Source of the DNA: an uncultured Burkholderiales bacterium
Lineage (GTDB): Bacteria > Pseudomonadota > Gammaproteobacteria > Burkholderiales > Burkholderiaceae
Assembly (NCBI GenBank): GCA_937891045.1
Contig: CALBEV010000187.1
Coordinates: 62,001-126,000, forward strand
Length of the DNA stretch: 64,000 nucleotides
Reading direction: 5' to 3'
A program made the translations under genes and the position numbers. This document shows, in pieces, positions 1-64,000 of this stretch; the stretch's first letter is position 1, and every line of letters starts with the position of its first letter. The notes under the pieces are model-generated. The model worked only from the letters and a program-made list of their open reading frames with translations. It was not told where the DNA came from and did no database searches.

Positions 1-1164
1 GCCCAATGGTTGCAGTCACTCTCGCCCGACTATGGCTATTTGCGCGTTTTCCAATACCTGACGTTCCGTGCCGTGATGGCGGCGATGACAGCGTTGTTGA
101 TCGGTTTGGTTGCAGGGCCCGCAGTGATTCGCAAACTCACCGCCTTGAAAATCGGTCAACCCATACGCGGTTATGGCATTGAAGCCCACTTGAGCAAATC
201 GGGCACACCCACCATGGGTGGTGTGTTGATCTTGCTGTCGATTTCTTTTTCCACCTTGATGTGGGTCGATCTGTCCAACCGATTTGTTTGGATCGTGTTG
301 TTGGTCACGCTGGCATTTGGCGCCATTGGCTGGGTGGACGATTGGCGCAAAGTGGTCAACAAAGACCCTGAGGGCATGCCTTCGCGCGAGAAATACCTGT
401 GGCAATCCCTGGTTGGTTTGTTGGCGGCTTTGTATTTGGTGTTCAGTATTTCAGAGGTCAGCAACCTCAAGGTGTTGGAGCTGTTCTTCAGCTGGGTGCG
501 CTCGGGATTTGATGTCAACTTGCCACCCAAAGCCGGTTTGATGGTGCCCTTTTTCAAAGAAATCAGTTATCCATTGGGTGTCTTGGGCTTTGTGATCCTC
601 ACCTATTTGGTCATCGTGGGTTCGAGCAATGCCGTGAATTTGACCGATGGTCTTGATGGCTTGGCCATCATGCCGGTGGTCATGGTTGGCTCGGCCTTGG
701 GGGTGTTCGCCTACGTCGCAGGCAGTGCGGTGTATTCCAAATATTTGTTCTTCCCGCACATCCCCGGCACCGGCGAGTTGCTGGTGTTTTGTGCCGCTAT
801 TGCCGGTGCAGGTTTGGCCTTTTTGTGGTTCAACACCCATCCCGCACAGGTTTTCATGGGTGACGTGGGAGCGCTGGGTTTGGGGGCTGCCTTGGGCACC
901 ATCGCCGTCATCGTGCGTCAAGAAATCGTGTTGGCCATCATGGGCGGTATTTTTGTGGCGGAAGCTTTGTCAGTGATGCTGCAAGTCAGTTATTTCAAAT
1001 ACACCAAACGCAAATATGGTGAAGGGCGGCGCATCTTGAAGATGGCGCCGTTGCACCATCACTTTGAAAAATCCGGATGGAAAGAAACCCAAGTGGTGGT
1101 CCGCTTTTGGATCATCACCATGTTGTTGTGTTTGGTGGGCTTGTCCACCTTGAAGCTGCGTTGA
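1..1164 (+). CDS. mraY: MraY, phospho-N-acetylmuramoyl-pentapeptide transferase (5' end cut by window)
   Basis: Transfers phospho-MurNAc-pentapeptide from its UDP carrier to undecaprenyl phosphate at the inner membrane, making lipid I. The frame is open from base 1 (codons read A-Q-W before L-Q-S-L-S), so the true start lies just upstream and the TTG at 10 is not a real start. Family motifs are clear: [10 protein letters not shown] near nt 636-663, the [10 protein letters not shown] loop near nt 856-885, and HHHFEKSGW near the C-terminus. Many hydrophobic segments fit a ten-helix protein. The stop is 2 bp before murD, as in other dcw clusters; murE/murF are presumably upstream outside the window. 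Confidence 0.97.
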
Positions 1165-1166
1165 CC

Positions 1167-2657
1167 ATGAACATGTTGCAAAACCTTCACATCTTGGTGC
1201 TCGGTCTGGGTGACTCGGGCTTGGCCATGGTGCGTTGGTGTGTCTTGCAAGGTGCCCAGGTCACGGTGGTCGACAACCGTGCGCAACCACCAGGTCTGCT
1301 GGAGTTGCAAGCACAGGGCCTGAATGTCAACTTCAAAGCCCAAGCCTTCAGCGCCGACTTGGTGACAGAGGATGTGAAGGCCGTGTTCAAAAGTCCAGGC
1401 TTGAGTCCGGCGCAAACAGGTCCGGTCTGGCAGGCCGCGCAGGCACGTGGCTTGTGGGTAGGGACCGAGCTGAGTTTGTTTGCCCATGCATTGCAACAAC
1501 TGAAAGAGACCCAAGCCTATCAACCGCAGGTGCTGGCCATCACCGGAACCAACGGCAAAACCACGGTCACCAGCCTGACCGGATTGTTGGTGGCACGTGC
1601 TGGACGCAAAGTGGCGGTGGCTGGCAACATCGGCCCCACCCTGTTGGACACCTTGCGAGAACAACTGAGCGACTTGCCTGAGGTGTGGGTGTTGGAGTTG
1701 TCCAGCTTCCAACTTGATGGCGTGGACAACTTTGAACCCACTGCTGCCACTATTTTGAACTTGACGCAAGACCATTTGGATTGGCATGACGACATGGCCG
1801 CCTATGGTCAAGCCAAAGCCCGTATTTGGGGTCCGCGTTCAGTTGGCGTGTTGCCGCGCAATGATGCTGTGGTGATGGCCTTGTGGCCCAAAGACAGCAG
1901 CGATAAAAAAGTGCCGCCGCGCTTGCGCTTGTGCTTTGGCGCTGATTTGCCGCAAGCTCCCGGTGACTTTGGTTTGTCCCTTGAAAACGGCATGCGTTGG
2001 CTGGTGCGAGCGGCGCCCACCGAAGAACCTGTGGGCAAGCGTGGCCGTGTTCAAGATGAGGCATTGCACATCCAGCGCCTGATGCCTGCCGATGCCTTGC
2101 GTATCCGTGGTGAGCACAACGCATTGAACGCCTTGGCTGCGTTGGCCTTGGCCAGCACCTGTTGCAACAGCTTGGCCCCCTTGCTGCATGGTCTGCGTGA
2201 GTACACCGGTGAAGCGCACCGCATGTCCACCGTGGCCATCGTCAACGACATCACGTATGTGGACGACAGCAAAGGCACCAATGTCGGTGCCACGGTGGCC
2301 GCTATCAACAGCTTGGGTGCCGATGGTCAGTTGGTGGTCATCTTGGGCGGAGACGGCAAAGGCCAAGACTTTGCACCGTTGATTCAGCCCGTTGCAGAGC
2401 ATGTGCGTGCCGTCGTCTTGATCGGCCAAGATGCCGAACGCTTGGCGCAAGCCTTGGCGAGCACTGGCGTGCCACAGCACCGCGCCAGCGACATGGCCCA
2501 AGCCGTGGCCTTGGCGACCGATGCGGGGCAAACCGGCGACATCGTTTTGTTGTCACCAGCGTGTGCCAGCTTGGACATGTACAGCAACTATGTGGCGCGC
2601 GCGCAAGCGTTTACGGAAGCGGTGGAGTCCCTCAGCATGATGGCGGATCAAGCATGA
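1167..2657 (+). CDS. murD: MurD, UDP-N-acetylmuramoylalanine-D-glutamate ligase
   Basis: Cytoplasmic ATP-dependent ligase adding D-glutamate to UDP-MurNAc-L-Ala. About 496 residues, slightly longer than the usual 440-470. The ATP-binding motif [10 protein letters not shown] lies near residues 127-136, followed by the central-domain motif ELSSFQLD and the C-terminal motif [13 protein letters not shown]. The start at 1167 ([13 protein letters not shown]) leads straight into the Rossmann-like N-terminal domain; upstream in-frame starts lie inside mraY. Its stop codon overlaps the ftsW start in an ATGA, which suggests translational coupling. Confidence 0.96.
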
Positions 2658-3922
2658 GTCAAACCCAGATCAGTTGGATAGAGCGCATTGGGCTTTGGTT
2701 TGGCAACCAACCCAAAGACAGCATGGACGCCCTGCCGGTGCGTGTGCATGGGCAGCAATTCACCAGCACCGGCGCAGCACCAGGCAGTGTCAAGGCTTTT
2801 GACCAATCCTTGATTTGGGCCATTGGGGGTTTGTTGATGTGGGGCTTGGTGATGGTGTACTCGGCGTCGATTGCCTTGAACGACAGCGCCCAGTCCACGG
2901 GCTTATCCCAGACCCAATACCTGGTTCGACACACCTTCTCTTTGAGCGTGGGCTTCATTGCTGCGCTGTTGGTGTTTCAAATTTCCATGGACACCTGGGA
3001 GAAATTGGCGCCGTGGGTGTTCATCGCGTCGATTGTTTTGCTGATTCTGGTGTTGCTGCCCTTTGTGGGTAAAAGCGTCAATGGTGCACGCCGGTGGATC
3101 AGTCTGGGTGTGTTGAATTTTCAGCCCTCGGAATTAGCCAAACTGGGCACCTTGCTCTACGCCGCCGATTACATGGTGCGCAAGATGGATGTGAAGGAAA
3201 AGTTTTTCAAAGCCGTCACACCCATGGCTATCGCGATTGGCATTGTCGGATTGTTGTTGCTGGCCGAGCCTGACATGGGCGCTTTTTTGGTGATTGCTGT
3301 GATCGCCATGGGCATCTTGTTTTTAGGCGGTGTCAATGCCCGCATGTTTTTGCTCATCAGCAGCATCTTGGTGGTGGCATTTGGCTTCATGATTGCGCTG
3401 TCACCGTGGCGGCGTGAGCGCATCTTCGCCTACCTCGATCCGTTTGGCGCTGAACACGCCTTGGGCAAAGGATTTCAACTCTCACATTCATTGATTGCAT
3501 TTGGACGGGGCGAAATTTTTGGTATCGGTTTGGGCGGCAGTGTGGAGAAGCTGCATTGGTTGCCCGAGGCTCACACCGATTTCTTGCTCGCTGTGATTGG
3601 TGAGGAATTTGGCTTGGTCGGCGTGGTCATCGTCATCGGTGTCTTCATGTGGTTGACCCGCCGCATCATGTTCATTGGGCGCAATGCGATCGCCATGGAC
3701 CGGGTGTTCTCAGGCTTGGTGGCGCAAGGCGTGGGTATTTGGGTGGGCTTTCAAGCCTTCATCAACATGGGCGTGAACCTGGGCGCTTTGCCCACCAAGG
3801 GCCTGACTCTGCCGCTCATGAGTTATGGGGGGTCGGCCATCTTGCTGAATTTGGTGGCCCTGGCCATTGTGCTCAGGGTTGATTATGAAAACCGTTTGCT
3901 CTCGCATGGAGGCCGTGTATGA
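2654..3922 (+). CDS. ftsW: FtsW, septal SEDS peptidoglycan polymerase
   Basis: SEDS-family membrane glycosyltransferase that polymerises lipid II at the division septum together with its class B PBP. About 422 residues, with roughly ten hydrophobic segments after an N-terminal soluble stretch of about 50 residues. SEDS signatures include [22 protein letters not shown], and [14 protein letters not shown] near residues 307-320, then the terminal PLMSYGGSA motif. The start is the ATG overlapping the murD stop (ATGA); earlier in-frame Mets lie within murD. Distinct from the second SEDS gene (rodA) at 17.2 kb. Overlaps murG by 4 bp. Confidence 0.96.
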
Positions 3923-4986
3923 ACACCCGCACGGCCTTGGTGATGGCCGGTGGCACCGGTGGTCACATCTTCCCCGGGTTGGCGGTGGCAGAAGTTTTGC
4001 GCAGCCAAGGCTGGCATGTGCATTGGTTGGGTGCCCCTGCGCCCAGCATGGAAAGCCAGTTGGTGCCCGCCAAAGGTTTTGCCTTTGAAGCCGTGCGCTT
4101 TGGTGGTGTGCGTGGCAAGGGTCTTCTCACTTTGGCCTTGTTGCCCATGCGTTTGTTGCAAGCCTTCTGGCAAAGCCTGCAAGTCATCCGCCGTTTGCGG
4201 CCCGATGTCTTGGTGGGCTTGGGCGGATACATCACATTTCCGGGCGGCATGATGGGGGTGTTGATGGGCAAGCCCTTGGTGTTGCACGAACAAAATTCAG
4301 TGGCTGGCATGGCCAACAAAGTGCTGGCCCATGTGGCGGATCGGGTGCTCTGCACCTTTCCCAAGGTGTTGCCCAAGGCGCAATGGGTGGGCAACCCGAT
4401 GCGCGATGGCTTTCTCAATCAACCACCACCAGAAGCGCGCTTTGCCCAACGCAACGGTCCGTTGCGCGTGGTCGTGGTGGGTGGCAGCTTGGGGGCGCAA
4501 GTATTGAACAGTGGCGTCCCTCAAGCGCTGGCCTTGATGCCAAGGGATCAACGCCCGCAAGTGTTGCATCAAGGTGGCGTCAAACATTTGAAATCACTGC
4601 AAGACAACTACGCACAAGCTGGTGTGGATGCCGAGCTGGTGCCCTTCATCGACGACACGGCCAGTGCATTTGCCCAAGCCGATTTGGTGATTTGCCGCGC
4701 CGGTGCCAGCACCGTGAGTGAATTGGCTGCCGTGGGTGTTGCTGCACTGCTGGTGCCCTTTCCGTATGCGGTGGATGACCACCAAACGGTCAATGCCCAA
4801 TTTTTGGTCAGCCAGGCGGCGGGGTGGATGATGCCGCAAAGCGAATTGACGCCCGAGAAACTGGCCGCCTTTTTAAGCCGCTTAGACCGCGCGCAGTTGC
4901 TGCATGCGGCCAAGCAAGCCTATGAAGTTCGCAAGACATCGGCAGCGGCTGATGTGGTGCAGGCTTGTGTGGAGCTGGTGTCATGA
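3919..4986 (+). CDS. murG: MurG, lipid II synthase (UDP-GlcNAc transferase)
   Basis: Peripheral inner-membrane GT-B glycosyltransferase adding GlcNAc to lipid I to make lipid II. 355 residues, the usual length. The N-terminal glycine-rich loop [14 protein letters not shown] (from about residue 11) binds the lipid diphosphate; [12 protein letters not shown] and the C-terminal donor-site segments ([28 protein letters not shown]) are intact. Starts in the ftsW stop (ATGA) and its own stop overlaps murC the same way, so it lies in the middle of the coupled dcw run. Confidence 0.97.
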
Positions 4987-6413
4987 AGCACGCCATCAGC
5001 CATGTGCATTTCGTCGGCATTGGTGGTGCAGGCATGAGTGGCATCGCCGAAATTTTGCACAACCTCGGCTACACCGTGTCAGGCTCCGACATCGCTGATG
5101 GTCCAGTCCTTCGACGCTTGCAAGCCATGGGGATTCGCACCCAAGTCGGTCATGATGCGGCGCTCATTGCCGGTGCTGGCGCGGTGGTCACATCCACGGC
5201 CGTGCAAGCGGACAACCCGGAAGTGGTGGCGGCCCATCAAAAACTCGTGCCTGTGGTGCCTCGCGCCGTGATGTTGGCCGAGTTGATGCGTTTGAAACAA
5301 GGCATTGCCATTGCAGGTACGCATGGCAAAACCACCACCACCAGTTTGGTCGCCAGTGTGTTGGCAGCCGCCAATCTCGACCCCACTTTCGTGATTGGCG
5401 GGCGACTCATCAGTGCTGGTGCGAATGCCAAACTCGGTTCCGGTGACTACATCGTGGTGGAGGCTGATGAATCGGATGCATCGTTTTTGAACTTGAATCC
5501 GATCATGTCGGTGGTGACCAATATCGATGCCGACCACATGGACACCTATGGCCATGATTTCAACAAACTCAAAGGCGCTTTCATTGAGTTTTTGCACCGC
5601 ATGCCCTTTTATGGCGCTGCCGTCTTGTGTGTGGATGATCCGGTGCTGCATGGCATCTTTGCCGATGTGTCACGCCCGATCACCAGTTATGGTTTGTCCG
5701 AGCAAGCGCAGGTGCGTGCGATGGATGTCAAAGCCGTGGGGTCACGCATGCAATTCAAGGTCACGCGCAGCAATGGCATCACCTTGCCGCCGATGCAGAT
5801 TGATTTGAATTTGCCAGGCCTTCACAATGTGCGCAACGCCTTGGCAGCCATTGCTGTGGCTGTGGAATTGAATGTGCCAGATGAGGCCGTGGTGCAAGCC
5901 TTGGCAGATTTCAAAGGCGTGGGACGTCGATTTCAAAATCATGGCGAGCAAGCGGCGGCCGGTGGCGGCCGTTACACCTTGATTGAGGACTATGGCCACC
6001 ATCCCGTGGAATTGGCGGCCACCATCGAGGCAGCCAGCGGGGCTTACCCAGGACGGCGTTTGGTGCTGGCTTTCCAACCGCACCGTTACACCCGCACGCG
6101 CGATTGTTTTGAAGATTTTGTCCAAGTGCTGCGTTTGGCCGATGTGGTTTGGCTGACCGAGGTGTATGCCGCTGGCGAAGAACCGATCGTGGCGGCCGAT
6201 GGCCGTGCCCTGGCGCATGCATTGCGCGTGGCCGGACAACAAGCATTGGTGTTTGCACAAGACTTGACACAGTTGGAGGCGTTGCTGCGGCAGCACACAC
6301 AAGATGGCGATGTGGTGATGTGCATGGGGGCGGGCACGATTGGCCAGTTGCCAGCTCGCATCGCTGGCAACAGCCCAGCGCAGGGGCCGAAATTGAAAGT
6401 TGTTCGACCATGA
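4983..6413 (+). CDS. murC: MurC, UDP-N-acetylmuramate-L-alanine ligase
   Basis: Adds the first stem-peptide residue, L-alanine, to UDP-MurNAc. About 476 residues. N-terminal dinucleotide-fold motif [17 protein letters not shown]-loop [10 protein letters not shown] from about residue 112, [10 protein letters not shown], and the C-terminal DYGHHPVE segment are all present. The ATG at 4983 overlaps the murG stop; six further in-frame codons upstream are inside murG and not needed. Mpl at 21.2 kb is a distant paralogue with a recycling role, so the two should not be confused. Confidence 0.97.
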
Positions 6414-7384
6414 AACCCTTTGACATCCACACAGCCAAAGTTGCTGTCCTCATGGGCGGGCATTCTGCCGAGCGAGACATTTCATTGATGTCGGGACAGG
6501 GCGTGTTGAAGGCGTTGCAATCACAGGGCGTGAATGCCCATGCTTTTGATCCTGCCAGCCAAGCTTTGCATCTTTTGCGAGATCAAGGTTTCAGCCATGC
6601 CTTTATCTGCTTGCACGGACGCCATGGTGAAGATGGCACGGTGCAAGGTGCACTGGAATTGCTGGGCATGGCCTACACAGGCTCGGGTGTGATGGCCTCG
6701 GCCATCGCCATGGACAAGCAAATGACCAAGCGCTTGTGGGCGGCAGAAAGTTTGGCCACACCCCCTGGCGTTTGGCTGCCGCCGCACCAACAAACGCCTG
6801 ACCGCATCGCCCGTATTCCCGAAGAATTGGGCTTGCCCCTGATCGTCAAACCACCGCATGAAGGCTCCTCCATTGGTGTGACCAAGGTGTTGGAAGCGAG
6901 TGATTTGAAACAGGCCGTGGCCTTGGCAACCCAATACGACCCCGATTTGCTGTGTGAAGCCTTCATTGACGGTGAAGAGGTCACCTGCCCGGTGTTGGGT
7001 GAGGGTCCTGCCGCTCAAGCCTTGCCCGTGGTGCGCATCGCAGCACCTGAAGGTGCCTATGACTACCAAAACAAATACTTCACCGATGACGTCAAGTACC
7101 ACTGCCCAAGCGGCTTGCCCGCTGCAGAAGAGGCAGCGATTCAAGCGCTGAGTGTTGCTGCTTATCGGTCCTTGGGTTGTCGTGGCTGGGGACGGGCTGA
7201 CGTGATGATTCGCGCATCTGACCGCAAAGCCTTTTTGTTGGAAATGAACACCAGCCCTGGCATGACCGATCACTCTCTGCTGCCCATGTCAGCACGCGCT
7301 GCAGGTATCAGTTATCCCGACTTGTGCATGCGAATTTTGCAAAGCGCACGATTGGATACCAAGATGGGGGCACTGAAAGCATGA
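6410..7384 (+). CDS. ddl: D-alanine-D-alanine ligase
   Basis: ATP-grasp enzyme making the D-Ala-D-Ala dipeptide used by MurF. About 324 residues. N-terminal [17 protein letters not shown], the central ATP-grasp segment ([18 protein letters not shown]) and the C-terminal metal/substrate loop [16 protein letters not shown] are intact. Start chosen at the ATG overlapping the murC stop; the longer open frame runs back into murC without family similarity. The stop overlaps ftsQ in an ATGA. A position between murC and ftsQ is standard for dcw clusters. Confidence 0.96.
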
Positions 7385-8190
7385 ACATGCGACGCAGCAC
7401 CATGCCCGCAGAAACAGCACCAGTTCTGGCTCTGGACATCCGCCTCATGAACATCACCAGCATGCTGTTGATCACAGGCTTGGTGGTGGCCAGCGTTGGC
7501 GTTGTTTTGTGGTGGATGCTGCGACATCCGGTGTTTGCCATTTCGGCCATCAGTGTGCGTGGCGATATACGCCACAACAACGAAGTCACCTTGCGAGCCA
7601 ATGTGGTGCCCCGCTTACAGGGTAGTTTCTTCACGGTGGACTTGGATCAAGCGCGCCGCACTTTCGAAAATGTGCCTTGGGTGCGCCAAGCCTTGGTACG
7701 GCGTGAATTTCCAAATCGTTTGCAGGTTGAATTGTTCGAACATGAGCCGGTGGCGTATTGGGGCCAGGAGTCGGAGTCACGTTTGCTCAATCGGCAAGGC
7801 GAGGTCTTCAGCGCCAATTTTGGCGAGTTGGAAAACGAAAACATGCCGCATTTGTCAGGGCCGGATGCCGAGTCGGTTCGCGTGCTGCAGATGTATGCGA
7901 AGTTGTCACCCGAGCTTGAAAAGTTGGCATTGCCATTGCAGTCTTTGGAATTGACCGCGCGGGGCAGTTGGCGCGCTCAGATGAAAAATGGCGCCTCGCT
8001 CGAATTGGGGCGTGGCAATGAAAGCGAAGTGATGGCCCGGGTGCAACGACTGACGCAAACCTTGGCCCAAGTCAGTCAACGTTATGGACGGCAGACCCAA
8101 TCACTGGAATCGGCAGATTTAAGACACATCAATGGCTATGCCTTGCGCTTGCGGGGTGTGGGCACATTTGATTCGACGACAACAAGGTAA
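7381..8190 (+). CDS. ftsQ: FtsQ, divisome assembly protein
   Basis: Bitopic inner-membrane protein of the FtsQLB complex, with a periplasmic POTRA domain that regulates septal synthesis. About 269 residues: short cytoplasmic N-terminus, one membrane segment around residues 22-42 ([20 protein letters not shown]), then the POTRA domain beginning near [12 protein letters not shown] and a beta domain containing [22 protein letters not shown]. Start 7381 overlaps the ddl stop; a second Met two codons later is equally possible. Followed by ftsA after 16 bp. Confidence 0.94.
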
Positions 8191-8206
8191 GCACAAAGAG
8201 GTTTCC

Positions 8207-9436
8207 ATGGCAAAAGAATACAAAGACTTGGTGGTGGGGTTGGACATTGGCACCAGCAAGGTCATGTTGGTGGTGGCCGAGGTGTTGCCCGGCGCCGAAC
8301 TCAAGTTGGCGGGCTTGGGCATTGCGCCCAGCAGTGGTTTGAAACGCGGCGTGGTGGTCAATATTGACGCCACGGTGCAAAGCATTCAACAGGCGTTGAA
8401 AGAAGCCGAGTTGATGGCCGATTGCAAAATCACACGGGTTTACACCGGCATCACCGGCAGCCATATTCGCGGCATGAATTCGCATGGCATGGTGGCGGTG
8501 AAAGACCGCGAAGTCACCGCCGCTGACGTGGCCCGGGTGGTGGAAACAGCCAAGGCTGTCAACATCTCCACCGATCAACGCTTGTTGCTGGTCGAGCCGC
8601 AAGAATTCATCATTGACGGCCAAGACGTGAAGCAACCGATTGGCATGAGCGGCATACGCTTGGAAGCCAAGGTGCACATCGTCACTGGTGCGCAAACCGC
8701 TGCTGAAAACATCATCAAGTGTGTGCGACGCTGCGGTTTGGATGTGGACCACCTGATGCTCAACCCCTTGGCATCCAGTTTGTCGGTGTTGACCGATGAC
8801 GAGCGTGAGTTGGGTGTGGCATTGGTGGACATTGGTGCAGGCAGCACCGATATCGCCATCTTCACGGGTGGTGCGATTCGGCACACGGCGGTCATCCCGA
8901 TCGCAGGCGACTTGATCACCAGCGACATTGCCATGGCTTTGCGCACGCCCACCAAAGACGCTGAAGACATCAAGGTGGAGTCGGGCTTTGCCAAACAACT
9001 GCTGGCTGATCCGAACGTGCAGGTGGAGGTTCCGGGCTTGGGTGACCGCGGCCCGCGCATGCTCAGCCGTCAAAACTTGGCCGGTGTGATCGAGCCACGC
9101 ATTGAAGAAATTTTCTCGCTGGTGCAGCAGGTATTGCGCGACTCCGGCTACGAAGAAGTGCTGTCATCGGGCATTGTGCTGACAGGCGGCAGCGCCATGA
9201 TGCCCGGCATGATTGAACTGGGTGAAGACATTTTCTTGAAAGCGGTGCGCCGTGGTGTGCCGCGCTACAGCAGCGCTTTGTCCGACATGGTGTCGCACCC
9301 GCGTGCGGCCACCGTCATGGGCTTGTTGGAAGAAGCCCGCATGGCGCGTTTGCGAGGATTTCGCGTGGCGCAAAAAAATGGTTCTGTGAAAACCGCCATG
9401 GGGCGGGTCAAGGACTGGTTTGTGGGGAACTTTTGA
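8207..9436 (+). CDS. ftsA: FtsA, actin-like divisome membrane tether
   Basis: Actin-fold ATPase anchoring FtsZ to the inner membrane and recruiting late divisome proteins. 409 residues. ATPase motifs are visible: VVGLDIGTSKV near the N-terminus, LVDIGAGSTDIAIF in the middle, and VLTGGSAMMPGM toward the end. The C-terminal tail (MGRVKDWFVGNF) has the amphipathic pattern expected of the membrane-targeting helix. The ATG at 8207 follows an AAAGAGG Shine-Dalgarno-like stretch; the longer frame back to 8132 overlaps ftsQ. Confidence 0.96.
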   Translation: MAKEYKDLVVGLDIGTSKVMLVVAEVLPGAELKLAGLGIAPSSGLKRGVVVNIDATVQSIQQALKEAELMADCKITRVYTGITGSHIRGMNSHGMVAVKDREVTAADVARVVETAKAVNISTDQRLLLVEPQEFIIDGQDVKQPIGMSGIRLEAKVHIVTGAQTAAENIIKCVRRCGLDVDHLMLNPLASSLSVLTDDERELGVALVDIGAGSTDIAIFTGGAIRHTAVIPIAGDLITSDIAMALRTPTKDAEDIKVESGFAKQLLADPNVQVEVPGLGDRGPRMLSRQNLAGVIEPRIEEIFSLVQQVLRDSGYEEVLSSGIVLTGGSAMMPGMIELGEDIFLKAVRRGVPRYSSALSDMVSHPRAATVMGLLEEARMARLRGFRVAQKNGSVKTAMGRVKDWFVGNF

Positions 9437-9544
9437 TCATGAACAAACAACATCTTCAGACCGTGGCCCGCAGCTTTGCGCACATTCAAACGCACCGACG
9501 ATGGCGACCTTGCATTCGCGGCGCACCCTCAGGTTGAACGCTGA

Positions 9545-9574
9545 TTTCAAAGACTTTCAAAGACTTTCAAAATT
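9545..9574 (+). repeat. 10-bp tandem repeat in the ftsA-ftsZ spacer
   Basis: Three head-to-tail units of TTTCAAAGAC (the third ends AATT) sit 45-70 bp before ftsZ in the only long gap (181 bp) of the dcw run. The 10-bp period is close to one helical turn. The gap is where a dedicated ftsZ promoter would be expected; I see no convincing -35/-10 pair and cannot say what the repeat binds. Confidence 0.5.
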
Positions 9575-9617
9575 TAAACAACACAGGCAACTGCATCAAC
9601 TGATTCGGAGAAACAAA

Positions 9618-10877
9618 ATGAACATTGAAATGATTGAAAAAAATGAATTCAACCCAGACACCCAAATCCGCGTGATCGGCGTGGGCGGTGGTGGTGGCAA
9701 TGCGGTGGAACACATGATTGCCAGCGGTGTGCGCGGCGTTGAATTCATCTGCGCCAACACCGATGCCCAGGCCTTGAAGGTCAGCTCGGCCAGCCGCGTC
9801 ATTCAGTTGGGCGACAACGGCTTGGGCGCGGGCAGCAAACCCGAACGTGGTCAAGCCGCCGCTGAAGCGGCCATCGACAGCATTCGTGAAGTGCTGCAAG
9901 GCTCCAACATGGTGTTCATCACGGCGGGCATGGGTGGTGGCACCGGCACGGGTGCCGCTCCTGTGGTGGCCCGCGTTGCACGCGAAATGGGCATCCTTAC
10001 CGTCGGCGTGGTGACCAAACCTTTTGATTGGGAAGGTGGTCGTCGCATGACGAATGCCGAAGCTGGCTTGGCCGAACTTGAAGCCAATGTGGATTCACTG
10101 ATCGTGGTGTTGAATGAAAAATTGCTGGAAGTGTTGGGAGACGATGTCAGCCAAGACCAAGCGTTTTCATTTGCCAATGATGTGTTGAAAAACTCTGTCG
10201 GTGGCATTGCCGAGATCATCAATGTCGAAGCCTTGGTGAACGTCGACTTTGAAGATGTGCGCACCGTCATGAGCGAGCAAGGCAAGGCCATGATGGGCAC
10301 CGCCACCGCCAGCGGCCCAGACCGCGCCCGCATTGCTGCCGAACAAGCCGTGGCCTGCCCCCTGTTGGAAGGCGTGGACATGACGGGCGCCAAAGGCGTG
10401 TTGGTCCTGATCACAGCCGCTAAAGGTGCGTTGAAATTGGCAGAATCTCGCGAGGCCATGAACACCATCCGTGCTTTTGCATCATCAGAAGCGCATGTGA
10501 TTTATGGCACGGCCTACGACGAATCCTTGGGTGACCAAATTCGGGTCACGGTGGTGGCCACAGGTTTGGCTCAAGCAGGTCGTCGGGTTGCACCGCCTTT
10601 GTCGGTCATTCGCACCGGCACAGACAACGTGGCCTATCCCACCAACCCCAGCATGGTGCCCACAGCCACTATCAGCAGCCATACGCCGACCATGTCAACT
10701 GGGACAGACAGCCTGCCCACGCAACTGGCCTCACCTTTGAGCACGGGTAATGTGAATGTTCCCAGCGTCTGGCGCACCCGCGACCGCACGCAAGCAGCAG
10801 CCAAGGTGGACGCCATGTCCTCGGGCGGCATGGACAATTACGAAATCCCAGCCTTCTTGCGCAAGCAAGCTGACTAA
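9618..10877 (+). CDS. ftsZ: FtsZ, tubulin-like cell division GTPase
   Basis: Forms the cytokinetic Z-ring. 419 residues. The GTP-binding signature [14 protein letters not shown] lies near residues 104-117, with the N-terminal [13 protein letters not shown] loop and the T7-loop motif [12 protein letters not shown]. The C-terminal core peptide [14 protein letters not shown] binds FtsA and other tethers. Start 9618 is preceded by CGGAGAAACAAA, a good Shine-Dalgarno sequence; the frame is open back to 9420 but that stretch has no family character. Gap of 181 bp from ftsA, 10 bp to lpxC. Confidence 0.97.
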
Positions 10878-10887
10878 AATCGCGCCC

Positions 10888-11811
10888 GTGCTGAAACAAC
10901 GAACCCTTCAAACCATCACCCGCGCCGTGGGCGTGGGGCTGCACAGCGGGCAGCGTGTGGAGTTGACATTGCGTCCGGCACCGCCGGACACGGGGGTGGT
11001 GTTTCGCCGGGTTGATTTGGCGCATCCTGTTGACATTCCTGTCAGTGCCACCGCTGTCACGGATACCCGCATGGCGTCCACCATCTCGGCGCAGGGTGCC
11101 AAAGTGCACACGGTGGAGCATTTGATGTCGGCCTGTGCAGGTTTGGGCTTGGACAATCTGTATGTGGACATCACCGCTGAAGAAGTACCTATCCTTGATG
11201 GGTCATCAGCCTCGTTTGTGTTCTTGCTGCAAAGCGCGGGCATTGAATTGCAAAACACCCCCAAGCGTTTTATTCGGGTCTTGAAACCGGTGCAGGTGCA
11301 AGAGGGTGAGGGTGACAACATCAAGTGGGCGCGACTGACGCCGCACCACGGCTACAAGCTCAGCTTTGAAATTGATTTTCAACACCCCGCGGTGGACTCC
11401 ACCGGTCAACGCGTCGAGTTCGATACCGAAACCGGTAATTATGTGAAAGACATTGCACGGGCCCGCACCTTTGGTTTCACCAAGGACGTGGAGATGATGC
11501 GAGCCAATGGCTTGGCTTTGGGTGGCGGTTTGGACAACGCCATCGTCATGGACGATTACAAGGTGCTCAACAGCGAAGGCCTGCGCTATGACGATGAGTT
11601 TGTGAAACACAAAATCCTCGATGCGATGGGCGATTTGTTTTTATTGGGTCGACCCTTGTTGGCCGCTTACAGTGCGTTTCGCTCGGGACACGCCATGAAC
11701 AACCGCTTGCTGCGCGAATTGCTAAGCCATGCCGACGCTTATGAACTGGTGAGTTTTACGGACGAGCGCCAAGCACCGCGCGGATTGGCCAAGTTGGCGC
11801 CCGCTTGGTAG
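10888..11811 (+). CDS. lpxC: LpxC, UDP-3-O-acyl-N-acetylglucosamine deacetylase
   Basis: Zinc deacetylase catalysing the committed step of lipid A synthesis. About 307 residues from a GTG start ([21 protein letters not shown] matches the family N-terminus); upstream in-frame codons belong to ftsZ. Zinc-site motif HTVEHLMSA near residues 74-82, [22 protein letters not shown] and [13 protein letters not shown] are all present. No obvious Shine-Dalgarno sequence, so expression may depend on ftsZ translation. Last gene of the dcw cluster; the next gene is convergent. Confidence 0.95.
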
Positions 11812-11844
11812 TCCCACCTCGGATGCATTGCTGACCTTGCTGGC

Positions 11845-12918
11845 TTAAGCGGCGCCAAAACTTCGTTTGAAATCTTCAAACTGTGCGACCACGTGCTGGC
11901 GCAAAACCAAGGCCAACTGTTCGGTCTGATCGGCCCCTGCCAAAGCCAAGTCGTGCATCAACTTGCCAATGTGCTGCGCCTCTAGGTACATTTGGCTGAG
12001 CTGGTTCAAGTTGGCATCACAACGCTCCAACGCCAAGTAATGGGTTTGGTTTTGCAGACTCAGCACGTGCAACAAGTCAAAGCGCTGTTGCCAATCCGTC
12101 AGGCTCAGGTTGGCGGCTTGGTCCATCACCATGGCTTGGTCAAACCGTTCCTCAACACAGCCAAACACCGAGGCCACGTGTTGAATGATGCGTTCGTCAG
12201 TGCCTTCCAAGTAATACCGACCAAAATCGAACAGCTGCAAGTCGTAAATTCTTGCCCCAGAAGCCGCTGCCGTTGAGGCAGGCACAGGGACCGGATTTTT
12301 GGAAAAAGCAAAAAAACGGGGTTGAAAAACCAAGTTTTCAGCCTCAGGCACATGAAGTCGTTTGAAACGACGACCTTGGCCGCCATCAGGGCTGCGCACC
12401 ACAAAACACTGCCAGCGGGAGCCGTGGACATGCTCCACTTTAGCCATCACCTTGTTCCACCAGTCTTGCCCATCTTCAAAATCCTCAGAGGCAGGCGCAA
12501 ACTGCTCGGGGACATCCATGATGGTCAATAGTCGAGTGCAAGCCAGATCGGCAAAAATCTCAACAGCAGTCATATGTCTTTCTTGAGAATAAGTATGGGA
12601 TAGAAATTGCTGGTGCTTGGTCAATATCTTGAGTAGTTTTTCGGTTGCAATGATGAACTTAGCACGTTTATCGTTTTTGTCACTTTGAAGCTGCAGCCAA
12701 CCTTGGGAGATGCATCTTTTGAGTTTTTTGCGAACACCCGCTTCGCTGTAGTTCAATTGGGTGTTCAATTGCTTGAGATTCAAAGCTTGACCCAGCAACG
12801 TATGGTGGGCAACAACAGTCAACAGATCAAAGGCGAGAAGACTACCATCCAATGGCAAATGAGCGCCTTCCCATTGACGAACAGCCAGAAGATTTTGAAA
12901 AAATTGAAATGAATTCAT
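11845..12918 (-). CDS. Unrecognised winged-helix regulator-like protein, about 357 aa
   Basis: I do not recognise this protein. Residues roughly 30-100 look like a MarR-type winged helix: a helix-turn-helix (LNLKQLNTQLNYSEAGVRKK), then GWLQLQSDKNDKRAKFI as recognition/wing segment and a TEKLLKIL helix. The remaining 250 residues (ADLACTRLLTIMDVPEQF onward) have no motif I can name; the C-terminus is helical and Leu-rich. Start uncertain: ATGs at 12918, 12930 and 12966, none with a good Shine-Dalgarno sequence; 12918 is preferred because a promoter-like TATATT and an inverted repeat lie just upstream. Convergent to lpxC. Confidence 0.6.
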   Translation of the reverse strand: MNSFQFFQNLLAVRQWEGAHLPLDGSLLAFDLLTVVAHHTLLGQALNLKQLNTQLNYSEAGVRKKLKRCISQGWLQLQSDKNDKRAKFIIATEKLLKILTKHQQFLSHTYSQERHMTAVEIFADLACTRLLTIMDVPEQFAPASEDFEDGQDWWNKVMAKVEHVHGSRWQCFVVRSPDGGQGRRFKRLHVPEAENLVFQPRFFAFSKNPVPVPASTAAASGARIYDLQLFDFGRYYLEGTDERIIQHVASVFGCVEERFDQAMVMDQAANLSLTDWQQRFDLLHVLSLQNQTHYLALERCDANLNQLSQMYLEAQHIGKLMHDLALAGADQTEQLALVLRQHVVAQFEDFKRSFGAA

Positions 12919-12921
12919 GAA

Positions 12922-12949
12922 AGTCGACATAAATGGTCGACTGAATATA
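12922..12949 (-). promoter_or_regulatory. Candidate autoregulatory operator and -10 of the 11.8 kb regulator
   Basis: AGTCGAC (12922-12928) and GTCGACT (12936-12942) form a perfect 7-bp inverted repeat with a 7-bp spacer. On the minus strand it lies directly downstream of TATATT (12944-12949), a 5/6 match to the sigma-70 -10 box, so it would cover the transcription start. A second word, GTACTAA, occurs twice as a direct repeat at 12951-12957 and 12985-12991. Repressor-operator geometry is inferred from position only. Confidence 0.4.
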
Positions 12950-13008
12950 AGTACTAAAACGAACAAATACCATCACATATTCATGTACTAAGTAACAGCA
13001 TGTTTTGC

Positions 13009-13521
13009 TTAAGCAGAAGCCTTTATCAAACGTGCGTGGTGCAGTCTGGCATGGGCATGGGTGATGGCCAGACCGAGGGCATCTGCTGCATCAGGTCCGG
13101 GCAGGCCGGGCAATGTCAACAAGCGTTTCACCATTTCTTGCACCTGCGCTTTGGCCGCCTTGCCATGCCCTGCGATGGCTTTTTTCATCTGCAAAGCGGT
13201 GTACTCTGCCACCGGCAAGCCGCTGTGAACCAGAGAAGTGAGGCAGGCCCCCCGAGCTTGCCCCAACAACAAACTGGCTTGCGGGTTCATGTTGACAAAC
13301 ACAATTTCCACCACCGATTCTTGCGGACCATAGCGCGTTGCCACCGCGCCAATGCCCTCAAAAATGACTTTCAAGCGAGCAGGTAAATCACCGCGGGGCA
13401 AGTGCGTGGTAGTGATGGTGCCGCTGGCCACGTAATGCAACTGGCTGCCTTGGCTGTCAATCACACCAAAACCTGTGCATTGCAAACCCGGGTCAATGCC
13501 CAAAATACGCACGGTGCTCAT
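13009..13521 (-). CDS. ruvC: RuvC, Holliday junction resolvase
   Basis: Dimeric endonuclease that resolves Holliday junctions with RuvAB. 170 residues, usual length. Catalytic acidic residues are recognisable: Asp in [14 protein letters not shown] near residue 10, Glu in the VVEIVFV strand, and the C-terminal [15 protein letters not shown] motif. Starts in an ATGA overlap with the upstream mtgA, so it is probably the last gene of the RNB-tonB-mtgA-ruvC unit. It is not next to ruvAB here. Confidence 0.95.
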
Positions 13522-14270
13522 GGCAAATCCACTTGCGGCATGCGACCCAATATGACTTGTGCACGGTTGGCCAAATAGGGTGAGCGCGCATATTTTTCAA
13601 AATACTTGGGGCGCGGCAACATGACCGACAAACGAGCGCACTCCCAAGCAGAGAGTTGCGAAGCGGGTCGCCGAAAATAGTGTTGCGCCGCAGCCTCAAT
13701 GCCAAACACGCCTTGACCCCATTCCACATGGTTCAGGTAAAGCGTCAAGATGCGCTCTTTGCTTAGCAACTGCTCTAGTGCCAAGGTCAGCACCAACTCT
13801 TGGGCCTTGCGAAAAAGCGTTCGTTCACCGCTCAAAAACAAATTTTTCGCCAACTGCTGGGTGATGGTGGAACCACCCACCAACTTGGCAGGCTTGGGAT
13901 TGCTTGACTGGGCTTGCGCTCTGGCTTGCGCACGTGCCAAGGCTCGCGTATTGCGGCTCCAAGCTCTTTCCAAGGCTTCCCACTGCACGCCGCCATGCGA
14001 GGCAAACACATCGTCTTCAGAAGCAATGACGGCACGTCGCATGTTTTTCGGATGTTGGGTGGCAGGCACCCATTCATGTCGCCATCGCAAGCGATCGGTG
14101 GTGCGCACAATTCGCCATGCTTCCGAGCGCTGAAAAGCAGTGGACTCCGGATCAATGAAACGCATGCTGGCGATGCGCGCGATGAAAAAAAACTGCAAAC
14201 CCAAGCCGCACAGAAAGACCAGCATCAACCAACGACCCAGGGGTTTGAACAGGAGGCGGGCATGGCGCAT
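13518..14270 (-). CDS. mtgA: MtgA, monofunctional peptidoglycan glycosyltransferase
   Basis: GT51 transglycosylase that polymerises lipid II without a transpeptidase domain. 250 residues: one N-terminal membrane anchor (about residues 13-32, [20 protein letters not shown]), then GT51 motifs with the catalytic Glu in [12 protein letters not shown] (near 85) and [14 protein letters not shown] (near 132-145), followed by [19 protein letters not shown]. An Ala/Arg/Gln-rich insert (near 105-125) separates the first two motifs. Lies 3 bp after the TonB-like gene and overlaps ruvC. Confidence 0.94.
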
Positions 14271-14273
14271 GGT

Positions 14274-15092
14274 TCAGCGGGCTTGTAAGCTGGTTTGCAG
14301 ACTGTTGCTGCGGTCAAATTGAAAGCGCGTGACCAAGGCCAGTTGGTCCATCTCTTGGCGCATGTCCTCGGTGAAGGCGCCAAAGGGACCGGCGCCTTTG
14401 GCAATCGCCTTGGCCTGCATGTCAAGCGTGGGGTTGCCAGATCCAGTAATGACCTCAGCACTCACCAACTGGCCACTGGTGCCAATCGTGATGACCATGA
14501 TCAAACTGCCATAGAGTTTTTGACCCTGTGATTCAGGAAAAAGCAAGGTGCCGCGTGCTTCGATTTTGCGTCGCAGTTGGTCATAGTAGTGGGCGTAGCT
14601 GCTTTCCTGAGTGCTGGGGCTGATGTAACGTTTGCGAGGACGCGCATTTTCTTCTTGAATGCGTCTTTCTATTTGCGCCAGCATGTTCAATAACTCTTGC
14701 CGTTGACGCTCCAGCGCGGGGTCGGCTTGGCGGGCTTGCTTGGCGGTCAAAGTGGCCAAGCTGCGTTTGGTTTGTGCCAACAATTCGTTTTGTTCAATTT
14801 CGCGTTGGGTGAGTTTGCTTTGTCGTTGGTCATCGGCTTGGCCGCTTTGGGTGATCGGGGCATTCATGAGCGGTGACGTGGCGCGACCTTGCGCGGCTTG
14901 GCCGCCACCTGCCAAATTGGTTTGCGCCAGTGCGCGTGCTTTGCTGGGTTTTTTCTCGTCGGTTTGGGTGTTGACCAAGATCACTTCCAAACCGTTGTCG
15001 CGTACCAAACGGTCTATCGCCGCTGGCGCACCCAAATGGACAAACAGCAATGCTGCATGCAGCGCCAACGACAAACCCAGCGCCCAACTCAT
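14274..15092 (-). CDS. TonB-like energy-transducer family protein
   Basis: About 272 residues: a short N-terminal membrane anchor (LGLSLALHAALLFVHL), a long linker rich in Gln/Ala/Lys with a coiled-coil-like stretch (about residues 90-150), and a C-terminal TonB-type fold (YGSLIMVITIGTSGQLVSAEVITGSGNPTLD). TonB proteins couple proton-motive force to outer-membrane receptors, but no exbB/exbD is nearby and the linker is not the classical Pro-Glu/Pro-Lys one, so another envelope role is possible. ATGA overlap with the RNB gene upstream and 3 bp to mtgA show one transcription unit. Confidence 0.8.
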   Translation of the reverse strand: MSWALGLSLALHAALLFVHLGAPAAIDRLVRDNGLEVILVNTQTDEKKPSKARALAQTNLAGGGQAAQGRATSPLMNAPITQSGQADDQRQSKLTQREIEQNELLAQTKRSLATLTAKQARQADPALERQRQELLNMLAQIERRIQEENARPRKRYISPSTQESSYAHYYDQLRRKIEARGTLLFPESQGQKLYGSLIMVITIGTSGQLVSAEVITGSGNPTLDMQAKAIAKGAGPFGAFTEDMRQEMDQLALVTRFQFDRSNSLQTSLQAR

Positions 15093-17131
15093 GCCTGCGG
15101 TTCCTCTGTGGTGGTCTCCGATAAATCGACCGCGATATGCAAGGGCCCGGCCGCCACCTCTTCCTCATCATCGGCTTCATTCACCAGATCGCTGGCGTCC
15201 AAGCTTTGCAGGAACTGGGCATGCACATCCAAGGCGATCAAATCCATGGCGGTGATGCGCACCCGCACTTGGGCACCGCGCTCAAGCGGCGGCGCACCCG
15301 ACACACTGAACACCAAGGGCAGGTTGTTGGCGCGGGCCATGGGCGGTTCGCCTGGAAAGGACTTGAAGACGCTGGCATCCAATTCGGTGATGGCTTGCTG
15401 CTGCAAATGCTGCATCGTCCAGAAACGCTCCATGCTCGACTGGTGCGTGTTATAAGCGGTGTAGGCGGTTTCAAAACCAGAGATGATGCCAAAGAGTTCG
15501 GCGTCTTTGGGTTTGAAGGGCGCCACCAGCGCAGCCGTGGCACCGTTGCGAGCACAGGCGATGAGTTGCCATTGGTTCACCAAGTCGGTGTAACGGCGCA
15601 GTGGTGAGGTGCTCCAGGCATAACTGGGCACACCAATGCCTGCGTGAGGCAAGGCTTTGGTCCCCATCCGAACTTTGATGCCAGGTGCCAAGCTGGCCTG
15701 ACTGCGGTAAATGGCTGGCACGCCCAAACTGGCCATCCACTGGCCCCAGGTGCTGTTGGCCAGGATCATGGCTTCAGCCACGATCAGGTCCAAAGGGGCA
15801 CCGCGTTGTCGCACCGAAATTTGAACCGTCTCGTCGCCTTGCGGACCGGCCTCGGGGGTGTTGACCAAGCGGAAGTTGTAGTCGGGGCGGTTGAAACTTT
15901 CGGGTTTGCCGCGCACCACCTCACGCGCAGCTTTCAGGTGCTGCGCCAAGCGGAACAAGAAAGCCAACTCGCCCTGCGGCATGGCCGGGTCTTGCGAGCT
16001 GGCTGCGGGCGAGGGATTGCTCAGCCAAGCTTCGGTGACAACAGCGTCGAGTTGGTCATGACGCAAATTGGCGGCGATGGGCACTTGTTCCAGACGCGTT
16101 TCGCTGTGCTGTACTTCCAAACTCTGGGCATCAAAGCGCACATACAAAGACAAGGCAGGGCAGGCGCGGCCTTCTTGCAAGGTGTAGCTTTGCACAATGC
16201 TGTCGGGCAGCATGGTGATTTTGTGGCCCGGCATGTAAACCGTAGAGAAGCGCGTGCGACCAACCGAGTCGATGGCATCCCCGGGGAGCACCGCCAAACC
16301 AGGGGCTGCGATGTGAATCCCCACGGTGATGCTGTCGCTGCCCAATCCTTGCACCGACAAAGCGTCGTCAATTTCAGTGGTTTGCGAGTCGTCGATCGAA
16401 TAGGCCTGCACAGCTGCCAAGGGCAAGTCGGCCAAGATGGCCGGTGCTTGCAAGGCAGGGAAGGCCGTACCTTTGGGGAAGTTTTCAAACAAAAACCGCT
16501 GCCAATGAAAGTCGTAGGCCGAGCGAATCGCGCCGGCTTGTTGCAGCAAAGCCAAGGGTGGCGTGTTGCTGCCCCGAGCCGCTTCCACGACTGCTTTGTA
16601 TTCAGGGGCGTTTTTATCGGGCTTGAATAAAATTTTGTAAAGCTGGCGTTCGACCGCTTCTGGACAAACCCCTTGCATCAATTGCGCCGCCCAATCGGTG
16701 ATTTGCGCCTGCACTTGTTTTTTCTTGTCGATGGCCACCAGGGCTTGCTGAATCACTTCGGCGCTGGCCTTGCGAAACCGCCCCTTACCGGCACGGCGGA
16801 AATAGTGGGGAGCCTCGAACAAGCGCAGCAACATGCCCAGTTGCTGCGCAGCGGTGGCGTCTTTGCTGAAATAGTCTTGGGCCAATGCCACAAAGCCAAA
16901 TTCTTCGTCGGGTGCAAATTCCCAGGCCATGTCGGTTTCAATCTCTGCGGCCACGGCTTGACCCGCTTTCATGAACTCGGCGGGGTTGGGCTTGTCAAAC
17001 GTCATCAGCACATGGGCGGATTTCACTTTCATGCGCTTGCCGCTGTCGAGTTCAATCTGGGCGGACGCTTCGGCCTCGGACAGGACCCGTCCGGTCATGA
17101 ATTTGCCACTGTCTTCAAAGAGTGCATACAT
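15089..17131 (-). CDS. RNB-domain (RNase II/R-type) exoribonuclease family protein
   Basis: About 680 residues. The RNB catalytic signature YSIDDSQTTEIDDALSV lies near residues 244-260 with its cluster of aspartates, followed by GIHIAAPGLAVLPGDAID and a C-terminal segment (SPLRRYTDLVNQWQLIA) typical of RNase II/R. The N-terminal part lacks the usual cold-shock domains, as in the divergent beta-proteobacterial RNB proteins. Start set at ATG 17131 (MYALFEDSGKF), preceded on its strand by GGGAGA nine bases upstream; the frame is open to 17584 but that part is antisense to rodA. First gene of the RNB-tonB-mtgA-ruvC unit. Confidence 0.85.
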   Translation of the reverse strand: MYALFEDSGKFMTGRVLSEAEASAQIELDSGKRMKVKSAHVLMTFDKPNPAEFMKAGQAVAAEIETDMAWEFAPDEEFGFVALAQDYFSKDATAAQQLGMLLRLFEAPHYFRRAGKGRFRKASAEVIQQALVAIDKKKQVQAQITDWAAQLMQGVCPEAVERQLYKILFKPDKNAPEYKAVVEAARGSNTPPLALLQQAGAIRSAYDFHWQRFLFENFPKGTAFPALQAPAILADLPLAAVQAYSIDDSQTTEIDDALSVQGLGSDSITVGIHIAAPGLAVLPGDAIDSVGRTRFSTVYMPGHKITMLPDSIVQSYTLQEGRACPALSLYVRFDAQSLEVQHSETRLEQVPIAANLRHDQLDAVVTEAWLSNPSPAASSQDPAMPQGELAFLFRLAQHLKAAREVVRGKPESFNRPDYNFRLVNTPEAGPQGDETVQISVRQRGAPLDLIVAEAMILANSTWGQWMASLGVPAIYRSQASLAPGIKVRMGTKALPHAGIGVPSYAWSTSPLRRYTDLVNQWQLIACARNGATAALVAPFKPKDAELFGIISGFETAYTAYNTHQSSMERFWTMQHLQQQAITELDASVFKSFPGEPPMARANNLPLVFSVSGAPPLERGAQVRVRITAMDLIALDVHAQFLQSLDASDLVNEADDEEEVAAGPLHIAVDLSETTTEEPQA

Positions 17132-17170
17132 GGCGCTGATTCTCCCATGATGCTCCGATAAACTTGCAGC

Positions 17171-18325
17171 ATGGCAACCCAACTTGGCAAATACAGTGTG
17201 TTTCAACGCATCACCCCGATGGTGTTGGGCTTTGACGCCGTTTTGGGTTTTGCAGTCTTGGCCTTGGCGCTGACGGGTTTGGTATCGATTTTTTCCTCGG
17301 GCTATTCTGACGGCCAACGTTTTTGGGACCATGGCCGAAACATGCTGTTGGCATGCATCATCATGGTGGTGGTCGCGCAAATTCCACCGCAACGCATAAT
17401 GGCCTTGGCCGTGCCGGTCTACACGGTGGGCCTGGCCTTGTTGGTGGCCGTGGCCTTGTTTGGTCTGACCAAAAAAGGGGCGCAACGATGGCTGAATGTC
17501 GGCATCGTGATTCAACCCAGTGAGATCATGAAAATTGGCATGCCTCTGATGCTGGCTTGGTGGTTCCAAAAACGCGAAGGGCAACTGCGTTCATTGGATT
17601 TTTTCGTGGCCGGGTTGATTTTGTTCGTTCCAGTGGCCTTGATCTTTAAACAACCTGACTTGGGTACCGCCATTTTGGTGATGTCTGCAGGTTTGTACGT
17701 CTTGTTTTTCGCTGGCCTGAGCTGGTGGCTGATCATTCCCCCCTTGCTGCTGGGCATGATTGGTGTGTCCTTGCTCGTGTTTTTCGAACCCAGATTGTGT
17801 GTGGACGGCATGGACTGGCCTTTCCTGCTCGACTACCAGCAGCAGCGTGTTTGCACTTTGCTTGATCCTGGCCGAGACCCTTTGGGCAAAGGTTTTCACA
17901 TCATTCAGGGCATGATTGCCATTGGTTCGGGCGGTTTTTGGGGCAAGGGCTTCATGCAGGGCACCCAATCCCACTTGGATTTCATTCCTGAACGCACCAC
18001 CGACTTTGTCTTTGCTGCTTATTCGGAAGAGTTTGGTTTGATTGGCAACATCTTTTTGATCGGCAGTTTCTTGGTCTTGGTGTTTCGCGGCTTGGCCATC
18101 GCCACAGAAGGGCCAACCCTGTTTTCCAGGCTGCTGGCCGGCAGCATCACGCTGATTTTTTTCACTTATGCCTTTGTCAACATGGGCATGGTCAGCGGCA
18201 TGTTGCCGGTGGTGGGCGTCCCGCTGCCCTTCATCAGTTATGGCGGCACCGCCATGGTCACCTTGGGTTTTGGCATTGGCATCTTGTTGTCGGTGGCCAA
18301 AGCCAAGCAGTTGGTGCAGTCTTAA
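17171..18325 (+). CDS. rodA: RodA, elongation-specific SEDS polymerase
   Basis: SEDS glycosyltransferase of the elongasome (rod shape). 384 residues with about ten membrane segments. SEDS motifs: KKGAQRWLNVG, IQPSEIMKIGMPLML, IPERTTDFVFAAYSEEFG and the terminal VPLPFISYGGTAMV. The RodA-type N-terminus (GFDAVLGFAVLALALTGL and FWDHGRNML) separates it from FtsW. It starts only 39 bp from the divergent RNB gene and stands without its usual partners mreBCD and the class B PBP gene, which is notable. Confidence 0.93.
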   Translation: MATQLGKYSVFQRITPMVLGFDAVLGFAVLALALTGLVSIFSSGYSDGQRFWDHGRNMLLACIIMVVVAQIPPQRIMALAVPVYTVGLALLVAVALFGLTKKGAQRWLNVGIVIQPSEIMKIGMPLMLAWWFQKREGQLRSLDFFVAGLILFVPVALIFKQPDLGTAILVMSAGLYVLFFAGLSWWLIIPPLLLGMIGVSLLVFFEPRLCVDGMDWPFLLDYQQQRVCTLLDPGRDPLGKGFHIIQGMIAIGSGGFWGKGFMQGTQSHLDFIPERTTDFVFAAYSEEFGLIGNIFLIGSFLVLVFRGLAIATEGPTLFSRLLAGSITLIFFTYAFVNMGMVSGMLPVVGVPLPFISYGGTAMVTLGFGIGILLSVAKAKQLVQS

Positions 18326-18332
18326 AAGCCTG

Positions 18333-18356
18333 ACAACCCGCGCTGCGCGGGGTTGT
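18333..18356 (+). terminator. Hairpin after rodA, possible terminator
   Basis: ACAACCCGCG, loop CTG, CGCGGGGTTGT: a 10-bp stem with one bulged G, 7 bases after the rodA stop. There is no T-tract, only CC-rich sequence, so it may be a stability hairpin rather than an intrinsic terminator. Confidence 0.35.
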
Positions 18357-18379
18357 TGACCCCCTCCTACAATGCGGTC

Positions 18380-19840
18380 ATGATTTCACGCGAACCCACC
18401 CTCGAACGTTTGTCCTTGGCGCAAAGCCTCTTGCTCACCCCTTACGGACTGGACGAATCCCACCTCACCCAAGCCTTGTCGGCCATCCGCGCCCACCAAG
18501 TGGACGATGCTGATTTGTACTTTCAGTACACCCGCTCGGAGGGTTGGAGCTTGGAAGAGGGGATTGTGAAAACTGGCTCGTTCAGTATTGATCAGGGTGT
18601 GGGTGTACGGGCCGTTAGCGGAGAGAAAACCGCGTTTGCTTATTCGGACGATATATCCATGGCCTCGCTCATGGATGCCGCCCACACGGTGCGCAGCATC
18701 GCTGCTGCCGGTTTGAACGCCCGCACCAAGGTCCCCAGCCGCGTCATCGCCCCCAGCCGCCAGCTCTACCATGGTGAAGACCCGATTGGCAGCTTGGACA
18801 GCACCGCCAAAGTGCAGTTGCTCGAGCGTTTGGAACAGCAAGCCCGCGCCAAAGACCCGCGCGTGGTGCAGGTCATGGCTGGTTTGGCCAGTGAATACGA
18901 TGTGGTCATGGTGGCGCGTGCCGATGGCACCCTGGCTGCCGATGTGCGCCCTTTGGTGCGCTTGTCTTTGTCGGTCATCGTCGAGCAAAACGGTCGCCGC
19001 GAAAGCGGTTCAGCCGGTGGCGGCGGTCGCTTTGGTTTGGGTCATTTCGATGCGGGATGCCTCACGCGCTATGTCGAAGAAGCCGTCGGCTCGGCCCTCA
19101 CCAACTTGGAGGCCCGTCCAGCACCCGCTGGTGAAATGACCGTGGTGTTGGGCTCAGGTTGGCCCGGCATCTTGTTGCACGAAGCCATCGGCCACGGCTT
19201 GGAAGGCGATTTCAACCGCAAAGGCTCCAGTGCCTTCAGTGGCCGCATTGGCCAACGCGTGGCTGCCAAAGGCGTCACGGTGCTGGACGATGGCACCATT
19301 GCCGATCGCCGTGGCTCGCTCAACGTGGACGACGAAGGCCATGCCAGCCAGAAAAATGTCTTGATTGAAGACGGCATCTTGGTCGGCTACATCCAAGACA
19401 GCATGAACGCCCGATTGATGGGTGTGGCTCCCACGGGCAATGGTCGCCGCGAAAGCTACGCCCATGTGCCGATGCCGCGCATGACCAACACCTACATGTT
19501 GGGTGGCGATAAACACCCCGAGGAAATCGTGGCCAGCATCAAAAAAGGCCTGTACGCCACCAACTTTGGTGGTGGTCAAGTGGACATCACCTCGGGCAAG
19601 TTTGTGTTCTCGGCCAGTCAAGCCTATTGGGTTGAAAACGGCAAGATCCAATACCCCGTCAAAGGCGGTACCTTGGTCGGCAATGGTCCGGATGCCTTGA
19701 CACGCGTGAGCATGATTGGCAATGACATGGCGCTGGACCCGGGTGTGGGCACCTGCGGCAAAGAAGGCCAAAGCGTGCCGGTGGGTGTGGGTCAACCCAC
19801 GCTGCGCATCGATGGTCTGACCGTGGGCGGTACCGCTTAA
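18380..19840 (+). CDS. tldD: TldD, metalloprotease of the TldD/TldE pair
   Basis: Zinc-dependent protease subunit that with TldE (PmbA) degrades unfolded peptides and matures some modified peptides. About 486 residues. The HExxxH zinc motif HEAIGHGLEGDF is near residues 267-278, preceded by GSGWPGILL; the C-terminal glycine-rich segments (GTCGKEGQSVPVGVGQPTLRI) are typical. The start ATG 18380 (MISREPTLERL) follows TCCTACAATGCGGTC with no clear Shine-Dalgarno sequence; nine upstream in-frame codons are unsupported. No tldE in the window. Confidence 0.93.
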   Translation: MISREPTLERLSLAQSLLLTPYGLDESHLTQALSAIRAHQVDDADLYFQYTRSEGWSLEEGIVKTGSFSIDQGVGVRAVSGEKTAFAYSDDISMASLMDAAHTVRSIAAAGLNARTKVPSRVIAPSRQLYHGEDPIGSLDSTAKVQLLERLEQQARAKDPRVVQVMAGLASEYDVVMVARADGTLAADVRPLVRLSLSVIVEQNGRRESGSAGGGGRFGLGHFDAGCLTRYVEEAVGSALTNLEARPAPAGEMTVVLGSGWPGILLHEAIGHGLEGDFNRKGSSAFSGRIGQRVAAKGVTVLDDGTIADRRGSLNVDDEGHASQKNVLIEDGILVGYIQDSMNARLMGVAPTGNGRRESYAHVPMPRMTNTYMLGGDKHPEEIVASIKKGLYATNFGGGQVDITSGKFVFSASQAYWVENGKIQYPVKGGTLVGNGPDALTRVSMIGNDMALDPGVGTCGKEGQSVPVGVGQPTLRIDGLTVGGTA

Positions 19841-19885
19841 AGACCATTGAAATTCACCAAAACAGCCTGTGGTACAGTCATCCTC

Positions 19886-19954
19886 ATGATTTCAGTTAAA
19901 TTTCACTTTGCCTATTTCTGGTTCTCACGCCCCACCGGCGGTCGAGAGGTCTGA
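19886..19954 (+). CDS. Leader peptide of aroG, 22 aa, aromatic-rich
   Basis: A 22-codon ORF (ATG 19886, TGA 19952) between tldD and aroG. Its middle reads KFHFAYFWFS: four Phe, one Tyr and one Trp among ten residues. This is the hallmark of an attenuation leader in which ribosome speed senses charged aromatic tRNAs, as known for pheA, pheST and trp leaders. An intrinsic terminator follows 30 bp after its stop and the first real gene is DAHP synthase. No Shine-Dalgarno sequence is visible; a weak TTGAAA (19847-19852) with TGGTAC or TACAGT about 17-20 bp on would place the RNA start almost at the ATG, so it may be leaderless. Confidence 0.75.
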   Translation: MISVKFHFAYFWFSRPTGGREV

Positions 19955-19991
19955 CCGCAAACAACGCGCTGAACTCCAAAACCAACCGCCG
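19936..19991 (+). promoter_or_regulatory. aroG attenuator: competing RNA pairings
   Basis: CGGCGGT at 19936-19942, inside the end of the leader ORF, is an exact copy of the terminator's 3' arm (19997-20003) and can pair with the 5' arm ACCGCCG (19985-19991), breaking the terminator. GCGGTC (19938-19943) can instead pair with GACCGC (19953-19958) to form a local hairpin. These exclusive pairings, next to aromatic codons, give the layout of a transcription attenuator; which fold accompanies ribosome stalling needs a folding calculation. Confidence 0.6.
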
Positions 19992-20011
19992 AAGCCCGGC
20001 GGTTTTTTTTT
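19984..20011 (+). terminator. Intrinsic terminator in the aroG leader
   Basis: AACCGCCG (19984-19991), loop AAGCC, CGGCGGTT (19997-20004), running into nine T residues (20003-20011). Perfect 8-bp G+C-rich stem with U-tract, placed 45 bp before the aroG start and after the leader stop. Its position before rather than after a gene marks it as an attenuator. Confidence 0.85.
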
Positions 20012-20056
20012 GCCACTTTCACTTTGTGCCTCGTTAAACGCCTTCAAGGAACTGCC

Positions 20057-21172
20057 ATGAAAACCCCCAAGCATGATGCTTATGCGCCGACCAACGATCA
20101 GACCAGCCAAACCGACAACCAACGCATCAAGGACATCACCGTGCTGCCGCCCCCAGAACACCTGATTCGCTTTTTCCCGATTGCTGGGACTGCGGTTGAA
20201 ACCCTGATCGCCAAAACCCGTCAGCGCATCCACAAAATCATGGCGGGCAAAGACGACCGCTTGCTGGTGGTCATCGGTCCGTGCTCCATCCATGACCCGG
20301 CCGCCGCACTCGACTATGCCCGTCGATTGAAAGCCGAGCGTGAGAAGTACGCCGACACCTTGGAAATCGTGATGCGTGTTTATTTTGAAAAGCCCCGCAC
20401 CACGGTGGGCTGGAAGGGCTTGATCAACGACCCCTACTTGGACGAAAGTTTCCGCATCGACGAAGGCCTGCGCATTGCCCGTCAGTTGCTGATTGAAATC
20501 AACCGCCAAGGCGTGCCTGCAGGCAGCGAATTTTTGGATGTGATTTCCCCGCAATACATCGGTGACCTGATCAGCTGGGGCGCCATTGGCGCACGCACGA
20601 CGGAGAGCCAGGTGCACCGTGAATTGGCTTCTGGTTTGTCAGCGCCGATTGGCTTCAAAAATGGGACGGACGGCAACATCAAAATCGCTACCGACGCCAT
20701 CCAAGCTGCGGCCCGTGGGCATCATTTTTTGTCAGTGCACAAAAATGGCCAAGTGGCGATTGTGCAAACCAAGGGCAACCCGGATTGCCACGTCATCTTG
20801 CGCGGCGGCAAAGCACCCAACTATGACGCTGACAGCGTTGCAACTGCTTGCCAAGAGTTGGAAGCCGCCAAACTGCCCGCCAGCTTGATGGTTGATTGCA
20901 GCCATGCCAACAGCAGCAAACAACACGAGCGCCAATTGGTGGTGGCCAAAGACATAGCGACGCAAATCGCCAGTGGATCAAACCGTGTGTTTGGCGTGAT
21001 GGTGGAAAGCCACTTGAAGCCTGGCGCCCAAAAATTCACACCTGGCAAAGACAAGGTAGAAGCTTTGGAATATGGTCAAAGCATCACAGATGCATGCTTG
21101 TCTTGGGATGACTCTTTGCAAGCTTTGGAGGCTTTGTCGCAAGGCGTCAGAACACGCCGCAACATCAAGTAA
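20057..21172 (+). CDS. aroG: 3-deoxy-7-phosphoheptulonate (DAHP) synthase, class I
   Basis: First enzyme of the shikimate pathway, condensing phosphoenolpyruvate and erythrose 4-phosphate. About 371 residues, AroF/G/H type. Motifs: LLVVIGPCSIHDP, KPRTTVGWKGLINDP, GARTTESQVHRELASGLS, GFKNGTDGN and MVDCSHANSSKQ. Start ATG 20057 is preceded by AAGGA with good spacing. The upstream leader peptide and terminator suggest control by aromatic aminoacyl-tRNA levels in addition to any allosteric control. Ends 11 bp from convergent mpl. Confidence 0.93.
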   Translation: MKTPKHDAYAPTNDQTSQTDNQRIKDITVLPPPEHLIRFFPIAGTAVETLIAKTRQRIHKIMAGKDDRLLVVIGPCSIHDPAAALDYARRLKAEREKYADTLEIVMRVYFEKPRTTVGWKGLINDPYLDESFRIDEGLRIARQLLIEINRQGVPAGSEFLDVISPQYIGDLISWGAIGARTTESQVHRELASGLSAPIGFKNGTDGNIKIATDAIQAAARGHHFLSVHKNGQVAIVQTKGNPDCHVILRGGKAPNYDADSVATACQELEAAKLPASLMVDCSHANSSKQHERQLVVAKDIATQIASGSNRVFGVMVESHLKPGAQKFTPGKDKVEALEYGQSITDACLSWDDSLQALEALSQGVRTRRNIK

Positions 21173-21183
21173 TCTGCTCAGGT

Positions 21184-22590
21184 TTAGAGGGTTTGCAACA
21201 GTTTGGCGTGAACCCCGCCAAAACCGCCGTTGCTCATGCACAGCACATGGTCGCCTGGCTGGGCGGCAGCCTTGACTTGTGCCACCAGTGCGTCGATGTT
21301 GTCAGCGGTATGTGCCCGCGCACCCATGCTGGCCAAAGCCTCAGCGGCATCCCAGTCCAAACCAGCGGTGTGGCAAAACGCCAAGTCGGCTTGCTCCAAA
21401 CTCCAAGGCAGTTGCGCTTTCATGGCGCCCAGTTTCATGGTGTTGCTGCGGGGTTCGAACACTGCCAAGATGCGGGCTTGACCCACTTGGCGGCGCAAAC
21501 CATCCACGGTGGTGCGGATGGCGGTCGGGTGGTGGGCGAAGTCGTCATACACCGTGATGGCCTGCGTGCCGGTGCCGATGGTGCCGCGCACTTCCATTCG
21601 GCGACGCACATTTTCAAACGTAGACAAGGCCTGGCAGGCCTGCGCCACGCCCACACCCACATGTTGCGCAGCGATGATGGCGGCCAAGGCATTCATTTGG
21701 TTGTGCACCCCACCCAAACGCCATTGCACCCGCCCTTTCACTGCGCCTTGGCGCAACACCTCAAAGTCAGAAGGCTCGCCGCGCACCTGCCAATCGGCTT
21801 GGGCTGTTTCACCAAAACCTGCCACTTCGCTCCATTGGCCCATGGCTAAAACCCGTTGCAAGCTGTCTTGGTCCGCGTTCACCACCAAGCGCCCGCCAGA
21901 CGGCACGGTGCGCACCAGGTGGTGAAACTGTCGTTCAATGGCGGCCAGGTCTGGGAAGATGTCGGCGTGGTCGAATTCCAGGTTGTTCAAAATGGCCGTG
22001 CGTGGTCGGTAATGCACAAACTTGCTGCGCTTGTCAAAGAATGCCGTGTCGTACTCATCGGCTTCAATCACAAACAGTGGGCGACTTTGCCCCTTGGCCA
22101 AGCCGCCCAAGCGGGCGGACACGCCAAAGTTCAGGGGTACACCGCCAATCAAAAACCCCGGTGTCAAACCGGCTTGTTCCAAGACCCAACTGAGCATGGC
22201 GGTGGTGGTGGTTTTGCCGTGGGTACCCGCCACAGCCAGCACGTGCCGCGCTTGGCCAGGGGCATGCAGCACATGATCGCTCAGCCATTGCGGGCCACTG
22301 GTGTAGGGCAGACCGGTTTCTAGGATGGCTTCCATCAAGGGGTAGCGGGGGGTGCCATCGGGCAAACGCGCACGGGACACCACGTTGCCCACCACAAACA
22401 TATCGGGTTTCAAGCCCAGTTGGCCGGCGCTGTAGCCCTCGATCAACTCGATGCCCAAGGCCCGTAATTGGTCGCTCATGGGCGGGTAAACGCCGGTATC
22501 GCAACCGGTGACCCGGTGACCGGCTTCGCGGGCGAGGGCGGCCAAGCCGCCCATGAAGGTGCCGCAGACACCTAATATATGAATGTGCAT
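21184..22590 (-). CDS. mpl: Mpl, murein peptide ligase
   Basis: Recycles L-Ala-gamma-D-Glu-meso-DAP tripeptide by joining it to UDP-MurNAc in the cytoplasm. 468 residues from MHIHILGVCGTFMGG. Mur-ligase motifs: [37 protein letters not shown] and VYDDFAHHPTAI. The frame stays open upstream through a 7-residue repeat (RPGYVPS) encoded by a 21-bp tandem repeat; this extension is not family-like, so the start at 22590 is preferred. Fits with AmpD at 33.5 kb as part of peptidoglycan recycling. Confidence 0.94.
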   Translation of the reverse strand: MHIHILGVCGTFMGGLAALAREAGHRVTGCDTGVYPPMSDQLRALGIELIEGYSAGQLGLKPDMFVVGNVVSRARLPDGTPRYPLMEAILETGLPYTSGPQWLSDHVLHAPGQARHVLAVAGTHGKTTTTAMLSWVLEQAGLTPGFLIGGVPLNFGVSARLGGLAKGQSRPLFVIEADEYDTAFFDKRSKFVHYRPRTAILNNLEFDHADIFPDLAAIERQFHHLVRTVPSGGRLVVNADQDSLQRVLAMGQWSEVAGFGETAQADWQVRGEPSDFEVLRQGAVKGRVQWRLGGVHNQMNALAAIIAAQHVGVGVAQACQALSTFENVRRRMEVRGTIGTGTQAITVYDDFAHHPTAIRTTVDGLRRQVGQARILAVFEPRSNTMKLGAMKAQLPWSLEQADLAFCHTAGLDWDAAEALASMGARAHTADNIDALVAQVKAAAQPGDHVLCMSNGGFGGVHAKLLQTL

Positions 22591-22609
22591 GGGATGGGAT
22601 TGTAGAAGC

Positions 22610-22680
22610 GGCACATAGCCTGGCCGAGACGGCACATAGCCTGGTCGAGGCGGCACATAGCCTGGCCGAGACGGCACAAT
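22610..22680. repeat. 21-bp tandem repeat between divergent mpl and the 22.7 kb gene
   Basis: Three full units beginning GGCACATAGCCTGG at 22610, 22631 and 22652 (units 1 and 3 identical, unit 2 with two changes) plus a partial fourth, GGCACAAT, at 22673. The array fills the whole gap between mpl (minus) and the next gene (plus), so both promoters must lie in or overlap it. 21 bp is two helical turns, so each unit presents the same face. Confidence 0.85.
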
Positions 22681-22687
22681 GGCGGCC

Positions 22688-23278
22688 ATGTCTCAGGAAG
22701 TCAAAGCAGCCATTGCCGCCACCGCCGCTCGCTTGGTGGTGGAAGAAGGCCTGGAATACGGACCCGCCAAACGCAGAGCCTTGCGTGAATTGGCTTTGCC
22801 CAGCCGCAGCCCACTGCCCGGCAACGACATGTTGGAAGACGAGGTGTTTGATTACCTGAAGCTGTTTTGCGCAGACACCCAGCCGCAAGAGTTGCGGGCG
22901 CTTCGGGAGCTGGCGCTGACTTGGATGGAGCGCTTGCAAGTTTTTCGCCCGCACCTGAGTGGTGCGGTGTGGCGTGGCAGCGCCACCCGACTGTCCGATA
23001 TTTACATCCAATTGTTTTGTGACGATGCCAAGTCGGCCGAGTTGATGTTGATCGACCAAGGCATGCGCTACGATGTCCAAGCCATCAAGGGTTTCAAAGG
23101 TGAAGAGGTGGACGCTTTGAGCATCCACAGCCTTTGCACGGCACTGAATGAAGACATTGGTGTGCATTTGATAGTCTATGACTATGACGACTTGCGCGGG
23201 GCCTTGCAACCTGATGAGCGTGGGCTTGCGGTTCGTGGGGATTTGGCCAGCTTGCGCCAGTTGTTGGACAATGCCTGA
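22688..23278 (+). CDS. Conserved protein of unknown function, 196 aa, next to mpl
   Basis: Soluble, acidic, mostly helical protein (EEGLEYGPAKRRALRELALP, then FCADTQPQELRALRELALTWMERLQVFRPHLSGAVWRG). RGSATRLSDIYIQLFCDD followed by a short IVYDYDDLRGAL strand faintly recalls a nucleotidyltransferase-like fold, but I see no catalytic GS motif. From memory, similar proteins occur beside mpl in Burkholderiales and are sometimes labelled as Mur ligases, which this sequence does not support: there is no ATP loop. Start either 22688 or the ATG three codons earlier inside the repeat. Overlaps the next start by one base. Confidence 0.65.
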   Translation: MSQEVKAAIAATAARLVVEEGLEYGPAKRRALRELALPSRSPLPGNDMLEDEVFDYLKLFCADTQPQELRALRELALTWMERLQVFRPHLSGAVWRGSATRLSDIYIQLFCDDAKSAELMLIDQGMRYDVQAIKGFKGEEVDALSIHSLCTALNEDIGVHLIVYDYDDLRGALQPDERGLAVRGDLASLRQLLDNA

Positions 23279-23814
23279 TGGACTCCAATCAGACTGACTC
23301 ACCATCCTCTTCCAAACGTAACTTGTTGGTGGTGGCTGCCGCCGCCTTGGCCGCGGGCATCGGCGTCAACTGGTGGCGTCACAGCCCAAAAACACTGGCG
23401 GACCCGAGTTTGCAAGCCCTCTGGCTGGCCAGTTTTGAACAAGCTGACGGCACCCCTTTGAAGCTGGCCGACTTCCAGGGGAAGCCATTGGTGTTGAATT
23501 TTTGGGCCACTTGGTGCACCCCTTGTGTTGAAGAAATGCCGCTATTGAACGCCTTCTTCCTTGAAAACAAGTCTAAAAGCTGGCAAATGATTGGATTGGC
23601 AATAGACCAGCCCAGTGCGGTGAAGCGGTTTTTGGGGCAATATCCGGTAGAATACGCCATCGGCATGGCCGGCTTGGAAGGCACCGAGTTGATGAAAAAC
23701 TTGGGCAATGCCACGGGTGGTTTGCCCTTCACCTTGGTGTTGAATGCGCAAGGCGAGGTGCAGATGCGAAAGTTGGGCAAGCTCACTGAAAGTGACATAC
23801 GGTCTTGGGTTTGA
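23278..23814 (+). CDS. TlpA/ResA-like membrane-anchored thioredoxin
   Basis: 178 residues: N-terminal signal anchor (about 14-31, RNLLVVAAAALAAGIGVNWW), then an AhpC/TSA-redoxin type thioredoxin fold with the active site FWATWCTPC (Cys 80 and 83) and the cis-Pro region GGLPFTLVLNAQGEV. Expected in the periplasm as a thiol-disulfide reductase, for example in cytochrome c maturation or protection of exported proteins. Its start overlaps the stop of the preceding unknown gene by one base (TGATG), indicating coupled translation. Confidence 0.88.
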   Translation: MDSNQTDSPSSSKRNLLVVAAAALAAGIGVNWWRHSPKTLADPSLQALWLASFEQADGTPLKLADFQGKPLVLNFWATWCTPCVEEMPLLNAFFLENKSKSWQMIGLAIDQPSAVKRFLGQYPVEYAIGMAGLEGTELMKNLGNATGGLPFTLVLNAQGEVQMRKLGKLTESDIRSWV

Positions 23815-23856
23815 CCGAGGCGCGCCGATCCAGCTGTCAGGTCGGTTTTTTGAAAT

Positions 23857-23871
23857 GGTGTAAATTACACC
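23857..23871. promoter_or_regulatory. Palindrome in the accB promoter region
   Basis: GGTGTAA-A-TTACACC is a perfect 15-base palindrome 30 bp before the accB start, and contains a possible -10 (TAAATT). It may be an operator for a fatty-acid-synthesis regulator; no regulator is identifiable in the window. Confidence 0.4.
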
Positions 23872-23900
23872 CTCTTTAACAGCAGAAGACTGCCAGGTCC

Positions 23901-24365
23901 ATGGATTTAAGAAAACTCAAAACCCTGATCGACCTGGTGTCGGAGTCCAATGTCTCCGAACTTGAGATCACAGAAGCCGAAGGCAAGGTCCGCATCGTCA
24001 AAGGCCCAGTTGGCGCACCAGTGGTGATGGCGGCGCCTGTGTCTGTCGCACCACCCGTCGCCTCAGCCCCCGCCACGGCTGCCCCAGCAGCGCCCGCACT
24101 GTCTGCAGTGGCAGAAGCTGCGGTGGAAACCGGGCACACGGTCAAGTCCCCCATGGTTGGCACCTATTACAGTGCATCTGGCCCGGAGGCCAAACCTTTC
24201 GTCCAAGTGGGCAGCGTGGTCCAGGCGGGTGACACCATTTGCATCATTGAGGCCATGAAGATCCTCAATGAAATCGAAGCCGATCACAGCGGCACCGTCA
24301 GCAAAATTCTGGTCAGTAACGGCCAAGCCGTGGAATACGGCCAGCCCATGTTCATCATCGACTGA
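23901..24365 (+). CDS. accB: AccB, biotin carboxyl carrier protein of acetyl-CoA carboxylase
   Basis: Carries the carboxylated biotin between AccC and AccAD in fatty acid synthesis. 154 residues: N-terminal helix (MDLRKLKTLIDLVSES), an Ala/Pro-rich flexible linker (about 38-75), and the biotinyl domain with the biotinylation motif CIIEAMKILNEIEAD (Lys 120). Forms a two-gene unit with accC 9 bp downstream, followed by prmA, the normal arrangement in many proteobacteria. Confidence 0.97.
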   Translation: MDLRKLKTLIDLVSESNVSELEITEAEGKVRIVKGPVGAPVVMAAPVSVAPPVASAPATAAPAAPALSAVAEAAVETGHTVKSPMVGTYYSASGPEAKPFVQVGSVVQAGDTICIIEAMKILNEIEADHSGTVSKILVSNGQAVEYGQPMFIID

Positions 24366-24374
24366 GCGGGCTGC

Positions 24375-25727
24375 ATGTTTAAAAAGATTCTGATCGCCAA
24401 CCGAGGCGAAATCGCGCTGCGCATCCAGCGGGCCTGTAAAGAGCTCGGGGTCGAAGCTGTGGTGGTTTATTCTGAGGCTGACCGTGAGGCCAAATATGTC
24501 AAATTGGCAGAAGAGGCGGTTTGCATTGGCCCAGCCGCTTCTTCGCTGAGTTACTTGAACATGCCTGCCATCATTTCGGCGGCCGAAGTCACCGATGCAC
24601 AGGCGATCCATCCAGGCTATGGTTTCTTGAGCGAAAACGCCGACTTTGCTGAACGGGTTGAGAAAAGCGGTTTTGTGTTCATAGGCCCCACGCCCGAGTC
24701 CATCCGCATGATGGGCGACAAGGTGTCGGCCAAGCAAGCCATGATCAAGGCCGGTGTGCCTTGTGTGCCAGGCTCTGAAGGCGAACTGCCAGATGACCCC
24801 GCACAAATTCGCCGTATCGCCAAAGCGGTGGGCTACCCGGTCATCATCAAAGCGGCGGGCGGCGGCGGCGGTCGGGGCATGCGCGTGGTGCACAACGAAG
24901 CCGCGCTCATCCATGCTGTGCAAACCACCAAGACCGAAGCAGGCTCAGCCTTTGGCAATCCAGCGGTGTACATGGAAAAGTTTTTGCAAAACCCGCGCCA
25001 TATTGAAATTCAAATCTTGGCGGACAACTACAAAAATGCCATTTACCTGGGTGAGCGTGATTGTTCGATGCAACGTCGGCACCAAAAGGTGATCGAAGAG
25101 GCACCGGCACCAGGCATTGCTCGCAAGCTGATCGAGCGCATTGGCGAGCGATGCGTGACGGCCTGTAAAAAGATGGGCTACCGGGGCGCTGGCACCTTTG
25201 AGTTCTTGTATGAAAACGGCGAGTTTTACTTCATTGAAATGAACACCCGGGTGCAAGTGGAGCATCCTGTCACCGAGTTCATCACCGGTGTGGATATCGT
25301 CAAAACTCAAATCATGACCGCAGCTGGTCAAAAACTGCCCTACACCCAGCGCCAAATCGAAATCAAAGGGCATGCGATTGAATGCCGCATCAATGCAGAA
25401 GATCCATTCAAGTTCACACCATCCCCGGGTCGCGTCACCATGTGGCATCCGCCTGGGGGGCCAGGTGTGCGGGTCGACTCGCATATTTATACCAACTACT
25501 TCGTGCCCTCTCACTACGACTCCATGATTGGGAAAATCATTGTGCATGGGGACAACCGTGAACATGCTTTGGCTCGAATGCGAACCGCTTTAGGTGAAAC
25601 CGTGGTTGAAGGAATTCAAACCAACATCGCCTTGCATCGTGTGTTGATGAGCGATCCGGGTTTCATGGCAGGTGGCACCAACATCCACTATTTGGAAGAG
25701 TGGCTGGCAGTTAGACAAGCCTCCTGA
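24375..25727 (+). CDS. accC: AccC, biotin carboxylase
   Basis: ATP-grasp enzyme carboxylating the biotin of AccB. 450 residues, standard length. N-terminal [30 protein letters not shown], the glycine-rich ATP lid [30 protein letters not shown], and [20 protein letters not shown] are all intact. The stop TGA overlaps the prmA start by one base. Confidence 0.98.
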
Positions 25728-26611
25728 TGGTTGAACTTCGGCTGCATTGTCCGCAAGATCAGGTGGAATTGATCAGCGATGCCTTGATGGCATTGGATGC
25801 TCTGAGCGTGTCGGTGGAAGACGCCGATGCACACACTGATCAAGAGCAAGCTTTGTTTGGCGAACCCAACATGCCAGCGCCTGCAGCTGGTTGGCTGCGC
25901 TCGCACCTGATTGCCTTGTTTGTCGATGAAGCCCTCGCCAGAGACGCGGCCAAACTCTTGGCCTTGCAACCCTTTTTTGAAAACTGCGCTTTGCTAGGCA
26001 TCAATCTTGTGCCTGAGCAAGATTGGGTGCGATTGACCCAATCGCAGTTCGAGCCCGTGCCCATCACACCCACTTTTTGGGTGGTGCCAAGCTGGCATGA
26101 ACCGCCTGCTGGTGCGCAATGGGTATTGCGTCTAGATCCTGGTTTGGCCTTTGGCACAGGCACCCATCCCACCACGCGCATGTGTTTGAAATGGATTGCC
26201 CAGCACCCGCCCAAAGGTCAGCGGGTGTTGGATTACGGTTGTGGTTCAGGCATTTTGGCCATTGGTGCAGCCATGTTGGGTGCGGCATCTGTAGATGCAG
26301 TGGACATTGACCCCGATGCAGTGACTGCTGCACAAGCCAATGCGCTGGCCAATCAGGTTGACTTGAATTTAGGATTGCCCGAAGTCGCGGTGGGTGTTTA
26401 TCCTTTGGTGGTGGCCAATATCTTGGCGGCTCCCTTGAAAGTACTGGCACCCTTGTTGTGCAGTCATGTTGAGACGGGCGGTAGTTTGTTGTTGGCGGGT
26501 ATCTTGGAGCGTCAAACCATGGACATTCAAGCGGCGTATCAACCATATATGAACTTACAAGTCGCCGATACCCAAGAGGGTTGGGTACTGATGCGTGGGC
26601 AGGCTGTTTGA
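25727..26611 (+). CDS. prmA: PrmA, ribosomal protein L11 methyltransferase
   Basis: SAM-dependent enzyme trimethylating ribosomal protein L11. 294 residues. An N-terminal L11-recognition domain (about 1-95) precedes the methyltransferase core with LDPGLAFGTGTHPTTRMCL, VLDYGCGSGILAIGA (SAM loop) and the VVANILAAPL motif. Translationally coupled to accC, a common neighbour. Confidence 0.96.
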   Translation: MVELRLHCPQDQVELISDALMALDALSVSVEDADAHTDQEQALFGEPNMPAPAAGWLRSHLIALFVDEALARDAAKLLALQPFFENCALLGINLVPEQDWVRLTQSQFEPVPITPTFWVVPSWHEPPAGAQWVLRLDPGLAFGTGTHPTTRMCLKWIAQHPPKGQRVLDYGCGSGILAIGAAMLGAASVDAVDIDPDAVTAAQANALANQVDLNLGLPEVAVGVYPLVVANILAAPLKVLAPLLCSHVETGGSLLLAGILERQTMDIQAAYQPYMNLQVADTQEGWVLMRGQAV

Positions 26612-26645
26612 TAAGCTTTGGTTTTTCATAGACTCTCACTCGGCC

Positions 26646-27332
26646 ATGGCCATCGTCACCCTTTGCCCTCAGTGTCAAACCGCTTTTGCTATTCAAGCCG
26701 AGCATTACAGCGCGGCTGATGCCTGGGTTCGATGCGGTCGTTGTGCGCATGTCTTTGAGGTGGACCAACATCTGTACGAGCTGGACGACAACAAACCTGC
26801 GAATCAACCGGTTGAATTGCCACTGGCTTTGCGTGTTGCACCCTCATTACCGGCTGCGCAAACCCTGATACAGCCTTGGCTTTGGTCCAGCTTGTCAATC
26901 CTGTTGGCGTTGCTGTTTTGCTTTCAAGCCATGTTGTTTCATCGCCATCAGTGGCGAGCCCAGGTGCCTGAATTAACCCCTGTCTTGCTCGCTGTGTGTC
27001 AAAGCCTTGGCTGTGAACTGCAGTGGCCGATGGAGCCCAATCAAGTATCCATTGAAACGGGCGGCTTCAAAGCTTTGGGCAACCATGAATATGTCTTTAG
27101 CGGCAGTATCAAAAACCAATCCGATTGGGCTTTGGCCACGCCCATGTTGGAGCTGAGTTTGATGGATGACGTTGATGCGGCCGTGGTGCGCAAAGTGTTT
27201 GCGCCACAAGCACTTGGGCTGAATGATGTTTTGCGATCCCGTCGGGCACAATCGTTCGAATTGCGGTTTAGCTTGGATCCAAGCTTCAGCCCTTTGGTTC
27301 AAGGCTACCGAGCTTTTCTTTTTTATCCCTGA
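26646..27332 (+). CDS. Zinc-ribbon plus DUF3426 membrane protein
   Basis: 228 residues. The N-terminal MJ0042-type zinc ribbon has two CxxC pairs (LCPQCQTAF and VRCGRCAHVFEV), then one membrane segment (LSSLSILLALLFCFQAMLF-like, about 80-100) and a periplasmic DUF3426 region with SGSIKNQSDWALATPMLELSLMD. Function of the family is unknown; it is regularly found just after prmA. Start chosen at ATG 26646 (MAIVTLCPQC); the frame extends 17 codons into the prmA end without similarity. Confidence 0.85.
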   Translation: MAIVTLCPQCQTAFAIQAEHYSAADAWVRCGRCAHVFEVDQHLYELDDNKPANQPVELPLALRVAPSLPAAQTLIQPWLWSSLSILLALLFCFQAMLFHRHQWRAQVPELTPVLLAVCQSLGCELQWPMEPNQVSIETGGFKALGNHEYVFSGSIKNQSDWALATPMLELSLMDDVDAAVVRKVFAPQALGLNDVLRSRRAQSFELRFSLDPSFSPLVQGYRAFLFYP

Positions 27333-27354
27333 CTTTTTTTAAATAGGACTCACC

Positions 27355-28239
27355 ATGGCTGTGCTGATTTGCGGATCATTGGCGTTTGACACCATCATGC
27401 ATTTCGAGGGGCGCTTCAAAGAGCAAATCCTCCCAGAACAACTGCATATTTTGAATGTGTCTTTTTTGGTGCCGCAATTACAGCGCGACTACGGAGGATG
27501 TGCTGGCAACGTGGCCTACGGCTTGAAATTACTGGGTGGTGCGCCACTGCCCATGGCCACCTTGGGCAATGATGGTGAAAGCTACATGAACCGCTTGAAG
27601 CATTTGGGCATTGCCACAGACTTCGTCAAGATGGTCAGTGACAACTACACCGCGCAAGCCATGATCATGACCGACTTGGACAACAACCAAATCACGGCGT
27701 TCCACCCAGGCGCCATGATGCAAGCGCACACCACTCAAGTTCAGAAGCGATCCGACATCAGCTTAGGAATCGTCTCCCCTGACGGGCGTGACGCCATGAT
27801 TCAACATGCCGAACAATTTGCGGCGGCAGGCATTCCATTCGTATTCGATCCTGGTCAAGGTTTGCCCATGTTTGATGGCGACAGCTTGCGCCACTTCATC
27901 ACCCAAGCCACATGGGTGACAGTGAACGACTATGAAGGCAAGATGTTGACCGAGCGCACCGGCTGGGATGCAGCAGAGATCTCCAGCAAAGTCAAAGGCT
28001 TGGTCATCACTTTGGGAGCCCATGGTTGTGAAGTCTGGCAAGACCGCCAGAAAATTTTGGTCGCACCAGTCAAACCGACTGCTGTTGTCGATCCCACAGG
28101 CTGCGGTGATGCATGGCGCAGCGCCTTGCTGTTTGGTTTGGATCAAGGTTGGGACTTGGTGCGGTGCGCAGAGCTGGGTAACAAAATGGGCGCGTTGAAA
28201 ATCGCCAGCCGCGGCCCGCAAAACTATGTGTTGGCATGA
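27355..28239 (+). CDS. PfkB-family carbohydrate/nucleoside kinase
   Basis: 294-residue ribokinase-fold kinase. N-terminal LICGSLAFDTIM, the glycine pair GGCAGNVAYGLKLLGG, and the C-terminal phosphate/anion-hole motif DPTGCGDAWRSALLFGL, where Cys replaces the usual first Ala of GAGD but the catalytic Asp is kept. Subfamily resembles proteins labelled adenosine kinase-like; substrate cannot be told from sequence. A clear AGGA lies before the ATG. A hairpin begins 4 bases after the stop. Confidence 0.85.
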   Translation: MAVLICGSLAFDTIMHFEGRFKEQILPEQLHILNVSFLVPQLQRDYGGCAGNVAYGLKLLGGAPLPMATLGNDGESYMNRLKHLGIATDFVKMVSDNYTAQAMIMTDLDNNQITAFHPGAMMQAHTTQVQKRSDISLGIVSPDGRDAMIQHAEQFAAAGIPFVFDPGQGLPMFDGDSLRHFITQATWVTVNDYEGKMLTERTGWDAAEISSKVKGLVITLGAHGCEVWQDRQKILVAPVKPTAVVDPTGCGDAWRSALLFGLDQGWDLVRCAELGNKMGALKIASRGPQNYVLA

Positions 28240-28242
28240 AAA

Positions 28243-28268
28243 AACCCGGTGTGGTTAAACACCGGGTT
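28243..28268 (-). terminator. Terminator of the histone-like gene
   Basis: AACCCGGTGT, loop GGTTAA, ACACCGGGTT: perfect 10-bp stem. Read on the minus strand it is followed by TTTTTT, so it is an intrinsic terminator for the minus-strand gene at 28.3 kb; toward the plus strand no T-tract follows, though it could still protect the kinase mRNA end. Confidence 0.8.
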
Positions 28269-28290
28269 GTAGGCAAATACCGTTTGAAGC

Positions 28291-28794
28291 TCAGGGCTTG
28301 CTGGCTGTTGGAAACGGCCAAGCAGCTTGAGGATTCAATGTGGTTTGCGCCACATGGTGAACTGCCGGAGCAGCCGCCTTGTGGGGTTTGGCTGCTGGTT
28401 TTTTAGCGGCTACTGGCTTTTTTTTTACAGCTGGTTTTTTGGCCGCAGCTTTTTTAGCTGCCGGCTTTTTAGCTGCAACCTTTTTCTTGGCTGCAGGCTT
28501 TTTAGCTGCTGCTTTTTTGGCGGCGGGCTTCTTAGCTGCAACCTTTTTCTTGGCTACGGGCTTTTTAGCTGCTGCTTTTTTAGCGGCGGGCTTCTTGGCT
28601 GCAACCTTTTTCTTGGCTACAGGCTTTTTAGCTGCTGCTTTTTTAGCGGCGGGCTTCTTAGCTGCAACCTTTTTCTTGGCTACGGGCTTTTTAGCTGCTG
28701 CTTTTTTAGCGACAGGTTTCTTAGCAGCAGCTTTTTTTGCTGCTGGTTTTTTTGCTGCTGGTTTTTTTGCAGCGGATTTTTTTGCAGTTGCCAT
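28291..28794 (-). CDS. Histone H1-like Lys/Ala/Pro-rich (AKKPA repeat) protein
   Basis: 167 residues, almost entirely built from [14 protein letters not shown] units up to about residue 140, then a short non-repetitive tail ([21 protein letters not shown]). Such highly basic proteins (AlgP/HctB/histone H1-like) bind DNA non-specifically and are thought to affect nucleoid compaction. Strong Shine-Dalgarno AGGAG ahead of the ATG. DNA carries a 63-bp tandem repeat, so length is probably variable among strains. Isolated gene with its own terminator. Confidence 0.85.
28472..28723 (-). repeat. 63-bp tandem repeat inside the histone-like gene
   Basis: The word GCTGCAACCTTTTTCTTGGC begins at 28472, 28535 and 28661, with a near copy at 28598: a 63-bp period (21 residues), about four units. 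Differences between units are single bases such as GGCTACGGG versus GGCTACAGG. The exact period at DNA level points to recent unequal recombination or slippage. Confidence 0.8.
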
Positions 28795-28831
28795 TAGATA
28801 CTCCTAGATCAAGATCTTAGATCGTTGGTTC

Positions 28832-28864
28832 AAAACACTTGGCCCCTTCTCCTGCAGCCAAGTG
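28832..28864 (-). terminator. Intrinsic terminator after nrdB
   Basis: On the minus strand CACTTGGC, a 13-base loop, GCCAAGTG, then TTTTG. Perfect 8-bp stem plus short T-tract, about 115 bases after the nrdB stop. Confidence 0.65.
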
Positions 28865-28865
28865 A

Positions 28866-28899
28866 TTCATGGTGCTGAACCGAGGTTCAACACCATGAA
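28866..28899. other. Long near-perfect hairpin between nrdB and the histone-like gene
   Basis: TTCATGGTGCTGAACC and GGTTCAACACCATGAA form 16-bp arms with one mismatch around a 2-base GA centre. It lies directly upstream of the nrdB terminator hairpin, so the nrdB mRNA would end in two stacked hairpins. It could instead be a protein-binding palindrome serving the histone-like gene. Confidence 0.5.
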
Positions 28900-28978
28900 C
28901 AGGGGTTGTTGTTGACAGACTCAATGCCGAATGACTCAGCGTTTGTGTTTGCCAAAAACAGAATGTTTCCATGCTCGT

Positions 28979-30184
28979 TCAGTCCCAGGACAGAGCGCCA
29001 CCAGTTTGGTACTCGATGACGCGGGTTTCAAAGAAATTGCGTTCTTTTTTCAGGTCGATCATCTCGCTCATCCAAGGGAAGGGGTTCTCTTCGTTGGGGA
29101 ACAAGGCGTCCAATCCAATTTGTGTGGCACGGCGGTTGGCGATGTAACGCAGATAGCCTTTGAACATAGAGGCATTCATGCCCAGAACGCCGCGCGGCAT
29201 GGTGTCCTCGGCATAACGGTACTCGAGCTCAACCGCTTTGTGGAACAGTTCGTTGATGTCGGTCTTGAATTCGGATGTCCACAAATGGGGGTTTTCTAAC
29301 TTGATTTGGTTGATGAGGTCGATGCCGAAATTGCAGTGCATCGACTCATCTCGCAGGATGTATTGGTATTGCTCAGCAGCACCTGTCATTTTGTTTTGAC
29401 GTCCCAAAGCCAAAATTTGGGTGAAGCCCACATAGAAGAACAAACCTTCCATGAGGCACGCAAACACGATCAAAGATTTCAAAAGTGTTTGGTCAGTTTC
29501 GGGTGTGCCTGTGTGGAAATGGGGATTCATGATCGCGTCGATGAACGGGATCAAAAACTCGTCCTTGTCGCGGATGGACTGAACTTCTTGGTAGGCATTG
29601 AAAATTTCAGCTTCGTCCAAGCCCAATGATTCGACGATGTACTGGTAGGCGTGGGTGTGAATGGCTTCTTCAAAGGCTTGGCGCAGCAAGAACTGGCGGC
29701 ATTCGGGCGCCGTGATATGACGGTAAGTGCCCAACACGATGTTGTTGGCGGCCAAAGAATCGGCTGTGACAAAAAAGCCCAGATTGCGTTTGATGATGCG
29801 CCGCTCGTCTTCGGTCAGACCATTGGGGTCTTTCCACAAAGCGATGTCACGGGTCATGTTCACTTCTTGCGGCATCCAATGGTTGGCGCAGGTGGCCAGG
29901 TATTTCTCCCAGGCCCACTTGTATTTGAAAGGCACCAACTGGTTGACATCGGTTCGACCATTGATGATGCGCTTGTCTGCGGCATTGACACGGCGAGCTG
30001 AAGCATTGGAAACAATGGAGGGCGCATCTACAACGGGCGTGTTCACAACAGCGCCGTCATTGAGCACACGGGGTGCTACAGGCAAGGAGGATTCAGTGAG
30101 GGGTGACTGATTCGGGTGACTGTGAAAGCCACCTTGGGTTGCGCTTGGCGCTTGGGGGATTGCTTCTTCTTCCCAGGTCAACAT
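28979..30184 (-). CDS. nrdB: NrdB, class Ia ribonucleotide reductase beta subunit
   Basis: Houses the diiron-tyrosyl radical that starts nucleotide reduction. 401 residues. Ligand and radical region: [13 protein letters not shown] (Asp ligand) and [18 protein letters not shown] (Glu, His ligands and the Tyr in the radical position), later [15 protein letters not shown] and the DESMHCNFG second Glu/His pair. The first 60 residues ([19 protein letters not shown]) are low-complexity. Downstream of nrdA with a 125-bp gap that includes a 7-bp hairpin just after nrdA. Confidence 0.96.
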
Positions 30185-30286
30185 GACGATGATTCCATTC
30201 TTCTGATTATGGTTGCTTAAAGCTAAAACGCAAAGTGTTCATTCACATCAATGGCTTAGCGTGTTGCTGATTTGCATCGAATACAC

Positions 30287-30303
30287 CAGGGGCTGGGCCC
30301 CTG
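30287..30303 (-). other. Hairpin just after the nrdA stop
   Basis: CAGGGGC, loop, GCCCCTG: a perfect 7-bp G+C stem 7 bases after nrdA on the minus strand, without a T-tract. Likely an mRNA-stability or weak partial terminator element lowering nrdB relative to nrdA; inferred only from structure. The rest of the 30185-30309 gap shows nothing else. Confidence 0.4.
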
Positions 30304-30309
30304 ATGTTC

Positions 30310-33225
30310 TCATTGGCAAGCTTCGCAGGTCGGATCGTCAACGCCACAGAACTTCACATCGGTGGCCGGCGTGCTGGCCATTTGTGCCCGTGCTGCGGCA
30401 GCGGCCATTTCCATAGCGCTCAGGTTGGCTGTTCCACCGGAAGACACTGCATTGTGAGAGCCGGATTGAACCGTGGACTTCTCCACTTGGGTGGCACTGG
30501 TGGTGCGCAGGTAGTAAGTGGTTTTCAAGCCGCGCAACCAAGCCAGTTTGTAGGTGTCGTCGAGTTTTTTACCAGAGGCGCCAGCCATGTAAATGTTCAG
30601 GGACTGGGCTTGGTCGATCCATTTCTGGCGACGAGCGGCTGCTTCAACCAACCATTTGGTTTCCACCTCAAAAGCTGTGGCGTACATGTCTTTCAGGGCC
30701 TGCGGTACCCGATCAATAGGACGCAGGGAACCATCGAAGTGTTTCAGGTCCATGACCATCACATCGTCCCACAGACCCAGACGTTTCAAGTCGCGCACCA
30801 AGTAGGAGTTGATGATGGTGAATTCGCCCGACAAGTTGGACTTGACAGAGAGATTGCCAAAGCAGGGCTCGATCGAGGCGTCCACACCCACAATATTGGA
30901 GATGGTGGCGGTTGGTGCAATGGCCACGCAGTTGGAGTTGCGCATGCCGTCAGCAGCGATTTTTTGACGAAGGGCTTGCCAGTCCAAGGTGGCACTGCGG
31001 TCGACTTCGATGTAGCCGCCTCGCGCTTTTTCCAGCAGGTTCAAGGTGTCCAAAGGCAAGATGCCTTGGTCCCACAAAGAACCTTTGTAAGTGGAGTAGC
31101 GGCCACGCTCACGCGCGAGTTCGGTGGATGCCCAGTAGGCGTAATAGCAAATCGCTTCCATGGAGCGGTCGGCAAATTCAACAGCCGCTTTCGAAGCGTA
31201 AGGAATTTGCTGCTCATACAAACTGTCTTGGAAGGCCATGATGCCCATGCCCACAGGGCGGTGCGCCAGGTTGGAGTCGCGTGCTTTTTTGACCGCGTAG
31301 TAGTTGATGTCGATCACGTTATCCAACATGCGCATAGCCGTGTTGATGGTGCGCTTGAGTTTGTCGTGGTCGAGTTCGGGACCATTGGCGCCGGTTTTCA
31401 GATGGCGTACAAGGTTGATTGAACCCAAGTTACACACTGCTGTCTCTGTGTCGCTGGTGTTGAGCGTGATTTCAGTGCACAGATTGGAGGAGTGCACTAC
31501 GCCGACGTGTTGTTGGGGGGAACGCACATTGCAGGCGTCTTTGAATGTGATCCAAGGATGACCGGTTTCAAACAGCATGGTCAACATCTTGCGCCACAGG
31601 TCAGTGGCCTGCAAAGTTTTGGCTGGCTTGATCAGGCCTTGTTTGGCTTGTGCTTCGTATGCGGTGTAAGCTTTTTCGAATTCAGCACCAAATTTGTCAT
31701 GCAAGTCGGGGGTGTTGGAGGGCGAGAACAAGGTCCACTCACCGTTTTCCATGACGCGTCGCATGAACAGGTCTGGAATCCAATTCGCAGTGTTCATGTC
31801 ATGGGTGCGGCGGCGGTCGTCACCCGTGTTTTTGCGCAGTTCGAGGAATTCTTCGATGTCCAAGTGCCATGTTTCAAGGTAAGTGCAAACCGCACCCTTG
31901 CGTTTACCGCCTTGATTCACCGCCACAGCGGTGTCATTCACCACCTTGAGGAAGGGCACCACGCCTTGTGATTCGCCATTGGTACCTTTGATGTGGCTGC
32001 CCAAAGCGCGTACACGGGTCCAGTCATTGCCCAAGCCACCAGCAAATTTGGACAACAAAGCGTTTTCTTTGATGGATTCGTAGATGCCGTCTAAGTCGTC
32101 GGGCACGGTGGTCAAGTAGCAGCTGGACAGCTGTGGACGTGTTGTGCCGCTGTTGAACAAAGTGGGCGTGCTTGACATGAAGTCGAATGAAGACAGAACT
32201 TCATAGAACTCGATGGCACGTTCTTCGCGGTTGACTTCGTTGAGGGACAAGCCCATGGCCACGCGCATGAAGAAAGATTGGGGCAACTCGATGCGTTGCT
32301 TGCGCACGTGCAAGAAGTAGCGGTCGTACAGCGTTTGCAGGCCCAAATAGTCGAATTGGAAGTCGCGTTCGGGCTTGAGGGCCTTGGCCAAGCGAGGCAG
32401 GTCAAACTGCAACAAACGGGGATCGAGCAGCTCGTTATCCACGCCTTTTTTCAGGAAAGAGGCGAAGGTTTCTTGATAGTGGTTGCCCATTTCTGCCTGG
32501 GTTGCTTCCTTGCCCAACACTTCTTTGGCGATGGAGTACATCAGCAAGCGGGCGGTGGCATAGGTATAGGAAGGTTCTTTTTCAATCAAAGTACGAGCAG
32601 CGAGCACGGACGCTTTGTGGACCTCTTCCATGGGGATGCCGTCGTACAGATTGCGCATGGTTTCGGTGAGGATCGGTGCGGCTTGCACGTCTTGACCCAA
32701 ACCGGCGCAAGCAGCTTCGACCAAGAATTTCAAACGCGCCGTGTCCAAGGCCACACGCTGCCCTTGGTCAATAACGTGCAACACAGGCTCGTTGGTGACT
32801 TGTTGCTCTTTGTGAGTGGCACGTTCTTGGGTGCGGCGTTCGCGGTAGAGCACATAGGCACGGGCCACCTCGTGATGGCTGCCACGCATGAGACCCAACT
32901 CCACTTGGTCTTGCACATCTTCAATGTGGAAAGTGCCGCCGCCTGGACGTGAGCGCAACAAAGCGCGCACCACGGCTTGGGTCAGTTGATCGACGGTTTC
33001 ACGGACACTGGCTGAAGCCGCGCCCTGTGTACCGTGCACAGCCAAAAAGGCTTTCATCATGGCCACAGCAATTTTGGCGGGCTCAAAAGGCACGACCGCG
33101 CCGTTGCGGCGGATGATTTGATAATGACTGAGACTGGCATTCAAAACCGCAGTCTTGGCAGGATCGTTGGCGTAAGAGGGGTCGGCGTAGGTCGTGGAGA
33201 CGGAAGAGGGGGTGGCGATTTGCAT
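30310..33225 (-). CDS. nrdA: NrdA, class Ia ribonucleotide reductase alpha subunit
   Basis: Catalytic subunit reducing ribonucleoside diphosphates to deoxy forms. 971 residues, longer than E. coli NrdA because of an N-terminal tail. The ATP-cone (QIIRRNGAVVPFEPAKIAVAMMKAF, about residues 36-60) indicates allosteric activity control. Active-site region NLCTEITLNTSDTETAVCNLGSINL is split by the usual spacing, and the C-terminal redox tail ends CGVDDPTCEACQ. Controlled by the promoter with two NrdR boxes at 33.32-33.37 kb. Confidence 0.96.
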   Translation of the reverse strand: MQIATPSSVSTTYADPSYANDPAKTAVLNASLSHYQIIRRNGAVVPFEPAKIAVAMMKAFLAVHGTQGAASASVRETVDQLTQAVVRALLRSRPGGGTFHIEDVQDQVELGLMRGSHHEVARAYVLYRERRTQERATHKEQQVTNEPVLHVIDQGQRVALDTARLKFLVEAACAGLGQDVQAAPILTETMRNLYDGIPMEEVHKASVLAARTLIEKEPSYTYATARLLMYSIAKEVLGKEATQAEMGNHYQETFASFLKKGVDNELLDPRLLQFDLPRLAKALKPERDFQFDYLGLQTLYDRYFLHVRKQRIELPQSFFMRVAMGLSLNEVNREERAIEFYEVLSSFDFMSSTPTLFNSGTTRPQLSSCYLTTVPDDLDGIYESIKENALLSKFAGGLGNDWTRVRALGSHIKGTNGESQGVVPFLKVVNDTAVAVNQGGKRKGAVCTYLETWHLDIEEFLELRKNTGDDRRRTHDMNTANWIPDLFMRRVMENGEWTLFSPSNTPDLHDKFGAEFEKAYTAYEAQAKQGLIKPAKTLQATDLWRKMLTMLFETGHPWITFKDACNVRSPQQHVGVVHSSNLCTEITLNTSDTETAVCNLGSINLVRHLKTGANGPELDHDKLKRTINTAMRMLDNVIDINYYAVKKARDSNLAHRPVGMGIMAFQDSLYEQQIPYASKAAVEFADRSMEAICYYAYWASTELARERGRYSTYKGSLWDQGILPLDTLNLLEKARGGYIEVDRSATLDWQALRQKIAADGMRNSNCVAIAPTATISNIVGVDASIEPCFGNLSVKSNLSGEFTIINSYLVRDLKRLGLWDDVMVMDLKHFDGSLRPIDRVPQALKDMYATAFEVETKWLVEAAARRQKWIDQAQSLNIYMAGASGKKLDDTYKLAWLRGLKTTYYLRTTSATQVEKSTVQSGSHNAVSSGGTANLSAMEMAAAAARAQMASTPATDVKFCGVDDPTCEACQ

Positions 33226-33321
33226 CTTTTTATAGGTCCTGTTGGGCTTGAATGCTTTTGTTAACTTCTTTTTGACCGAGGTCCATCTTCAATGTTTGAC
33301 CGCGGGCAATGTGCAAGGGTC

Positions 33322-33369
33322 ACACTATATATGGGGTCTAAACTCTTTTCAACACACTAGCCGTAGTGT
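33322..33369 (-). promoter_or_regulatory. nrdA promoter with two NrdR boxes
   Basis: Box 1 ACACTATATATGGGGT (33322-33337) and box 2 ACACTAGCCGTAGTGT (33354-33369) match the NrdR consensus acaCwATATwGtgt-type palindrome; box 2 has perfect 6-bp outer arms. Their centres are 32 bp apart, the three-turn spacing known for NrdR. A minus-strand sigma-70 promoter lies between and under them: TTGAAA (33347-33352), 17-bp spacer, TATAGT (33324-33329). NrdR would therefore block RNA polymerase directly. nrdR itself is not in the window. The rest of 33226-33470 holds an untranslated leader of about 90 bases and nothing else recognisable. Confidence 0.8.
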
Positions 33370-33470
33370 TTGGCAATTTTTTTACAAAATCGGCTTCAAA
33401 GGCAAACAGTTGGTGAAGACTGTCTGATTTGATGAGATTTGACGCGCCTATTTCGGATGCTGTGGATAAC

Positions 33471-34037
33471 TCATTCGGGAAAATCAGGATGATCCCAACC
33501 CAGTCCATGTTGCAAAAAACCCCACGAAAAACCCGGCCCCGGGTCTTTTTTACGATCAGGTGCGATGTGCTCATGGCCAACTGTGTGTTTCAGTGGGTAA
33601 TGCATGGCCAAAACAGGCAGCAACGAAATCAAACTTTCGTACTGTTCTGGCGTGAAAGTATCGCCATCCAATCCCTCAAGCTCTATACCGATTGAAAAGT
33701 CATTGCAATTAGATCGTCCGGCGTGCTGAGATTCGCCTGCATGCCATGCACGTTGATCGCAACTCACGAATTGAATCAATTCACCACCGCGGCGAATGAA
33801 AAAATGCGCAGACACTTGAACGCCGCGCAAGTGATTGAAATAAGGGTGCCGATCAAAAGCCAATTGATTGGTGAAAAAATCTTGCACATCATGGCCGCCG
33901 TAGACACCTGGCGGCAGGCTGATGGCATGAATTACCACCAAATCAATGGTTGTATCGACTGGGCGCGGGCCAAAGTTGGGTGATTCCAAACGGTGTGCGA
34001 AACGGTACCAACCCTGATGCCAGAACGGGGTCTTCAA
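33471..34037 (-). CDS. ampD: AmpD, 1,6-anhydro-N-acetylmuramyl-L-alanine amidase
   Basis: Cytoplasmic zinc amidase of peptidoglycan recycling, cutting the peptide from anhydro-muropeptides; its product tripeptide feeds Mpl (encoded at 21.2 kb). 188 residues, usual length. Zinc ligands: His in LVVIHAISLPPG, His in the GHEHIAPDRKKDPGPGFSW segment and its Asp; VSAHFFIRRGGELIQFV matches the family core. Overlaps the preceding gene stop by 4 bp. Confidence 0.95.
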   Translation of the reverse strand: MKTPFWHQGWYRFAHRLESPNFGPRPVDTTIDLVVIHAISLPPGVYGGHDVQDFFTNQLAFDRHPYFNHLRGVQVSAHFFIRRGGELIQFVSCDQRAWHAGESQHAGRSNCNDFSIGIELEGLDGDTFTPEQYESLISLLPVLAMHYPLKHTVGHEHIAPDRKKDPGPGFSWGFLQHGLGWDHPDFPE

Positions 34038-34258
34038 GCGTCCCTGCTTTCTTGCAAGTCACGATGTTCCAAGCTGCAGTAGGCGCCTTTCTCGGTGTGA
34101 ACTGCATCAGGGCTGGGCAGATGCAGATCACAATGCAAGCAACGCACCATGGGTTCGGGTTCAGGCTTCGTGGCGTTGGGCGTGTTGTCGATGCGGCGGC
34201 CACGCTTGAACCACCATATCAGCCCGATCACGATGCCCAATATCAGCAGGTATTTCAT
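34034..34258 (-). CDS. PP0621-family small membrane-anchored protein
   Basis: 74 residues: N-terminal membrane helix (YLLILGIVIGLIWWF), a basic linker, and a C-terminal cysteine/histidine motif MVRCLHCDLHLPSPDAV ... YCSLEH that looks like a zinc or metal site. Function unknown. The longer open frame back to 34411 has no family-like sequence and lies inside the upstream gene; ATG 34258 gives a 4-bp ATGA overlap at both ends, placing it in a ccsA-like/PP0621/ampD operon. Confidence 0.8.
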   Translation of the reverse strand: MKYLLILGIVIGLIWWFKRGRRIDNTPNATKPEPEPMVRCLHCDLHLPSPDAVHTEKGAYCSLEHRDLQESRDA

Positions 34259-35067
34259 AAGGTTCGTTGCAAAAGAACTTCCATCACGAAGCGAGATCCT
34301 GCATAGGCCAGTAACAACAAGGCTGAGCCCAAGTAGAGTGTGCGCACAGCCAAGGTGCCGCGCCAACCACGTGCATGTCGGCCCCAAATCAAGAGCAAAA
34401 ACACCACCCAAGCCATGACCGACAAAATGGTTTTATGGTCCCAACGCATGGTTTTGTCAGACCCATAGAGTTGTTCCCCAAACCACCAACCAGCGATCAA
34501 GGTGGCAGACAACAAAAGGAAGCCCAAATGCACAAAACGAAATGTCAGCCGTTCCAGTGTCAACAAGGGCAATCCAGTTGGATCTGTGGCGGCCAGACGC
34601 ATTTGTCGTTCAGCCCGGCTCATCAAACTCGCATGCACCACGGCCGCGGCAAACATCGCGTAGCAGGCCAAACCCAGCAACCAGTGCAAGGGCAACCAAG
34701 CCGAAGCCGAGCTGTGTAGCACTTGTCCGGGAAAGACCAAGGGCACAAGCACAGTCACCAAGCCAATCGATGACAGCATCCAGCGGGTGCGCATTTGCGG
34801 GAACCAATGGTGTTCAGCGGTGTACACCAACAGGACCAGCCAGGTCGTGGCGGACAGCGCGGGGCCGAAACCGAAGCGGGCGGCTTCGTCAGGGGCTGGT
34901 ACCAAGGTGGCCACGACACTCAACCCATGGAACAGGGAGATGACCCACAAGTAATGGCGACTTTGCTGCAGAGACAGTCGGCCGCCAAACAACGCACCCA
35001 AGGTGTAGGCGATCGCAGCGATGAAGCCCCAAAGCAAACTGAAGGAAGATGCGGCCAATACAATCAT
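34255..35067 (-). CDS. CcsA/YpjD-like cytochrome c assembly family protein
   Basis: 270 residues with about eight membrane segments. The heme-handling motif region of the family is seen in GWWFGEQLYGSDKTMRWDHKTILSVMAWVVF, with conserved Trp and His residues; a further His lies in WLPLHWLLGLACYAMF. Probably involved in heme delivery or cytochrome maturation, but standalone proteins of this type next to ffh have no established role. Divergent from ffh (71-bp gap). Confidence 0.82.
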   Translation of the reverse strand: MIVLAASSFSLLWGFIAAIAYTLGALFGGRLSLQQSRHYLWVISLFHGLSVVATLVPAPDEAARFGFGPALSATTWLVLLVYTAEHHWFPQMRTRWMLSSIGLVTVLVPLVFPGQVLHSSASAWLPLHWLLGLACYAMFAAAVVHASLMSRAERQMRLAATDPTGLPLLTLERLTFRFVHLGFLLLSATLIAGWWFGEQLYGSDKTMRWDHKTILSVMAWVVFLLLIWGRHARGWRGTLAVRTLYLGSALLLLAYAGSRFVMEVLLQRTL

Positions 35068-35138
35068 GCTGTCAGTTTAGCGTCTTGCACAAGAAGCTGA
35101 CGTCTATTCCTCGCAACATCCAAACCCTCAGGGAAACC

Positions 35139-36524
35139 ATGGCAACCACCCTCGGCGACAAACTCTCCAAGTTGGTCAAGCAAATCAGTGGCCAAGCCCG
35201 CATCACCGAAGCGAATGTGGCCGACATGCTGCGCGAAGTCCGCATGGCTTTGCTCGAAGCAGACGTGGCACTGCCGGTGGTGCGCGATTTCATCGTCCGC
35301 GTGAAAGACAAAGCCCTGGGCCAAGAAGTCATCAACTCGCTCACGCCTGGCCAAGTCTTGGTCAGCATCGTGCAAAAAGAGTTGGCCGCCACCATGGGCG
35401 AGGGCGTTTCGGACATCAACCTGGCCGCCCAACCGCCGGCTGTCATCCTGATGGCGGGTTTGCAAGGCGCGGGCAAGACCACCACCACCGCCAAACTCGC
35501 CAAGCACCTGATCACCAAGCGAAAGAAAAAAGTCCTGACGGTGTCGGCTGACGTGTACCGCCCCGCTGCCATTGAGCAACTGAAGTCGGTGACGGCCCAG
35601 GCTGGCGCGGAATGGTTCCCCAGCAACCCGAGTCAAAAGCCAGTGGACATCGTGTTGGCCGCGCTGGACTATGCCCGCAAACATTACATCGATGTGCTGT
35701 TGGTGGACACCGCCGGTCGTTTGGCGATTGATGAAGCGCTGATGCAAGAGATCAAGGCTTTGCATGCCGCGGTGAACCCCGTGGAAACCTTGTTCGTGGT
35801 GGACGCCATGCTGGGTCAAGACGCGGTGAACACGGCCAAGGCCTTCAAAGAAGCCTTGCCTCTCACCGGCATTGTGCTGACCAAGATCGATGGCGATTCA
35901 CGCGGTGGCGCGGCCTTGTCGGTGCGGCAGGTCACCGGCGCACCCATCAAATTCGCGGGCACCAGCGAAAAAATCGATGGCTTGGAAGCCTTTGATGCCG
36001 ATCGCCATGCGGGTCGGATTTTGGGCATGGGCGACATCTTGGCTTTGGTGGAGCAAGTCACTGCCAATGTGGACATGGACGCGGCGCAAAAAATGGCGGC
36101 CAAGTTCAAAAGCGGCGATGGTTTTGATCTGAATGATTTCTTGGCGCAAATCCAGCAGATGAAGCAAATGGGTGGTTTGTCCAGCCTGATGGACAAGATG
36201 CCCTCGCAGTTGGCGTCCAAGGCCAAAGACGTGGACTTGAACCGCGCTGAAAAAGACATGATGAAAAAGCAGGGCATCATCCACAGCATGACGCCCCTGG
36301 AGCGGGCCAAGCCCGACTTGATCAAGGCCACCCGCAAACGCCGCATCGCAGCAGGCGCCGGTGTGCAAGTTCAAGAGGTCAACCGCATGCTCAAAGAGTT
36401 TGAGCAGATGCAAGACATGATGAAAAAAATGCGCGGCGGCGGCTTGATGAAGATGATGAAAAAGCTCGGCGGCATGAAAGGCATGCCTGGCATGGGCGGC
36501 GGTTTTCCGGGCCTGCCGCGCTGA
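35139..36524 (+). CDS. ffh: Ffh, signal recognition particle protein (SRP54)
   Basis: GTPase that with 4.5S RNA targets membrane proteins co-translationally. 461 residues: N domain (1-85), G domain with AGLQGAGKTTTTAKLAKHL, DTAGRLAIDEALM and TKIDGDSRGGAALS, and the Met-rich M domain (about 330 to the end, MKKMRGGGLMKMMKKLGGMKG). The ATG at 35139 follows AGGGA; 30 earlier in-frame codons lack similarity. No 4.5S RNA gene is visible nearby. Confidence 0.97.
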   Translation: MATTLGDKLSKLVKQISGQARITEANVADMLREVRMALLEADVALPVVRDFIVRVKDKALGQEVINSLTPGQVLVSIVQKELAATMGEGVSDINLAAQPPAVILMAGLQGAGKTTTTAKLAKHLITKRKKKVLTVSADVYRPAAIEQLKSVTAQAGAEWFPSNPSQKPVDIVLAALDYARKHYIDVLLVDTAGRLAIDEALMQEIKALHAAVNPVETLFVVDAMLGQDAVNTAKAFKEALPLTGIVLTKIDGDSRGGAALSVRQVTGAPIKFAGTSEKIDGLEAFDADRHAGRILGMGDILALVEQVTANVDMDAAQKMAAKFKSGDGFDLNDFLAQIQQMKQMGGLSSLMDKMPSQLASKAKDVDLNRAEKDMMKKQGIIHSMTPLERAKPDLIKATRKRRIAAGAGVQVQEVNRMLKEFEQMQDMMKKMRGGGLMKMMKKLGGMKGMPGMGGGFPGLPR

Positions 36525-36535
36525 GCCGCGCTTTC

Positions 36536-36569
36536 TGAAGCTGACACCCCCAACACTGCGACAGCTTCA
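36536..36569. terminator. Hairpin between convergent ffh and aldehyde dehydrogenase genes
   Basis: TGAAGCTG and CAGCTTCA form an 8-bp stem with an 18-base loop in the 42-bp convergent gap; the right arm includes the stop codon of the aldehyde dehydrogenase. No T-tract in either direction, so terminator function is weakly supported. Confidence 0.3.
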
Positions 36570-38051
36570 AACTGGGCTGTCGATGCGAATCCAGGTGGTT
36601 TTGAGTTCGGTGTATTTGTCGAAAGCGTGCAAAGATTTGTCGCGCCCCACACCGCTTTGCTTGTAGCCGCCAAAAGGCACCGTGATGTCATCCTCGTCGT
36701 ATTGATTGACATGCACCGTGCCCGCCCGCAATGCGCGGGCCACGCCATGGGCGCAGTTGATGTCCCGTGTCCAAATGGACGCTTGCAAACCATAGACATG
36801 GTCGTTGGCCAATTGCACGGCCTCTTGCACATCATTGAAGGCCATCACACTCAGCACCGGCCCAAAAATCTCTTCGCGGGCAATTGTCATGTGCGGGTTG
36901 ACGCCATCGAAGATGGCCGGTTGCACATAAAAACCTCCGCTGTCCACACGCGCTACCTCGCCACCGGCGAGCAAAGCCGCACCTTCTTGGCGGCCCTTGG
37001 CGATGTAGCCCAACACGGTGTCAAGTTGGGTGCGGTCAACGATGGCGCCCATCACCGTGTCGTGCTGCAACGGGTCGGCCGGTTGGTACTGGGGCAGCAA
37101 TTGCAAGGCACGCTCGACAAACGCGTCTTTGATGTGGCGGTGAAGCAGCAAGCGTGAAGGCGCATTGCAGCTTTCACCTTGGTTGAAAAAAATGCTGCCC
37201 ACAGCGGTTTGCACGGCGCGTTCCAAGTCGGGACAGTCGTCCATCACGATGAAGGGGGACTTGCCACCCAATTCGGTCCACGCGCGTTTCAGATTGCTTT
37301 GGCCGGCCATGACGTGGACCTGTTTGCCCACACGGGTCGAGCCGGTGAAGCCAATGCAGTCGACGTCCATGTGCATCGCCAGGGGTGTGCCCGCTTCGGT
37401 CCCAAAACCGGGCACCACGTTCAACACACCGGCTGGCAAGCCCGCTTCCATGGCCAACTCCGCCAAACGCAAAGCGGTGAGTGGGGATTTTTCGCTGGGC
37501 TTGAGCACCACCGAGTTGCCGCAGGCCAAAGCAGGCGCGATCTTCCATGCCGCCATGATCATCGGGTAATTCCAAGGGACGATGGCACCCACCACGCCCA
37601 TGGGTTCGCGGGTGATCAAGGCCAGCGCTTTCGCCGGTGTAGGGGCGATTTCATCGTAAACCTTGTCGATCGCTTCGCCATACCAGCTGATGCAGTTGGC
37701 GGTGCTGTTGACATCCACTTGGGTGGCGTATTGGATGGGCTTGCCCATGTCCAAGGTTTCCAGGAGGGCCAACTCAGAGGCGTTCGCCAAGATCAGATCG
37801 GCCCACTTGATCAGCACCCGTTTGCGCACAGCTGGGGCCAAACCGCTCCACCGTTTGTCTGCAAAGGCACGTCGGGCTGCTTGCACCGCCAGATCGATGT
37901 CGGCTGCATCTGCCCGCGCCACCTCGCACAGCACTTGTCCGTGGACGGGTGAGATGTTGTCAAAGCGGGCACCCGCTTGAGCCCAGCAACGCTGGCCGTT
38001 GATGAAGGCACTGCCATCCGGGGTGGGCGGGTAGGGTGTGGTGGGATTCAT
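36567..38051 (-). CDS. puuC: Aldehyde dehydrogenase, PuuC-like (gamma-glutamyl-aminobutyraldehyde)
   Basis: NAD(P)-dependent oxidation of gamma-glutamyl-gamma-aminobutyraldehyde (or free 4-aminobutyraldehyde) to the acid. 494 residues. Cofactor and catalytic motifs: IVPWNYPMIMAAWKIAPAL, GFTGSTRVGKQV, Glu in WTELGGKSPFIV and the nucleophile Cys in FFNQGESCNAPSR. Last gene of the minus-strand run puuD-puuA-spuC-puuC, so function is assigned from both family and operon; substrate not proven. Confidence 0.85.
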   Translation of the reverse strand: MNPTTPYPPTPDGSAFINGQRCWAQAGARFDNISPVHGQVLCEVARADAADIDLAVQAARRAFADKRWSGLAPAVRKRVLIKWADLILANASELALLETLDMGKPIQYATQVDVNSTANCISWYGEAIDKVYDEIAPTPAKALALITREPMGVVGAIVPWNYPMIMAAWKIAPALACGNSVVLKPSEKSPLTALRLAELAMEAGLPAGVLNVVPGFGTEAGTPLAMHMDVDCIGFTGSTRVGKQVHVMAGQSNLKRAWTELGGKSPFIVMDDCPDLERAVQTAVGSIFFNQGESCNAPSRLLLHRHIKDAFVERALQLLPQYQPADPLQHDTVMGAIVDRTQLDTVLGYIAKGRQEGAALLAGGEVARVDSGGFYVQPAIFDGVNPHMTIAREEIFGPVLSVMAFNDVQEAVQLANDHVYGLQASIWTRDINCAHGVARALRAGTVHVNQYDEDDITVPFGGYKQSGVGRDKSLHAFDKYTELKTTWIRIDSPV

Positions 38052-38073
38052 GGTTTCAAACAGTGTTGTGTAT

Positions 38074-39504
38074 TCAACACCATCCCTTGTGTTGAGCTTC
38101 TTTCAAGGTCAGGTCCAGGCAACGCAGAATCAACGCCATCATGGTGTCGATGTCTTGGCGGGTCATCACCAAGGGTGGCGCGATGATCATGCGGTCGCCA
38201 ACAGCACGCATGATCAAGCCGTTGCCAAAACAATGGGCGCGGCAGGCCATGCCCACGCTCAGCTCGGATGGAAACATTTCCCGCGTGGTTTTGTTTTTCA
38301 TCAGCACCAAGCCAGCCATCATGCCGTGGGTGCGGGCTTCGCCAACCAAAGGATGAGACATCAAGGCGGTAAAACGCTCGGCCAAATAGGGCGCAATGTC
38401 ATCGCGCACCCGCTCGACCACCCGCTGTTTTTCCATCCATTCCAAATTCGCCAAGGCGACTTGGCAGGCCACGGGGTGACCACTGTAGGTATAGCCATGG
38501 TTGAATTCACCACCTTGGTTGACGATGACCTCGGCCACCCGGTTGCCCACCAGCACTCCACCCAAGGGCATGTAGCCACTGGTGACGCCTTTGGCAAAGG
38601 TCACCAAATCGGGCTTGTAGCCCATTTGCTCGTAGGCGAACCATGCGCCCAAACGGCCAAAGGCGCAAATCACCTCGTCGCTGATCAGCAAGATGCCGTA
38701 TTGGTCGACGATGCGTTGAATCTCGGGCCAATAGCTGGCTGGCGGGATGATGACGCCGCCCGCGCCTTGCACCGGTTCACCAATGAAGGCGGCCACTTTG
38801 TCGGCGCCAATGTCGAGAATTTTGGCCTCAAGTTGCCGCGCCATGCGGATGCCGAAATCATGCTCAGACTCGTTCGGCAAGGCATTGGCCAGGTGGTAGG
38901 GCTGGTCGATGTGCACGATGCCGGGGATGGGCAGGTCGCCTTGCTCGTGCATCCCTTTCATGCCACCTAAAGAGGCGCCGCCAATGGTTGAGCCGTGGTA
39001 GCCGTTGTGACGGGAGATGATGACTTTGCGCTGCGGTTGGCCCAAGCTGGCCCAGTAGTGGCGCACCATGCGGATGTTGGTGTCGTTGCTTTCCGAGCCC
39101 GAACTGGAAAAGAACACGTGCGTGAAACTGCGGTCCGCCACCTTGGGGGCCAAGGCACACAGTTTGGTGGCCAGTTTCACGGCCGGCAAGTTGGTGGTGT
39201 TGAAAAAGCTGTTGTAGTAGGGCAGCTCCATCATTTGCAGATAGGCCGCTTGGGCCAGCTCTTGCCGACCGTAGCCAATGTTGACGCACCACAAGCCACT
39301 CATGGCGTCGAGGATTTTCTGGCCCTCCGAGTCCCAGATGTAAATGCCCTCGCCGCGGGTGATGACACGGGCACCGCGCTGCGCCAGCGCGTGGGTGTCG
39401 GTGAAGGGGTGCAGGTAGTGGGCGCTGTCGAGTTGCTGAATCTGGGCGGTATGGACTTGGCGCCGCTCCATTTGGGCCACGTTGATCAGAGGTTTGAATG
39501 TCAT
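38074..39504 (-). CDS. spuC: SpuC-type putrescine-pyruvate aminotransferase
   Basis: Class III PLP-dependent transaminase, 476 residues. Motifs: VFFSSSGSESNDTNIRMVRHYW, ISRHNGYHGSTIGGASLGGM, the Asp of LLISDEVICAFGR and the PLP lysine in LVTFAKGVTSGYMPLGG. The N-terminus (SAHYLHPFTDTHALAQRG) is that of polyamine:pyruvate transaminases such as SpuC. It would convert putrescine directly to 4-aminobutyraldehyde, in parallel with PuuA/PuuB encoded alongside. Strong AAGGA before the ATG. Alternative: another omega-amine transaminase. Confidence 0.85.
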   Translation of the reverse strand: MTFKPLINVAQMERRQVHTAQIQQLDSAHYLHPFTDTHALAQRGARVITRGEGIYIWDSEGQKILDAMSGLWCVNIGYGRQELAQAAYLQMMELPYYNSFFNTTNLPAVKLATKLCALAPKVADRSFTHVFFSSSGSESNDTNIRMVRHYWASLGQPQRKVIISRHNGYHGSTIGGASLGGMKGMHEQGDLPIPGIVHIDQPYHLANALPNESEHDFGIRMARQLEAKILDIGADKVAAFIGEPVQGAGGVIIPPASYWPEIQRIVDQYGILLISDEVICAFGRLGAWFAYEQMGYKPDLVTFAKGVTSGYMPLGGVLVGNRVAEVIVNQGGEFNHGYTYSGHPVACQVALANLEWMEKQRVVERVRDDIAPYLAERFTALMSHPLVGEARTHGMMAGLVLMKNKTTREMFPSELSVGMACRAHCFGNGLIMRAVGDRMIIAPPLVMTRQDIDTMMALILRCLDLTLKEAQHKGWC

Positions 39505-39531
39505 GTTGTGAGGTCCTTTTGCCAGCTCAGA

Positions 39532-40911
39532 TCAAACGTGCAGCAGCAAATGCTCACGTTCCCATGGAGAAATCACTTCCATGAATTCTTCAAACTCGGT
39601 TTCTTTGATCTCGGTGTAGACGGTGACGAACTCATCGCCCAGCACCTCGCGCAAGGCGTCGTCCCGGCGCAACCACTCGAGGGCCTCGCCCAAGCTGCGT
39701 GGCAAGGCGTAGGGGGCCAAATAGGCATCGCCTTTCATTTCCGCTTTGGCGGGCAATTTGTTTTTCAAGCCAAGGTAGCCGCATGCCAAGGTCATCGCCA
39801 AGGCCACATAGGGGTTGGCATCGGCGCCAATGACGCGGTTTTCAATGCGCCGCGCTTCGGGCGAGGACAAGGGTGAGCGAAAACCCACCGAGCGGTTGTC
39901 TTCGCCCCATTCAATGTTGATGGGTGCGGCCGTGTGGCGGGCCAGACGGCGGTAACTGTTGACGTAAGGGGCGACCAAGGCCATGGCCGAGGGCACATGT
40001 TTTTGCAAACCACCGATGTAGTTGTAGAAAGCCTCGGAGGGCGAGCCATCGGTGTTGCTGAAAATATTGCGCCTAGTTTGTTTGTCCACAATGCTTTGGT
40101 GGATGTGCATGGCGCTGCCCGGTTCACCAGCAATCGGTTTGGCCATGAAGGTGGCGTACATGTTGTGCCGCATGGCGGCTTCGCGCACCGTGCGTTTGAA
40201 GAAAAACACTTCGTCGGCCAAACCCAGCGGGTGGTCGTGGAAGAAATTGATTTCCATTTGGCCAGCACCCACTTCGTGGATCAAGGTGTCCACGTTCAGG
40301 CCCATTTTTTCGCAGTAGTCGTAAATTTCTTCGAACAAAGGGTCGAATTCGTTCACCGCGTCAATGCTGTAGGCCTGCCTGGAGGTCTCGGCGCGGCCAC
40401 TGCGGCCAATGGGGGGATGCAGCAAAGAATTGGGGTCGGGGTTGCGAGCTACCAAATAGAACTCGAGTTCCGGGGCGACCACGGGCTCCAGGCCCATCTC
40501 GGTGTACAGATCGCAAACCCGGCGCAACACGCTGCGTGGCGCGAAGGGGATCAATTTACCGTAGCGGTCATAACAGTCGTGAATGACTTGGGCCGTTGGG
40601 TCCGAGGCCCAGGGCACGATGCGCACCGTGCTGGGGTCGGGCTGCAAATGCATGTCACGGTCGTTGGGGTTGATGACGTCGTAGTAGGGGCCGGATTTTG
40701 GAAATTCACCGGTCACCCCCAGTGCCACCACCAGCTCGGGCAGGCGCATGCCCCGGTCTTCGGTGAATTTGACGCGCGGCAGGATTTTTCCGCGGGCCAC
40801 GCCGGTCAAGTCGGGGGCCAGACACTCGACTTCGGTGACGCGGTGGACATTCAGCCAATTTTCCAATTCGCTGAAGTTGGTGGGTGTGGGCATGGAATTG
40901 TTGTCAGACAT
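39532..40911 (-). CDS. puuA: Gamma-glutamylputrescine synthetase (glutamine synthetase family)
   Basis: ATP-dependent ligation of glutamate to putrescine, first step of the Puu route. 459 residues, GlnA-like catalytic core: EVGAGQMEINFFHDHPL, the Mg-binding His in GSAMHIHQSIVD, RLARHTAAPINIEWGEDNRS and VIGADANPYVALAMTLACG. The adenylylation Tyr loop of true GlnA is not evident, and the operon context (puuD upstream, spuC and puuC downstream) supports PuuA rather than nitrogen-assimilating GlnA. Confidence 0.88.
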   Translation of the reverse strand: MSDNNSMPTPTNFSELENWLNVHRVTEVECLAPDLTGVARGKILPRVKFTEDRGMRLPELVVALGVTGEFPKSGPYYDVINPNDRDMHLQPDPSTVRIVPWASDPTAQVIHDCYDRYGKLIPFAPRSVLRRVCDLYTEMGLEPVVAPELEFYLVARNPDPNSLLHPPIGRSGRAETSRQAYSIDAVNEFDPLFEEIYDYCEKMGLNVDTLIHEVGAGQMEINFFHDHPLGLADEVFFFKRTVREAAMRHNMYATFMAKPIAGEPGSAMHIHQSIVDKQTRRNIFSNTDGSPSEAFYNYIGGLQKHVPSAMALVAPYVNSYRRLARHTAAPINIEWGEDNRSVGFRSPLSSPEARRIENRVIGADANPYVALAMTLACGYLGLKNKLPAKAEMKGDAYLAPYALPRSLGEALEWLRRDDALREVLGDEFVTVYTEIKETEFEEFMEVISPWEREHLLLHV

Positions 40912-40939
40912 GGGAAAAGCTTTGTGGTTTGAAAGGGGT

Positions 40940-41731
40940 TCAGGCCAGGGCAGGGGCGGGCGTCAGCGCCAAGCGCTGGGCCAAACGTTCCTGGCACGCT
41001 TGGCCAAAGGCTTGAAAAATGCGCATGTAAAAAGGGTTGTCTTGGCAGCGCCATTCAGGGTGCCACTGAACCGCATACGCAAAAGCGGTGGCAGAGCGCA
41101 CTTGAACCGCTTCCACCAAACCATCGGGGGCGAAAGCCATGGGGACCAAGTCGTCGGCCAAGCGGTCAATGCCCTGGCCGTGCAAGGAATTCACCATGGC
41201 GGTGTCGCCGCCAGCCCATTCTGCCAAGACCGTGTTGGGCAAGATGCGGATCGGGTGACGCGGGGCGTACTGGTCGGCGTAAGAGGCCTCAGCGGGTTCG
41301 CGGTGGTCTTGCATGCCTGCAACTTCTTGCACCTGTTGGTGCAAGCTGCCGCCCAAGGCGACATTGATTTCTTGAAAGCCGCGGCAAATACCCAGCATCG
41401 GCACGCCTTGGGCCATGCAGGCGCGAATCAATGGCAGGGTGAGGGCGTCGCGCTGCGGGTCCAGTGGCAATTCGGGACGCAGCACCTCTTGTTGGAAATG
41501 GCTGGGATGCACATTGGAGGGCGAGCCGGTGAACAGCACCCCATCGCAGTGGGCCAGCAAAGCAGGGATTTGAGATGCGCTGGCCGTGGGCAGGGTGAAG
41601 GGTTCGGCTTGCGCCCCCAGCTTGATGGCCGTGGCGTATTTGTCACCCAGCACCGTGAAGGGCGAGCGGTGGTCACCGTGGCCAAGCAGACGGTGATCGT
41701 GTGTGACCCAAACCCAAGGCTGCATGTTCAT
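40940..41731 (-). CDS. puuD: Gamma-glutamyl-GABA hydrolase (class I glutamine amidotransferase fold)
   Basis: Releases GABA and glutamate from gamma-glutamyl-GABA. 263 residues; catalytic Cys in MLGICRGFQEINVALGGSL and His in AYAVQWHPEWR, with a Glu for the triad expected just after the His. SLHQQ and the HPIRILPN region match the PuuD family. Two starts are possible: ATG 41731 or ATG 41725; AAAGGAA lies 0-6 bases upstream, so 41725 has the better spacing. First gene of the minus-strand puu run, divergent from the MocR gene. Confidence 0.88.
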   Translation of the reverse strand: MNMQPWVWVTHDHRLLGHGDHRSPFTVLGDKYATAIKLGAQAEPFTLPTASASQIPALLAHCDGVLFTGSPSNVHPSHFQQEVLRPELPLDPQRDALTLPLIRACMAQGVPMLGICRGFQEINVALGGSLHQQVQEVAGMQDHREPAEASYADQYAPRHPIRILPNTVLAEWAGGDTAMVNSLHGQGIDRLADDLVPMAFAPDGLVEAVQVRSATAFAYAVQWHPEWRCQDNPFYMRIFQAFGQACQERLAQRLALTPAPALA

Positions 41732-41778
41732 TTCCTTTTGTCAGTTAAACCATTCTGGTACATTCTGTTGCCAATCAA

Positions 41779-41813
41779 AGGTGCCAGTTTGGCTTTTCCA
41801 ATGGTGCCAATTC
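41779..41813. promoter_or_regulatory. Candidate MocR operator: direct repeats at 23-bp spacing (puuD/mocR gap)
   Basis: AGGTGCCAGTTT (41779-41790) and TGGTGCCAATTC (41802-41813) are direct repeats starting 23 bp apart in the divergent gap. The same degenerate 12-mer pair with the same spacing occurs at 45685-45719, the other divergent control region of the cluster. MocR/GabR-type regulators characteristically bind spaced direct repeats. A second short repeat, CATTCTG, occurs at 41750 and 41761. The assignment to this regulator is inference. Confidence 0.5.
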
Positions 41814-41827
41814 AGACCTCAGCATAC

Positions 41828-43366
41828 ATGCCTGAGGCCACCACGACGATGCTTGGAAGCCCCTTTGCCATGCTCACTGAATTCTTGGGTCAACAACTGC
41901 AGAACAAGCCTGCTGAGGCAGGACAACCTGCCTTGGCCTTGAACCGCCAACTTTATCTGTTGTTGAAAAAAGCCATGCTTGACCAGGTTTTGCGGCATGG
42001 TGAGCGCTTGCCCTCCAGCCGCGTCATGGCCGCATCCCTGCATGTGGCCCGCAACACCGTCATGAGCGCCTTGTCCCAATTGGAAGCCGAAGGTTTTTTA
42101 GAAACCCGACAAGGCAGTGGCACCTTTGTGCGGTTCAAGCGTCCGGCGATGAGCAGCCCATCAGCCAGCCCCAAACTGACGGGAGTCCAGCGTGGGCGTG
42201 CCCAGCAGGTGTCCGCACGCGGGCAAAGGCTGCTCAAACAAGACACGGCCAACGAATTGGAAGTGCAGCCGTTCACCCAAGGGTTTCCGGATTTTTCACC
42301 TTTCCCGGTGGGCGTGTGGCAAAAACTATTGGCCAAACACTGGCGCTTGTCGTATGCCAGCATGCTTGATTACAACGACACCGGTGGCTTCAAACCCCTC
42401 AAGCGGGCGATTGCCCAGTACCTGCGCTTGTTTCGCGGCATGCGTTTGGAGGAGGAGCAGGTGTTGGTGACCACAGGCACCCAACAATCCTTGGGCTTGT
42501 GCGCCATCTTGCTGGCCGACCCGGGCGACACGGTGTGGGTGGAAGACCCTTTGTATTGGGGTGCGGCACAAATGTTTCGAGCCAGTGGGCTGCGCATGCA
42601 TGGCATACCCACCGATGCCCAAGGCCTGAACTTGGCGTTGTCGGACCAAGCGCCAGCTGCACGCATGGTCTACATCACGCCTTCGCACCAATACCCCACG
42701 GGCGGTGTGCTGACCCCAGAGCGGCGCTTGGATTTGCTGCGACGTTGTCGCGACATGAACGCCTGGGCCTTGGAAGACGACTATGACAGCGAGTTCCGTT
42801 TTGCCGGACCACAGCAGCCTTCTTTGCATGCGCTGGACTTGCAAGACCGCGTGTTTTACATGGGGACTTTTTCCAAAACCTTGTACCCCGGCATCAAGAT
42901 GGCGTATGTGGTGGTGCCCCCAGACTGGGTGTCGGCGTTCAAACGCACCCATTACGACTTGAACCGTCCTGGCTTGCTGCATCAACAAGTGGCGATGGCT
43001 GAATTCATCGAGCTCGGTCATTTCCAAAGCACCATCCGTCAAGCCCGCGCCACGTATGCACAGCGCCGACAGGCATTGCTGCAAGCCTTGGCCCCATGTC
43101 TGGGTTTGCAAGCCCATATCAGTGGAACAGAACAAGGCTTGCATTTGTGTTTACATTTGCCGCACAACCTGGATGATGTGGCGCTGGCACAGCAAGCACA
43201 AGACCATGGTTTGACGGTGCGGGCGTTGTCGCGCTACGCCATCGCTCGCAAAGACTTGCGCGGCTTGGTGATTGGCTATGGTTATGCGCCCTTGGAGGCG
43301 ATTCAGAAAGACGGACCGGTGTTGGCGCAATTGGTGTTGCGTGCCTTGCGGCATCGCCACGCTTGA
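41828..43366 (+). CDS. MocR/GabR-type regulator (GntR HTH fused to aminotransferase fold)
   Basis: About 512 residues. Winged-helix GntR domain near residues 40-105 (ERLPSSRVMAASLHVARNTV, LEAEGFLETRQGSGTFV), linker, then a class I aminotransferase-like domain with GTQQSLGLCAILLADPGDTVWVEDP in pieces, DDYDSEFRF and the PLP lysine in GTFSKTLYPGIKMAYV. Members sense small molecules via PLP; location between puuD and puuB suggests control of polyamine catabolism. The open frame extends back to 40748 but is antisense to puuD/puuA; starts at 41801 and 41828 are possible and 41828 keeps the repeat upstream. Confidence 0.88.
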   Translation: MPEATTTMLGSPFAMLTEFLGQQLQNKPAEAGQPALALNRQLYLLLKKAMLDQVLRHGERLPSSRVMAASLHVARNTVMSALSQLEAEGFLETRQGSGTFVRFKRPAMSSPSASPKLTGVQRGRAQQVSARGQRLLKQDTANELEVQPFTQGFPDFSPFPVGVWQKLLAKHWRLSYASMLDYNDTGGFKPLKRAIAQYLRLFRGMRLEEEQVLVTTGTQQSLGLCAILLADPGDTVWVEDPLYWGAAQMFRASGLRMHGIPTDAQGLNLALSDQAPAARMVYITPSHQYPTGGVLTPERRLDLLRRCRDMNAWALEDDYDSEFRFAGPQQPSLHALDLQDRVFYMGTFSKTLYPGIKMAYVVVPPDWVSAFKRTHYDLNRPGLLHQQVAMAEFIELGHFQSTIRQARATYAQRRQALLQALAPCLGLQAHISGTEQGLHLCLHLPHNLDDVALAQQAQDHGLTVRALSRYAIARKDLRGLVIGYGYAPLEAIQKDGPVLAQLVLRALRHRHA

Positions 43367-43375
43367 GCCGGGCAC

Positions 43376-44683
43376 TCAGCCCAGCCAATCGCGCAAACGG
43401 TAATAGCTTGTGCCCAACAACAGCAAGGGAATGCGCAAAGCCGCGCCACCGGGAAACCGGCTTTGCCGAATGCGTTCGAACAAACCCAAGGCATGGCGAT
43501 CACCCAACAGGGCTTGGCGAATGACACGGCCTGCCAAGGTGGTGGCCGCCAGGCCGTGGCCGCTGAAGCCTTGCATGAAAAACACACCAGGCGCCAACTG
43601 CCCCCAGTCGGGTGCGCGTTCGCGTGAAATATCGACAAAACCGCCCCAGGTGTGGTCGATGCGGGTGTGTTGCAAGCTTGGAAAAACACGCACCATGCGC
43701 TTTTGCATGGTGTGCGTGAGCTGCGAAGGTGTGGCGGCGGTGTAGCTGACCCGACCGCCAAACAACATGCGCCGCTCGCCGCTCAAGCGAAAGTAATCGA
43801 GCACAAAATTGTTATCACACACGGCAGCGTTGCTGGGCAACAGCGTGTCGGCTTGGAAGGGGGGCAAGGCTTCGGTGGCGATGATGTAGGTGCCCACCGG
43901 CATGGTTCGGGCATGCAAGCGGGTGGCCAATCTGGGGGACTGCCAACGCAAACCGCTGTTGCCGGCCAGCACCACTTGCCGCGCCCGCACTTGGGCCTGT
44001 GCTGTGCGCACAAGCCAATCGCTGCCCACTTTGTCCATGGACAGCGCCGGGCTGTGTTCATGCAAACGCGCACCTGCCGCTTGCGCGGCTTGGGCAATGC
44101 CCAGGCCATAGCGCAGCGGGTTGAGGTGCCCCGATGCGGGGTCGCGCAAACCGGCCACATACTGGTCGCTTGCAATGTGCTGGCGCAGTTCAGCACCTTC
44201 AACCCAATGCATCTGGTGGCCATGGTGTTGCTGCATGTACGCCTGATCGTCGCGCAGTGCCCGGGCTTTGCGCGGGCGGTCGGCAACGGTCAGGTAAGAC
44301 CACACCGGTTGGCAATCGATGTTGAAGCGCTGGATGCGTTCTTGCATCAACTGCACACTGGCCAAGGAGAGTTGCCACAGTTGCTGGCCCGCAGCCAAAC
44401 CCAAGTGGGCATCCAACCAAGCTTGGCCACAGGCATAGCCACTGATGGCTTGCCCGCCATTGCGCCCCGAGGCGTGTCCACACAAACGTTCGGCCTCGAG
44501 GAGGATGACGCTTTGGCCACTTTCAGCCAGTTCGAGTGCCGTGGACAAACCCGCCAAGCCACCGCCGACCACCACCACATCAGCCTCGCTGTCTTGTTGC
44601 AGACTCGGCCAAGCAGGCCGGTTCACGGTGGTCTCATAAAAGCAGTCTTGTCCCAAATCAAGGTTGACGGCGGCGAGATTCAT
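43376..44683 (-). CDS. puuB: Gamma-glutamylputrescine oxidase-like FAD oxidoreductase
   Basis: DAO-family flavoenzyme, 435 residues, expected to oxidise gamma-glutamylputrescine to the aldehyde with release of ammonia and peroxide. FAD-binding motif ADVVVVGGGLAGLSTALELAE near residues 34-54, ERLCGHASGRNGGQAISG, and the C-terminal GFSGHGLAATTLAGRVI. The N-terminal YETTVNRPAWPSL is typical of PuuB. Second gene after the ureohydrolase (10-bp gap) and convergent with mocR. Confidence 0.87.
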   Translation of the reverse strand: MNLAAVNLDLGQDCFYETTVNRPAWPSLQQDSEADVVVVGGGLAGLSTALELAESGQSVILLEAERLCGHASGRNGGQAISGYACGQAWLDAHLGLAAGQQLWQLSLASVQLMQERIQRFNIDCQPVWSYLTVADRPRKARALRDDQAYMQQHHGHQMHWVEGAELRQHIASDQYVAGLRDPASGHLNPLRYGLGIAQAAQAAGARLHEHSPALSMDKVGSDWLVRTAQAQVRARQVVLAGNSGLRWQSPRLATRLHARTMPVGTYIIATEALPPFQADTLLPSNAAVCDNNFVLDYFRLSGERRMLFGGRVSYTAATPSQLTHTMQKRMVRVFPSLQHTRIDHTWGGFVDISRERAPDWGQLAPGVFFMQGFSGHGLAATTLAGRVIRQALLGDRHALGLFERIRQSRFPGGAALRIPLLLLGTSYYRLRDWLG

Positions 44684-44693
44684 GGCGAGTCTT

Positions 44694-45620
44694 TCAAGCT
44701 GCAGTTTGCAAGCGCTGTGCTTGACCGCTCAAGTAGGCCCAGACCAAGGTGCAAGCCGCCAAGCTGCTGAGTTCGGCGTGGTCAAAAGGCGGGCAGACCT
44801 CGACACAGTCCATGCCCACCCAATTCAAATCGGCCAAACCTTCCACCCAATACAGCACTTGGCTCATGCTCAGGCCACCGGCTTCGGGCGTGCCGGTGCC
44901 GGGCGCGAAGGCCGGGTCCAAGCAGTCAATGTCCAAGCTCAGGTAGATGGGACGTTGACCGATGCGCTCTCGCACGGTTTGCAACAAGGGTGCAAGTTGG
45001 GGGCCTTCGCAGCCCCACAGATCGCGGGCGTGATAGATGAGGCCGCCGCGGTCACGCACGTATTCACGCGCCGACCGTTTGGCCGCCGAGCGCAGACCCA
45101 CTTGCACCGTGTGGTGCGCACTCACCAAGCCCTCTTCAATCGCTTCGCGGGTCCAAGTGCCATGCCCCGAGGGTTCGCCAAAATGGTCTGCCCAGGTGTC
45201 GCAATGGGCGTCGAAATGCAGCAGGGCCAGCGGGCCGTGTTGTTTTGTCAGGGCCCGCAACAAGGGCAGGGTGATGGCATGGTCGCCGCCTAAAAACACG
45301 CAGTGGTGTCCTTGCATCAAGGGGGCGGCTTGGGCTTGAATCGCCGAACGTGCAGCCTCCAAACCACTGGCGTTGGGCAGGCGCAGATTGCCGCCATCGC
45401 CCAACCACGGCAGCGGGCTGATGTCAAAGACCGGATGCGTGGCATCACACAAGCTTTGGCTGACCGCGCGGATGCTTTGCGGGGCCATGCGTGCACCTGG
45501 GCGGTTGGTGACACTGCCGTCCCACGGCACCCCGATCAACGCCAAGGGTTGGTCTTGCAAGGCAGCGCAATTGGCAAAGCGGCCACTGCTTTGGGCGTAA
45601 GGAAAATCGTCAAGGCTCAT
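44694..45620 (-). CDS. speB: Agmatinase/guanidino-acid ureohydrolase family protein
   Basis: Binuclear manganese ureohydrolase, 308 residues. Metal motifs GGDHAITLPL, LLHFDAHCDTWADHFG and YLSLDIDCLDPAFAPGTGTPE are complete. In this cluster the natural substrate would be agmatine, giving putrescine plus urea for PuuA; guanidinobutyrate (giving GABA) is an alternative because both families share these motifs. Start set at MSLDDFPYA (45620); an open extension to 45875 runs antisense to the divergent gene. Transcribed with puuB. Confidence 0.82.
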   Translation of the reverse strand: MSLDDFPYAQSSGRFANCAALQDQPLALIGVPWDGSVTNRPGARMAPQSIRAVSQSLCDATHPVFDISPLPWLGDGGNLRLPNASGLEAARSAIQAQAAPLMQGHHCVFLGGDHAITLPLLRALTKQHGPLALLHFDAHCDTWADHFGEPSGHGTWTREAIEEGLVSAHHTVQVGLRSAAKRSAREYVRDRGGLIYHARDLWGCEGPQLAPLLQTVRERIGQRPIYLSLDIDCLDPAFAPGTGTPEAGGLSMSQVLYWVEGLADLNWVGMDCVEVCPPFDHAELSSLAACTLVWAYLSGQAQRLQTAA

Positions 45621-45684
45621 GCGGGTGATCCTGGTTGAAACGGCCACAAGTTGCTTAGAGCTTAAGCGGCCAACTGGGGATAAA

Positions 45685-45719
45685 TGGAGCCACTTTAACC
45701 AATTGAATGCAACCACTTG
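45685..45719. promoter_or_regulatory. Candidate MocR operator, second copy (speB/aminotransferase gap)
   Basis: TGGAGCCACTTT (45685-45696) and TGCAACCACTTG (45708-45719) start 23 bp apart, the same spacing as the related pair at 41779/41802. They lie in the 135-bp divergent gap that must drive speB-puuB leftward and the aminotransferase rightward. Confidence 0.45.
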
Positions 45720-45755
45720 CGTCCAAACAAGAACAGCTGGCTTAGCATTTGACCC

Positions 45756-47171
45756 ATGTTGACGCTCGATCCCTCCGACACGCCAGCGCTGCAAGCTTGG
45801 CTGACCCAAGAGCAAGCGCTGTTTGCCAGCCAGCACCCGCAATCGGCCCAGTTGCAAAGCCTCAGCAACCGGCATTTTTTATTTGGCGTGCCCATGCATT
45901 GGATGCGCGATTGGCCCATGCCCCATGCTTTGTTTGTGCAACAGGCGCAAGGCGCTGAACTGCGCTGCGCCGATGGGCATGTCTTCGCCGACTTTTGTTT
46001 GGGTGACACCGGGGCCATGTTTGGACACAGCCCACCCGCCGTCGCTCAAGCTTTGACCGATCAAGCCTTGCAAGGCTGGACCTGCATGTTGCCCAGCCAA
46101 GCTGCCGCGGATGTGGGTGAACGCTTGAGCCAGGTGTTCGGATTGCCACAATGGCAATTGGCCTTGAGCGCCAGTGATGCCAACCGTTTCGTGCTGCGCT
46201 GGGTGCGCGCCATCACCGCTCGCTCGGTGGTCTTGGTGTTTGATGGTTGTTACCACGGCGCGGTTGACGACACCTTGGTGGACCGCTTGGACGATGGCCG
46301 GGTCGTTGATCGTCCTTCGGTGTTGGGGCAGGTGCACAGCCATGCCCTCTCCACGCGCGTGGTGCCGTTCAATGATTTACCGGCTTTGGCGGCGGCCTTG
46401 GCCGACGATCAGGTGGCGGCTGTGTTGGCCGAGCCCGCCTTGACCAATTGCGGTTTGGTCCTGCCCGACCCTGGTTTTTGGCCACAAGCCCAAGCTTTGT
46501 GCCAACGCCACCAGACCTTGTTGGTTTTGGACGAAACCCATACCCTTTCGACAGCTTGTGGCGGTTGGGCCCGACAACATGGTCTGGTGCCTGACATGAT
46601 GGTGCTGGGCAAAGCGGTCGCAGCGGGTCTGCCTTGTGCGGTCTATGGCTTCAGCGACACCGTGGCGCAACGCATGGTGAACGCCAAGCAACAAGCGCCA
46701 GAGGGGCACAGCGGCATTGGCACCACCTTGTCGGCCAACATGCTGACGATGTCGGTGTTGCAAGCCAGCTTGCAGCATTTGCACACGCCACAAACCTATG
46801 CCTCCATGTTGTGGGGGGCCGAGCGTTTGGCGCAAGGATTGGTCGAGGGCTTCAGACGCTACGGGCTGCCGTGGAGCCTGACGCGCTTGGGGGCGCGGAT
46901 GGAGTTGCAGTTCATGGCCGCGCCGCCGCGCAACGCGCAAGACGTTCGTGCTGCAGACCCCAACTTGCTGCAATCGCTGTTGCATTTGTTCATGCTGAAC
47001 CGAGGCGTGGTGCTGACGCCTTTTCATTGCATGATGCTGGTGTCACCCGCCACATCCGCTCAGCAGATTGATCAATTGCTGGATGTGTTTGAACAGTTCT
47101 TGGCAACACTGGCCCGGCAGCTCAAACCACCACCACCTCACCCCGCAAAGAATGCGGCAGGGCCTGCGTGA
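45756..47171 (+). CDS. Class III aminotransferase of unknown substrate in the polyamine cluster
   Basis: 471 residues, glutamate-1-semialdehyde-aminomutase/omega-transaminase fold. Seen: [31 protein letters not shown], the PLP-pyridine Asp in [17 protein letters not shown] and the PLP lysine in [18 protein letters not shown]. It is clearly different from SpuC encoded at 38 kb. True HemL is unlikely given the context and divergent N-terminus. It may handle GABA or another amine from agmatine breakdown; substrate unknown. No clear Shine-Dalgarno sequence. Its last 50 bases overlap miaB on the other strand. Confidence 0.75.
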
Positions 47172-48456
47172 TGCGCACATCGATCATCTGCCCCACCAAG
47201 CGCTGACCCATCGGACCAGCGTCGAAATTGACGATGCGGTTGCATTCGGTGCGGCCCATCAACTCGGCCGCGCTTTTGCGTGAAGCACCTTCAACCAAAA
47301 TGCGTTGCACCGTGCCCAAGCGGCTTTCACCGATGCGACGTACGTTGTCCTCCACCGTGGCTTGCAGGTGCTGCAAGCGACGCAGTTTTACCTCATGCGG
47401 TGTGTCGTCGGGCAAATTGGCGGCTGGCGTGCCCGGGCGCGGGCTGAAGATGAAACTGAAGGACGCATCAAACCCAATGTCGGTGATCAGCTTCATCAGT
47501 TTGTCAAAGTCTTCTTCGGTTTCACCGGGGAAACCGACGATGAAGTCGGAACTCATGGCGATGTCCGGACGCACCGCACGCAGTTTGCGGATCGTGCTCT
47601 TGTATTCCATGGCGGTGTAGCCGCGCTTCATGGCCATCAAGATGCGGTCACTGCCATGTTGCACGGGCAGGTGCAAATGGCTCACCAACTGCGGCACCTT
47701 GGCATACACGTCAATCAGGCGTTGTGTGAACTCGTTCGGATGACTGGTGGTGTAACGGATGCGTTCCACGCCCGGAATTTCCGCGATGTACTCGATCAAC
47801 AAAGCGAAATCGGCAATTTCTGAGGTGTTGCCCATGCTGCCGCGGTAGGCATTGACGTTTTGCCCGAGCAGTGTGATTTCTTTCACGCCTTGGGCGGTCA
47901 GGCCTGCCACCTCGGTCAGCACATCGTCCAAGGGGCGGTTGATTTCTTCGCCGCGCGTGTAGGGCACGACGCAATAGCTGCAGTACTTCGAGCAGCCTTC
48001 CATGATGGACACAAACGCTGAAGCACCATCAACCCGCGCTGGTGGCAGGTGGTCGAATTTTTCAATCTCGGGAAAGCTGATGTCGACCTGCGGTTTTTTC
48101 AGGTCGCGCCGTTGGTTCAAGAGTTCAGGCAGCCGGTGCAAGGTTTGCGGGCCGAACACCACGTCCACATAAGGCGCACGGGCGATGATGGCTTCGCCTT
48201 CTTGGCTGGCGACACAGCCGCCCACCGCGATTTGCACGCCTTTTTGTTTCAGGTGTTTCACCCGACCCAAATCGGAGAAGACTTTTTCTTGGGCTTTTTC
48301 GCGCACCGAGCAGGTGTTGAACACCACCAGGTCGGCTTCGTCAATGTCTTGGGTTTGTTCGTAACCTTGGGCGGCGTTCAGCACATCAGCCATCTTGTCC
48401 GAGTCGTACTCGTTCATTTGGCAGCCAAAGGTTTTGATGAAGACTTTGCGGCTCAT
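47122..48456 (-). CDS. miaB: MiaB, tRNA-2-methylthio-N6-dimethylallyladenosine synthase
   Basis: Radical-SAM methylthiotransferase modifying A37 of tRNAs reading UNN codons. 444 residues. N-terminal UPF0004 domain cysteines ([34 protein letters not shown]) bind the auxiliary 4Fe-4S cluster; radical-SAM motif [19 protein letters not shown]-terminal TRAM domain ending [10 protein letters not shown]. Convergent 50-bp overlap with the aminotransferase gene. Confidence 0.96.
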
Positions 48457-48545
48457 GGCAAAGTCCTTGCGGTGATGCAGCGGGTCATGGTGTAGATCCA
48501 GAGGCTGTGAAAGGAGGGCAGATTGTAGCCAGCACGCTCTTTATG

Positions 48546-48938
48546 ATGCAGTCCATGAACCAGTTCACCCGCACCGTGCTTTTCACCGACACCGATGGCC
48601 GCGCACGTTTTCGCGAAGAAGCCATTCCCTTGGACCAAGGCACCCCCCAAGCTTTGTTGAGTGCACTCATGCCCAGCCAAGGCTTGCAACTGCGGCGCAG
48701 CCCGCTGGGCTTTCGCAGCCAGTTCCATGTGAGCAGCCACTGCCAGTGGGTGTTCATCTTGCAAGGGCAGATGGAAATTGGCTTGCAAGACGGTTCGTCC
48801 AAGGTGTTTGGCCCGGGACAGCATTTTTATTCCGCCGATCTGTTGCCCGCAGGGGCGGCGTTTGACTCCCAAGTGCATGGACATTGGAGTCGCCAAGTGG
48901 GCCCTGATGAACTGGTCACTTTGTTTGTGCGGGCATGA
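48546..48938 (+). CDS. Small cupin-domain protein
   Basis: About 130 residues, a single cupin barrel (FHVSSHCQWVFILQGQMEIGLQDGSSKVFGPGQHFYSADLLP). The first metal motif is incomplete: an H-x-x-x-H-like pair is present but the usual Glu is not obvious, so metal binding is uncertain. Function unknown. Starts at 48543, 48546 or 48555 are all possible; none has a good Shine-Dalgarno sequence. Divergent from miaB, with a 203-bp gap before the carbonic anhydrase gene that contains only a small TCGGC/GCCGA hairpin. Confidence 0.65.
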   Translation: MQSMNQFTRTVLFTDTDGRARFREEAIPLDQGTPQALLSALMPSQGLQLRRSPLGFRSQFHVSSHCQWVFILQGQMEIGLQDGSSKVFGPGQHFYSADLLPAGAAFDSQVHGHWSRQVGPDELVTLFVRA

Positions 48939-49141
48939 ATCAAGGCCTTGCGTGGCAAGAACCGCCAGTCTGTCCACCCGTTTCACACGCATAAACACGG
49001 AAATGCCCTTCAAATGAAGTGAAAAGAATTCTTAATTTCGGCGTGGATTAAAGAGTTCGGCCTGTCAAGCCGATACCATCTCACACACCGGTGCGCTTTG
49101 GGCCGCCGCTTTGCATTCGCAATCAATCTTTTTGAGCAGCC

Positions 49142-50347
49142 ATGAAAACATACCTGAGATTAATTTTGGAAGTCTTGCTGGGCATTTGCCTGCTGGCCAC
49201 CGCCACCTTGGCCTACATGAACTACTCGGCCAAAAAGCAGTTGACCAATGAAGTCGTCGAGCTGACCGAGCAACTCGAAGAGGCCCAAGCGGCGTTGGAA
49301 AAACCCAGCGAAGAAACCCCGCTTGCAGACGAGAAACCACCCGAAGTGGCCAACACGGTGGTCCAGGAGTTGGACGCGTTGAAAGCGGCCTTCACCAATG
49401 GCGTGGTGCTGCAAGACATGGAAACACTTTACAAAGCGCAAAAATCAATGACCGCAGAGCGTCAAGTGGGCTTGGCCTCTTTGCGCTTGCTGACCAAGGG
49501 TGCGCAAGACGAATCCACTATCGCTGCCTTCCAAAAAGCCTTGGAAATGGCTGAATGGAGCAACCGTTTGCAAACCGTGTGTGCGGCGCAAAACGCCTTG
49601 GCAGCCGCTGGTCAAAATGTGAAGGTTTTGTCGGATTGCAAAAAATCCACCGACAAGCCAGAGCCTGCAGCAGACAAAGCCCATGATGTGCATTGGGGCT
49701 ATGAAGGCGACAAAGGACCTGAGCACTGGGGTGACAACTTCCCGATTTGCGGCAAAGGCAAAAAACAATCGCCTTTGAACATCATTGGACCGTTTGAAAA
49801 ATCCAAAGACACCCTGACCGTGGATTACAAGGAAGGCCCGCTGAAAATGCTGAACAACGGCCACACCATTCAGGTGAATGTGGAGCCCGGCAGCACCCTG
49901 ACCATTGGCAAAGAGAGCTTTGATTTGCTGCAATTCCACTTCCACCGCCCCTCCGAGGAGCAAGTGGATGGCAAAAACGCCGCCATGGTGGCGCACTTTG
50001 TGCACAAAAGCAAAGAAGGCAAGTTGGCCGTCATCGGTGTGATGTTGAACGAAGGCAAAGACAGCGCCGCCATCAAAACCTTGTGGGCGAATTTGCCACC
50101 CAAGGAGATGGAAGAATTCTTGCCCCCCAAGGTGATGTTCAACCCGGGCAGCATGTTGCCCAAGGAATTGGGTTTCTACAACTACGAAGGCTCGCTCACC
50201 ACCCCGCCTTGCACCGAGGGCGTTCAGTTCTACATCCTGAAAACCCCCGCTGAATTGTCCAAACAACAACTGGCCAAGTTCCCCTTCAAGCTCAATGCCC
50301 GCCCGGTGCAAAGCCTGAACGGTCGCAAGATCACTGCGGGTGGTTGA
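49142..50347 (+). CDS. Membrane-anchored alpha-carbonic anhydrase with N-terminal extension
   Basis: 401 residues. N-terminal membrane helix (about 6-27), an acidic coiled-coil-like stretch (33-55), a helical module of unknown type to about residue 165, then an alpha-type carbonic anhydrase from HWGYEG near 182. Zinc ligands are kept: His 266 and His 268 in LLQFHFHRPSEE, and His 285 in AHFVHK; the GSLTTPPCTEGV loop near 350-361 is intact. The second-shell Glu two residues before the third His is Val here. Predicted periplasmic CO2/bicarbonate exchange; role of the anchor module unknown. Confidence 0.85.
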   Translation: MKTYLRLILEVLLGICLLATATLAYMNYSAKKQLTNEVVELTEQLEEAQAALEKPSEETPLADEKPPEVANTVVQELDALKAAFTNGVVLQDMETLYKAQKSMTAERQVGLASLRLLTKGAQDESTIAAFQKALEMAEWSNRLQTVCAAQNALAAAGQNVKVLSDCKKSTDKPEPAADKAHDVHWGYEGDKGPEHWGDNFPICGKGKKQSPLNIIGPFEKSKDTLTVDYKEGPLKMLNNGHTIQVNVEPGSTLTIGKESFDLLQFHFHRPSEEQVDGKNAAMVAHFVHKSKEGKLAVIGVMLNEGKDSAAIKTLWANLPPKEMEEFLPPKVMFNPGSMLPKELGFYNYEGSLTTPPCTEGVQFYILKTPAELSKQQLAKFPFKLNARPVQSLNGRKITAGG

Positions 50348-50359
50348 TCAGCTGATCAA
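50344..50359. other. Perfect 16-base palindrome at the carbonic anhydrase stop
   Basis: TTGATCAGCTGATCAA overlaps the stop codon of the carbonic anhydrase gene and lies 6 bp before the terminator stem. It could fold as a hairpin or be a protein site; meaning unknown. Confidence 0.4.
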
Positions 50360-50365
50360 GCTCAC

Positions 50366-50393
50366 AAAAAAACCCGCCTCGGCGGGTTTTTTT
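50366..50393. terminator. Bidirectional intrinsic terminator
   Basis: AAAAAAACCCGCC-TC-GGCGGGTTTTTTT: perfect stem with A-tract and T-tract on both sides, between the carbonic anhydrase gene (+) and the response-regulator gene (-). Works on both strands. Confidence 0.92.
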
Positions 50394-50463
50394 GCGGCCT
50401 GAGCAAACAGGCTGAAGGTGTTGCTGATGGGCCCCGAAACAGGCTGCCCATCGAGACAGGGGT

Positions 50464-51066
50464 TCAGCCCATCAACAAACCATGGGTGCGCGCAAAGTGC
50501 AGGGTTTGCGTGCGGCTCTTCACGCCCAGACGGCGGAACAGGCGCCACAAGTGAACCTTGACGGTGTGCTCGCTGATGTTGAGTTCGGCCGCGATGTCGC
50601 GGTTGGACAAACCCCGGTCGAGCATCAGAATGAGTTGTTTTTGGCGCTTGGACAACTTGATGTCACCCACCACCACGGCATCGGCGTCGGCTTCATCGTC
50701 ATCTGACTTCATGATGTCGTGGATGGCTTGGGAAATCTCGGCCGTGTCGGTGGACTTTTCGATGTAGAGGTCGGCACCGGCTTCCAAGCAAGCATCGCGG
50801 GCTTCGCCTGAGGGCATGGCCGACAACACCACCAAAGGAATCTCGGGGTACATTTTTTTCACGTCAGAGATGGCGGTGGCACCCTTGACGCCGGGCAGCA
50901 GCAAGTCGAGGACAAACAACTCGGGCTCACCATTTTTGATGAGTGCCGCTTGCAACTCGCTGAATTTTTCCAATTCAACCACTTTGGATGCTGGGCGCAG
51001 GCGGCGCAGCAGCATGCCAATCATTTGTCGAACCATGGGGTGGTCATCAATCACATACAAGCTCAT
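50464..51066 (-). CDS. NarL/FixJ-type response regulator (LuxR HTH)
   Basis: 200 residues. Receiver domain with the acidic pair in YVIDDHPMVRQM, the phosphoacceptor Asp 54 in FVLDLLLPGVKG and Lys 104 in LYIEKST; a short acidic linker (about 118-130, DDDEADADAV) leads to a LuxR-type HTH (SKRQKQLILMLDRGLSNRDI, SEHTVKVHLWRLFRRLGV). No sensor kinase is adjacent, so it is an orphan here. GGAGAAA precedes the ATG. Target genes unknown. Confidence 0.92.
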   Translation of the reverse strand: MSLYVIDDHPMVRQMIGMLLRRLRPASKVVELEKFSELQAALIKNGEPELFVLDLLLPGVKGATAISDVKKMYPEIPLVVLSAMPSGEARDACLEAGADLYIEKSTDTAEISQAIHDIMKSDDDEADADAVVVGDIKLSKRQKQLILMLDRGLSNRDIAAELNISEHTVKVHLWRLFRRLGVKSRTQTLHFARTHGLLMG

Positions 51067-51081
51067 CGTTTTTCTCCGGTG

Positions 51082-52278
51082 TCAATAATTCAGGCCCATG
51101 GCCTCGCGCACGTCGCGCATGGTTTCTTGTGCCGAGATGCGTGCACGCTGTGTGCCAGCGTCAACGATATCACGAACAAGTCGAGGATTGGAAACAAAAG
51201 GCTCAGCACGGGCCAACATGGGCGCTTGCTCAGACAAGATGGCATCGATGATGGGTTGTTTGCATTCCAAACAGCCGATACCAGCACGGGTGCATTCAGT
51301 TTTCACCCATGTTTTGGTGGTCTCAGGGGAGTAGACCAAATGGAATTGCCAGACCGGGCAGCGCTCGGGGTTGCCCGCATCGGTGCGCTTGACCCGGGCC
51401 GGGTCGGTGGGCATGCGCCGCACCTTGGTCTCGATGCTGGCTTTGTCTTCACGCATGGCGATGGCATTGTTGTAGCTTTTGCTCATCTTGGCGCCGTCCA
51501 AGCCGGGCAATTTGCTGGCCTCGGTGAGCAAGGCGTGGGGTTCGGTCAGCACCGCTTTGCCGGTGCCTTTGAAATAGCCTTCCAAGCGCTCACGGTCTTT
51601 GTCGTTCAGCTCGGGCGCAGACTGCACATAGCCTAGGGCGCCTTCCAAGGCCTTGGCGTCACCGGTTTCCTGAAACTGTTTGCGGGATTTTTCAAAGCGT
51701 TTGACGCTGTCCTTGGGCAACTTGGCCAAGCAGTCTTGCACCAGCGCATCAAAGTTGGCTTCGCGGCCATACAAATGGTTGAAGCGACGCGCGGTTTCGC
51801 GGGTCAATTCGACATGGCTGGCCTGGTCCTCTCCCACCGGCACATGTTTGGCTTTGTAAATCAGGATGTCGGCGGCTTGCAGCAGCGGGTAGCCCAAGAA
51901 CCCATAGGTGGTCAGGTCCTTGTCCTTGAGCTTTTCCATCTGGTCTTTGTAGGTGGGGACGCGCTCGAGCCAACTGAGCGGCGTGCCCATGCTGAGGAGG
52001 GTGAACAATTCGGCGTGTTCGGGGATGCGGCTTTGCAGAAAAATGGTGCATTGGTTCGGGTCCAGGCCGGCGGCCAACCAATCGATCACCATTTCATAGA
52101 CGTTTTTCTCGATGACCTCGCGGCTTTCGTAATGCGTGGTGAGCGCATGCCAATCGGCGACGAAATAAAAGCATGCCATCTGGGACTGCAAACGCACCCA
52201 ATTTTTCAGGGCACCGTGGTAGTGGCCCAGATGCAGCGCGCCGGTGGGGCGCATGCCGGAGAGAACGCGATCAGTCAT
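51082..52278 (-). CDS. trpS: Tryptophanyl-tRNA synthetase
   Basis: Class I aminoacyl-tRNA synthetase, 398 residues, the longer TrpS form found in many betaproteobacteria. HIGH-type motif HLGHYHGALKNW near residue 16, the KMSKS loop in LDGAKMSKSYNNA, and PLLQAADILIYKAKHVPVGEDQ in pieces. A cysteine-containing segment near the C-terminus (ECTRAGIGCLECK) is characteristic of this subgroup. Start ATG 52278 overlaps the stop of the site-2 protease gene (ATGA); the longer frame is inside that gene. Confidence 0.95.
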   Translation of the reverse strand: MTDRVLSGMRPTGALHLGHYHGALKNWVRLQSQMACFYFVADWHALTTHYESREVIEKNVYEMVIDWLAAGLDPNQCTIFLQSRIPEHAELFTLLSMGTPLSWLERVPTYKDQMEKLKDKDLTTYGFLGYPLLQAADILIYKAKHVPVGEDQASHVELTRETARRFNHLYGREANFDALVQDCLAKLPKDSVKRFEKSRKQFQETGDAKALEGALGYVQSAPELNDKDRERLEGYFKGTGKAVLTEPHALLTEASKLPGLDGAKMSKSYNNAIAMREDKASIETKVRRMPTDPARVKRTDAGNPERCPVWQFHLVYSPETTKTWVKTECTRAGIGCLECKQPIIDAILSEQAPMLARAEPFVSNPRLVRDIVDAGTQRARISAQETMRDVREAMGLNY

Positions 52279-52955
52279 GAGGCAGACAGTTGTAGAAGAC
52301 CCGCCAATGGCAACAACAACCATTGGATAGCCTGCATGGAAGAAGACATGATGGGTTGCATCCAGACGGCATTGACAACACCCAACAGGACCAGGCCCAT
52401 GACGATGAAAAAACCAAAGCGCTCAACCTGTGCGAACTGCACCGCCATGCGCCAAGGCAACAAACCGACCACCACCCGACCGCCATCCAAGGGCGGCAAG
52501 GGGAACAAATTAAATGCAAACATCACCAAATTCACCAAAACACCGGCTTGCGCCATGTCGATGAAAAAACGCTCTTGCACACCCCAACTGGCCATGACGT
52601 AGAGCGCGATGGCCCAACACAAGGCCTGAAAAAAATTGCTGCCCGGTCCGGCCAAGGCCACCCAAATCATGTCGCGTTTGGGGTGGCGCAGTCGGCCAAA
52701 GTCCACCGGTACCGGTTTGGCATAGCCAAACAAAAACTGACCGCTGGTTGCAAGGTAGAGCAACAAAGGCATGGCGATGGTGCCGACCAGGTCGATGTGG
52801 GGGATGGGATTGAGGGTGACGCGGCCCAAACTCCAGGCCGTGTTGTCGCCAAAAAGCCGCGCCACATAACCGTGGGCGGCCTCGTGCATGGTGATCGCCA
52901 GTAGTACTGGCAGCGCATGCGTCGTAATCGTTTGAACTAATTCATTGAAATTCAC
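52275..52955 (-). CDS. Site-2 protease family (M50) membrane metalloprotease
   Basis: 226 residues, about six membrane segments. Zinc motif HEAAH (residues 24-28, ITMHEAAHGYVARLFGD) and the downstream Asp motif NLFPLPPLDGGRV. Minimal M50 proteins like this lack PDZ and CBS domains; substrates are unknown. Conserved next to trpS and the YciO-like gene in betaproteobacteria; the trpS start overlaps its stop. Confidence 0.9.
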   Translation of the reverse strand: MNFNELVQTITTHALPVLLAITMHEAAHGYVARLFGDNTAWSLGRVTLNPIPHIDLVGTIAMPLLLYLATSGQFLFGYAKPVPVDFGRLRHPKRDMIWVALAGPGSNFFQALCWAIALYVMASWGVQERFFIDMAQAGVLVNLVMFAFNLFPLPPLDGGRVVVGLLPWRMAVQFAQVERFGFFIVMGLVLLGVVNAVWMQPIMSSSMQAIQWLLLPLAGLLQLSAS

Positions 52956-53069
52956 AAGTTCATTGTCTCACCAAACTTGTTAAATTTGCGGGGACTTTGG
53001 AAAGACTTTGTAAGCATTTTCCAGAGGATTCCACTGTTTCTGTCCCCATCCAGGGGCTAAAAATGGGTT

Positions 53070-53705
53070 TTATAAGCCTAAAAGTGTTATATCGCCCGCG
53101 CCATGGCGCAGCAGGGCGGGTTCGCCGCCGGTGCCCATTGGGGTCAGGTCCACCACGGTGGTGGCTTTCATGCGGCAGGCCCCGGCATCCAACACCGCCG
53201 CAATCTGATGTTCAAACCGCTCGCGGATCTCTTGGGCATCGTTCAACGGCTCGGTTTCGTCCGGCGGGATCAGGCTGGTCGACAACAGCGGCGTGCCATG
53301 CAGAGCCAGCAGTTGCAGCAAGGCATGGTGCTCGGGCACCCGCAGGCCGATGGTTTTGCGCTGCGGATGCGACACCCGGCGCGGCACTTCCTTGGTGGCT
53401 TCCAAAATGAAGGTGTAGGCCCCGGGGGTGCAGGCTTTGAGCAAACGGTATTGGCGGTTGTCGACTTTGGCGTAGACGCTCAACTCGCTCAGGTCGCGGC
53501 ACAGCAAGGTGAGGTGGTGCCGTTCGTCCACAGCACGGATGCGGCGCATCTTGTCCACGGCGGCTTTGTCATCCAAGTGGCAGGCCAGGGCATAACTGGA
53601 GTCGGTGGGCACGGCCAACACCTGGCCTTGCGCCAACAGGGCCACCGCTTGCTTGAGGAGACGCGCTTGTGGGTTGTCGGGGTGAACTTGCAGCCACTGG
53701 GCCAT
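53070..53705 (-). CDS. YciO/Sua5/YrdC-family protein
   Basis: 211 residues, Sua5/YrdC fold (LLKQAVALLAQGQVLAVPTDSSYALACHLDD, LTLLCRDLSELSVYAKV, PLLSTSLIPPDE). Sua5/YrdC make threonylcarbamoyl-AMP for tRNA t6A37, but the arrangement beside trpS and a PHP phosphatase gene points to the YciO branch, whose tRNA role is less certain. The KxR and SxN-type nucleotide-binding residues are only partly recognisable. Lies 7 bp after the PHP gene. Confidence 0.85.
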   Translation of the reverse strand: MAQWLQVHPDNPQARLLKQAVALLAQGQVLAVPTDSSYALACHLDDKAAVDKMRRIRAVDERHHLTLLCRDLSELSVYAKVDNRQYRLLKACTPGAYTFILEATKEVPRRVSHPQRKTIGLRVPEHHALLQLLALHGTPLLSTSLIPPDETEPLNDAQEIRERFEHQIAAVLDAGACRMKATTVVDLTPMGTGGEPALLRHGAGDITLLGL

Positions 53706-53712
53706 GCGCGGC

Positions 53713-54564
53713 TTATTGAATGCGGTCTTGCAGCAGTTCCCACACGGGGGTCAAGTCGCCGGGCAACCAGGGCAGGGCACCCAGGTCGGTGTGGCTTTCA
53801 TCCGGGCTGTGGAAATCGCTGCCGCGCGAAGCGGCCAAGCCAAACTCACGCGCCATGCCTGCGTATTCCAAGGCTTCGGCTGCCGAGTGGCTGCCGGTGA
53901 CCACCTCCACGGCTTGACCGCCGTGCGCCTTGAACTCGGTGAACAGCGCAAATTCTTCATTGGGCGTGAAGTCATAGCGGGCCGGGTGGGCGATGACCGC
54001 CATGCCGCCCGCGTCGCGGATCCAGGCGAGGGCGTCTTTCAAGCTGGCCCAACGGTGCGGCACAAAACCCGGCTTGCCTTCGGTGAGGAAACGTCGGAAC
54101 ACCTCGTAGGTGTCTTTGCACACACCGGTTTCAACCAAATAACGGGCGAAGTGGGTGCGGGAAATCAAATCGGGGTTGCCCGCGTAGGTGAGGGCGCCTT
54201 CAAAGCTGCCGTGGATGCCGACCTTGGCCAAACCGGCGGCCATGTCTTGGGCCCGGGCATGGCGACCGCCGCGTGTGCTTTGCAAACCGTCCACCACCCG
54301 TGGGTCGTGGATGTCAAAACCCAAACCGACGATGTGCACCGTGTGGCCAGCAAACGAGACCGAAATTTCGGTGCCACTCAGGTACTGCAGGCCCACCTCT
54401 TTGGCGGCGCTGGCGGCGCGTTGTTGGCCGCCGATTTCGTCGTGGTCGGTGAGTGACCAGAGTTGCACGCCGTTGCTGTGGGCACGTTGGGCCAGCGCTT
54501 CAGGCGTGAGCGTGCCGTCGGAGACGACAGAGTGGCAGTGCAGATCGGCGTTGAGGATGGACAC
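53713..54564 (-). CDS. PHP-domain phosphoesterase (YciV/RNase AM-like)
   Basis: 283 residues. PHP metal motifs: NADLHCHSVVSDGTLTPEA, SLTDHDEIGGQQ, GTEISVSF, VIAHPARYDFTP and GSDFHSPDESH. The E. coli homologue hydrolyses 3',5'-bisphosphonucleotides and trims RNA 5' ends, so a similar nucleotide/RNA role is likely. Between recJ and the YciO-like gene in a tightly spaced minus-strand series. Confidence 0.9.
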   Translation of the reverse strand: MSILNADLHCHSVVSDGTLTPEALAQRAHSNGVQLWSLTDHDEIGGQQRAASAAKEVGLQYLSGTEISVSFAGHTVHIVGLGFDIHDPRVVDGLQSTRGGRHARAQDMAAGLAKVGIHGSFEGALTYAGNPDLISRTHFARYLVETGVCKDTYEVFRRFLTEGKPGFVPHRWASLKDALAWIRDAGGMAVIAHPARYDFTPNEEFALFTEFKAHGGQAVEVVTGSHSAAEALEYAGMAREFGLAASRGSDFHSPDESHTDLGALPWLPGDLTPVWELLQDRIQ

Positions 54565-54573
54565 GTTTTGATT

Positions 54574-56283
54574 CTAGGCCGCTTGCATGGTTTCGATCTG
54601 CAGTTGCAACTTTTCCCGGCCTTGCCAGGTGTTGATGTCCAGCCGGTAGGCCAACAAGGCTTGCGCGGGCAAGGGCTCGGTGCGGCCAAACCAAATGCCG
54701 TCGATGTCTTGGCCGTGCAATTTCAGCTTCAATGACAAATGCTTGTCACCCACGATGCGCTGCCCCAGCACCTGCACCTGGTCTTGAAACACCGGCGGCG
54801 CAAAGCCTTGGCCCCACACTTGGTTTTGCAATTCGAGCACCACATCGGGGCGCATGTAGCTGGCTTCCAAGGAGCCGTCGGTTTCCAAGGATTGCGCCAG
54901 CGTGGCCGGTGACAACCATTGCTCGGCAATCTGTTGCAAGGCGATTTCAAACGTGGCCAAGTCGTCTTCGAGCAAGGTGCAACCGGCGGCCATGGCATGA
55001 CCGCCAAAGCGCAACAACAAACCTGGGTGTAACTTGACCACGGCGTCCAAAGCATCGCGCAAATGAAAGCCGGGGATGGAGCGGCCCGAGCCTTTGAGCA
55101 CCGCTTGGCCTTCGGACTCGCTGGCGGCAAACACAAAGCAGGGGCGGTAATGCAGGTCTTTCAAACGCGCGGCAACGATGCCGACCACGCCTTCGTGAAA
55201 TTCTTCATCGAACACGCACAGCGCAGCAGGGGGTTCGTCGTCCGTGTCCATCAAGGACTCGGCGATCAGCAAAGCTTGCTCACGCATCTCGCCTTCCAAA
55301 CTGCGGCGTTCGCGGTTGATGGCGTCGAGTTGTTCGGCCAAGCGCAGCGCCACACCGTTGTCGTCGGTGCGCAAACATTCAATGCCTAGAGTCATGTCGG
55401 ACAAACGACCAGCGGCGTTGATGCGCGGACCGATGGCAAAGCCCATGTCTTGGCTGCTGGCGCGGGCTGCATCGCGCCCGGCCACTTTGAACAAGGCGGC
55501 CAAACCGGGCGGCAGTTGGCCGCGCTGCATGCGCTGCAAACCTTGCGCCACCAAGCGGCGGTTGTTGGCGTCCAGCTTCACCACATCGGCCACCGTGCCC
55601 AAGGCCACCAGCGGCAACAAACCATCTAGTTTGGGCTCGGTGTCTTTGCTGAACACGCCACGGGTGCGCAACGCGGCACGCAGCGCCAGCAACACATAAA
55701 ACATCACGCCCACGCCAGCCATGCTTTTGCTCTCGAAGCTGCAACCGGGTTGGTTCGGGTTCACCAGGGCATCAGCCTGCGGCAGTTCGGGTCCTGGCAA
55801 ATGGTGGTCGGTCACCAAGACTTTCAGGCCCAGCGCTTGCGCCGCCGCCACGCCTTCAACACTGGCGATGCCGTTGTCCACCGTGATCAAGACTTGTGCG
55901 CCCGTGGCATGCACCCGCTTGGAAATGCTGGGCGTCAAGCCATAGCCATCGACCACGCGGTCTGGGACGATGAAGCCCACATGCTGCGCACCCAGCAAAG
56001 CCAAACCGCGCAAGGCCACGGCGCAAGCGGTGGCACCGTCGCAGTCGTAATCGGCGACGATACAGATGCGTTCTTGCTGCGCGATGGCATCAGCCAACAA
56101 CTGCGCGGCTTGGTCCATTCCTTTCATGCCACTGGGCGGCAACAAGTGTTTCAACTGGTTGTCGAGTTCTTGTGGGTCTTGCACACCCCGCCCGGCATAC
56201 AAACGGGCCAGCAGTGGATGGACACCGGTTTGTTCCAAGGCCCAGACCGTGCGGGGTGGGGCGTCGCGGGGCAAGAGTTTCAT
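54574..56283 (-). CDS. recJ: RecJ, single-stranded-DNA 5'-3' exonuclease
   Basis: DHH-family exonuclease in recombination and mismatch repair. 569 residues, usual length. Motifs: ICIVADYDCDGATACAVA, the DHH in VLVTDHHLPGPELPQADA, LVNPNQPGC, and the DHHA1 region with LRFGGHAMAAGCTL. Begins 46 bp after the rpfE-like gene, an order also known from Xanthomonas. Confidence 0.95.
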   Translation of the reverse strand: MKLLPRDAPPRTVWALEQTGVHPLLARLYAGRGVQDPQELDNQLKHLLPPSGMKGMDQAAQLLADAIAQQERICIVADYDCDGATACAVALRGLALLGAQHVGFIVPDRVVDGYGLTPSISKRVHATGAQVLITVDNGIASVEGVAAAQALGLKVLVTDHHLPGPELPQADALVNPNQPGCSFESKSMAGVGVMFYVLLALRAALRTRGVFSKDTEPKLDGLLPLVALGTVADVVKLDANNRRLVAQGLQRMQRGQLPPGLAALFKVAGRDAARASSQDMGFAIGPRINAAGRLSDMTLGIECLRTDDNGVALRLAEQLDAINRERRSLEGEMREQALLIAESLMDTDDEPPAALCVFDEEFHEGVVGIVAARLKDLHYRPCFVFAASESEGQAVLKGSGRSIPGFHLRDALDAVVKLHPGLLLRFGGHAMAAGCTLLEDDLATFEIALQQIAEQWLSPATLAQSLETDGSLEASYMRPDVVLELQNQVWGQGFAPPVFQDQVQVLGQRIVGDKHLSLKLKLHGQDIDGIWFGRTEPLPAQALLAYRLDINTWQGREKLQLQIETMQAA

Positions 56284-56329
56284 GGCAAGGCCTTGGGAGA
56301 TGTGAAGCTGCCCAGCAAGCAGGCGGGGT

Positions 56330-57271
56330 TCATGACAAGACCTCGTGCAAAGCGGCTTGGGGCCACAGGTTTTTCAACCCTTGAAGCAGACCAGGCGGCG
56401 GTGTTTGCAATTGCACGATGGCTTGCTCACCGCACAACAACAAGCGATGCCCGTTTTGCAGCGCAGGCAACATCACCTCATGGGCCAAGGCCTGCCACTG
56501 TGCGCCCCAAGCTGCGGGGTCTTGCGCTAAATACGCATCCCGCAATTCGGGGTGCAATGACACGGTGTGAAAACTGGCAGGCGGCGCTTCGCCCGTGCCA
56601 CTCCACCAAAACGAGTTCAGGCTGATGGCGCGTTGCTCGTTCACCGCGTGGGTGTAGAGCAGCATTTGCATTTCGTTTTGCAATCGGCGCAGCAGGCGTT
56701 GCGTGTCGCTTTGTTGCGCCAAGTCGTCGGTGTTGAGCCATGCGGCCATGCTGCGCCCCATCACTTGGTCGAGGGACGCACTGGGCAGGTGTTTGAAGTG
56801 CACTGAATGCGCCAACCAACGGCCAGTTTGAAACGCGTGCAAGTGGATGCCGTCTTCCAAAAAGTAGGGCGACATGCTCTGCAACAAAGCCTGGTCTTCT
56901 GCTGCGCTGATGCTGCCCGGGTGGTGCAAATGCACCTGGCCTTGATCGACACGCCAATGCACCAAATCGATGAAAGCCCAGCCCTGCTCGGGCGGACACG
57001 ACAAGCCGTGGTGCGCAGCGCTTTGTGCGGCCCAGCCCAACAAACCGGGCATCAATGGCCAGCCCATGGCTTGCGCTTGGGCCCATTCATACGGTGCATC
57101 CAGGTGTTGGGGGTCATGTGGTTGGCGTTGCTTCAAAGCTTGGCGCAAAGCAGGGTGGGTGGGCAAAGCGGCCTGCCATGCTTGGCGCTCGAGGCTGTGG
57201 GCTTGGGCCAAGTCGGGCGGCAACAACGCGTGTGAAACAACGGTGACAGGAGCGGCATGGCGAGCGGACAT
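56330..57271 (-). CDS. RpfE-like regulatory/uncharacterised protein
   Basis: About 313 residues, soluble, His/Gln-rich (QALKQRQPHDPQHLDAPYEW, SPYFLEDGIHLHAFQTGRWLAH, NEMQMLLYTHAVNEQRA). Resembles the RpfE family found next to recJ; such proteins are sometimes labelled phosphoglycerate mutase, because the family shares an alkaline-phosphatase-like fragment, but I see no metal-site motifs here. Start at 57271 (MSARHAAPVTVV); an extra ten codons are possible. Divergent from lolC with a 35-bp gap. Confidence 0.7.
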   Translation of the reverse strand: MSARHAAPVTVVSHALLPPDLAQAHSLERQAWQAALPTHPALRQALKQRQPHDPQHLDAPYEWAQAQAMGWPLMPGLLGWAAQSAAHHGLSCPPEQGWAFIDLVHWRVDQGQVHLHHPGSISAAEDQALLQSMSPYFLEDGIHLHAFQTGRWLAHSVHFKHLPSASLDQVMGRSMAAWLNTDDLAQQSDTQRLLRRLQNEMQMLLYTHAVNEQRAISLNSFWWSGTGEAPPASFHTVSLHPELRDAYLAQDPAAWGAQWQALAHEVMLPALQNGHRLLLCGEQAIVQLQTPPPGLLQGLKNLWPQAALHEVLS

Positions 57272-57306
57272 GGCTGCATTGTGCAAGATGCCACAATCCA
57301 CACCCG

Positions 57307-58572
57307 ATGAACACCTCTCGCCTTCCCTTCGAATTGCTGGTGGGCTGGCGCTACACCCGCGCTGGCCGTGCGGCTCGGCGCAACCGCTTTATTTCCTTCA
57401 TTTCATCCGTGTCCATGGTGGGCATTGCACTGGGTGTGGCCGCGCTCATCATCGTCTTGAGTGTGATGAACGGCTTTCAAAAAGAAGTGCGTGACCGCAT
57501 GTTGGGCGTGCTCTCGCACATCGAGGTGTTGGCCTACACCGGCGCGGCCATCGACAACCCCACCGGTGTGCAAAACACATTGGCACTGCAACCGCAAGTG
57601 CTGGCGAGTGCGCCGTTTGTTTTGTCGCAGGTGTTGCTCGCGCAAGGCGAGGACATGCGCGGCGCATTGGTGCGCGGCATCGACCCGGCGCAAGAAGTGT
57701 TGGTGACCGACGCGGTGGCGCTGATGCCACCCGATGTGCTGGCCCAGTTGCAACCGGGCACGTTCGGTGTGGTGCTGGGCAACGAACTGGCACGTGCTTT
57801 GGGCGTCAAAACCGGCGACAACATCACCTTGGTGGCCCCTGGTGGGCAAGTCACGCCTGCGGGTGTGGTGCCGCGCATGAAGCAACTCAACGTGGTGGGC
57901 TTGCTCGATTCGGGTCACTATGAATACGACGCGTCCTTGGCTTTGCTGCACCTGGACGACGCGCAAAAGATTTTTCGCTTGGAAGGGCCCAACGGCATCC
58001 GCGTGAAATTGAAAGACGCGCAACAAGCACGCAGCGTGGCCAACGAGCTGACGCCGTTGTTGGGCGAAGACGTGGTGGTGCGCGACTGGACACGGGCCAA
58101 CCGCACCTGGTTTGCTGCCGTGCAAATTGAAAAACGCATGATGTTCATCATCCTCACGCTGATCGTGGCGGTGGCCGCGTTCAATTTGGTCAGCACCTTG
58201 GTGATGACGGTGACCGACAAGCAAGCCGATATCGCCATCCTGCGCACGCTGGGCGCGAGCCCGGGCAGCATCATGGGCATCTTCGTGGTGCAAGGGGCCT
58301 TGGTGGGTGTCATCGGCACCTTGTCGGGTTTGCTGCTCGGCCTCTTGGTGGCCTTCAACATTGGCAGCATCGTCCCCGCCATTGAAAGCGCCTTGGGCGC
58401 GAGCTTTTTACCCAAAGACATTTACCTGATCAGCCGCATGCCCAGCGACCCACAGTGGGCCGACATCGGGCCGGTGGTGATCATCGCGCTGGTGCTGGCC
58501 CTGGTGGCCACGCTCTACCCGAGCTGGCGAGCCAGCCGCATCGACCCGGCGGAGGCGCTGCGCCATGAGTGA
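57307..58572 (+). CDS. lolC: Lipoprotein-releasing ABC transporter permease (LolC/LolE/LolF type)
   Basis: Inner-membrane subunit extracting lipoproteins toward LolA. 421 residues: one N-terminal membrane segment (about 38-60, [23 protein letters not shown]), a large periplasmic domain, and three C-terminal segments with [21 protein letters not shown]-terminal [21 protein letters not shown] is typical. Only one permease gene precedes lolD, so it may be a single LolF-like permease rather than a LolC/LolE pair; that cannot be decided from sequence alone. Overlaps lolD by 8 bp. Confidence 0.9.
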
Positions 58573-59251
58573 GGCTGTGTTGTGGGCGCAAGGTTTGAGC
58601 CGCCGTTTTCACGAAGGCGTGATCGACGTCACCGTGTTGCAAGACATCGACTTGCAGGTGCGCCCCGGCGAAACCTTGGCGGTGGTGGGCACCTCGGGTT
58701 CGGGCAAAAGCACCTTGTTGCATTTGCTGGGCGGCCTCGACACCCCAACCAACGGCAGCGTGCGCTTGCTCGGCCAAAACTTGGCCGGTTTGGATGCCAG
58801 CGCCTTGGGGCGGTTGCGCAATCAACACCTGGGCTTTATTTACCAGTTTCATCATTTGCTTCCCGAATTCAGCGCTTTGGACAATGTCGCCATGCCTTTG
58901 TGGATTCGCCGTATGCCGCGCGAACAGGCGGCGGTGCAAGCGCAGGCGATGTTGACGGCAGTGGGTTTGGCCGACCGGGTGCATCACACGCCCAGCGAGC
59001 TGTCGGGCGGCGAGCGCCAACGCGTGGCGATTGCCCGCGCCTTGGTGACGCAACCGGCTTGTGTGCTGGCCGATGAGCCGACTGGCAACCTGGACCGCGC
59101 CACCGCAGACAGCGTGTTCGCGCTGATGTTGCAGCTGGCCAGGCAACAGGGCACGGCCTTCATCGTCGTCACCCACGATGAGCGCTTGGCGGCGCAGTGC
59201 GATCGGCAACTGCGCTTGGTGGCTGGGAAATTGGGGTCAGATTCCAATTAA
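58565..59251 (+). CDS. lolD: LolD, lipoprotein-releasing ATPase (C-terminus formed by a repeat)
   Basis: ABC ATPase energising the Lol permease. 228 residues. Walker [20 protein letters not shown]-loop [16 protein letters not shown], signature [15 protein letters not shown], Walker [12 protein letters not shown], and the H-loop [13 protein letters not shown] are intact. The last residues (LGSDSN) and the TAA stop at 59249-59251 are read from the left copy of the 27-bp inverted repeat that continues past the gene, so the original 3' end has been replaced; the catalytic part is unaffected. Confidence 0.95.
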
Positions 59252-59255
59252 TTCA
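59229..59255 (+). repeat. Left copy of a 27-bp inverted repeat around tatD
   Basis: Perfect inverted counterpart of 60479-60505. The core is GGGGTCAGATTCC with self-complementary ends (AATTGG ... CCAATT), so each copy can also fold alone, like REP-type elements. It overlaps the end of lolD and supplies its stop codon. Confidence 0.9.
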
Positions 59256-59546
59256 ATAAATGGCCCCCAGGCCGTGCGGCTTTGAGCTGGATTTGTGGTC
59301 TTCATAAGATCTGTGGACCGGGAATGGGTCTCAAAAGAGGCCTGTTTTGGGGGTGCTCCAAATACCCTTCTTTTGAGGGGGTGGTCATACTGGGCGGGGC
59401 TTGCAGGCGTTTTTATGATACATAAATTCAAAATTTCACTGGTTTCCTGTATCACCAAACAATTGGAATCTGACCCCAATTACTGAATCTGACCCCAATT
59501 ACCAAACAATTGGAATCTGACCCCAATTACCCAATTACCATGCCCC
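59252..59546. other. Repeat-filled 295-bp spacer between lolD and tatD
   Basis: No gene. From left: end of the inverted repeat; a module ATGGCCCCCAGGCCGTGCGG... (59260-59285) that recurs at 60451-60476 with two changes; a hairpin TCAAAAGA/TCTTTTGA (59331-59376); an A+T-rich patch (59411-59440); then three copies of the TGACCCCAATTA word (59472, 59490, 59519), two of them inside a 30-bp direct repeat. Nothing looks like a tatD promoter or Shine-Dalgarno sequence except by chance. Confidence 0.7.
59454..59530 (+). repeat. 30-bp direct repeat and third partial copy of the TCTGACCCC element
   Basis: ACCAAACAATTGGAATCTGA... at 59454-59483 is repeated exactly at 59501-59530; between them lies a shorter copy starting TGAATCTGACCCCAATTA (59484-59501). 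All three have the same orientation as the right inverted-repeat copy. Confidence 0.85.
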
Positions 59547-60359
59547 ATGACTTGGATCGACAGCCACTGCCACCTGGACGCCGCCGAATTCGCGCCTGAC
59601 CGCGACGCGGTGCGCCAAGCCGCCCGCGCGGTGGGCGTGCACACTTGCGTCATCCCGGCGGTGCAGGCCGCGCACTTTGACGAGGTGCGGCAACTGGCGC
59701 ACCAGCACGGCGACGTTTACGCGCTGGGCATCCACCCCCTTTTCACGCCGCAGGCCCGCGAGGCCGATTTGCAAACCTTGGACCAAGCCCTGAAACACCA
59801 CCGCGCCGACCCGCGCTTGGTGGCGGTGGGTGAAATCGGCCTGGACGGTTTTGTGCCCGGCCTGGACATGGCGCGTCAACAGCTGTTTTACACAGCGCAG
59901 CTGCAGCTGGCCCAGCAACACGACCTGCCGGTGATCTTGCACGTGCGGCGCAGCGCCGATTTGCTGTTGAAGGGGCTGCGGCAAACGCCGGTGAAAGGCG
60001 GCATCGCCCACGCCTTCAACGGCAGCGTGCAGCAGGCCGAGCAGTTCATCGCCATGGGTTTCAAGCTCGGTTTTGGCGGTGCGCTCACTTTCGAGCGGGC
60101 CTTGCAGTTGCGCCTGCTGGCCACGCTGTTGCCCTTGGACGCGCTGGTGCTGGAAACCGACGCGCCCGATATCCCGCCGCATTGGCTGTATGTGACCGCC
60201 GAGGAGCGGGCGCAAGGCGTGCCGCAGGGCCGCAACTCGCCGGACCAGATCCAGCGGATTGCGCAGGTGTTGGCGGATTTGCGCGGGGTGTCGCTTGAGA
60301 CCGTTTGCTTGGCAACTCATGCCAATGTTTGTTCGGTGTTGGCGATCGAAACGGTCTGA
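59547..60359 (+). CDS. tatD: TatD-family metal-dependent hydrolase
   Basis: 270 residues, amidohydrolase fold. Metal motifs: IDSHCHLDAAEF, LGIHPLFTPQ, VGEIGLDGF, VILHVRRSADLLL, GGIAHAFNGS and LVLETDAPDIPP. TatD proteins are 3'-5' DNases linked to DNA repair and oxidative stress. The gene lies inside a 27-bp perfect inverted repeat and its start has no Shine-Dalgarno sequence of its own because repeat DNA abuts it. Its coding DNA looks clearly more G+C-rich than the dcw or nrd genes. Confidence 0.92.
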   Translation: MTWIDSHCHLDAAEFAPDRDAVRQAARAVGVHTCVIPAVQAAHFDEVRQLAHQHGDVYALGIHPLFTPQAREADLQTLDQALKHHRADPRLVAVGEIGLDGFVPGLDMARQQLFYTAQLQLAQQHDLPVILHVRRSADLLLKGLRQTPVKGGIAHAFNGSVQQAEQFIAMGFKLGFGGALTFERALQLRLLATLLPLDALVLETDAPDIPPHWLYVTAEERAQGVPQGRNSPDQIQRIAQVLADLRGVSLETVCLATHANVCSVLAIETV

Positions 60360-60478
60360 ATTCATGGAAGCGTGCCTTCCCTGTCTTTCAAGAAGTCACG
60401 CTTGAGCCACCCGCCACGGGGACGCATTTTTCTGGTCTTTCGCTCAAAAAATGGTCCCCATGCCGTGCGGCTTTGAAG
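60360..60478. other. Spacer after tatD with hairpin and repeat module
   Basis: Contains a 7-bp inverted pair AAGCGTG (60368-60374)/CACGCTT (60397-60403), possibly the tatD transcript end, then GGGGACGCATTTTT ... AAAAAATGGTCCCC, an imperfect inverted repeat, and the second copy of the GCCGTGCGGC module (60451-60476). Confidence 0.5.
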
Positions 60479-60505
60479 TGAATTAATTGGAATCTGACCC
60501 CAATT
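60479..60505 (-). repeat. Right copy of the 27-bp inverted repeat around tatD
   Basis: Exact reverse complement of 59229-59255. Ends 8 bp before the next start codon (60513), so it also replaces the normal upstream region of the spermidine-synthase-like gene. I see no target-site duplication outside the two copies. Confidence 0.9.
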
Positions 60506-60512
60506 AGCGCCA

Positions 60513-61289
60513 ATGAGCGACCAGCGACAATCCCGCATGGCCACCAAGCAGACCCATCCGCAAGTCAACATGTCCGAGCACGGCAAGGTGCGCTACCTGC
60601 ACCTGGGCAGCGAGTGGGTGCAGGGCTCGATGGACATCGGCAAGCCGAACCAGATCGAGCTGGAATATGTGCAACGCATGCAAGCCTGGCTGCTCTTTGT
60701 GCCGTCCCAAGAAGTGCCCGATTTGCACGCCATGCAGCTGGGCCTGGGCGCTGCGGCCCTGACCAAAAACTGCCACAAGGTGCTGGGCATGCGCACCACC
60801 GCCATCGAACTCAACCCGCAGGTGGTAGCGGCCTGCCGCACTTGGTTCAAGCTGGGCCCAGACGACGAGCGCTTGTCGGTGGTGCTGGGCGACGCCGCCG
60901 AGGTGGCCGCGCACCCGCATTGGCGCGGCCAAGTGGACGCCTTGCATGTGGACTTGTATGACCATGAAGCCGCCGCGCCAGTGCTGGACGACGCTGATTT
61001 CTACGCCCACTGCCGCCAGTTGCTGACCCCCAACGGCTGCATGCTGGTCAATTTGTTTGGCCGCGCCTCCAGCTACGAGCGCAGCCTGGGCCACATCAGC
61101 CAAGCCTTTGGTTTGGACGCGCTGTGGGCATTCAAGCCAACCAAAGAAGGCAACACCGTGGTGCTGGCGCAGCGCAGCCCCAGCCGTCCCGAGCGCGAGC
61201 TGCTGCAAGCCCGCGCCGAGCAGATCGAAACCCAGTGGGGCCTGCCCGCCACGCTGTGGTTGAAGGTGATCAAGCCGGTGCAAGCCTAA
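60513..61289 (+). CDS. Spermidine-synthase-like (aminopropyltransferase/SAM fold) protein
   Basis: About 258 residues, Rossmann-like SAM-binding fold: MQLGLGAAALTKNCH, TAIELNPQVVAACRTWF, SVVLGDAAEVAAHPHW, DALHVDLYDHEAAAPVL, CRQLLTPNGCMLVNLFG. The canonical spermidine synthase GGGDGG and DxxDP motifs are altered, so true spermidine synthesis is doubtful. Start uncertain: ATG 60513, 60537 or 60570; the first has repeat DNA directly upstream and no Shine-Dalgarno sequence. G+C-rich like tatD. The last 17 bases are duplicated 57 bp further on. Confidence 0.75.
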   Translation: MSDQRQSRMATKQTHPQVNMSEHGKVRYLHLGSEWVQGSMDIGKPNQIELEYVQRMQAWLLFVPSQEVPDLHAMQLGLGAAALTKNCHKVLGMRTTAIELNPQVVAACRTWFKLGPDDERLSVVLGDAAEVAAHPHWRGQVDALHVDLYDHEAAAPVLDDADFYAHCRQLLTPNGCMLVNLFGRASSYERSLGHISQAFGLDALWAFKPTKEGNTVVLAQRSPSRPERELLQARAEQIETQWGLPATLWLKVIKPVQA

Positions 61290-61344
61290 CCCTCTTGCGC
61301 ATCAGCCACCCGCAACAACCAGGTGCTCAAGCCGGTGCAAGCCT
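61271..61344 (+). repeat. Duplicated gene end after the spermidine-synthase-like gene
   Basis: CAAGCCGGTGCAAGCCT occurs at 61271-61287 (last codons of the gene, then TAA) and again at 61328-61344 in the same frame, followed by TGA. Offset 57 bp, a multiple of three. Looks like a relic of a local duplication at the gene's end. Confidence 0.7.
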
Positions 61345-61439
61345 GAAGCCAAGGCCGCGCGCCATCCGTTCAGGCCAGCTCAGCAAGCTTGTTTTGGCTT
61401 AGGTCACAATCGTCGAAGTTTTGTTTTGGGAGAACCGCC

Positions 61440-61937
61440 GTGTCGATCAAGAGTCAAAAGGACTTTGTCTCCGGTTTGATGTTCACTGCCATTGGCGCCG
61501 GTTTTGCCTGGAATTCAGCCTTGTCCTATGACATCGGCTCGGCCAGCCAAATGGGGCCGGGTTATTTCCCCTTGGTACTGGGTCTGGTGTTGGTGCTGCT
61601 GGGCGGCTTCATCATGTTTTTCTCGCTGGTGGTGGAAACGCCCGATGGCGGCGTGATCGGCGACATCGCATGGCGGCCGCTGGTGTGCATCTTGGGTGCC
61701 AATTTGCTGTTTGGCGCCTTGCTGGGTGGCCTGCCCAGCATCGGATTTCCTTCGTTTGGCTTGGTGGTGGCTATTTTTGCGCTGACCGGCGTGGCCTTGC
61801 TGGCAGACGCCACCAGTTTCAACCTGCGCCGCATGCTGGTGCTCTCCAGCATCTTGGCTGGCGGCAGCTATCTCGTGTTCATTTCTTTGCTGAATTTGCA
61901 GTTGCCAGTCTGGCCTGCTTTTATCAGCGGTCATTGA
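61440..61937 (+). CDS. tctB: TctB, small membrane subunit of a tripartite tricarboxylate transporter
   Basis: 165 residues, four predicted membrane helices (SGLMFTAIGAGFAW, GYFPLVLGLVLVLLGGFIMFF, a middle pair, and the final LVLSSILAGGSYLVFISLL). ASQMGPGYFP is the family hallmark. GTG start at 61440 with GGGAGA seven bases upstream. Pairs with tctA 10 bp downstream; the periplasmic binding protein (tctC/Bug type) is not adjacent, so the substrate is unknown. Confidence 0.88.
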   Translation: MSIKSQKDFVSGLMFTAIGAGFAWNSALSYDIGSASQMGPGYFPLVLGLVLVLLGGFIMFFSLVVETPDGGVIGDIAWRPLVCILGANLLFGALLGGLPSIGFPSFGLVVAIFALTGVALLADATSFNLRRMLVLSSILAGGSYLVFISLLNLQLPVWPAFISGH

Positions 61938-61947
61938 TCGGAAACTC

Positions 61948-63459
61948 ATGGACTTGCTTGCCAATCTCGCCACCGGGTTTGCCGTTGCCGGTACGCCCAT
62001 CAACCTGATGTATGCATTCATTGGTTGTTTGCTGGGCACGCTGATTGGCGTGTTGCCGGGCATCGGCTCGGTGGCCACCATCGCCATGCTGCTGCCCGCC
62101 ACTTACGCCTTGCCCCCTGAATCGGCGCTCATCATGCTCGCTGGTATTTACTACGGGGCGCAATATGGCGGCTCTACCACCGCCATCTTGGTGAATCTAC
62201 CCGGTGAATCCTCCTCGGTGGTGACCACCTTGGACGGCTACCAAATGGCGCGACAAGGCCGGGCTGGTCCCGCGCTGGCGGCTGCGGGCTTGGGCTCCTT
62301 GTTTGCCGGGTGTGTTGGCACCTTGTTGTTGGCTGGTTTTGCCGCACCCTTGTCTGAAATGGCCTTTGCCTTTGGCCCGGCCGAATACTGTGCCCTGATG
62401 GTGGTGGGCCTGATTGGCGCTGTGGTGCTGGCCTCGGGTTCTTTGCTCAAAGCGATTGCCATGATCATCTTGGGATTGCTGTTGGGTCTGGTCGGCACTG
62501 ATGTGAACTCGGGCATGACGCGCTTCAACATGGACATCCCCGAGTTGACGGATGGCATCGGATTTGTGGCGGTGGCCATGGGCTTGTTTGGGTATGCCGA
62601 GATCATCAATAACTTGGCCAAGAACGCCACCGAGCGCGAGGTGTTCACCGCCAAACTGCAAGGCTTGATGCCCACCGCCGAGGATTTTCGCCTGATGATG
62701 CCAGCGGTCTTGCGTGGCACCGCCTTGGGCGCCGTGCTGGGCGTGTTGCCCGGCGGTGGTGCGGTGTTGGCTTCTTTTGCCGCCTACACCATCGAGAAAA
62801 AAATCAAGCTCAAAGCGGGTGAAGTGCCGCTGGGGCAGGGCAATATCCGAGGCGTGGCCGGGCCCGAATCGGCCAACAACGCCGGTGCGCAAACCTCCTT
62901 CATCCCCTTGCTCACCTTGGGCATCCCACCCAACGCCGTGATGGCCTTGATGGTGGGTGCCATGACCATCCACAACATCCAGCCCGGCCCCCAGGTGATG
63001 ACGGTCAACCCCGAGTTGTTTTGGGGGCTGATCGTGTCGATGTGGATTGGCAACCTGATGCTGATTGTCTTGAACCTGCCCTTGATCAGCTTGTGGGTCA
63101 AGCTGCTGACCGTGCCCTACCACTACATGTTCCCAGCCATTGTGTTGTTCTGCGCGATTGGCGTCTACACCACCAACAATTCCACCTTTGACATTGGCTT
63201 GGTGGCGGTGTTTGGCTTGGCCGGTTACTTGTTCAGCAAACTCGGTTGCGAACCGGCGCCCTTGTTGCTCGGTTTTATTTTGGGTCCGATGTTGGAAGAG
63301 TATTTGAAGCGGGCCTTGAAACTGGCACGCGGTGATTGGTCGGTGTTCGTCACGCGCCCCTTGTCGGCAGCCCTCTTGGCCATCGGCGTTTTGTTGTTGC
63401 TGATGGTGTTGTTGCCCGCCATCAAATCCAAACGCAAAGAAGCATTCGTAGAAGATTGA
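61948..63459 (+). CDS. tctA: TctA, large membrane subunit of a tripartite tricarboxylate transporter
   Basis: 503 residues, about eleven membrane segments. Family motifs: GTLIGVLPGIGSVATIAMLLP, YYGAQYGGSTTAILVNLPGE, GYQMARQGRAGPALAAAGLGS in pieces, and the second repeat LGVLPGGGAVLASFAAY. Secondary transporter for carboxylates driven by ion gradients with a high-affinity binding protein encoded elsewhere. Confidence 0.95.
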   Translation: MDLLANLATGFAVAGTPINLMYAFIGCLLGTLIGVLPGIGSVATIAMLLPATYALPPESALIMLAGIYYGAQYGGSTTAILVNLPGESSSVVTTLDGYQMARQGRAGPALAAAGLGSLFAGCVGTLLLAGFAAPLSEMAFAFGPAEYCALMVVGLIGAVVLASGSLLKAIAMIILGLLLGLVGTDVNSGMTRFNMDIPELTDGIGFVAVAMGLFGYAEIINNLAKNATEREVFTAKLQGLMPTAEDFRLMMPAVLRGTALGAVLGVLPGGGAVLASFAAYTIEKKIKLKAGEVPLGQGNIRGVAGPESANNAGAQTSFIPLLTLGIPPNAVMALMVGAMTIHNIQPGPQVMTVNPELFWGLIVSMWIGNLMLIVLNLPLISLWVKLLTVPYHYMFPAIVLFCAIGVYTTNNSTFDIGLVAVFGLAGYLFSKLGCEPAPLLLGFILGPMLEEYLKRALKLARGDWSVFVTRPLSAALLAIGVLLLLMVLLPAIKSKRKEAFVED

Positions 63460-63466
63460 GGGATTC

Positions 63467-64000
63467 ATGAAAGATCACACCCTGCGCTTGGCCTTGCACA
63501 ACGAGGTGCATGCGCGACCCCCCGAACCGATGACAGCGCCCTTGGCCATCAGCCATGTGGTGATGCTGACCGATGCCCAATCGCGAGAAGACAGCCGCGC
63601 CCATTTGATTCAATTGCTGCGCGACAACCACCTGCCGGTGCCCGATGACCGTGCCAACCATTTGCGGGTGGACGGTGGCAGTTGGCGCTTGCGCTGGGAG
63701 TTGCACACCGAGTTCGTTACCTGGACCTTCATGGTTGACGCGCCCGAAGGCTTGCCTAAAACGGATGCCTATGGCTTGGCTTTGAGCAAGATGCCTCAAA
63801 AGTGGTTGAAAGCATTGCCGGGCGAATGCTTGTCTCGCATCAATTTGTGGGCCAAACGCACCGACAACTTGCAAGACCGGGATGAGCTGCACCAACAGTT
63901 TCGTGAAGACAGCATGGTGGCCTGTCAATTGGTGGATGGCGAAGCCACTTTGCACACCGATTTTCAAATTGGCCCGGATGCTTGCTCGCGCATGTTGCTG
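63467..64000 (+). CDS. DUF3422-family protein (3' end cut by window)
   Basis: Frame open from ATG 63467 (preceded by GAGGG) to the window edge, 178 codons seen. The N-terminus LRLALHNEVHARPPEPM is the hallmark of DUF3422 proteins, which are membrane-anchored at the C-terminus (outside this window) and of unknown function. Other conserved pieces: SWRLRWELHTEFVTWTFM and LSRINLWAKRTD. Close spacing (7 bp) to tctA suggests co-transcription. Confidence 0.85.
   Translation, partial: MKDHTLRLALHNEVHARPPEPMTAPLAISHVVMLTDAQSREDSRAHLIQLLRDNHLPVPDDRANHLRVDGGSWRLRWELHTEFVTWTFMVDAPEGLPKTDAYGLALSKMPQKWLKALPGECLSRINLWAKRTDNLQDRDELHQQFREDSMVACQLVDGEATLHTDFQIGPDACSRMLL

Follow-up and report, generated by a model that had tools for sequence, protein, structure and literature searches.

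The 216-base gap between tldD and aroG in the analyzed DNA, a 64,000-nucleotide stretch from an uncultured Burkholderiales bacterium (the window), very probably contains a ribosome-mediated transcription attenuator of the DAHP synthase gene, as judged from sequence comparison and RNA folding models. A short ORF with codons for products of the pathway stands directly before the biosynthetic gene, an intrinsic terminator lies between them, and complementarity, folds, and pair counts point to an antiterminator that excludes the terminator, would be free when a ribosome stalls, and would be covered when a ribosome reaches the stop codon. Comparison with related loci gives this proposed mechanism strong support.

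Leader ORF, terminator, and predicted antiterminator upstream of aroG

The gene upstream of the leader, tldD, encodes a TldD/PmbA peptidase, ends at 19840, and lies on the same strand as aroG, which starts at 20057. The gap between them contains a 22-codon ORF, then a spacer, and then an 8-pair terminator with nine T residues. The aroG gene (20057..21172, + strand; ATG at 20057, Shine–Dalgarno-like AAGGA at 20047-20051) encodes a class I DAHP synthase, and its product matched Pfam DAHP_synth_1 with an E-value of 5.6e-97. The leader ORF, MISVKFHFAYFWFSRPTGGREV (19886..19954, + strand, including the stop codon; ATG at 19886-19888 and TGA at 19952-19954), carries the putative regulatory codons Phe6, Phe8, Tyr10, Phe11, Trp12, and Phe13 (19901..19924, + strand), and stalling at codons 10-13 is predicted to allow the antiterminator to form. 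A sequence scan located the terminator 5′ arm, AACCGCCG (19984..19991, + strand), and the 3′ arm, CGGCGGTT (19997-20004), with a T run at 20003-20011 (together 19997..20011, + strand); the stem-loop AACCGCCG-AAGCC-CGGCGGTT (19984-20004) has 8 pairs, 6 of which are G-C. The 5′ arm also serves as the 3′ strand of the putative antiterminator, whose 5′ strand, CCGGCGGT (19935..19942, + strand), lies within the ORF, equals the terminator 3′ arm, and was assigned from the conserved GGCGG/GGTGG and from pair counts. An earlier, sequence-only reading had described a 22-codon ORF with Phe, Phe, Tyr, Phe, Trp, Phe ahead of aroG, an intrinsic terminator between the two, and a 7-base identity with the terminator 3′ arm. 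The coordinates and residues of the ORF were reproduced, the terminator was found with its 8 pairs and T run, and the identity was verified for CGGCGGT (19936-19942), which matches part of the 3′ arm.

The two strands of the window hold 848 ATG ORFs with lengths of 10–40 codons, and no other than the leader ORF contained at least six aromatic residues in nine; 20 mononucleotide shuffles of the window yielded three such ORFs among 8565. The likelihood that such an ORF arose in the window by chance is low. CGGCGGT alone was not rare, with 15 copies on the + strand of the window, and the folding energy of the leader region was near that of shuffles (z = −1.55), the whole-region fold being uninformative. 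The weight of the case for an attenuator rests on conservation, not on the window alone.

For folding, a ribosome was assumed to mask approximately 9 bases downstream of the stalled codon, but never beyond GGCGG. Without a ribosome, folds of the window contained a protector structure (19925..19972, + strand), in which UCACGC (19925-19930) pairs with GCG/UGA (19966-19972) and GCGGUC (19938-19943) pairs with GACCGC (19953-19958), and its stem hid the GGCGG segment. Masking by a ribosome changed the fold in the sense proposed earlier: stalls on Phe11–Phe13 (for Trp12, with RNA up to the 5′ arm) gave the antiterminator, and a ribosome at the stop codon gave the terminator alone. The expected number of antiterminator pairs was approximately 7.5 for a stall at Phe13, Trp12, or Phe11, a weaker 4.5 at Tyr10, and 0.5 and 0.3 at Phe8 and Phe6, respectively; the first two Phe codons are predicted to be unproductive as stall sites in the window. 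A second antiterminator helix appeared in the fold between GAG (19946..19948, + strand), which also drew on own-versus-swapped partners in 161 leaders, and CUC (19974..19976, + strand), and it was weak in the window (−3.8 kcal/mol). Complementarity, folds, and pair counts agreed with the earlier proposal that the 7-base segment can sequester the terminator 5′ arm. When the full RNA was folded with a stalled ribosome, the terminator still beat the antiterminator at equilibrium, including over 19931-20004 in the window. Because the terminator wins at equilibrium once its 3′ arm has been made, the switch must be kinetic, set by the order of synthesis.

In the mechanism that we propose, a promoter within the 45 bases that separate tldD from the leader ORF would start the transcript at or beside the leader AUG, and a ribosome would load there without a Shine–Dalgarno site. 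If charged tRNA-Phe, -Tyr, and -Trp are ample, the ribosome would reach the stop codon and cover CCGGCGGU, so that the terminator hairpin would form and transcription would end near 20011. If a charged aromatic tRNA is short, the ribosome would stall on Tyr10-Phe11-Trp12-Phe13 and cover the 5′ strand of the protector stem; CCGGCGGU, thereby freed, would pair with the terminator 5′ arm while the 3′ arm has yet to be synthesized, allowing read-through into aroG. In this scheme, we infer the stalling, the kinetic choice of structure, the start site, and the individual responses to Phe, Tyr, and Trp.

Conservation of the leader upstream of aroG genes

The best 80 aroG loci of a longer list of relatives, 79 of which have enough upstream sequence, were compared. 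This set includes comamonads, Burkholderia, Cupriavidus, Massilia, Xanthomonas, Dyella, Polynucleobacter, and others; among the matches listed, the closest named relatives of aroG were mostly comamonads, with up to 87% identity. A covariance model built from an alignment of 38 leaders (R1) matched 62 of the best 80 loci. Leader and terminator occurred together at 62 of the 79 loci (61 detected by a script and L079 separately), and none of the 17 leader-less loci of the 79 contained a terminator; two of these 17 (L052 and L055) hold a weak, chance-like aromatic ORF. The pattern named in the sequence-only reading as contrary to attenuation, in which the terminator is kept and the aromatic ORF is gone, was absent from these 79 loci. 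Alignment of the related upstream regions bore out its expectation of conserved aromatic codons, with mixed measures of pair covariation, as described below. By this comparison, the ORF, the terminator, and the segment shared between them are conserved features preceding DAHP synthase genes.

The leader-less loci include three of Polynucleobacter and a chromosome 2 copy of Cupriavidus necator. In this C. necator genome, the chromosome 2 aroG has no leader and another aroG has one (L032 and L087), and the paralogues appear to differ in control.

Survey of genomes with the covariance model

Of nine genomes reached through the loci, eight had a single strong R1 match, with E-values of 8.3e-17 or lower, and the ninth, a Polynucleobacter, had no match. 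In the draws of genomes from the order, the class, the phylum, and a second class, 109 of 399, 9 of 369, 50 of 398, and 9 of 337 genomes were matched, respectively; these tallies are not true frequencies, since only 8–9 candidates were scored per genome, some genomes were drawn more than once, and the matches include false ones and pheS leaders. The fetched loci, a set without three partial matches from the order draw, contained 187 R1 matches, of which 179 precede a DAHP synthase gene in the same direction; with duplicates excluded, these 179 gave 168 distinct leaders. The eight matches without a DAHP synthase gene comprised two full-length matches (L202 and L205) and six partial ones (L090, L124, L125, L200, L203, and L204), which were taken as chance or other terminators. 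In L124 and L125, GGCGG lies in a Gly-Gly-Met repeat at a gene end, presumably the tail of groEL, and is followed by a terminator, probably by chance. At L205:201-349, an aromatic ORF, MITFSAVFNAYFYWYRSSRRLQGASLD, and a terminator precede an unnamed ORF that does not encode DAHP synthase.

Separately from this set, loci were fetched from 20 of the 26 new phylum-draw genomes and contributed 17 matches before DAHP synthase genes. Fifteen of the 17 have leaders, MINLTATYWYFSSSLAAGGLRSI and MITVATSYFWYFSYDSLLAAGGSRSI among them, in which Phe, Tyr, and Trp are all represented, and in several the aromatic codons number only four or five, e.g., YWYFS; the remaining two, L222 and L223, resemble the Xanthomonas type. 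The other three phylum-draw matches, L213, L217, and L220, precede a pheS-like gene, as described below. Seven of eight matches in the second class lie before DAHP synthase genes, and the eighth is too close to the end of its contig for the downstream gene to be seen. Of the eight second-class leaders read, just two, L235 and L239, include Trp in the aromatic block, and L242 has one Phe and one Tyr only. No genome matched in the second-class draw had matched in the order or class draws. The leader family is present in this second class, probably Alphaproteobacteria as judged from ribosomal protein S12 sequences and from the lack of these genomes among the order and class matches. One genome, G310, has two DAHP synthase loci (L164 and L176), each with its own similar leader.

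Selection on codons and on RNA

Phe, Tyr, and Trp codons were found in 168, 156, and 100 of the 168 distinct leaders, respectively, and all three in 96; at least four aromatic codons were present in 165 (the exceptions being L196, L198, and L192), and the means per leader were 4.4 Phe, 1.9 Tyr, and 0.66 Trp. The aromatic and segment counts are not blind, because R1 was built from aromatic leaders and aromatic content guided the choice of ORF in every match. Aromatic residues accounted for 29% of leader codons versus 5% of aroG codons, and Trp for 2.8% versus 0.9% in the downstream genes, a threefold difference. Over the eight-codon stretch that ends with the final aromatic codon, comparison of 328 pairs of similar leaders, which are not independent of one another, gave 390 synonymous and 276 nonsynonymous single-base codon differences, with 96 synonymous ones expected. 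The differences numbered 652, 486, and 243 at the third, second, and first codon positions, respectively, and the share of the second position fits Phe-Tyr exchange. The synonymous excess indicates that the aromatic block is kept as codons, and this bias supports translation of the leader.

GGCGG or GGTGG followed the aromatic codons in 163 of the 168 leaders, being absent from L115, L139, L159, L191, and L023, and the distance from the last aromatic codon was 8–17 nt in 157 of the 163. The motif was in frame 0, 1, and 2 in 43, 10, and 110 leaders, respectively, and encodes, e.g., Gly-Gly, Arg-Arg, or Leu-Ala-Glu depending on the frame. In L009, L025, L029, and L030, the stop codon is immediate, and GAGG lies beyond it. 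The occurrence of the segment in all three frames indicates that it is kept as RNA; in the leaders compared, the aromatic block is thus under selection at the codon level, and GGCGG is conserved at the RNA level.

Leader Phe codons were mostly TTT (469 of 739), and aroG prefers TTC (TTT in 214 of 1236). This bias, seen in the window (19901-19924) and in its relatives, could make sensing sharper or help the leader to remain unstructured.

Pairing and folding across leaders

In 162 leaders, ribosomes were placed at 709 Phe, 297 Tyr, and 100 Trp stall sites, and at least five antiterminator pairs formed ahead of synthesis of the 3′ arm at 91%, 91%, and 98% of these sites, respectively, compared with 41% in a control with shuffled segments. 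Without a ribosome, 44% of the 162 leaders still reached at least five pairs, and by these folds the protector does not appear to be general among leaders.

In the alignment of 38 leaders, 93.2% of the cells were paired between the GGCGG segment and the terminator 5′ arm versus 15–62% when the partner was slid. The inner five antiterminator pairs were nearly invariant, and most of the variation sits in one pair, 57-128, which was CG in 18 leaders, UA in 10, UG in 2, and AU in 1 and was unpaired in 7. Five hundred shuffles never reached the observed number of cells paired, number of cells with changes on both sides, or covariation score; for two of the five measures, pairs with changes on both sides and pair types, the observed values were matched in 261 and 88 of the 500 shuffles, respectively. 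The mean energy of the antiterminator duplex over 133 distinct segment pairs was −15.9 kcal/mol with the own partner versus −14.5 kcal/mol with swapped partners, and none of 2000 permutations was as good, but the own partner was better than the median swapped partner in only 70% of the rows. Over 161 leaders, the second helix had values of −6.4 for own and −5.3 for swapped partners, with none of 100 permutations as good, and kinship among the sequences causes these pairing and duplex tests to overstate significance.

Predicted promoter and probable leaderless start

An extended −10 element, TGGTACAGT (19870..19878, + strand), was assigned 7 nt before the leader ATG from relatives aligned at the ATG, and transcription would begin with the A of this ATG or a base beside it. 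A scan of the window region with the sigma-70 consensus gave no promoter site. Across the 168 leaders, a −10-like hexamer ended 4–9 nt before the start codon in 89, versus 13.7 in shuffles, with a peak at 6–8 nt, and Shine–Dalgarno-like words preceded 10 leaders (18.4 in shuffles) and 107 of 141 aroG starts. The −10 spacing in 89 of 168 leaders and the frequency of Shine–Dalgarno-like words, no higher than expected by chance, suggest that the leader mRNA is probably leaderless, in support of an earlier conjecture. In leaders of the second class, the putative promoter consists of TGACA, approximately 17 bases, and CTATAT, with six or seven further bases before the ATG, and a Shine–Dalgarno-like word occurs in 2 of 22; L224, with no start codon at the matched place, was left out of this set. 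By eye, many leaders of Burkholderia and Oxalobacteraceae have the −10 element further upstream, and their 5′ UTR seems to be short and to contain no Shine–Dalgarno site.

Amino acids sensed and alternative explanations

The sequence-only reading had one leader sense Phe, Tyr, and Trp. Sensing of all three is plausible for the window and, by sequence, for its relatives; as a general statement it is weakened by the presence of Trp in only 100 of 168 leaders and by the reported response of the Corynebacterium attenuator to Phe and not Tyr. Of the aromatic codons listed in that reading, the first two Phe are predicted to be unproductive stall sites in the window. We give slightly less than an even chance to the view that one RNA switch of an undocumented family, present by descent or by transfer in at least two classes of the phylum (beta/gamma and an alphaproteobacterial-looking one), integrates the supply of charged Phe, Tyr, and Trp tRNAs where the shikimate pathway begins, acting from a leaderless mRNA via a kinetic antiterminator whose 5′ strand lies in coding sequence in any frame. 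It is also quite possible, if somewhat on the improbable side, that the same mechanism responds to Phe, or to Phe and Tyr, with the Trp codon being incidental, and that only a shortage of Phe-tRNA matters in practice. Phe makes up most of the block, Trp is absent from 68 of the 168 leaders and from the block of all but two (L235 and L239) of the eight second-class leaders, and the Corynebacterium AroR peptide (Phe-Tyr-Phe) is reported to be sensitive to Phe and not Tyr limitation (PMC11802643). Sensing of Trp is favored by its threefold higher frequency in leaders than in downstream genes, by the 15 phylum-draw leaders that all contain Trp, Tyr, and Phe, several of them with four or five aromatics in all, and by Trp stall sites, which fold as well as Phe sites.

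The terminated leader could instead act mainly in trans as a small RNA or peptide, with attenuation secondary, as with rnTrpL/peTrpL of Sinorhizobium, whose trpL is described as a leaderless attenuator RNA with trans activity (PMC7298713). We consider this unlikely, given that the element tracks DAHP synthase in cis (179 of 187 matches) and that the peptide C-terminus varies in frame and length while the RNA segment is retained, which speaks against a conserved peptide function. The remaining explanation, an ordinary tldD terminator combined with a chance aromatic ORF, draws on the position of the terminator downstream of tldD on the same strand and on the tldD-like gene found within 400 nt upstream of aroG at 35 of the 79 named loci, including 31 of the 62 leader-bearing ones. 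It can be given almost no credence, since tldD is absent from the other 31 leader-bearing loci, all four loci with tldD before aroG and no leader (L026, L027, L028, and L065) also have no terminator, chance origin of the ORF has a low likelihood, and the aromatic block shows codon-level selection. The absence of a terminator from leader-less tldD loci and of tldD from half of the leader loci indicates that the terminator is tied to the leader rather than to tldD.

Relation to known attenuators

The aroR-aroF attenuator of Corynebacterium glutamicum was reportedly described by Neshat et al. in 2014. An AroR leader peptide with Phe-Tyr-Phe is reported to precede aroF (PMC4046766, PMC11802643), and transcription reportedly rises upon limitation of Phe, with Tyr having no effect (PMC11802643). 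As far as these descriptions allow comparison, that system likewise places an aromatic-codon leader before DAHP synthase with ribosome-mediated attenuation, but it belongs to another phylum and its reported peptide core has no Trp. The uORFC-13-1 motif before Acholeplasma aroF is reported as a predicted Phe uORF with 24 examples (PMC8632094). It similarly combines a uORF with Phe codon(s), a terminator, and a DAHP synthase target, all by prediction, but has a ribosome-binding site, belongs to another phylum, and requires at least one Phe codon only. Sinorhizobium meliloti trpL reportedly produces a leaderless leader mRNA starting at AUG (PMC7298713, PMC10117765); it shares with the aroG leader a proteobacterial attenuator and a leaderless start, probable in the latter, and differs in being a Trp leader with trpE as its target and with described trans roles of RNA and peptide. 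Attenuators of DAHP synthase genes are already known, and the aroG leader is a widespread and apparently new variant. The available passages of PMC2965389, PMC5343134, and PMC3766115 do not mention an aroG leader element, and among the papers listed, which exclude subscription journals, no title or abstract opening named one.

For the sequences searched, the aroG attenuator family has no match in Rfam, NCBIfam, or Pfam. The window scored 14.5 bits (E 7.6) against Rfam Phe_leader RF01859, below the cut-off of 55 bits, and had no T-box or riboswitch match at the Rfam gathering thresholds; the aroG loci L207, L010, L062, L070, and L237 had no Rfam match. Searches for named leader peptides gave no NCBIfam family for 5 peptides and no Pfam family for 4, and short peptides may escape HMMER. 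If the proposed mechanism holds, many proteobacteria would adjust entry into aromatic synthesis directly to the supply of charged tRNA, and the element would be relevant to metabolic engineering of aromatic compounds in these hosts. If, in addition, the leader senses all three amino acids, one RNA would perform the task for which E. coli employs TyrR, TrpR, and three DAHP synthases. The family offers a natural test case for whether one leader can report three amino acids and for attenuation on an mRNA without a ribosome-binding site.

The aroG leaders resemble those of pheST (PheM; Rfam Phe_leader RF01859) and pheA (pheL) in combining a Phe-rich leader with a terminator, and they differ from them in the target gene, the latter systems being known as Phe regulation. 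R1 cross-detects such leaders: the matches at L213, L217, and L220 have one common peptide, which we take to be E. coli PheM, and precede a pheS-like gene. L213, the one tested of the three, was identified as Rfam Phe_leader with 73.9 bits and served as a positive control for R1. The aroG leaders and these three attenuators may be related or convergent.
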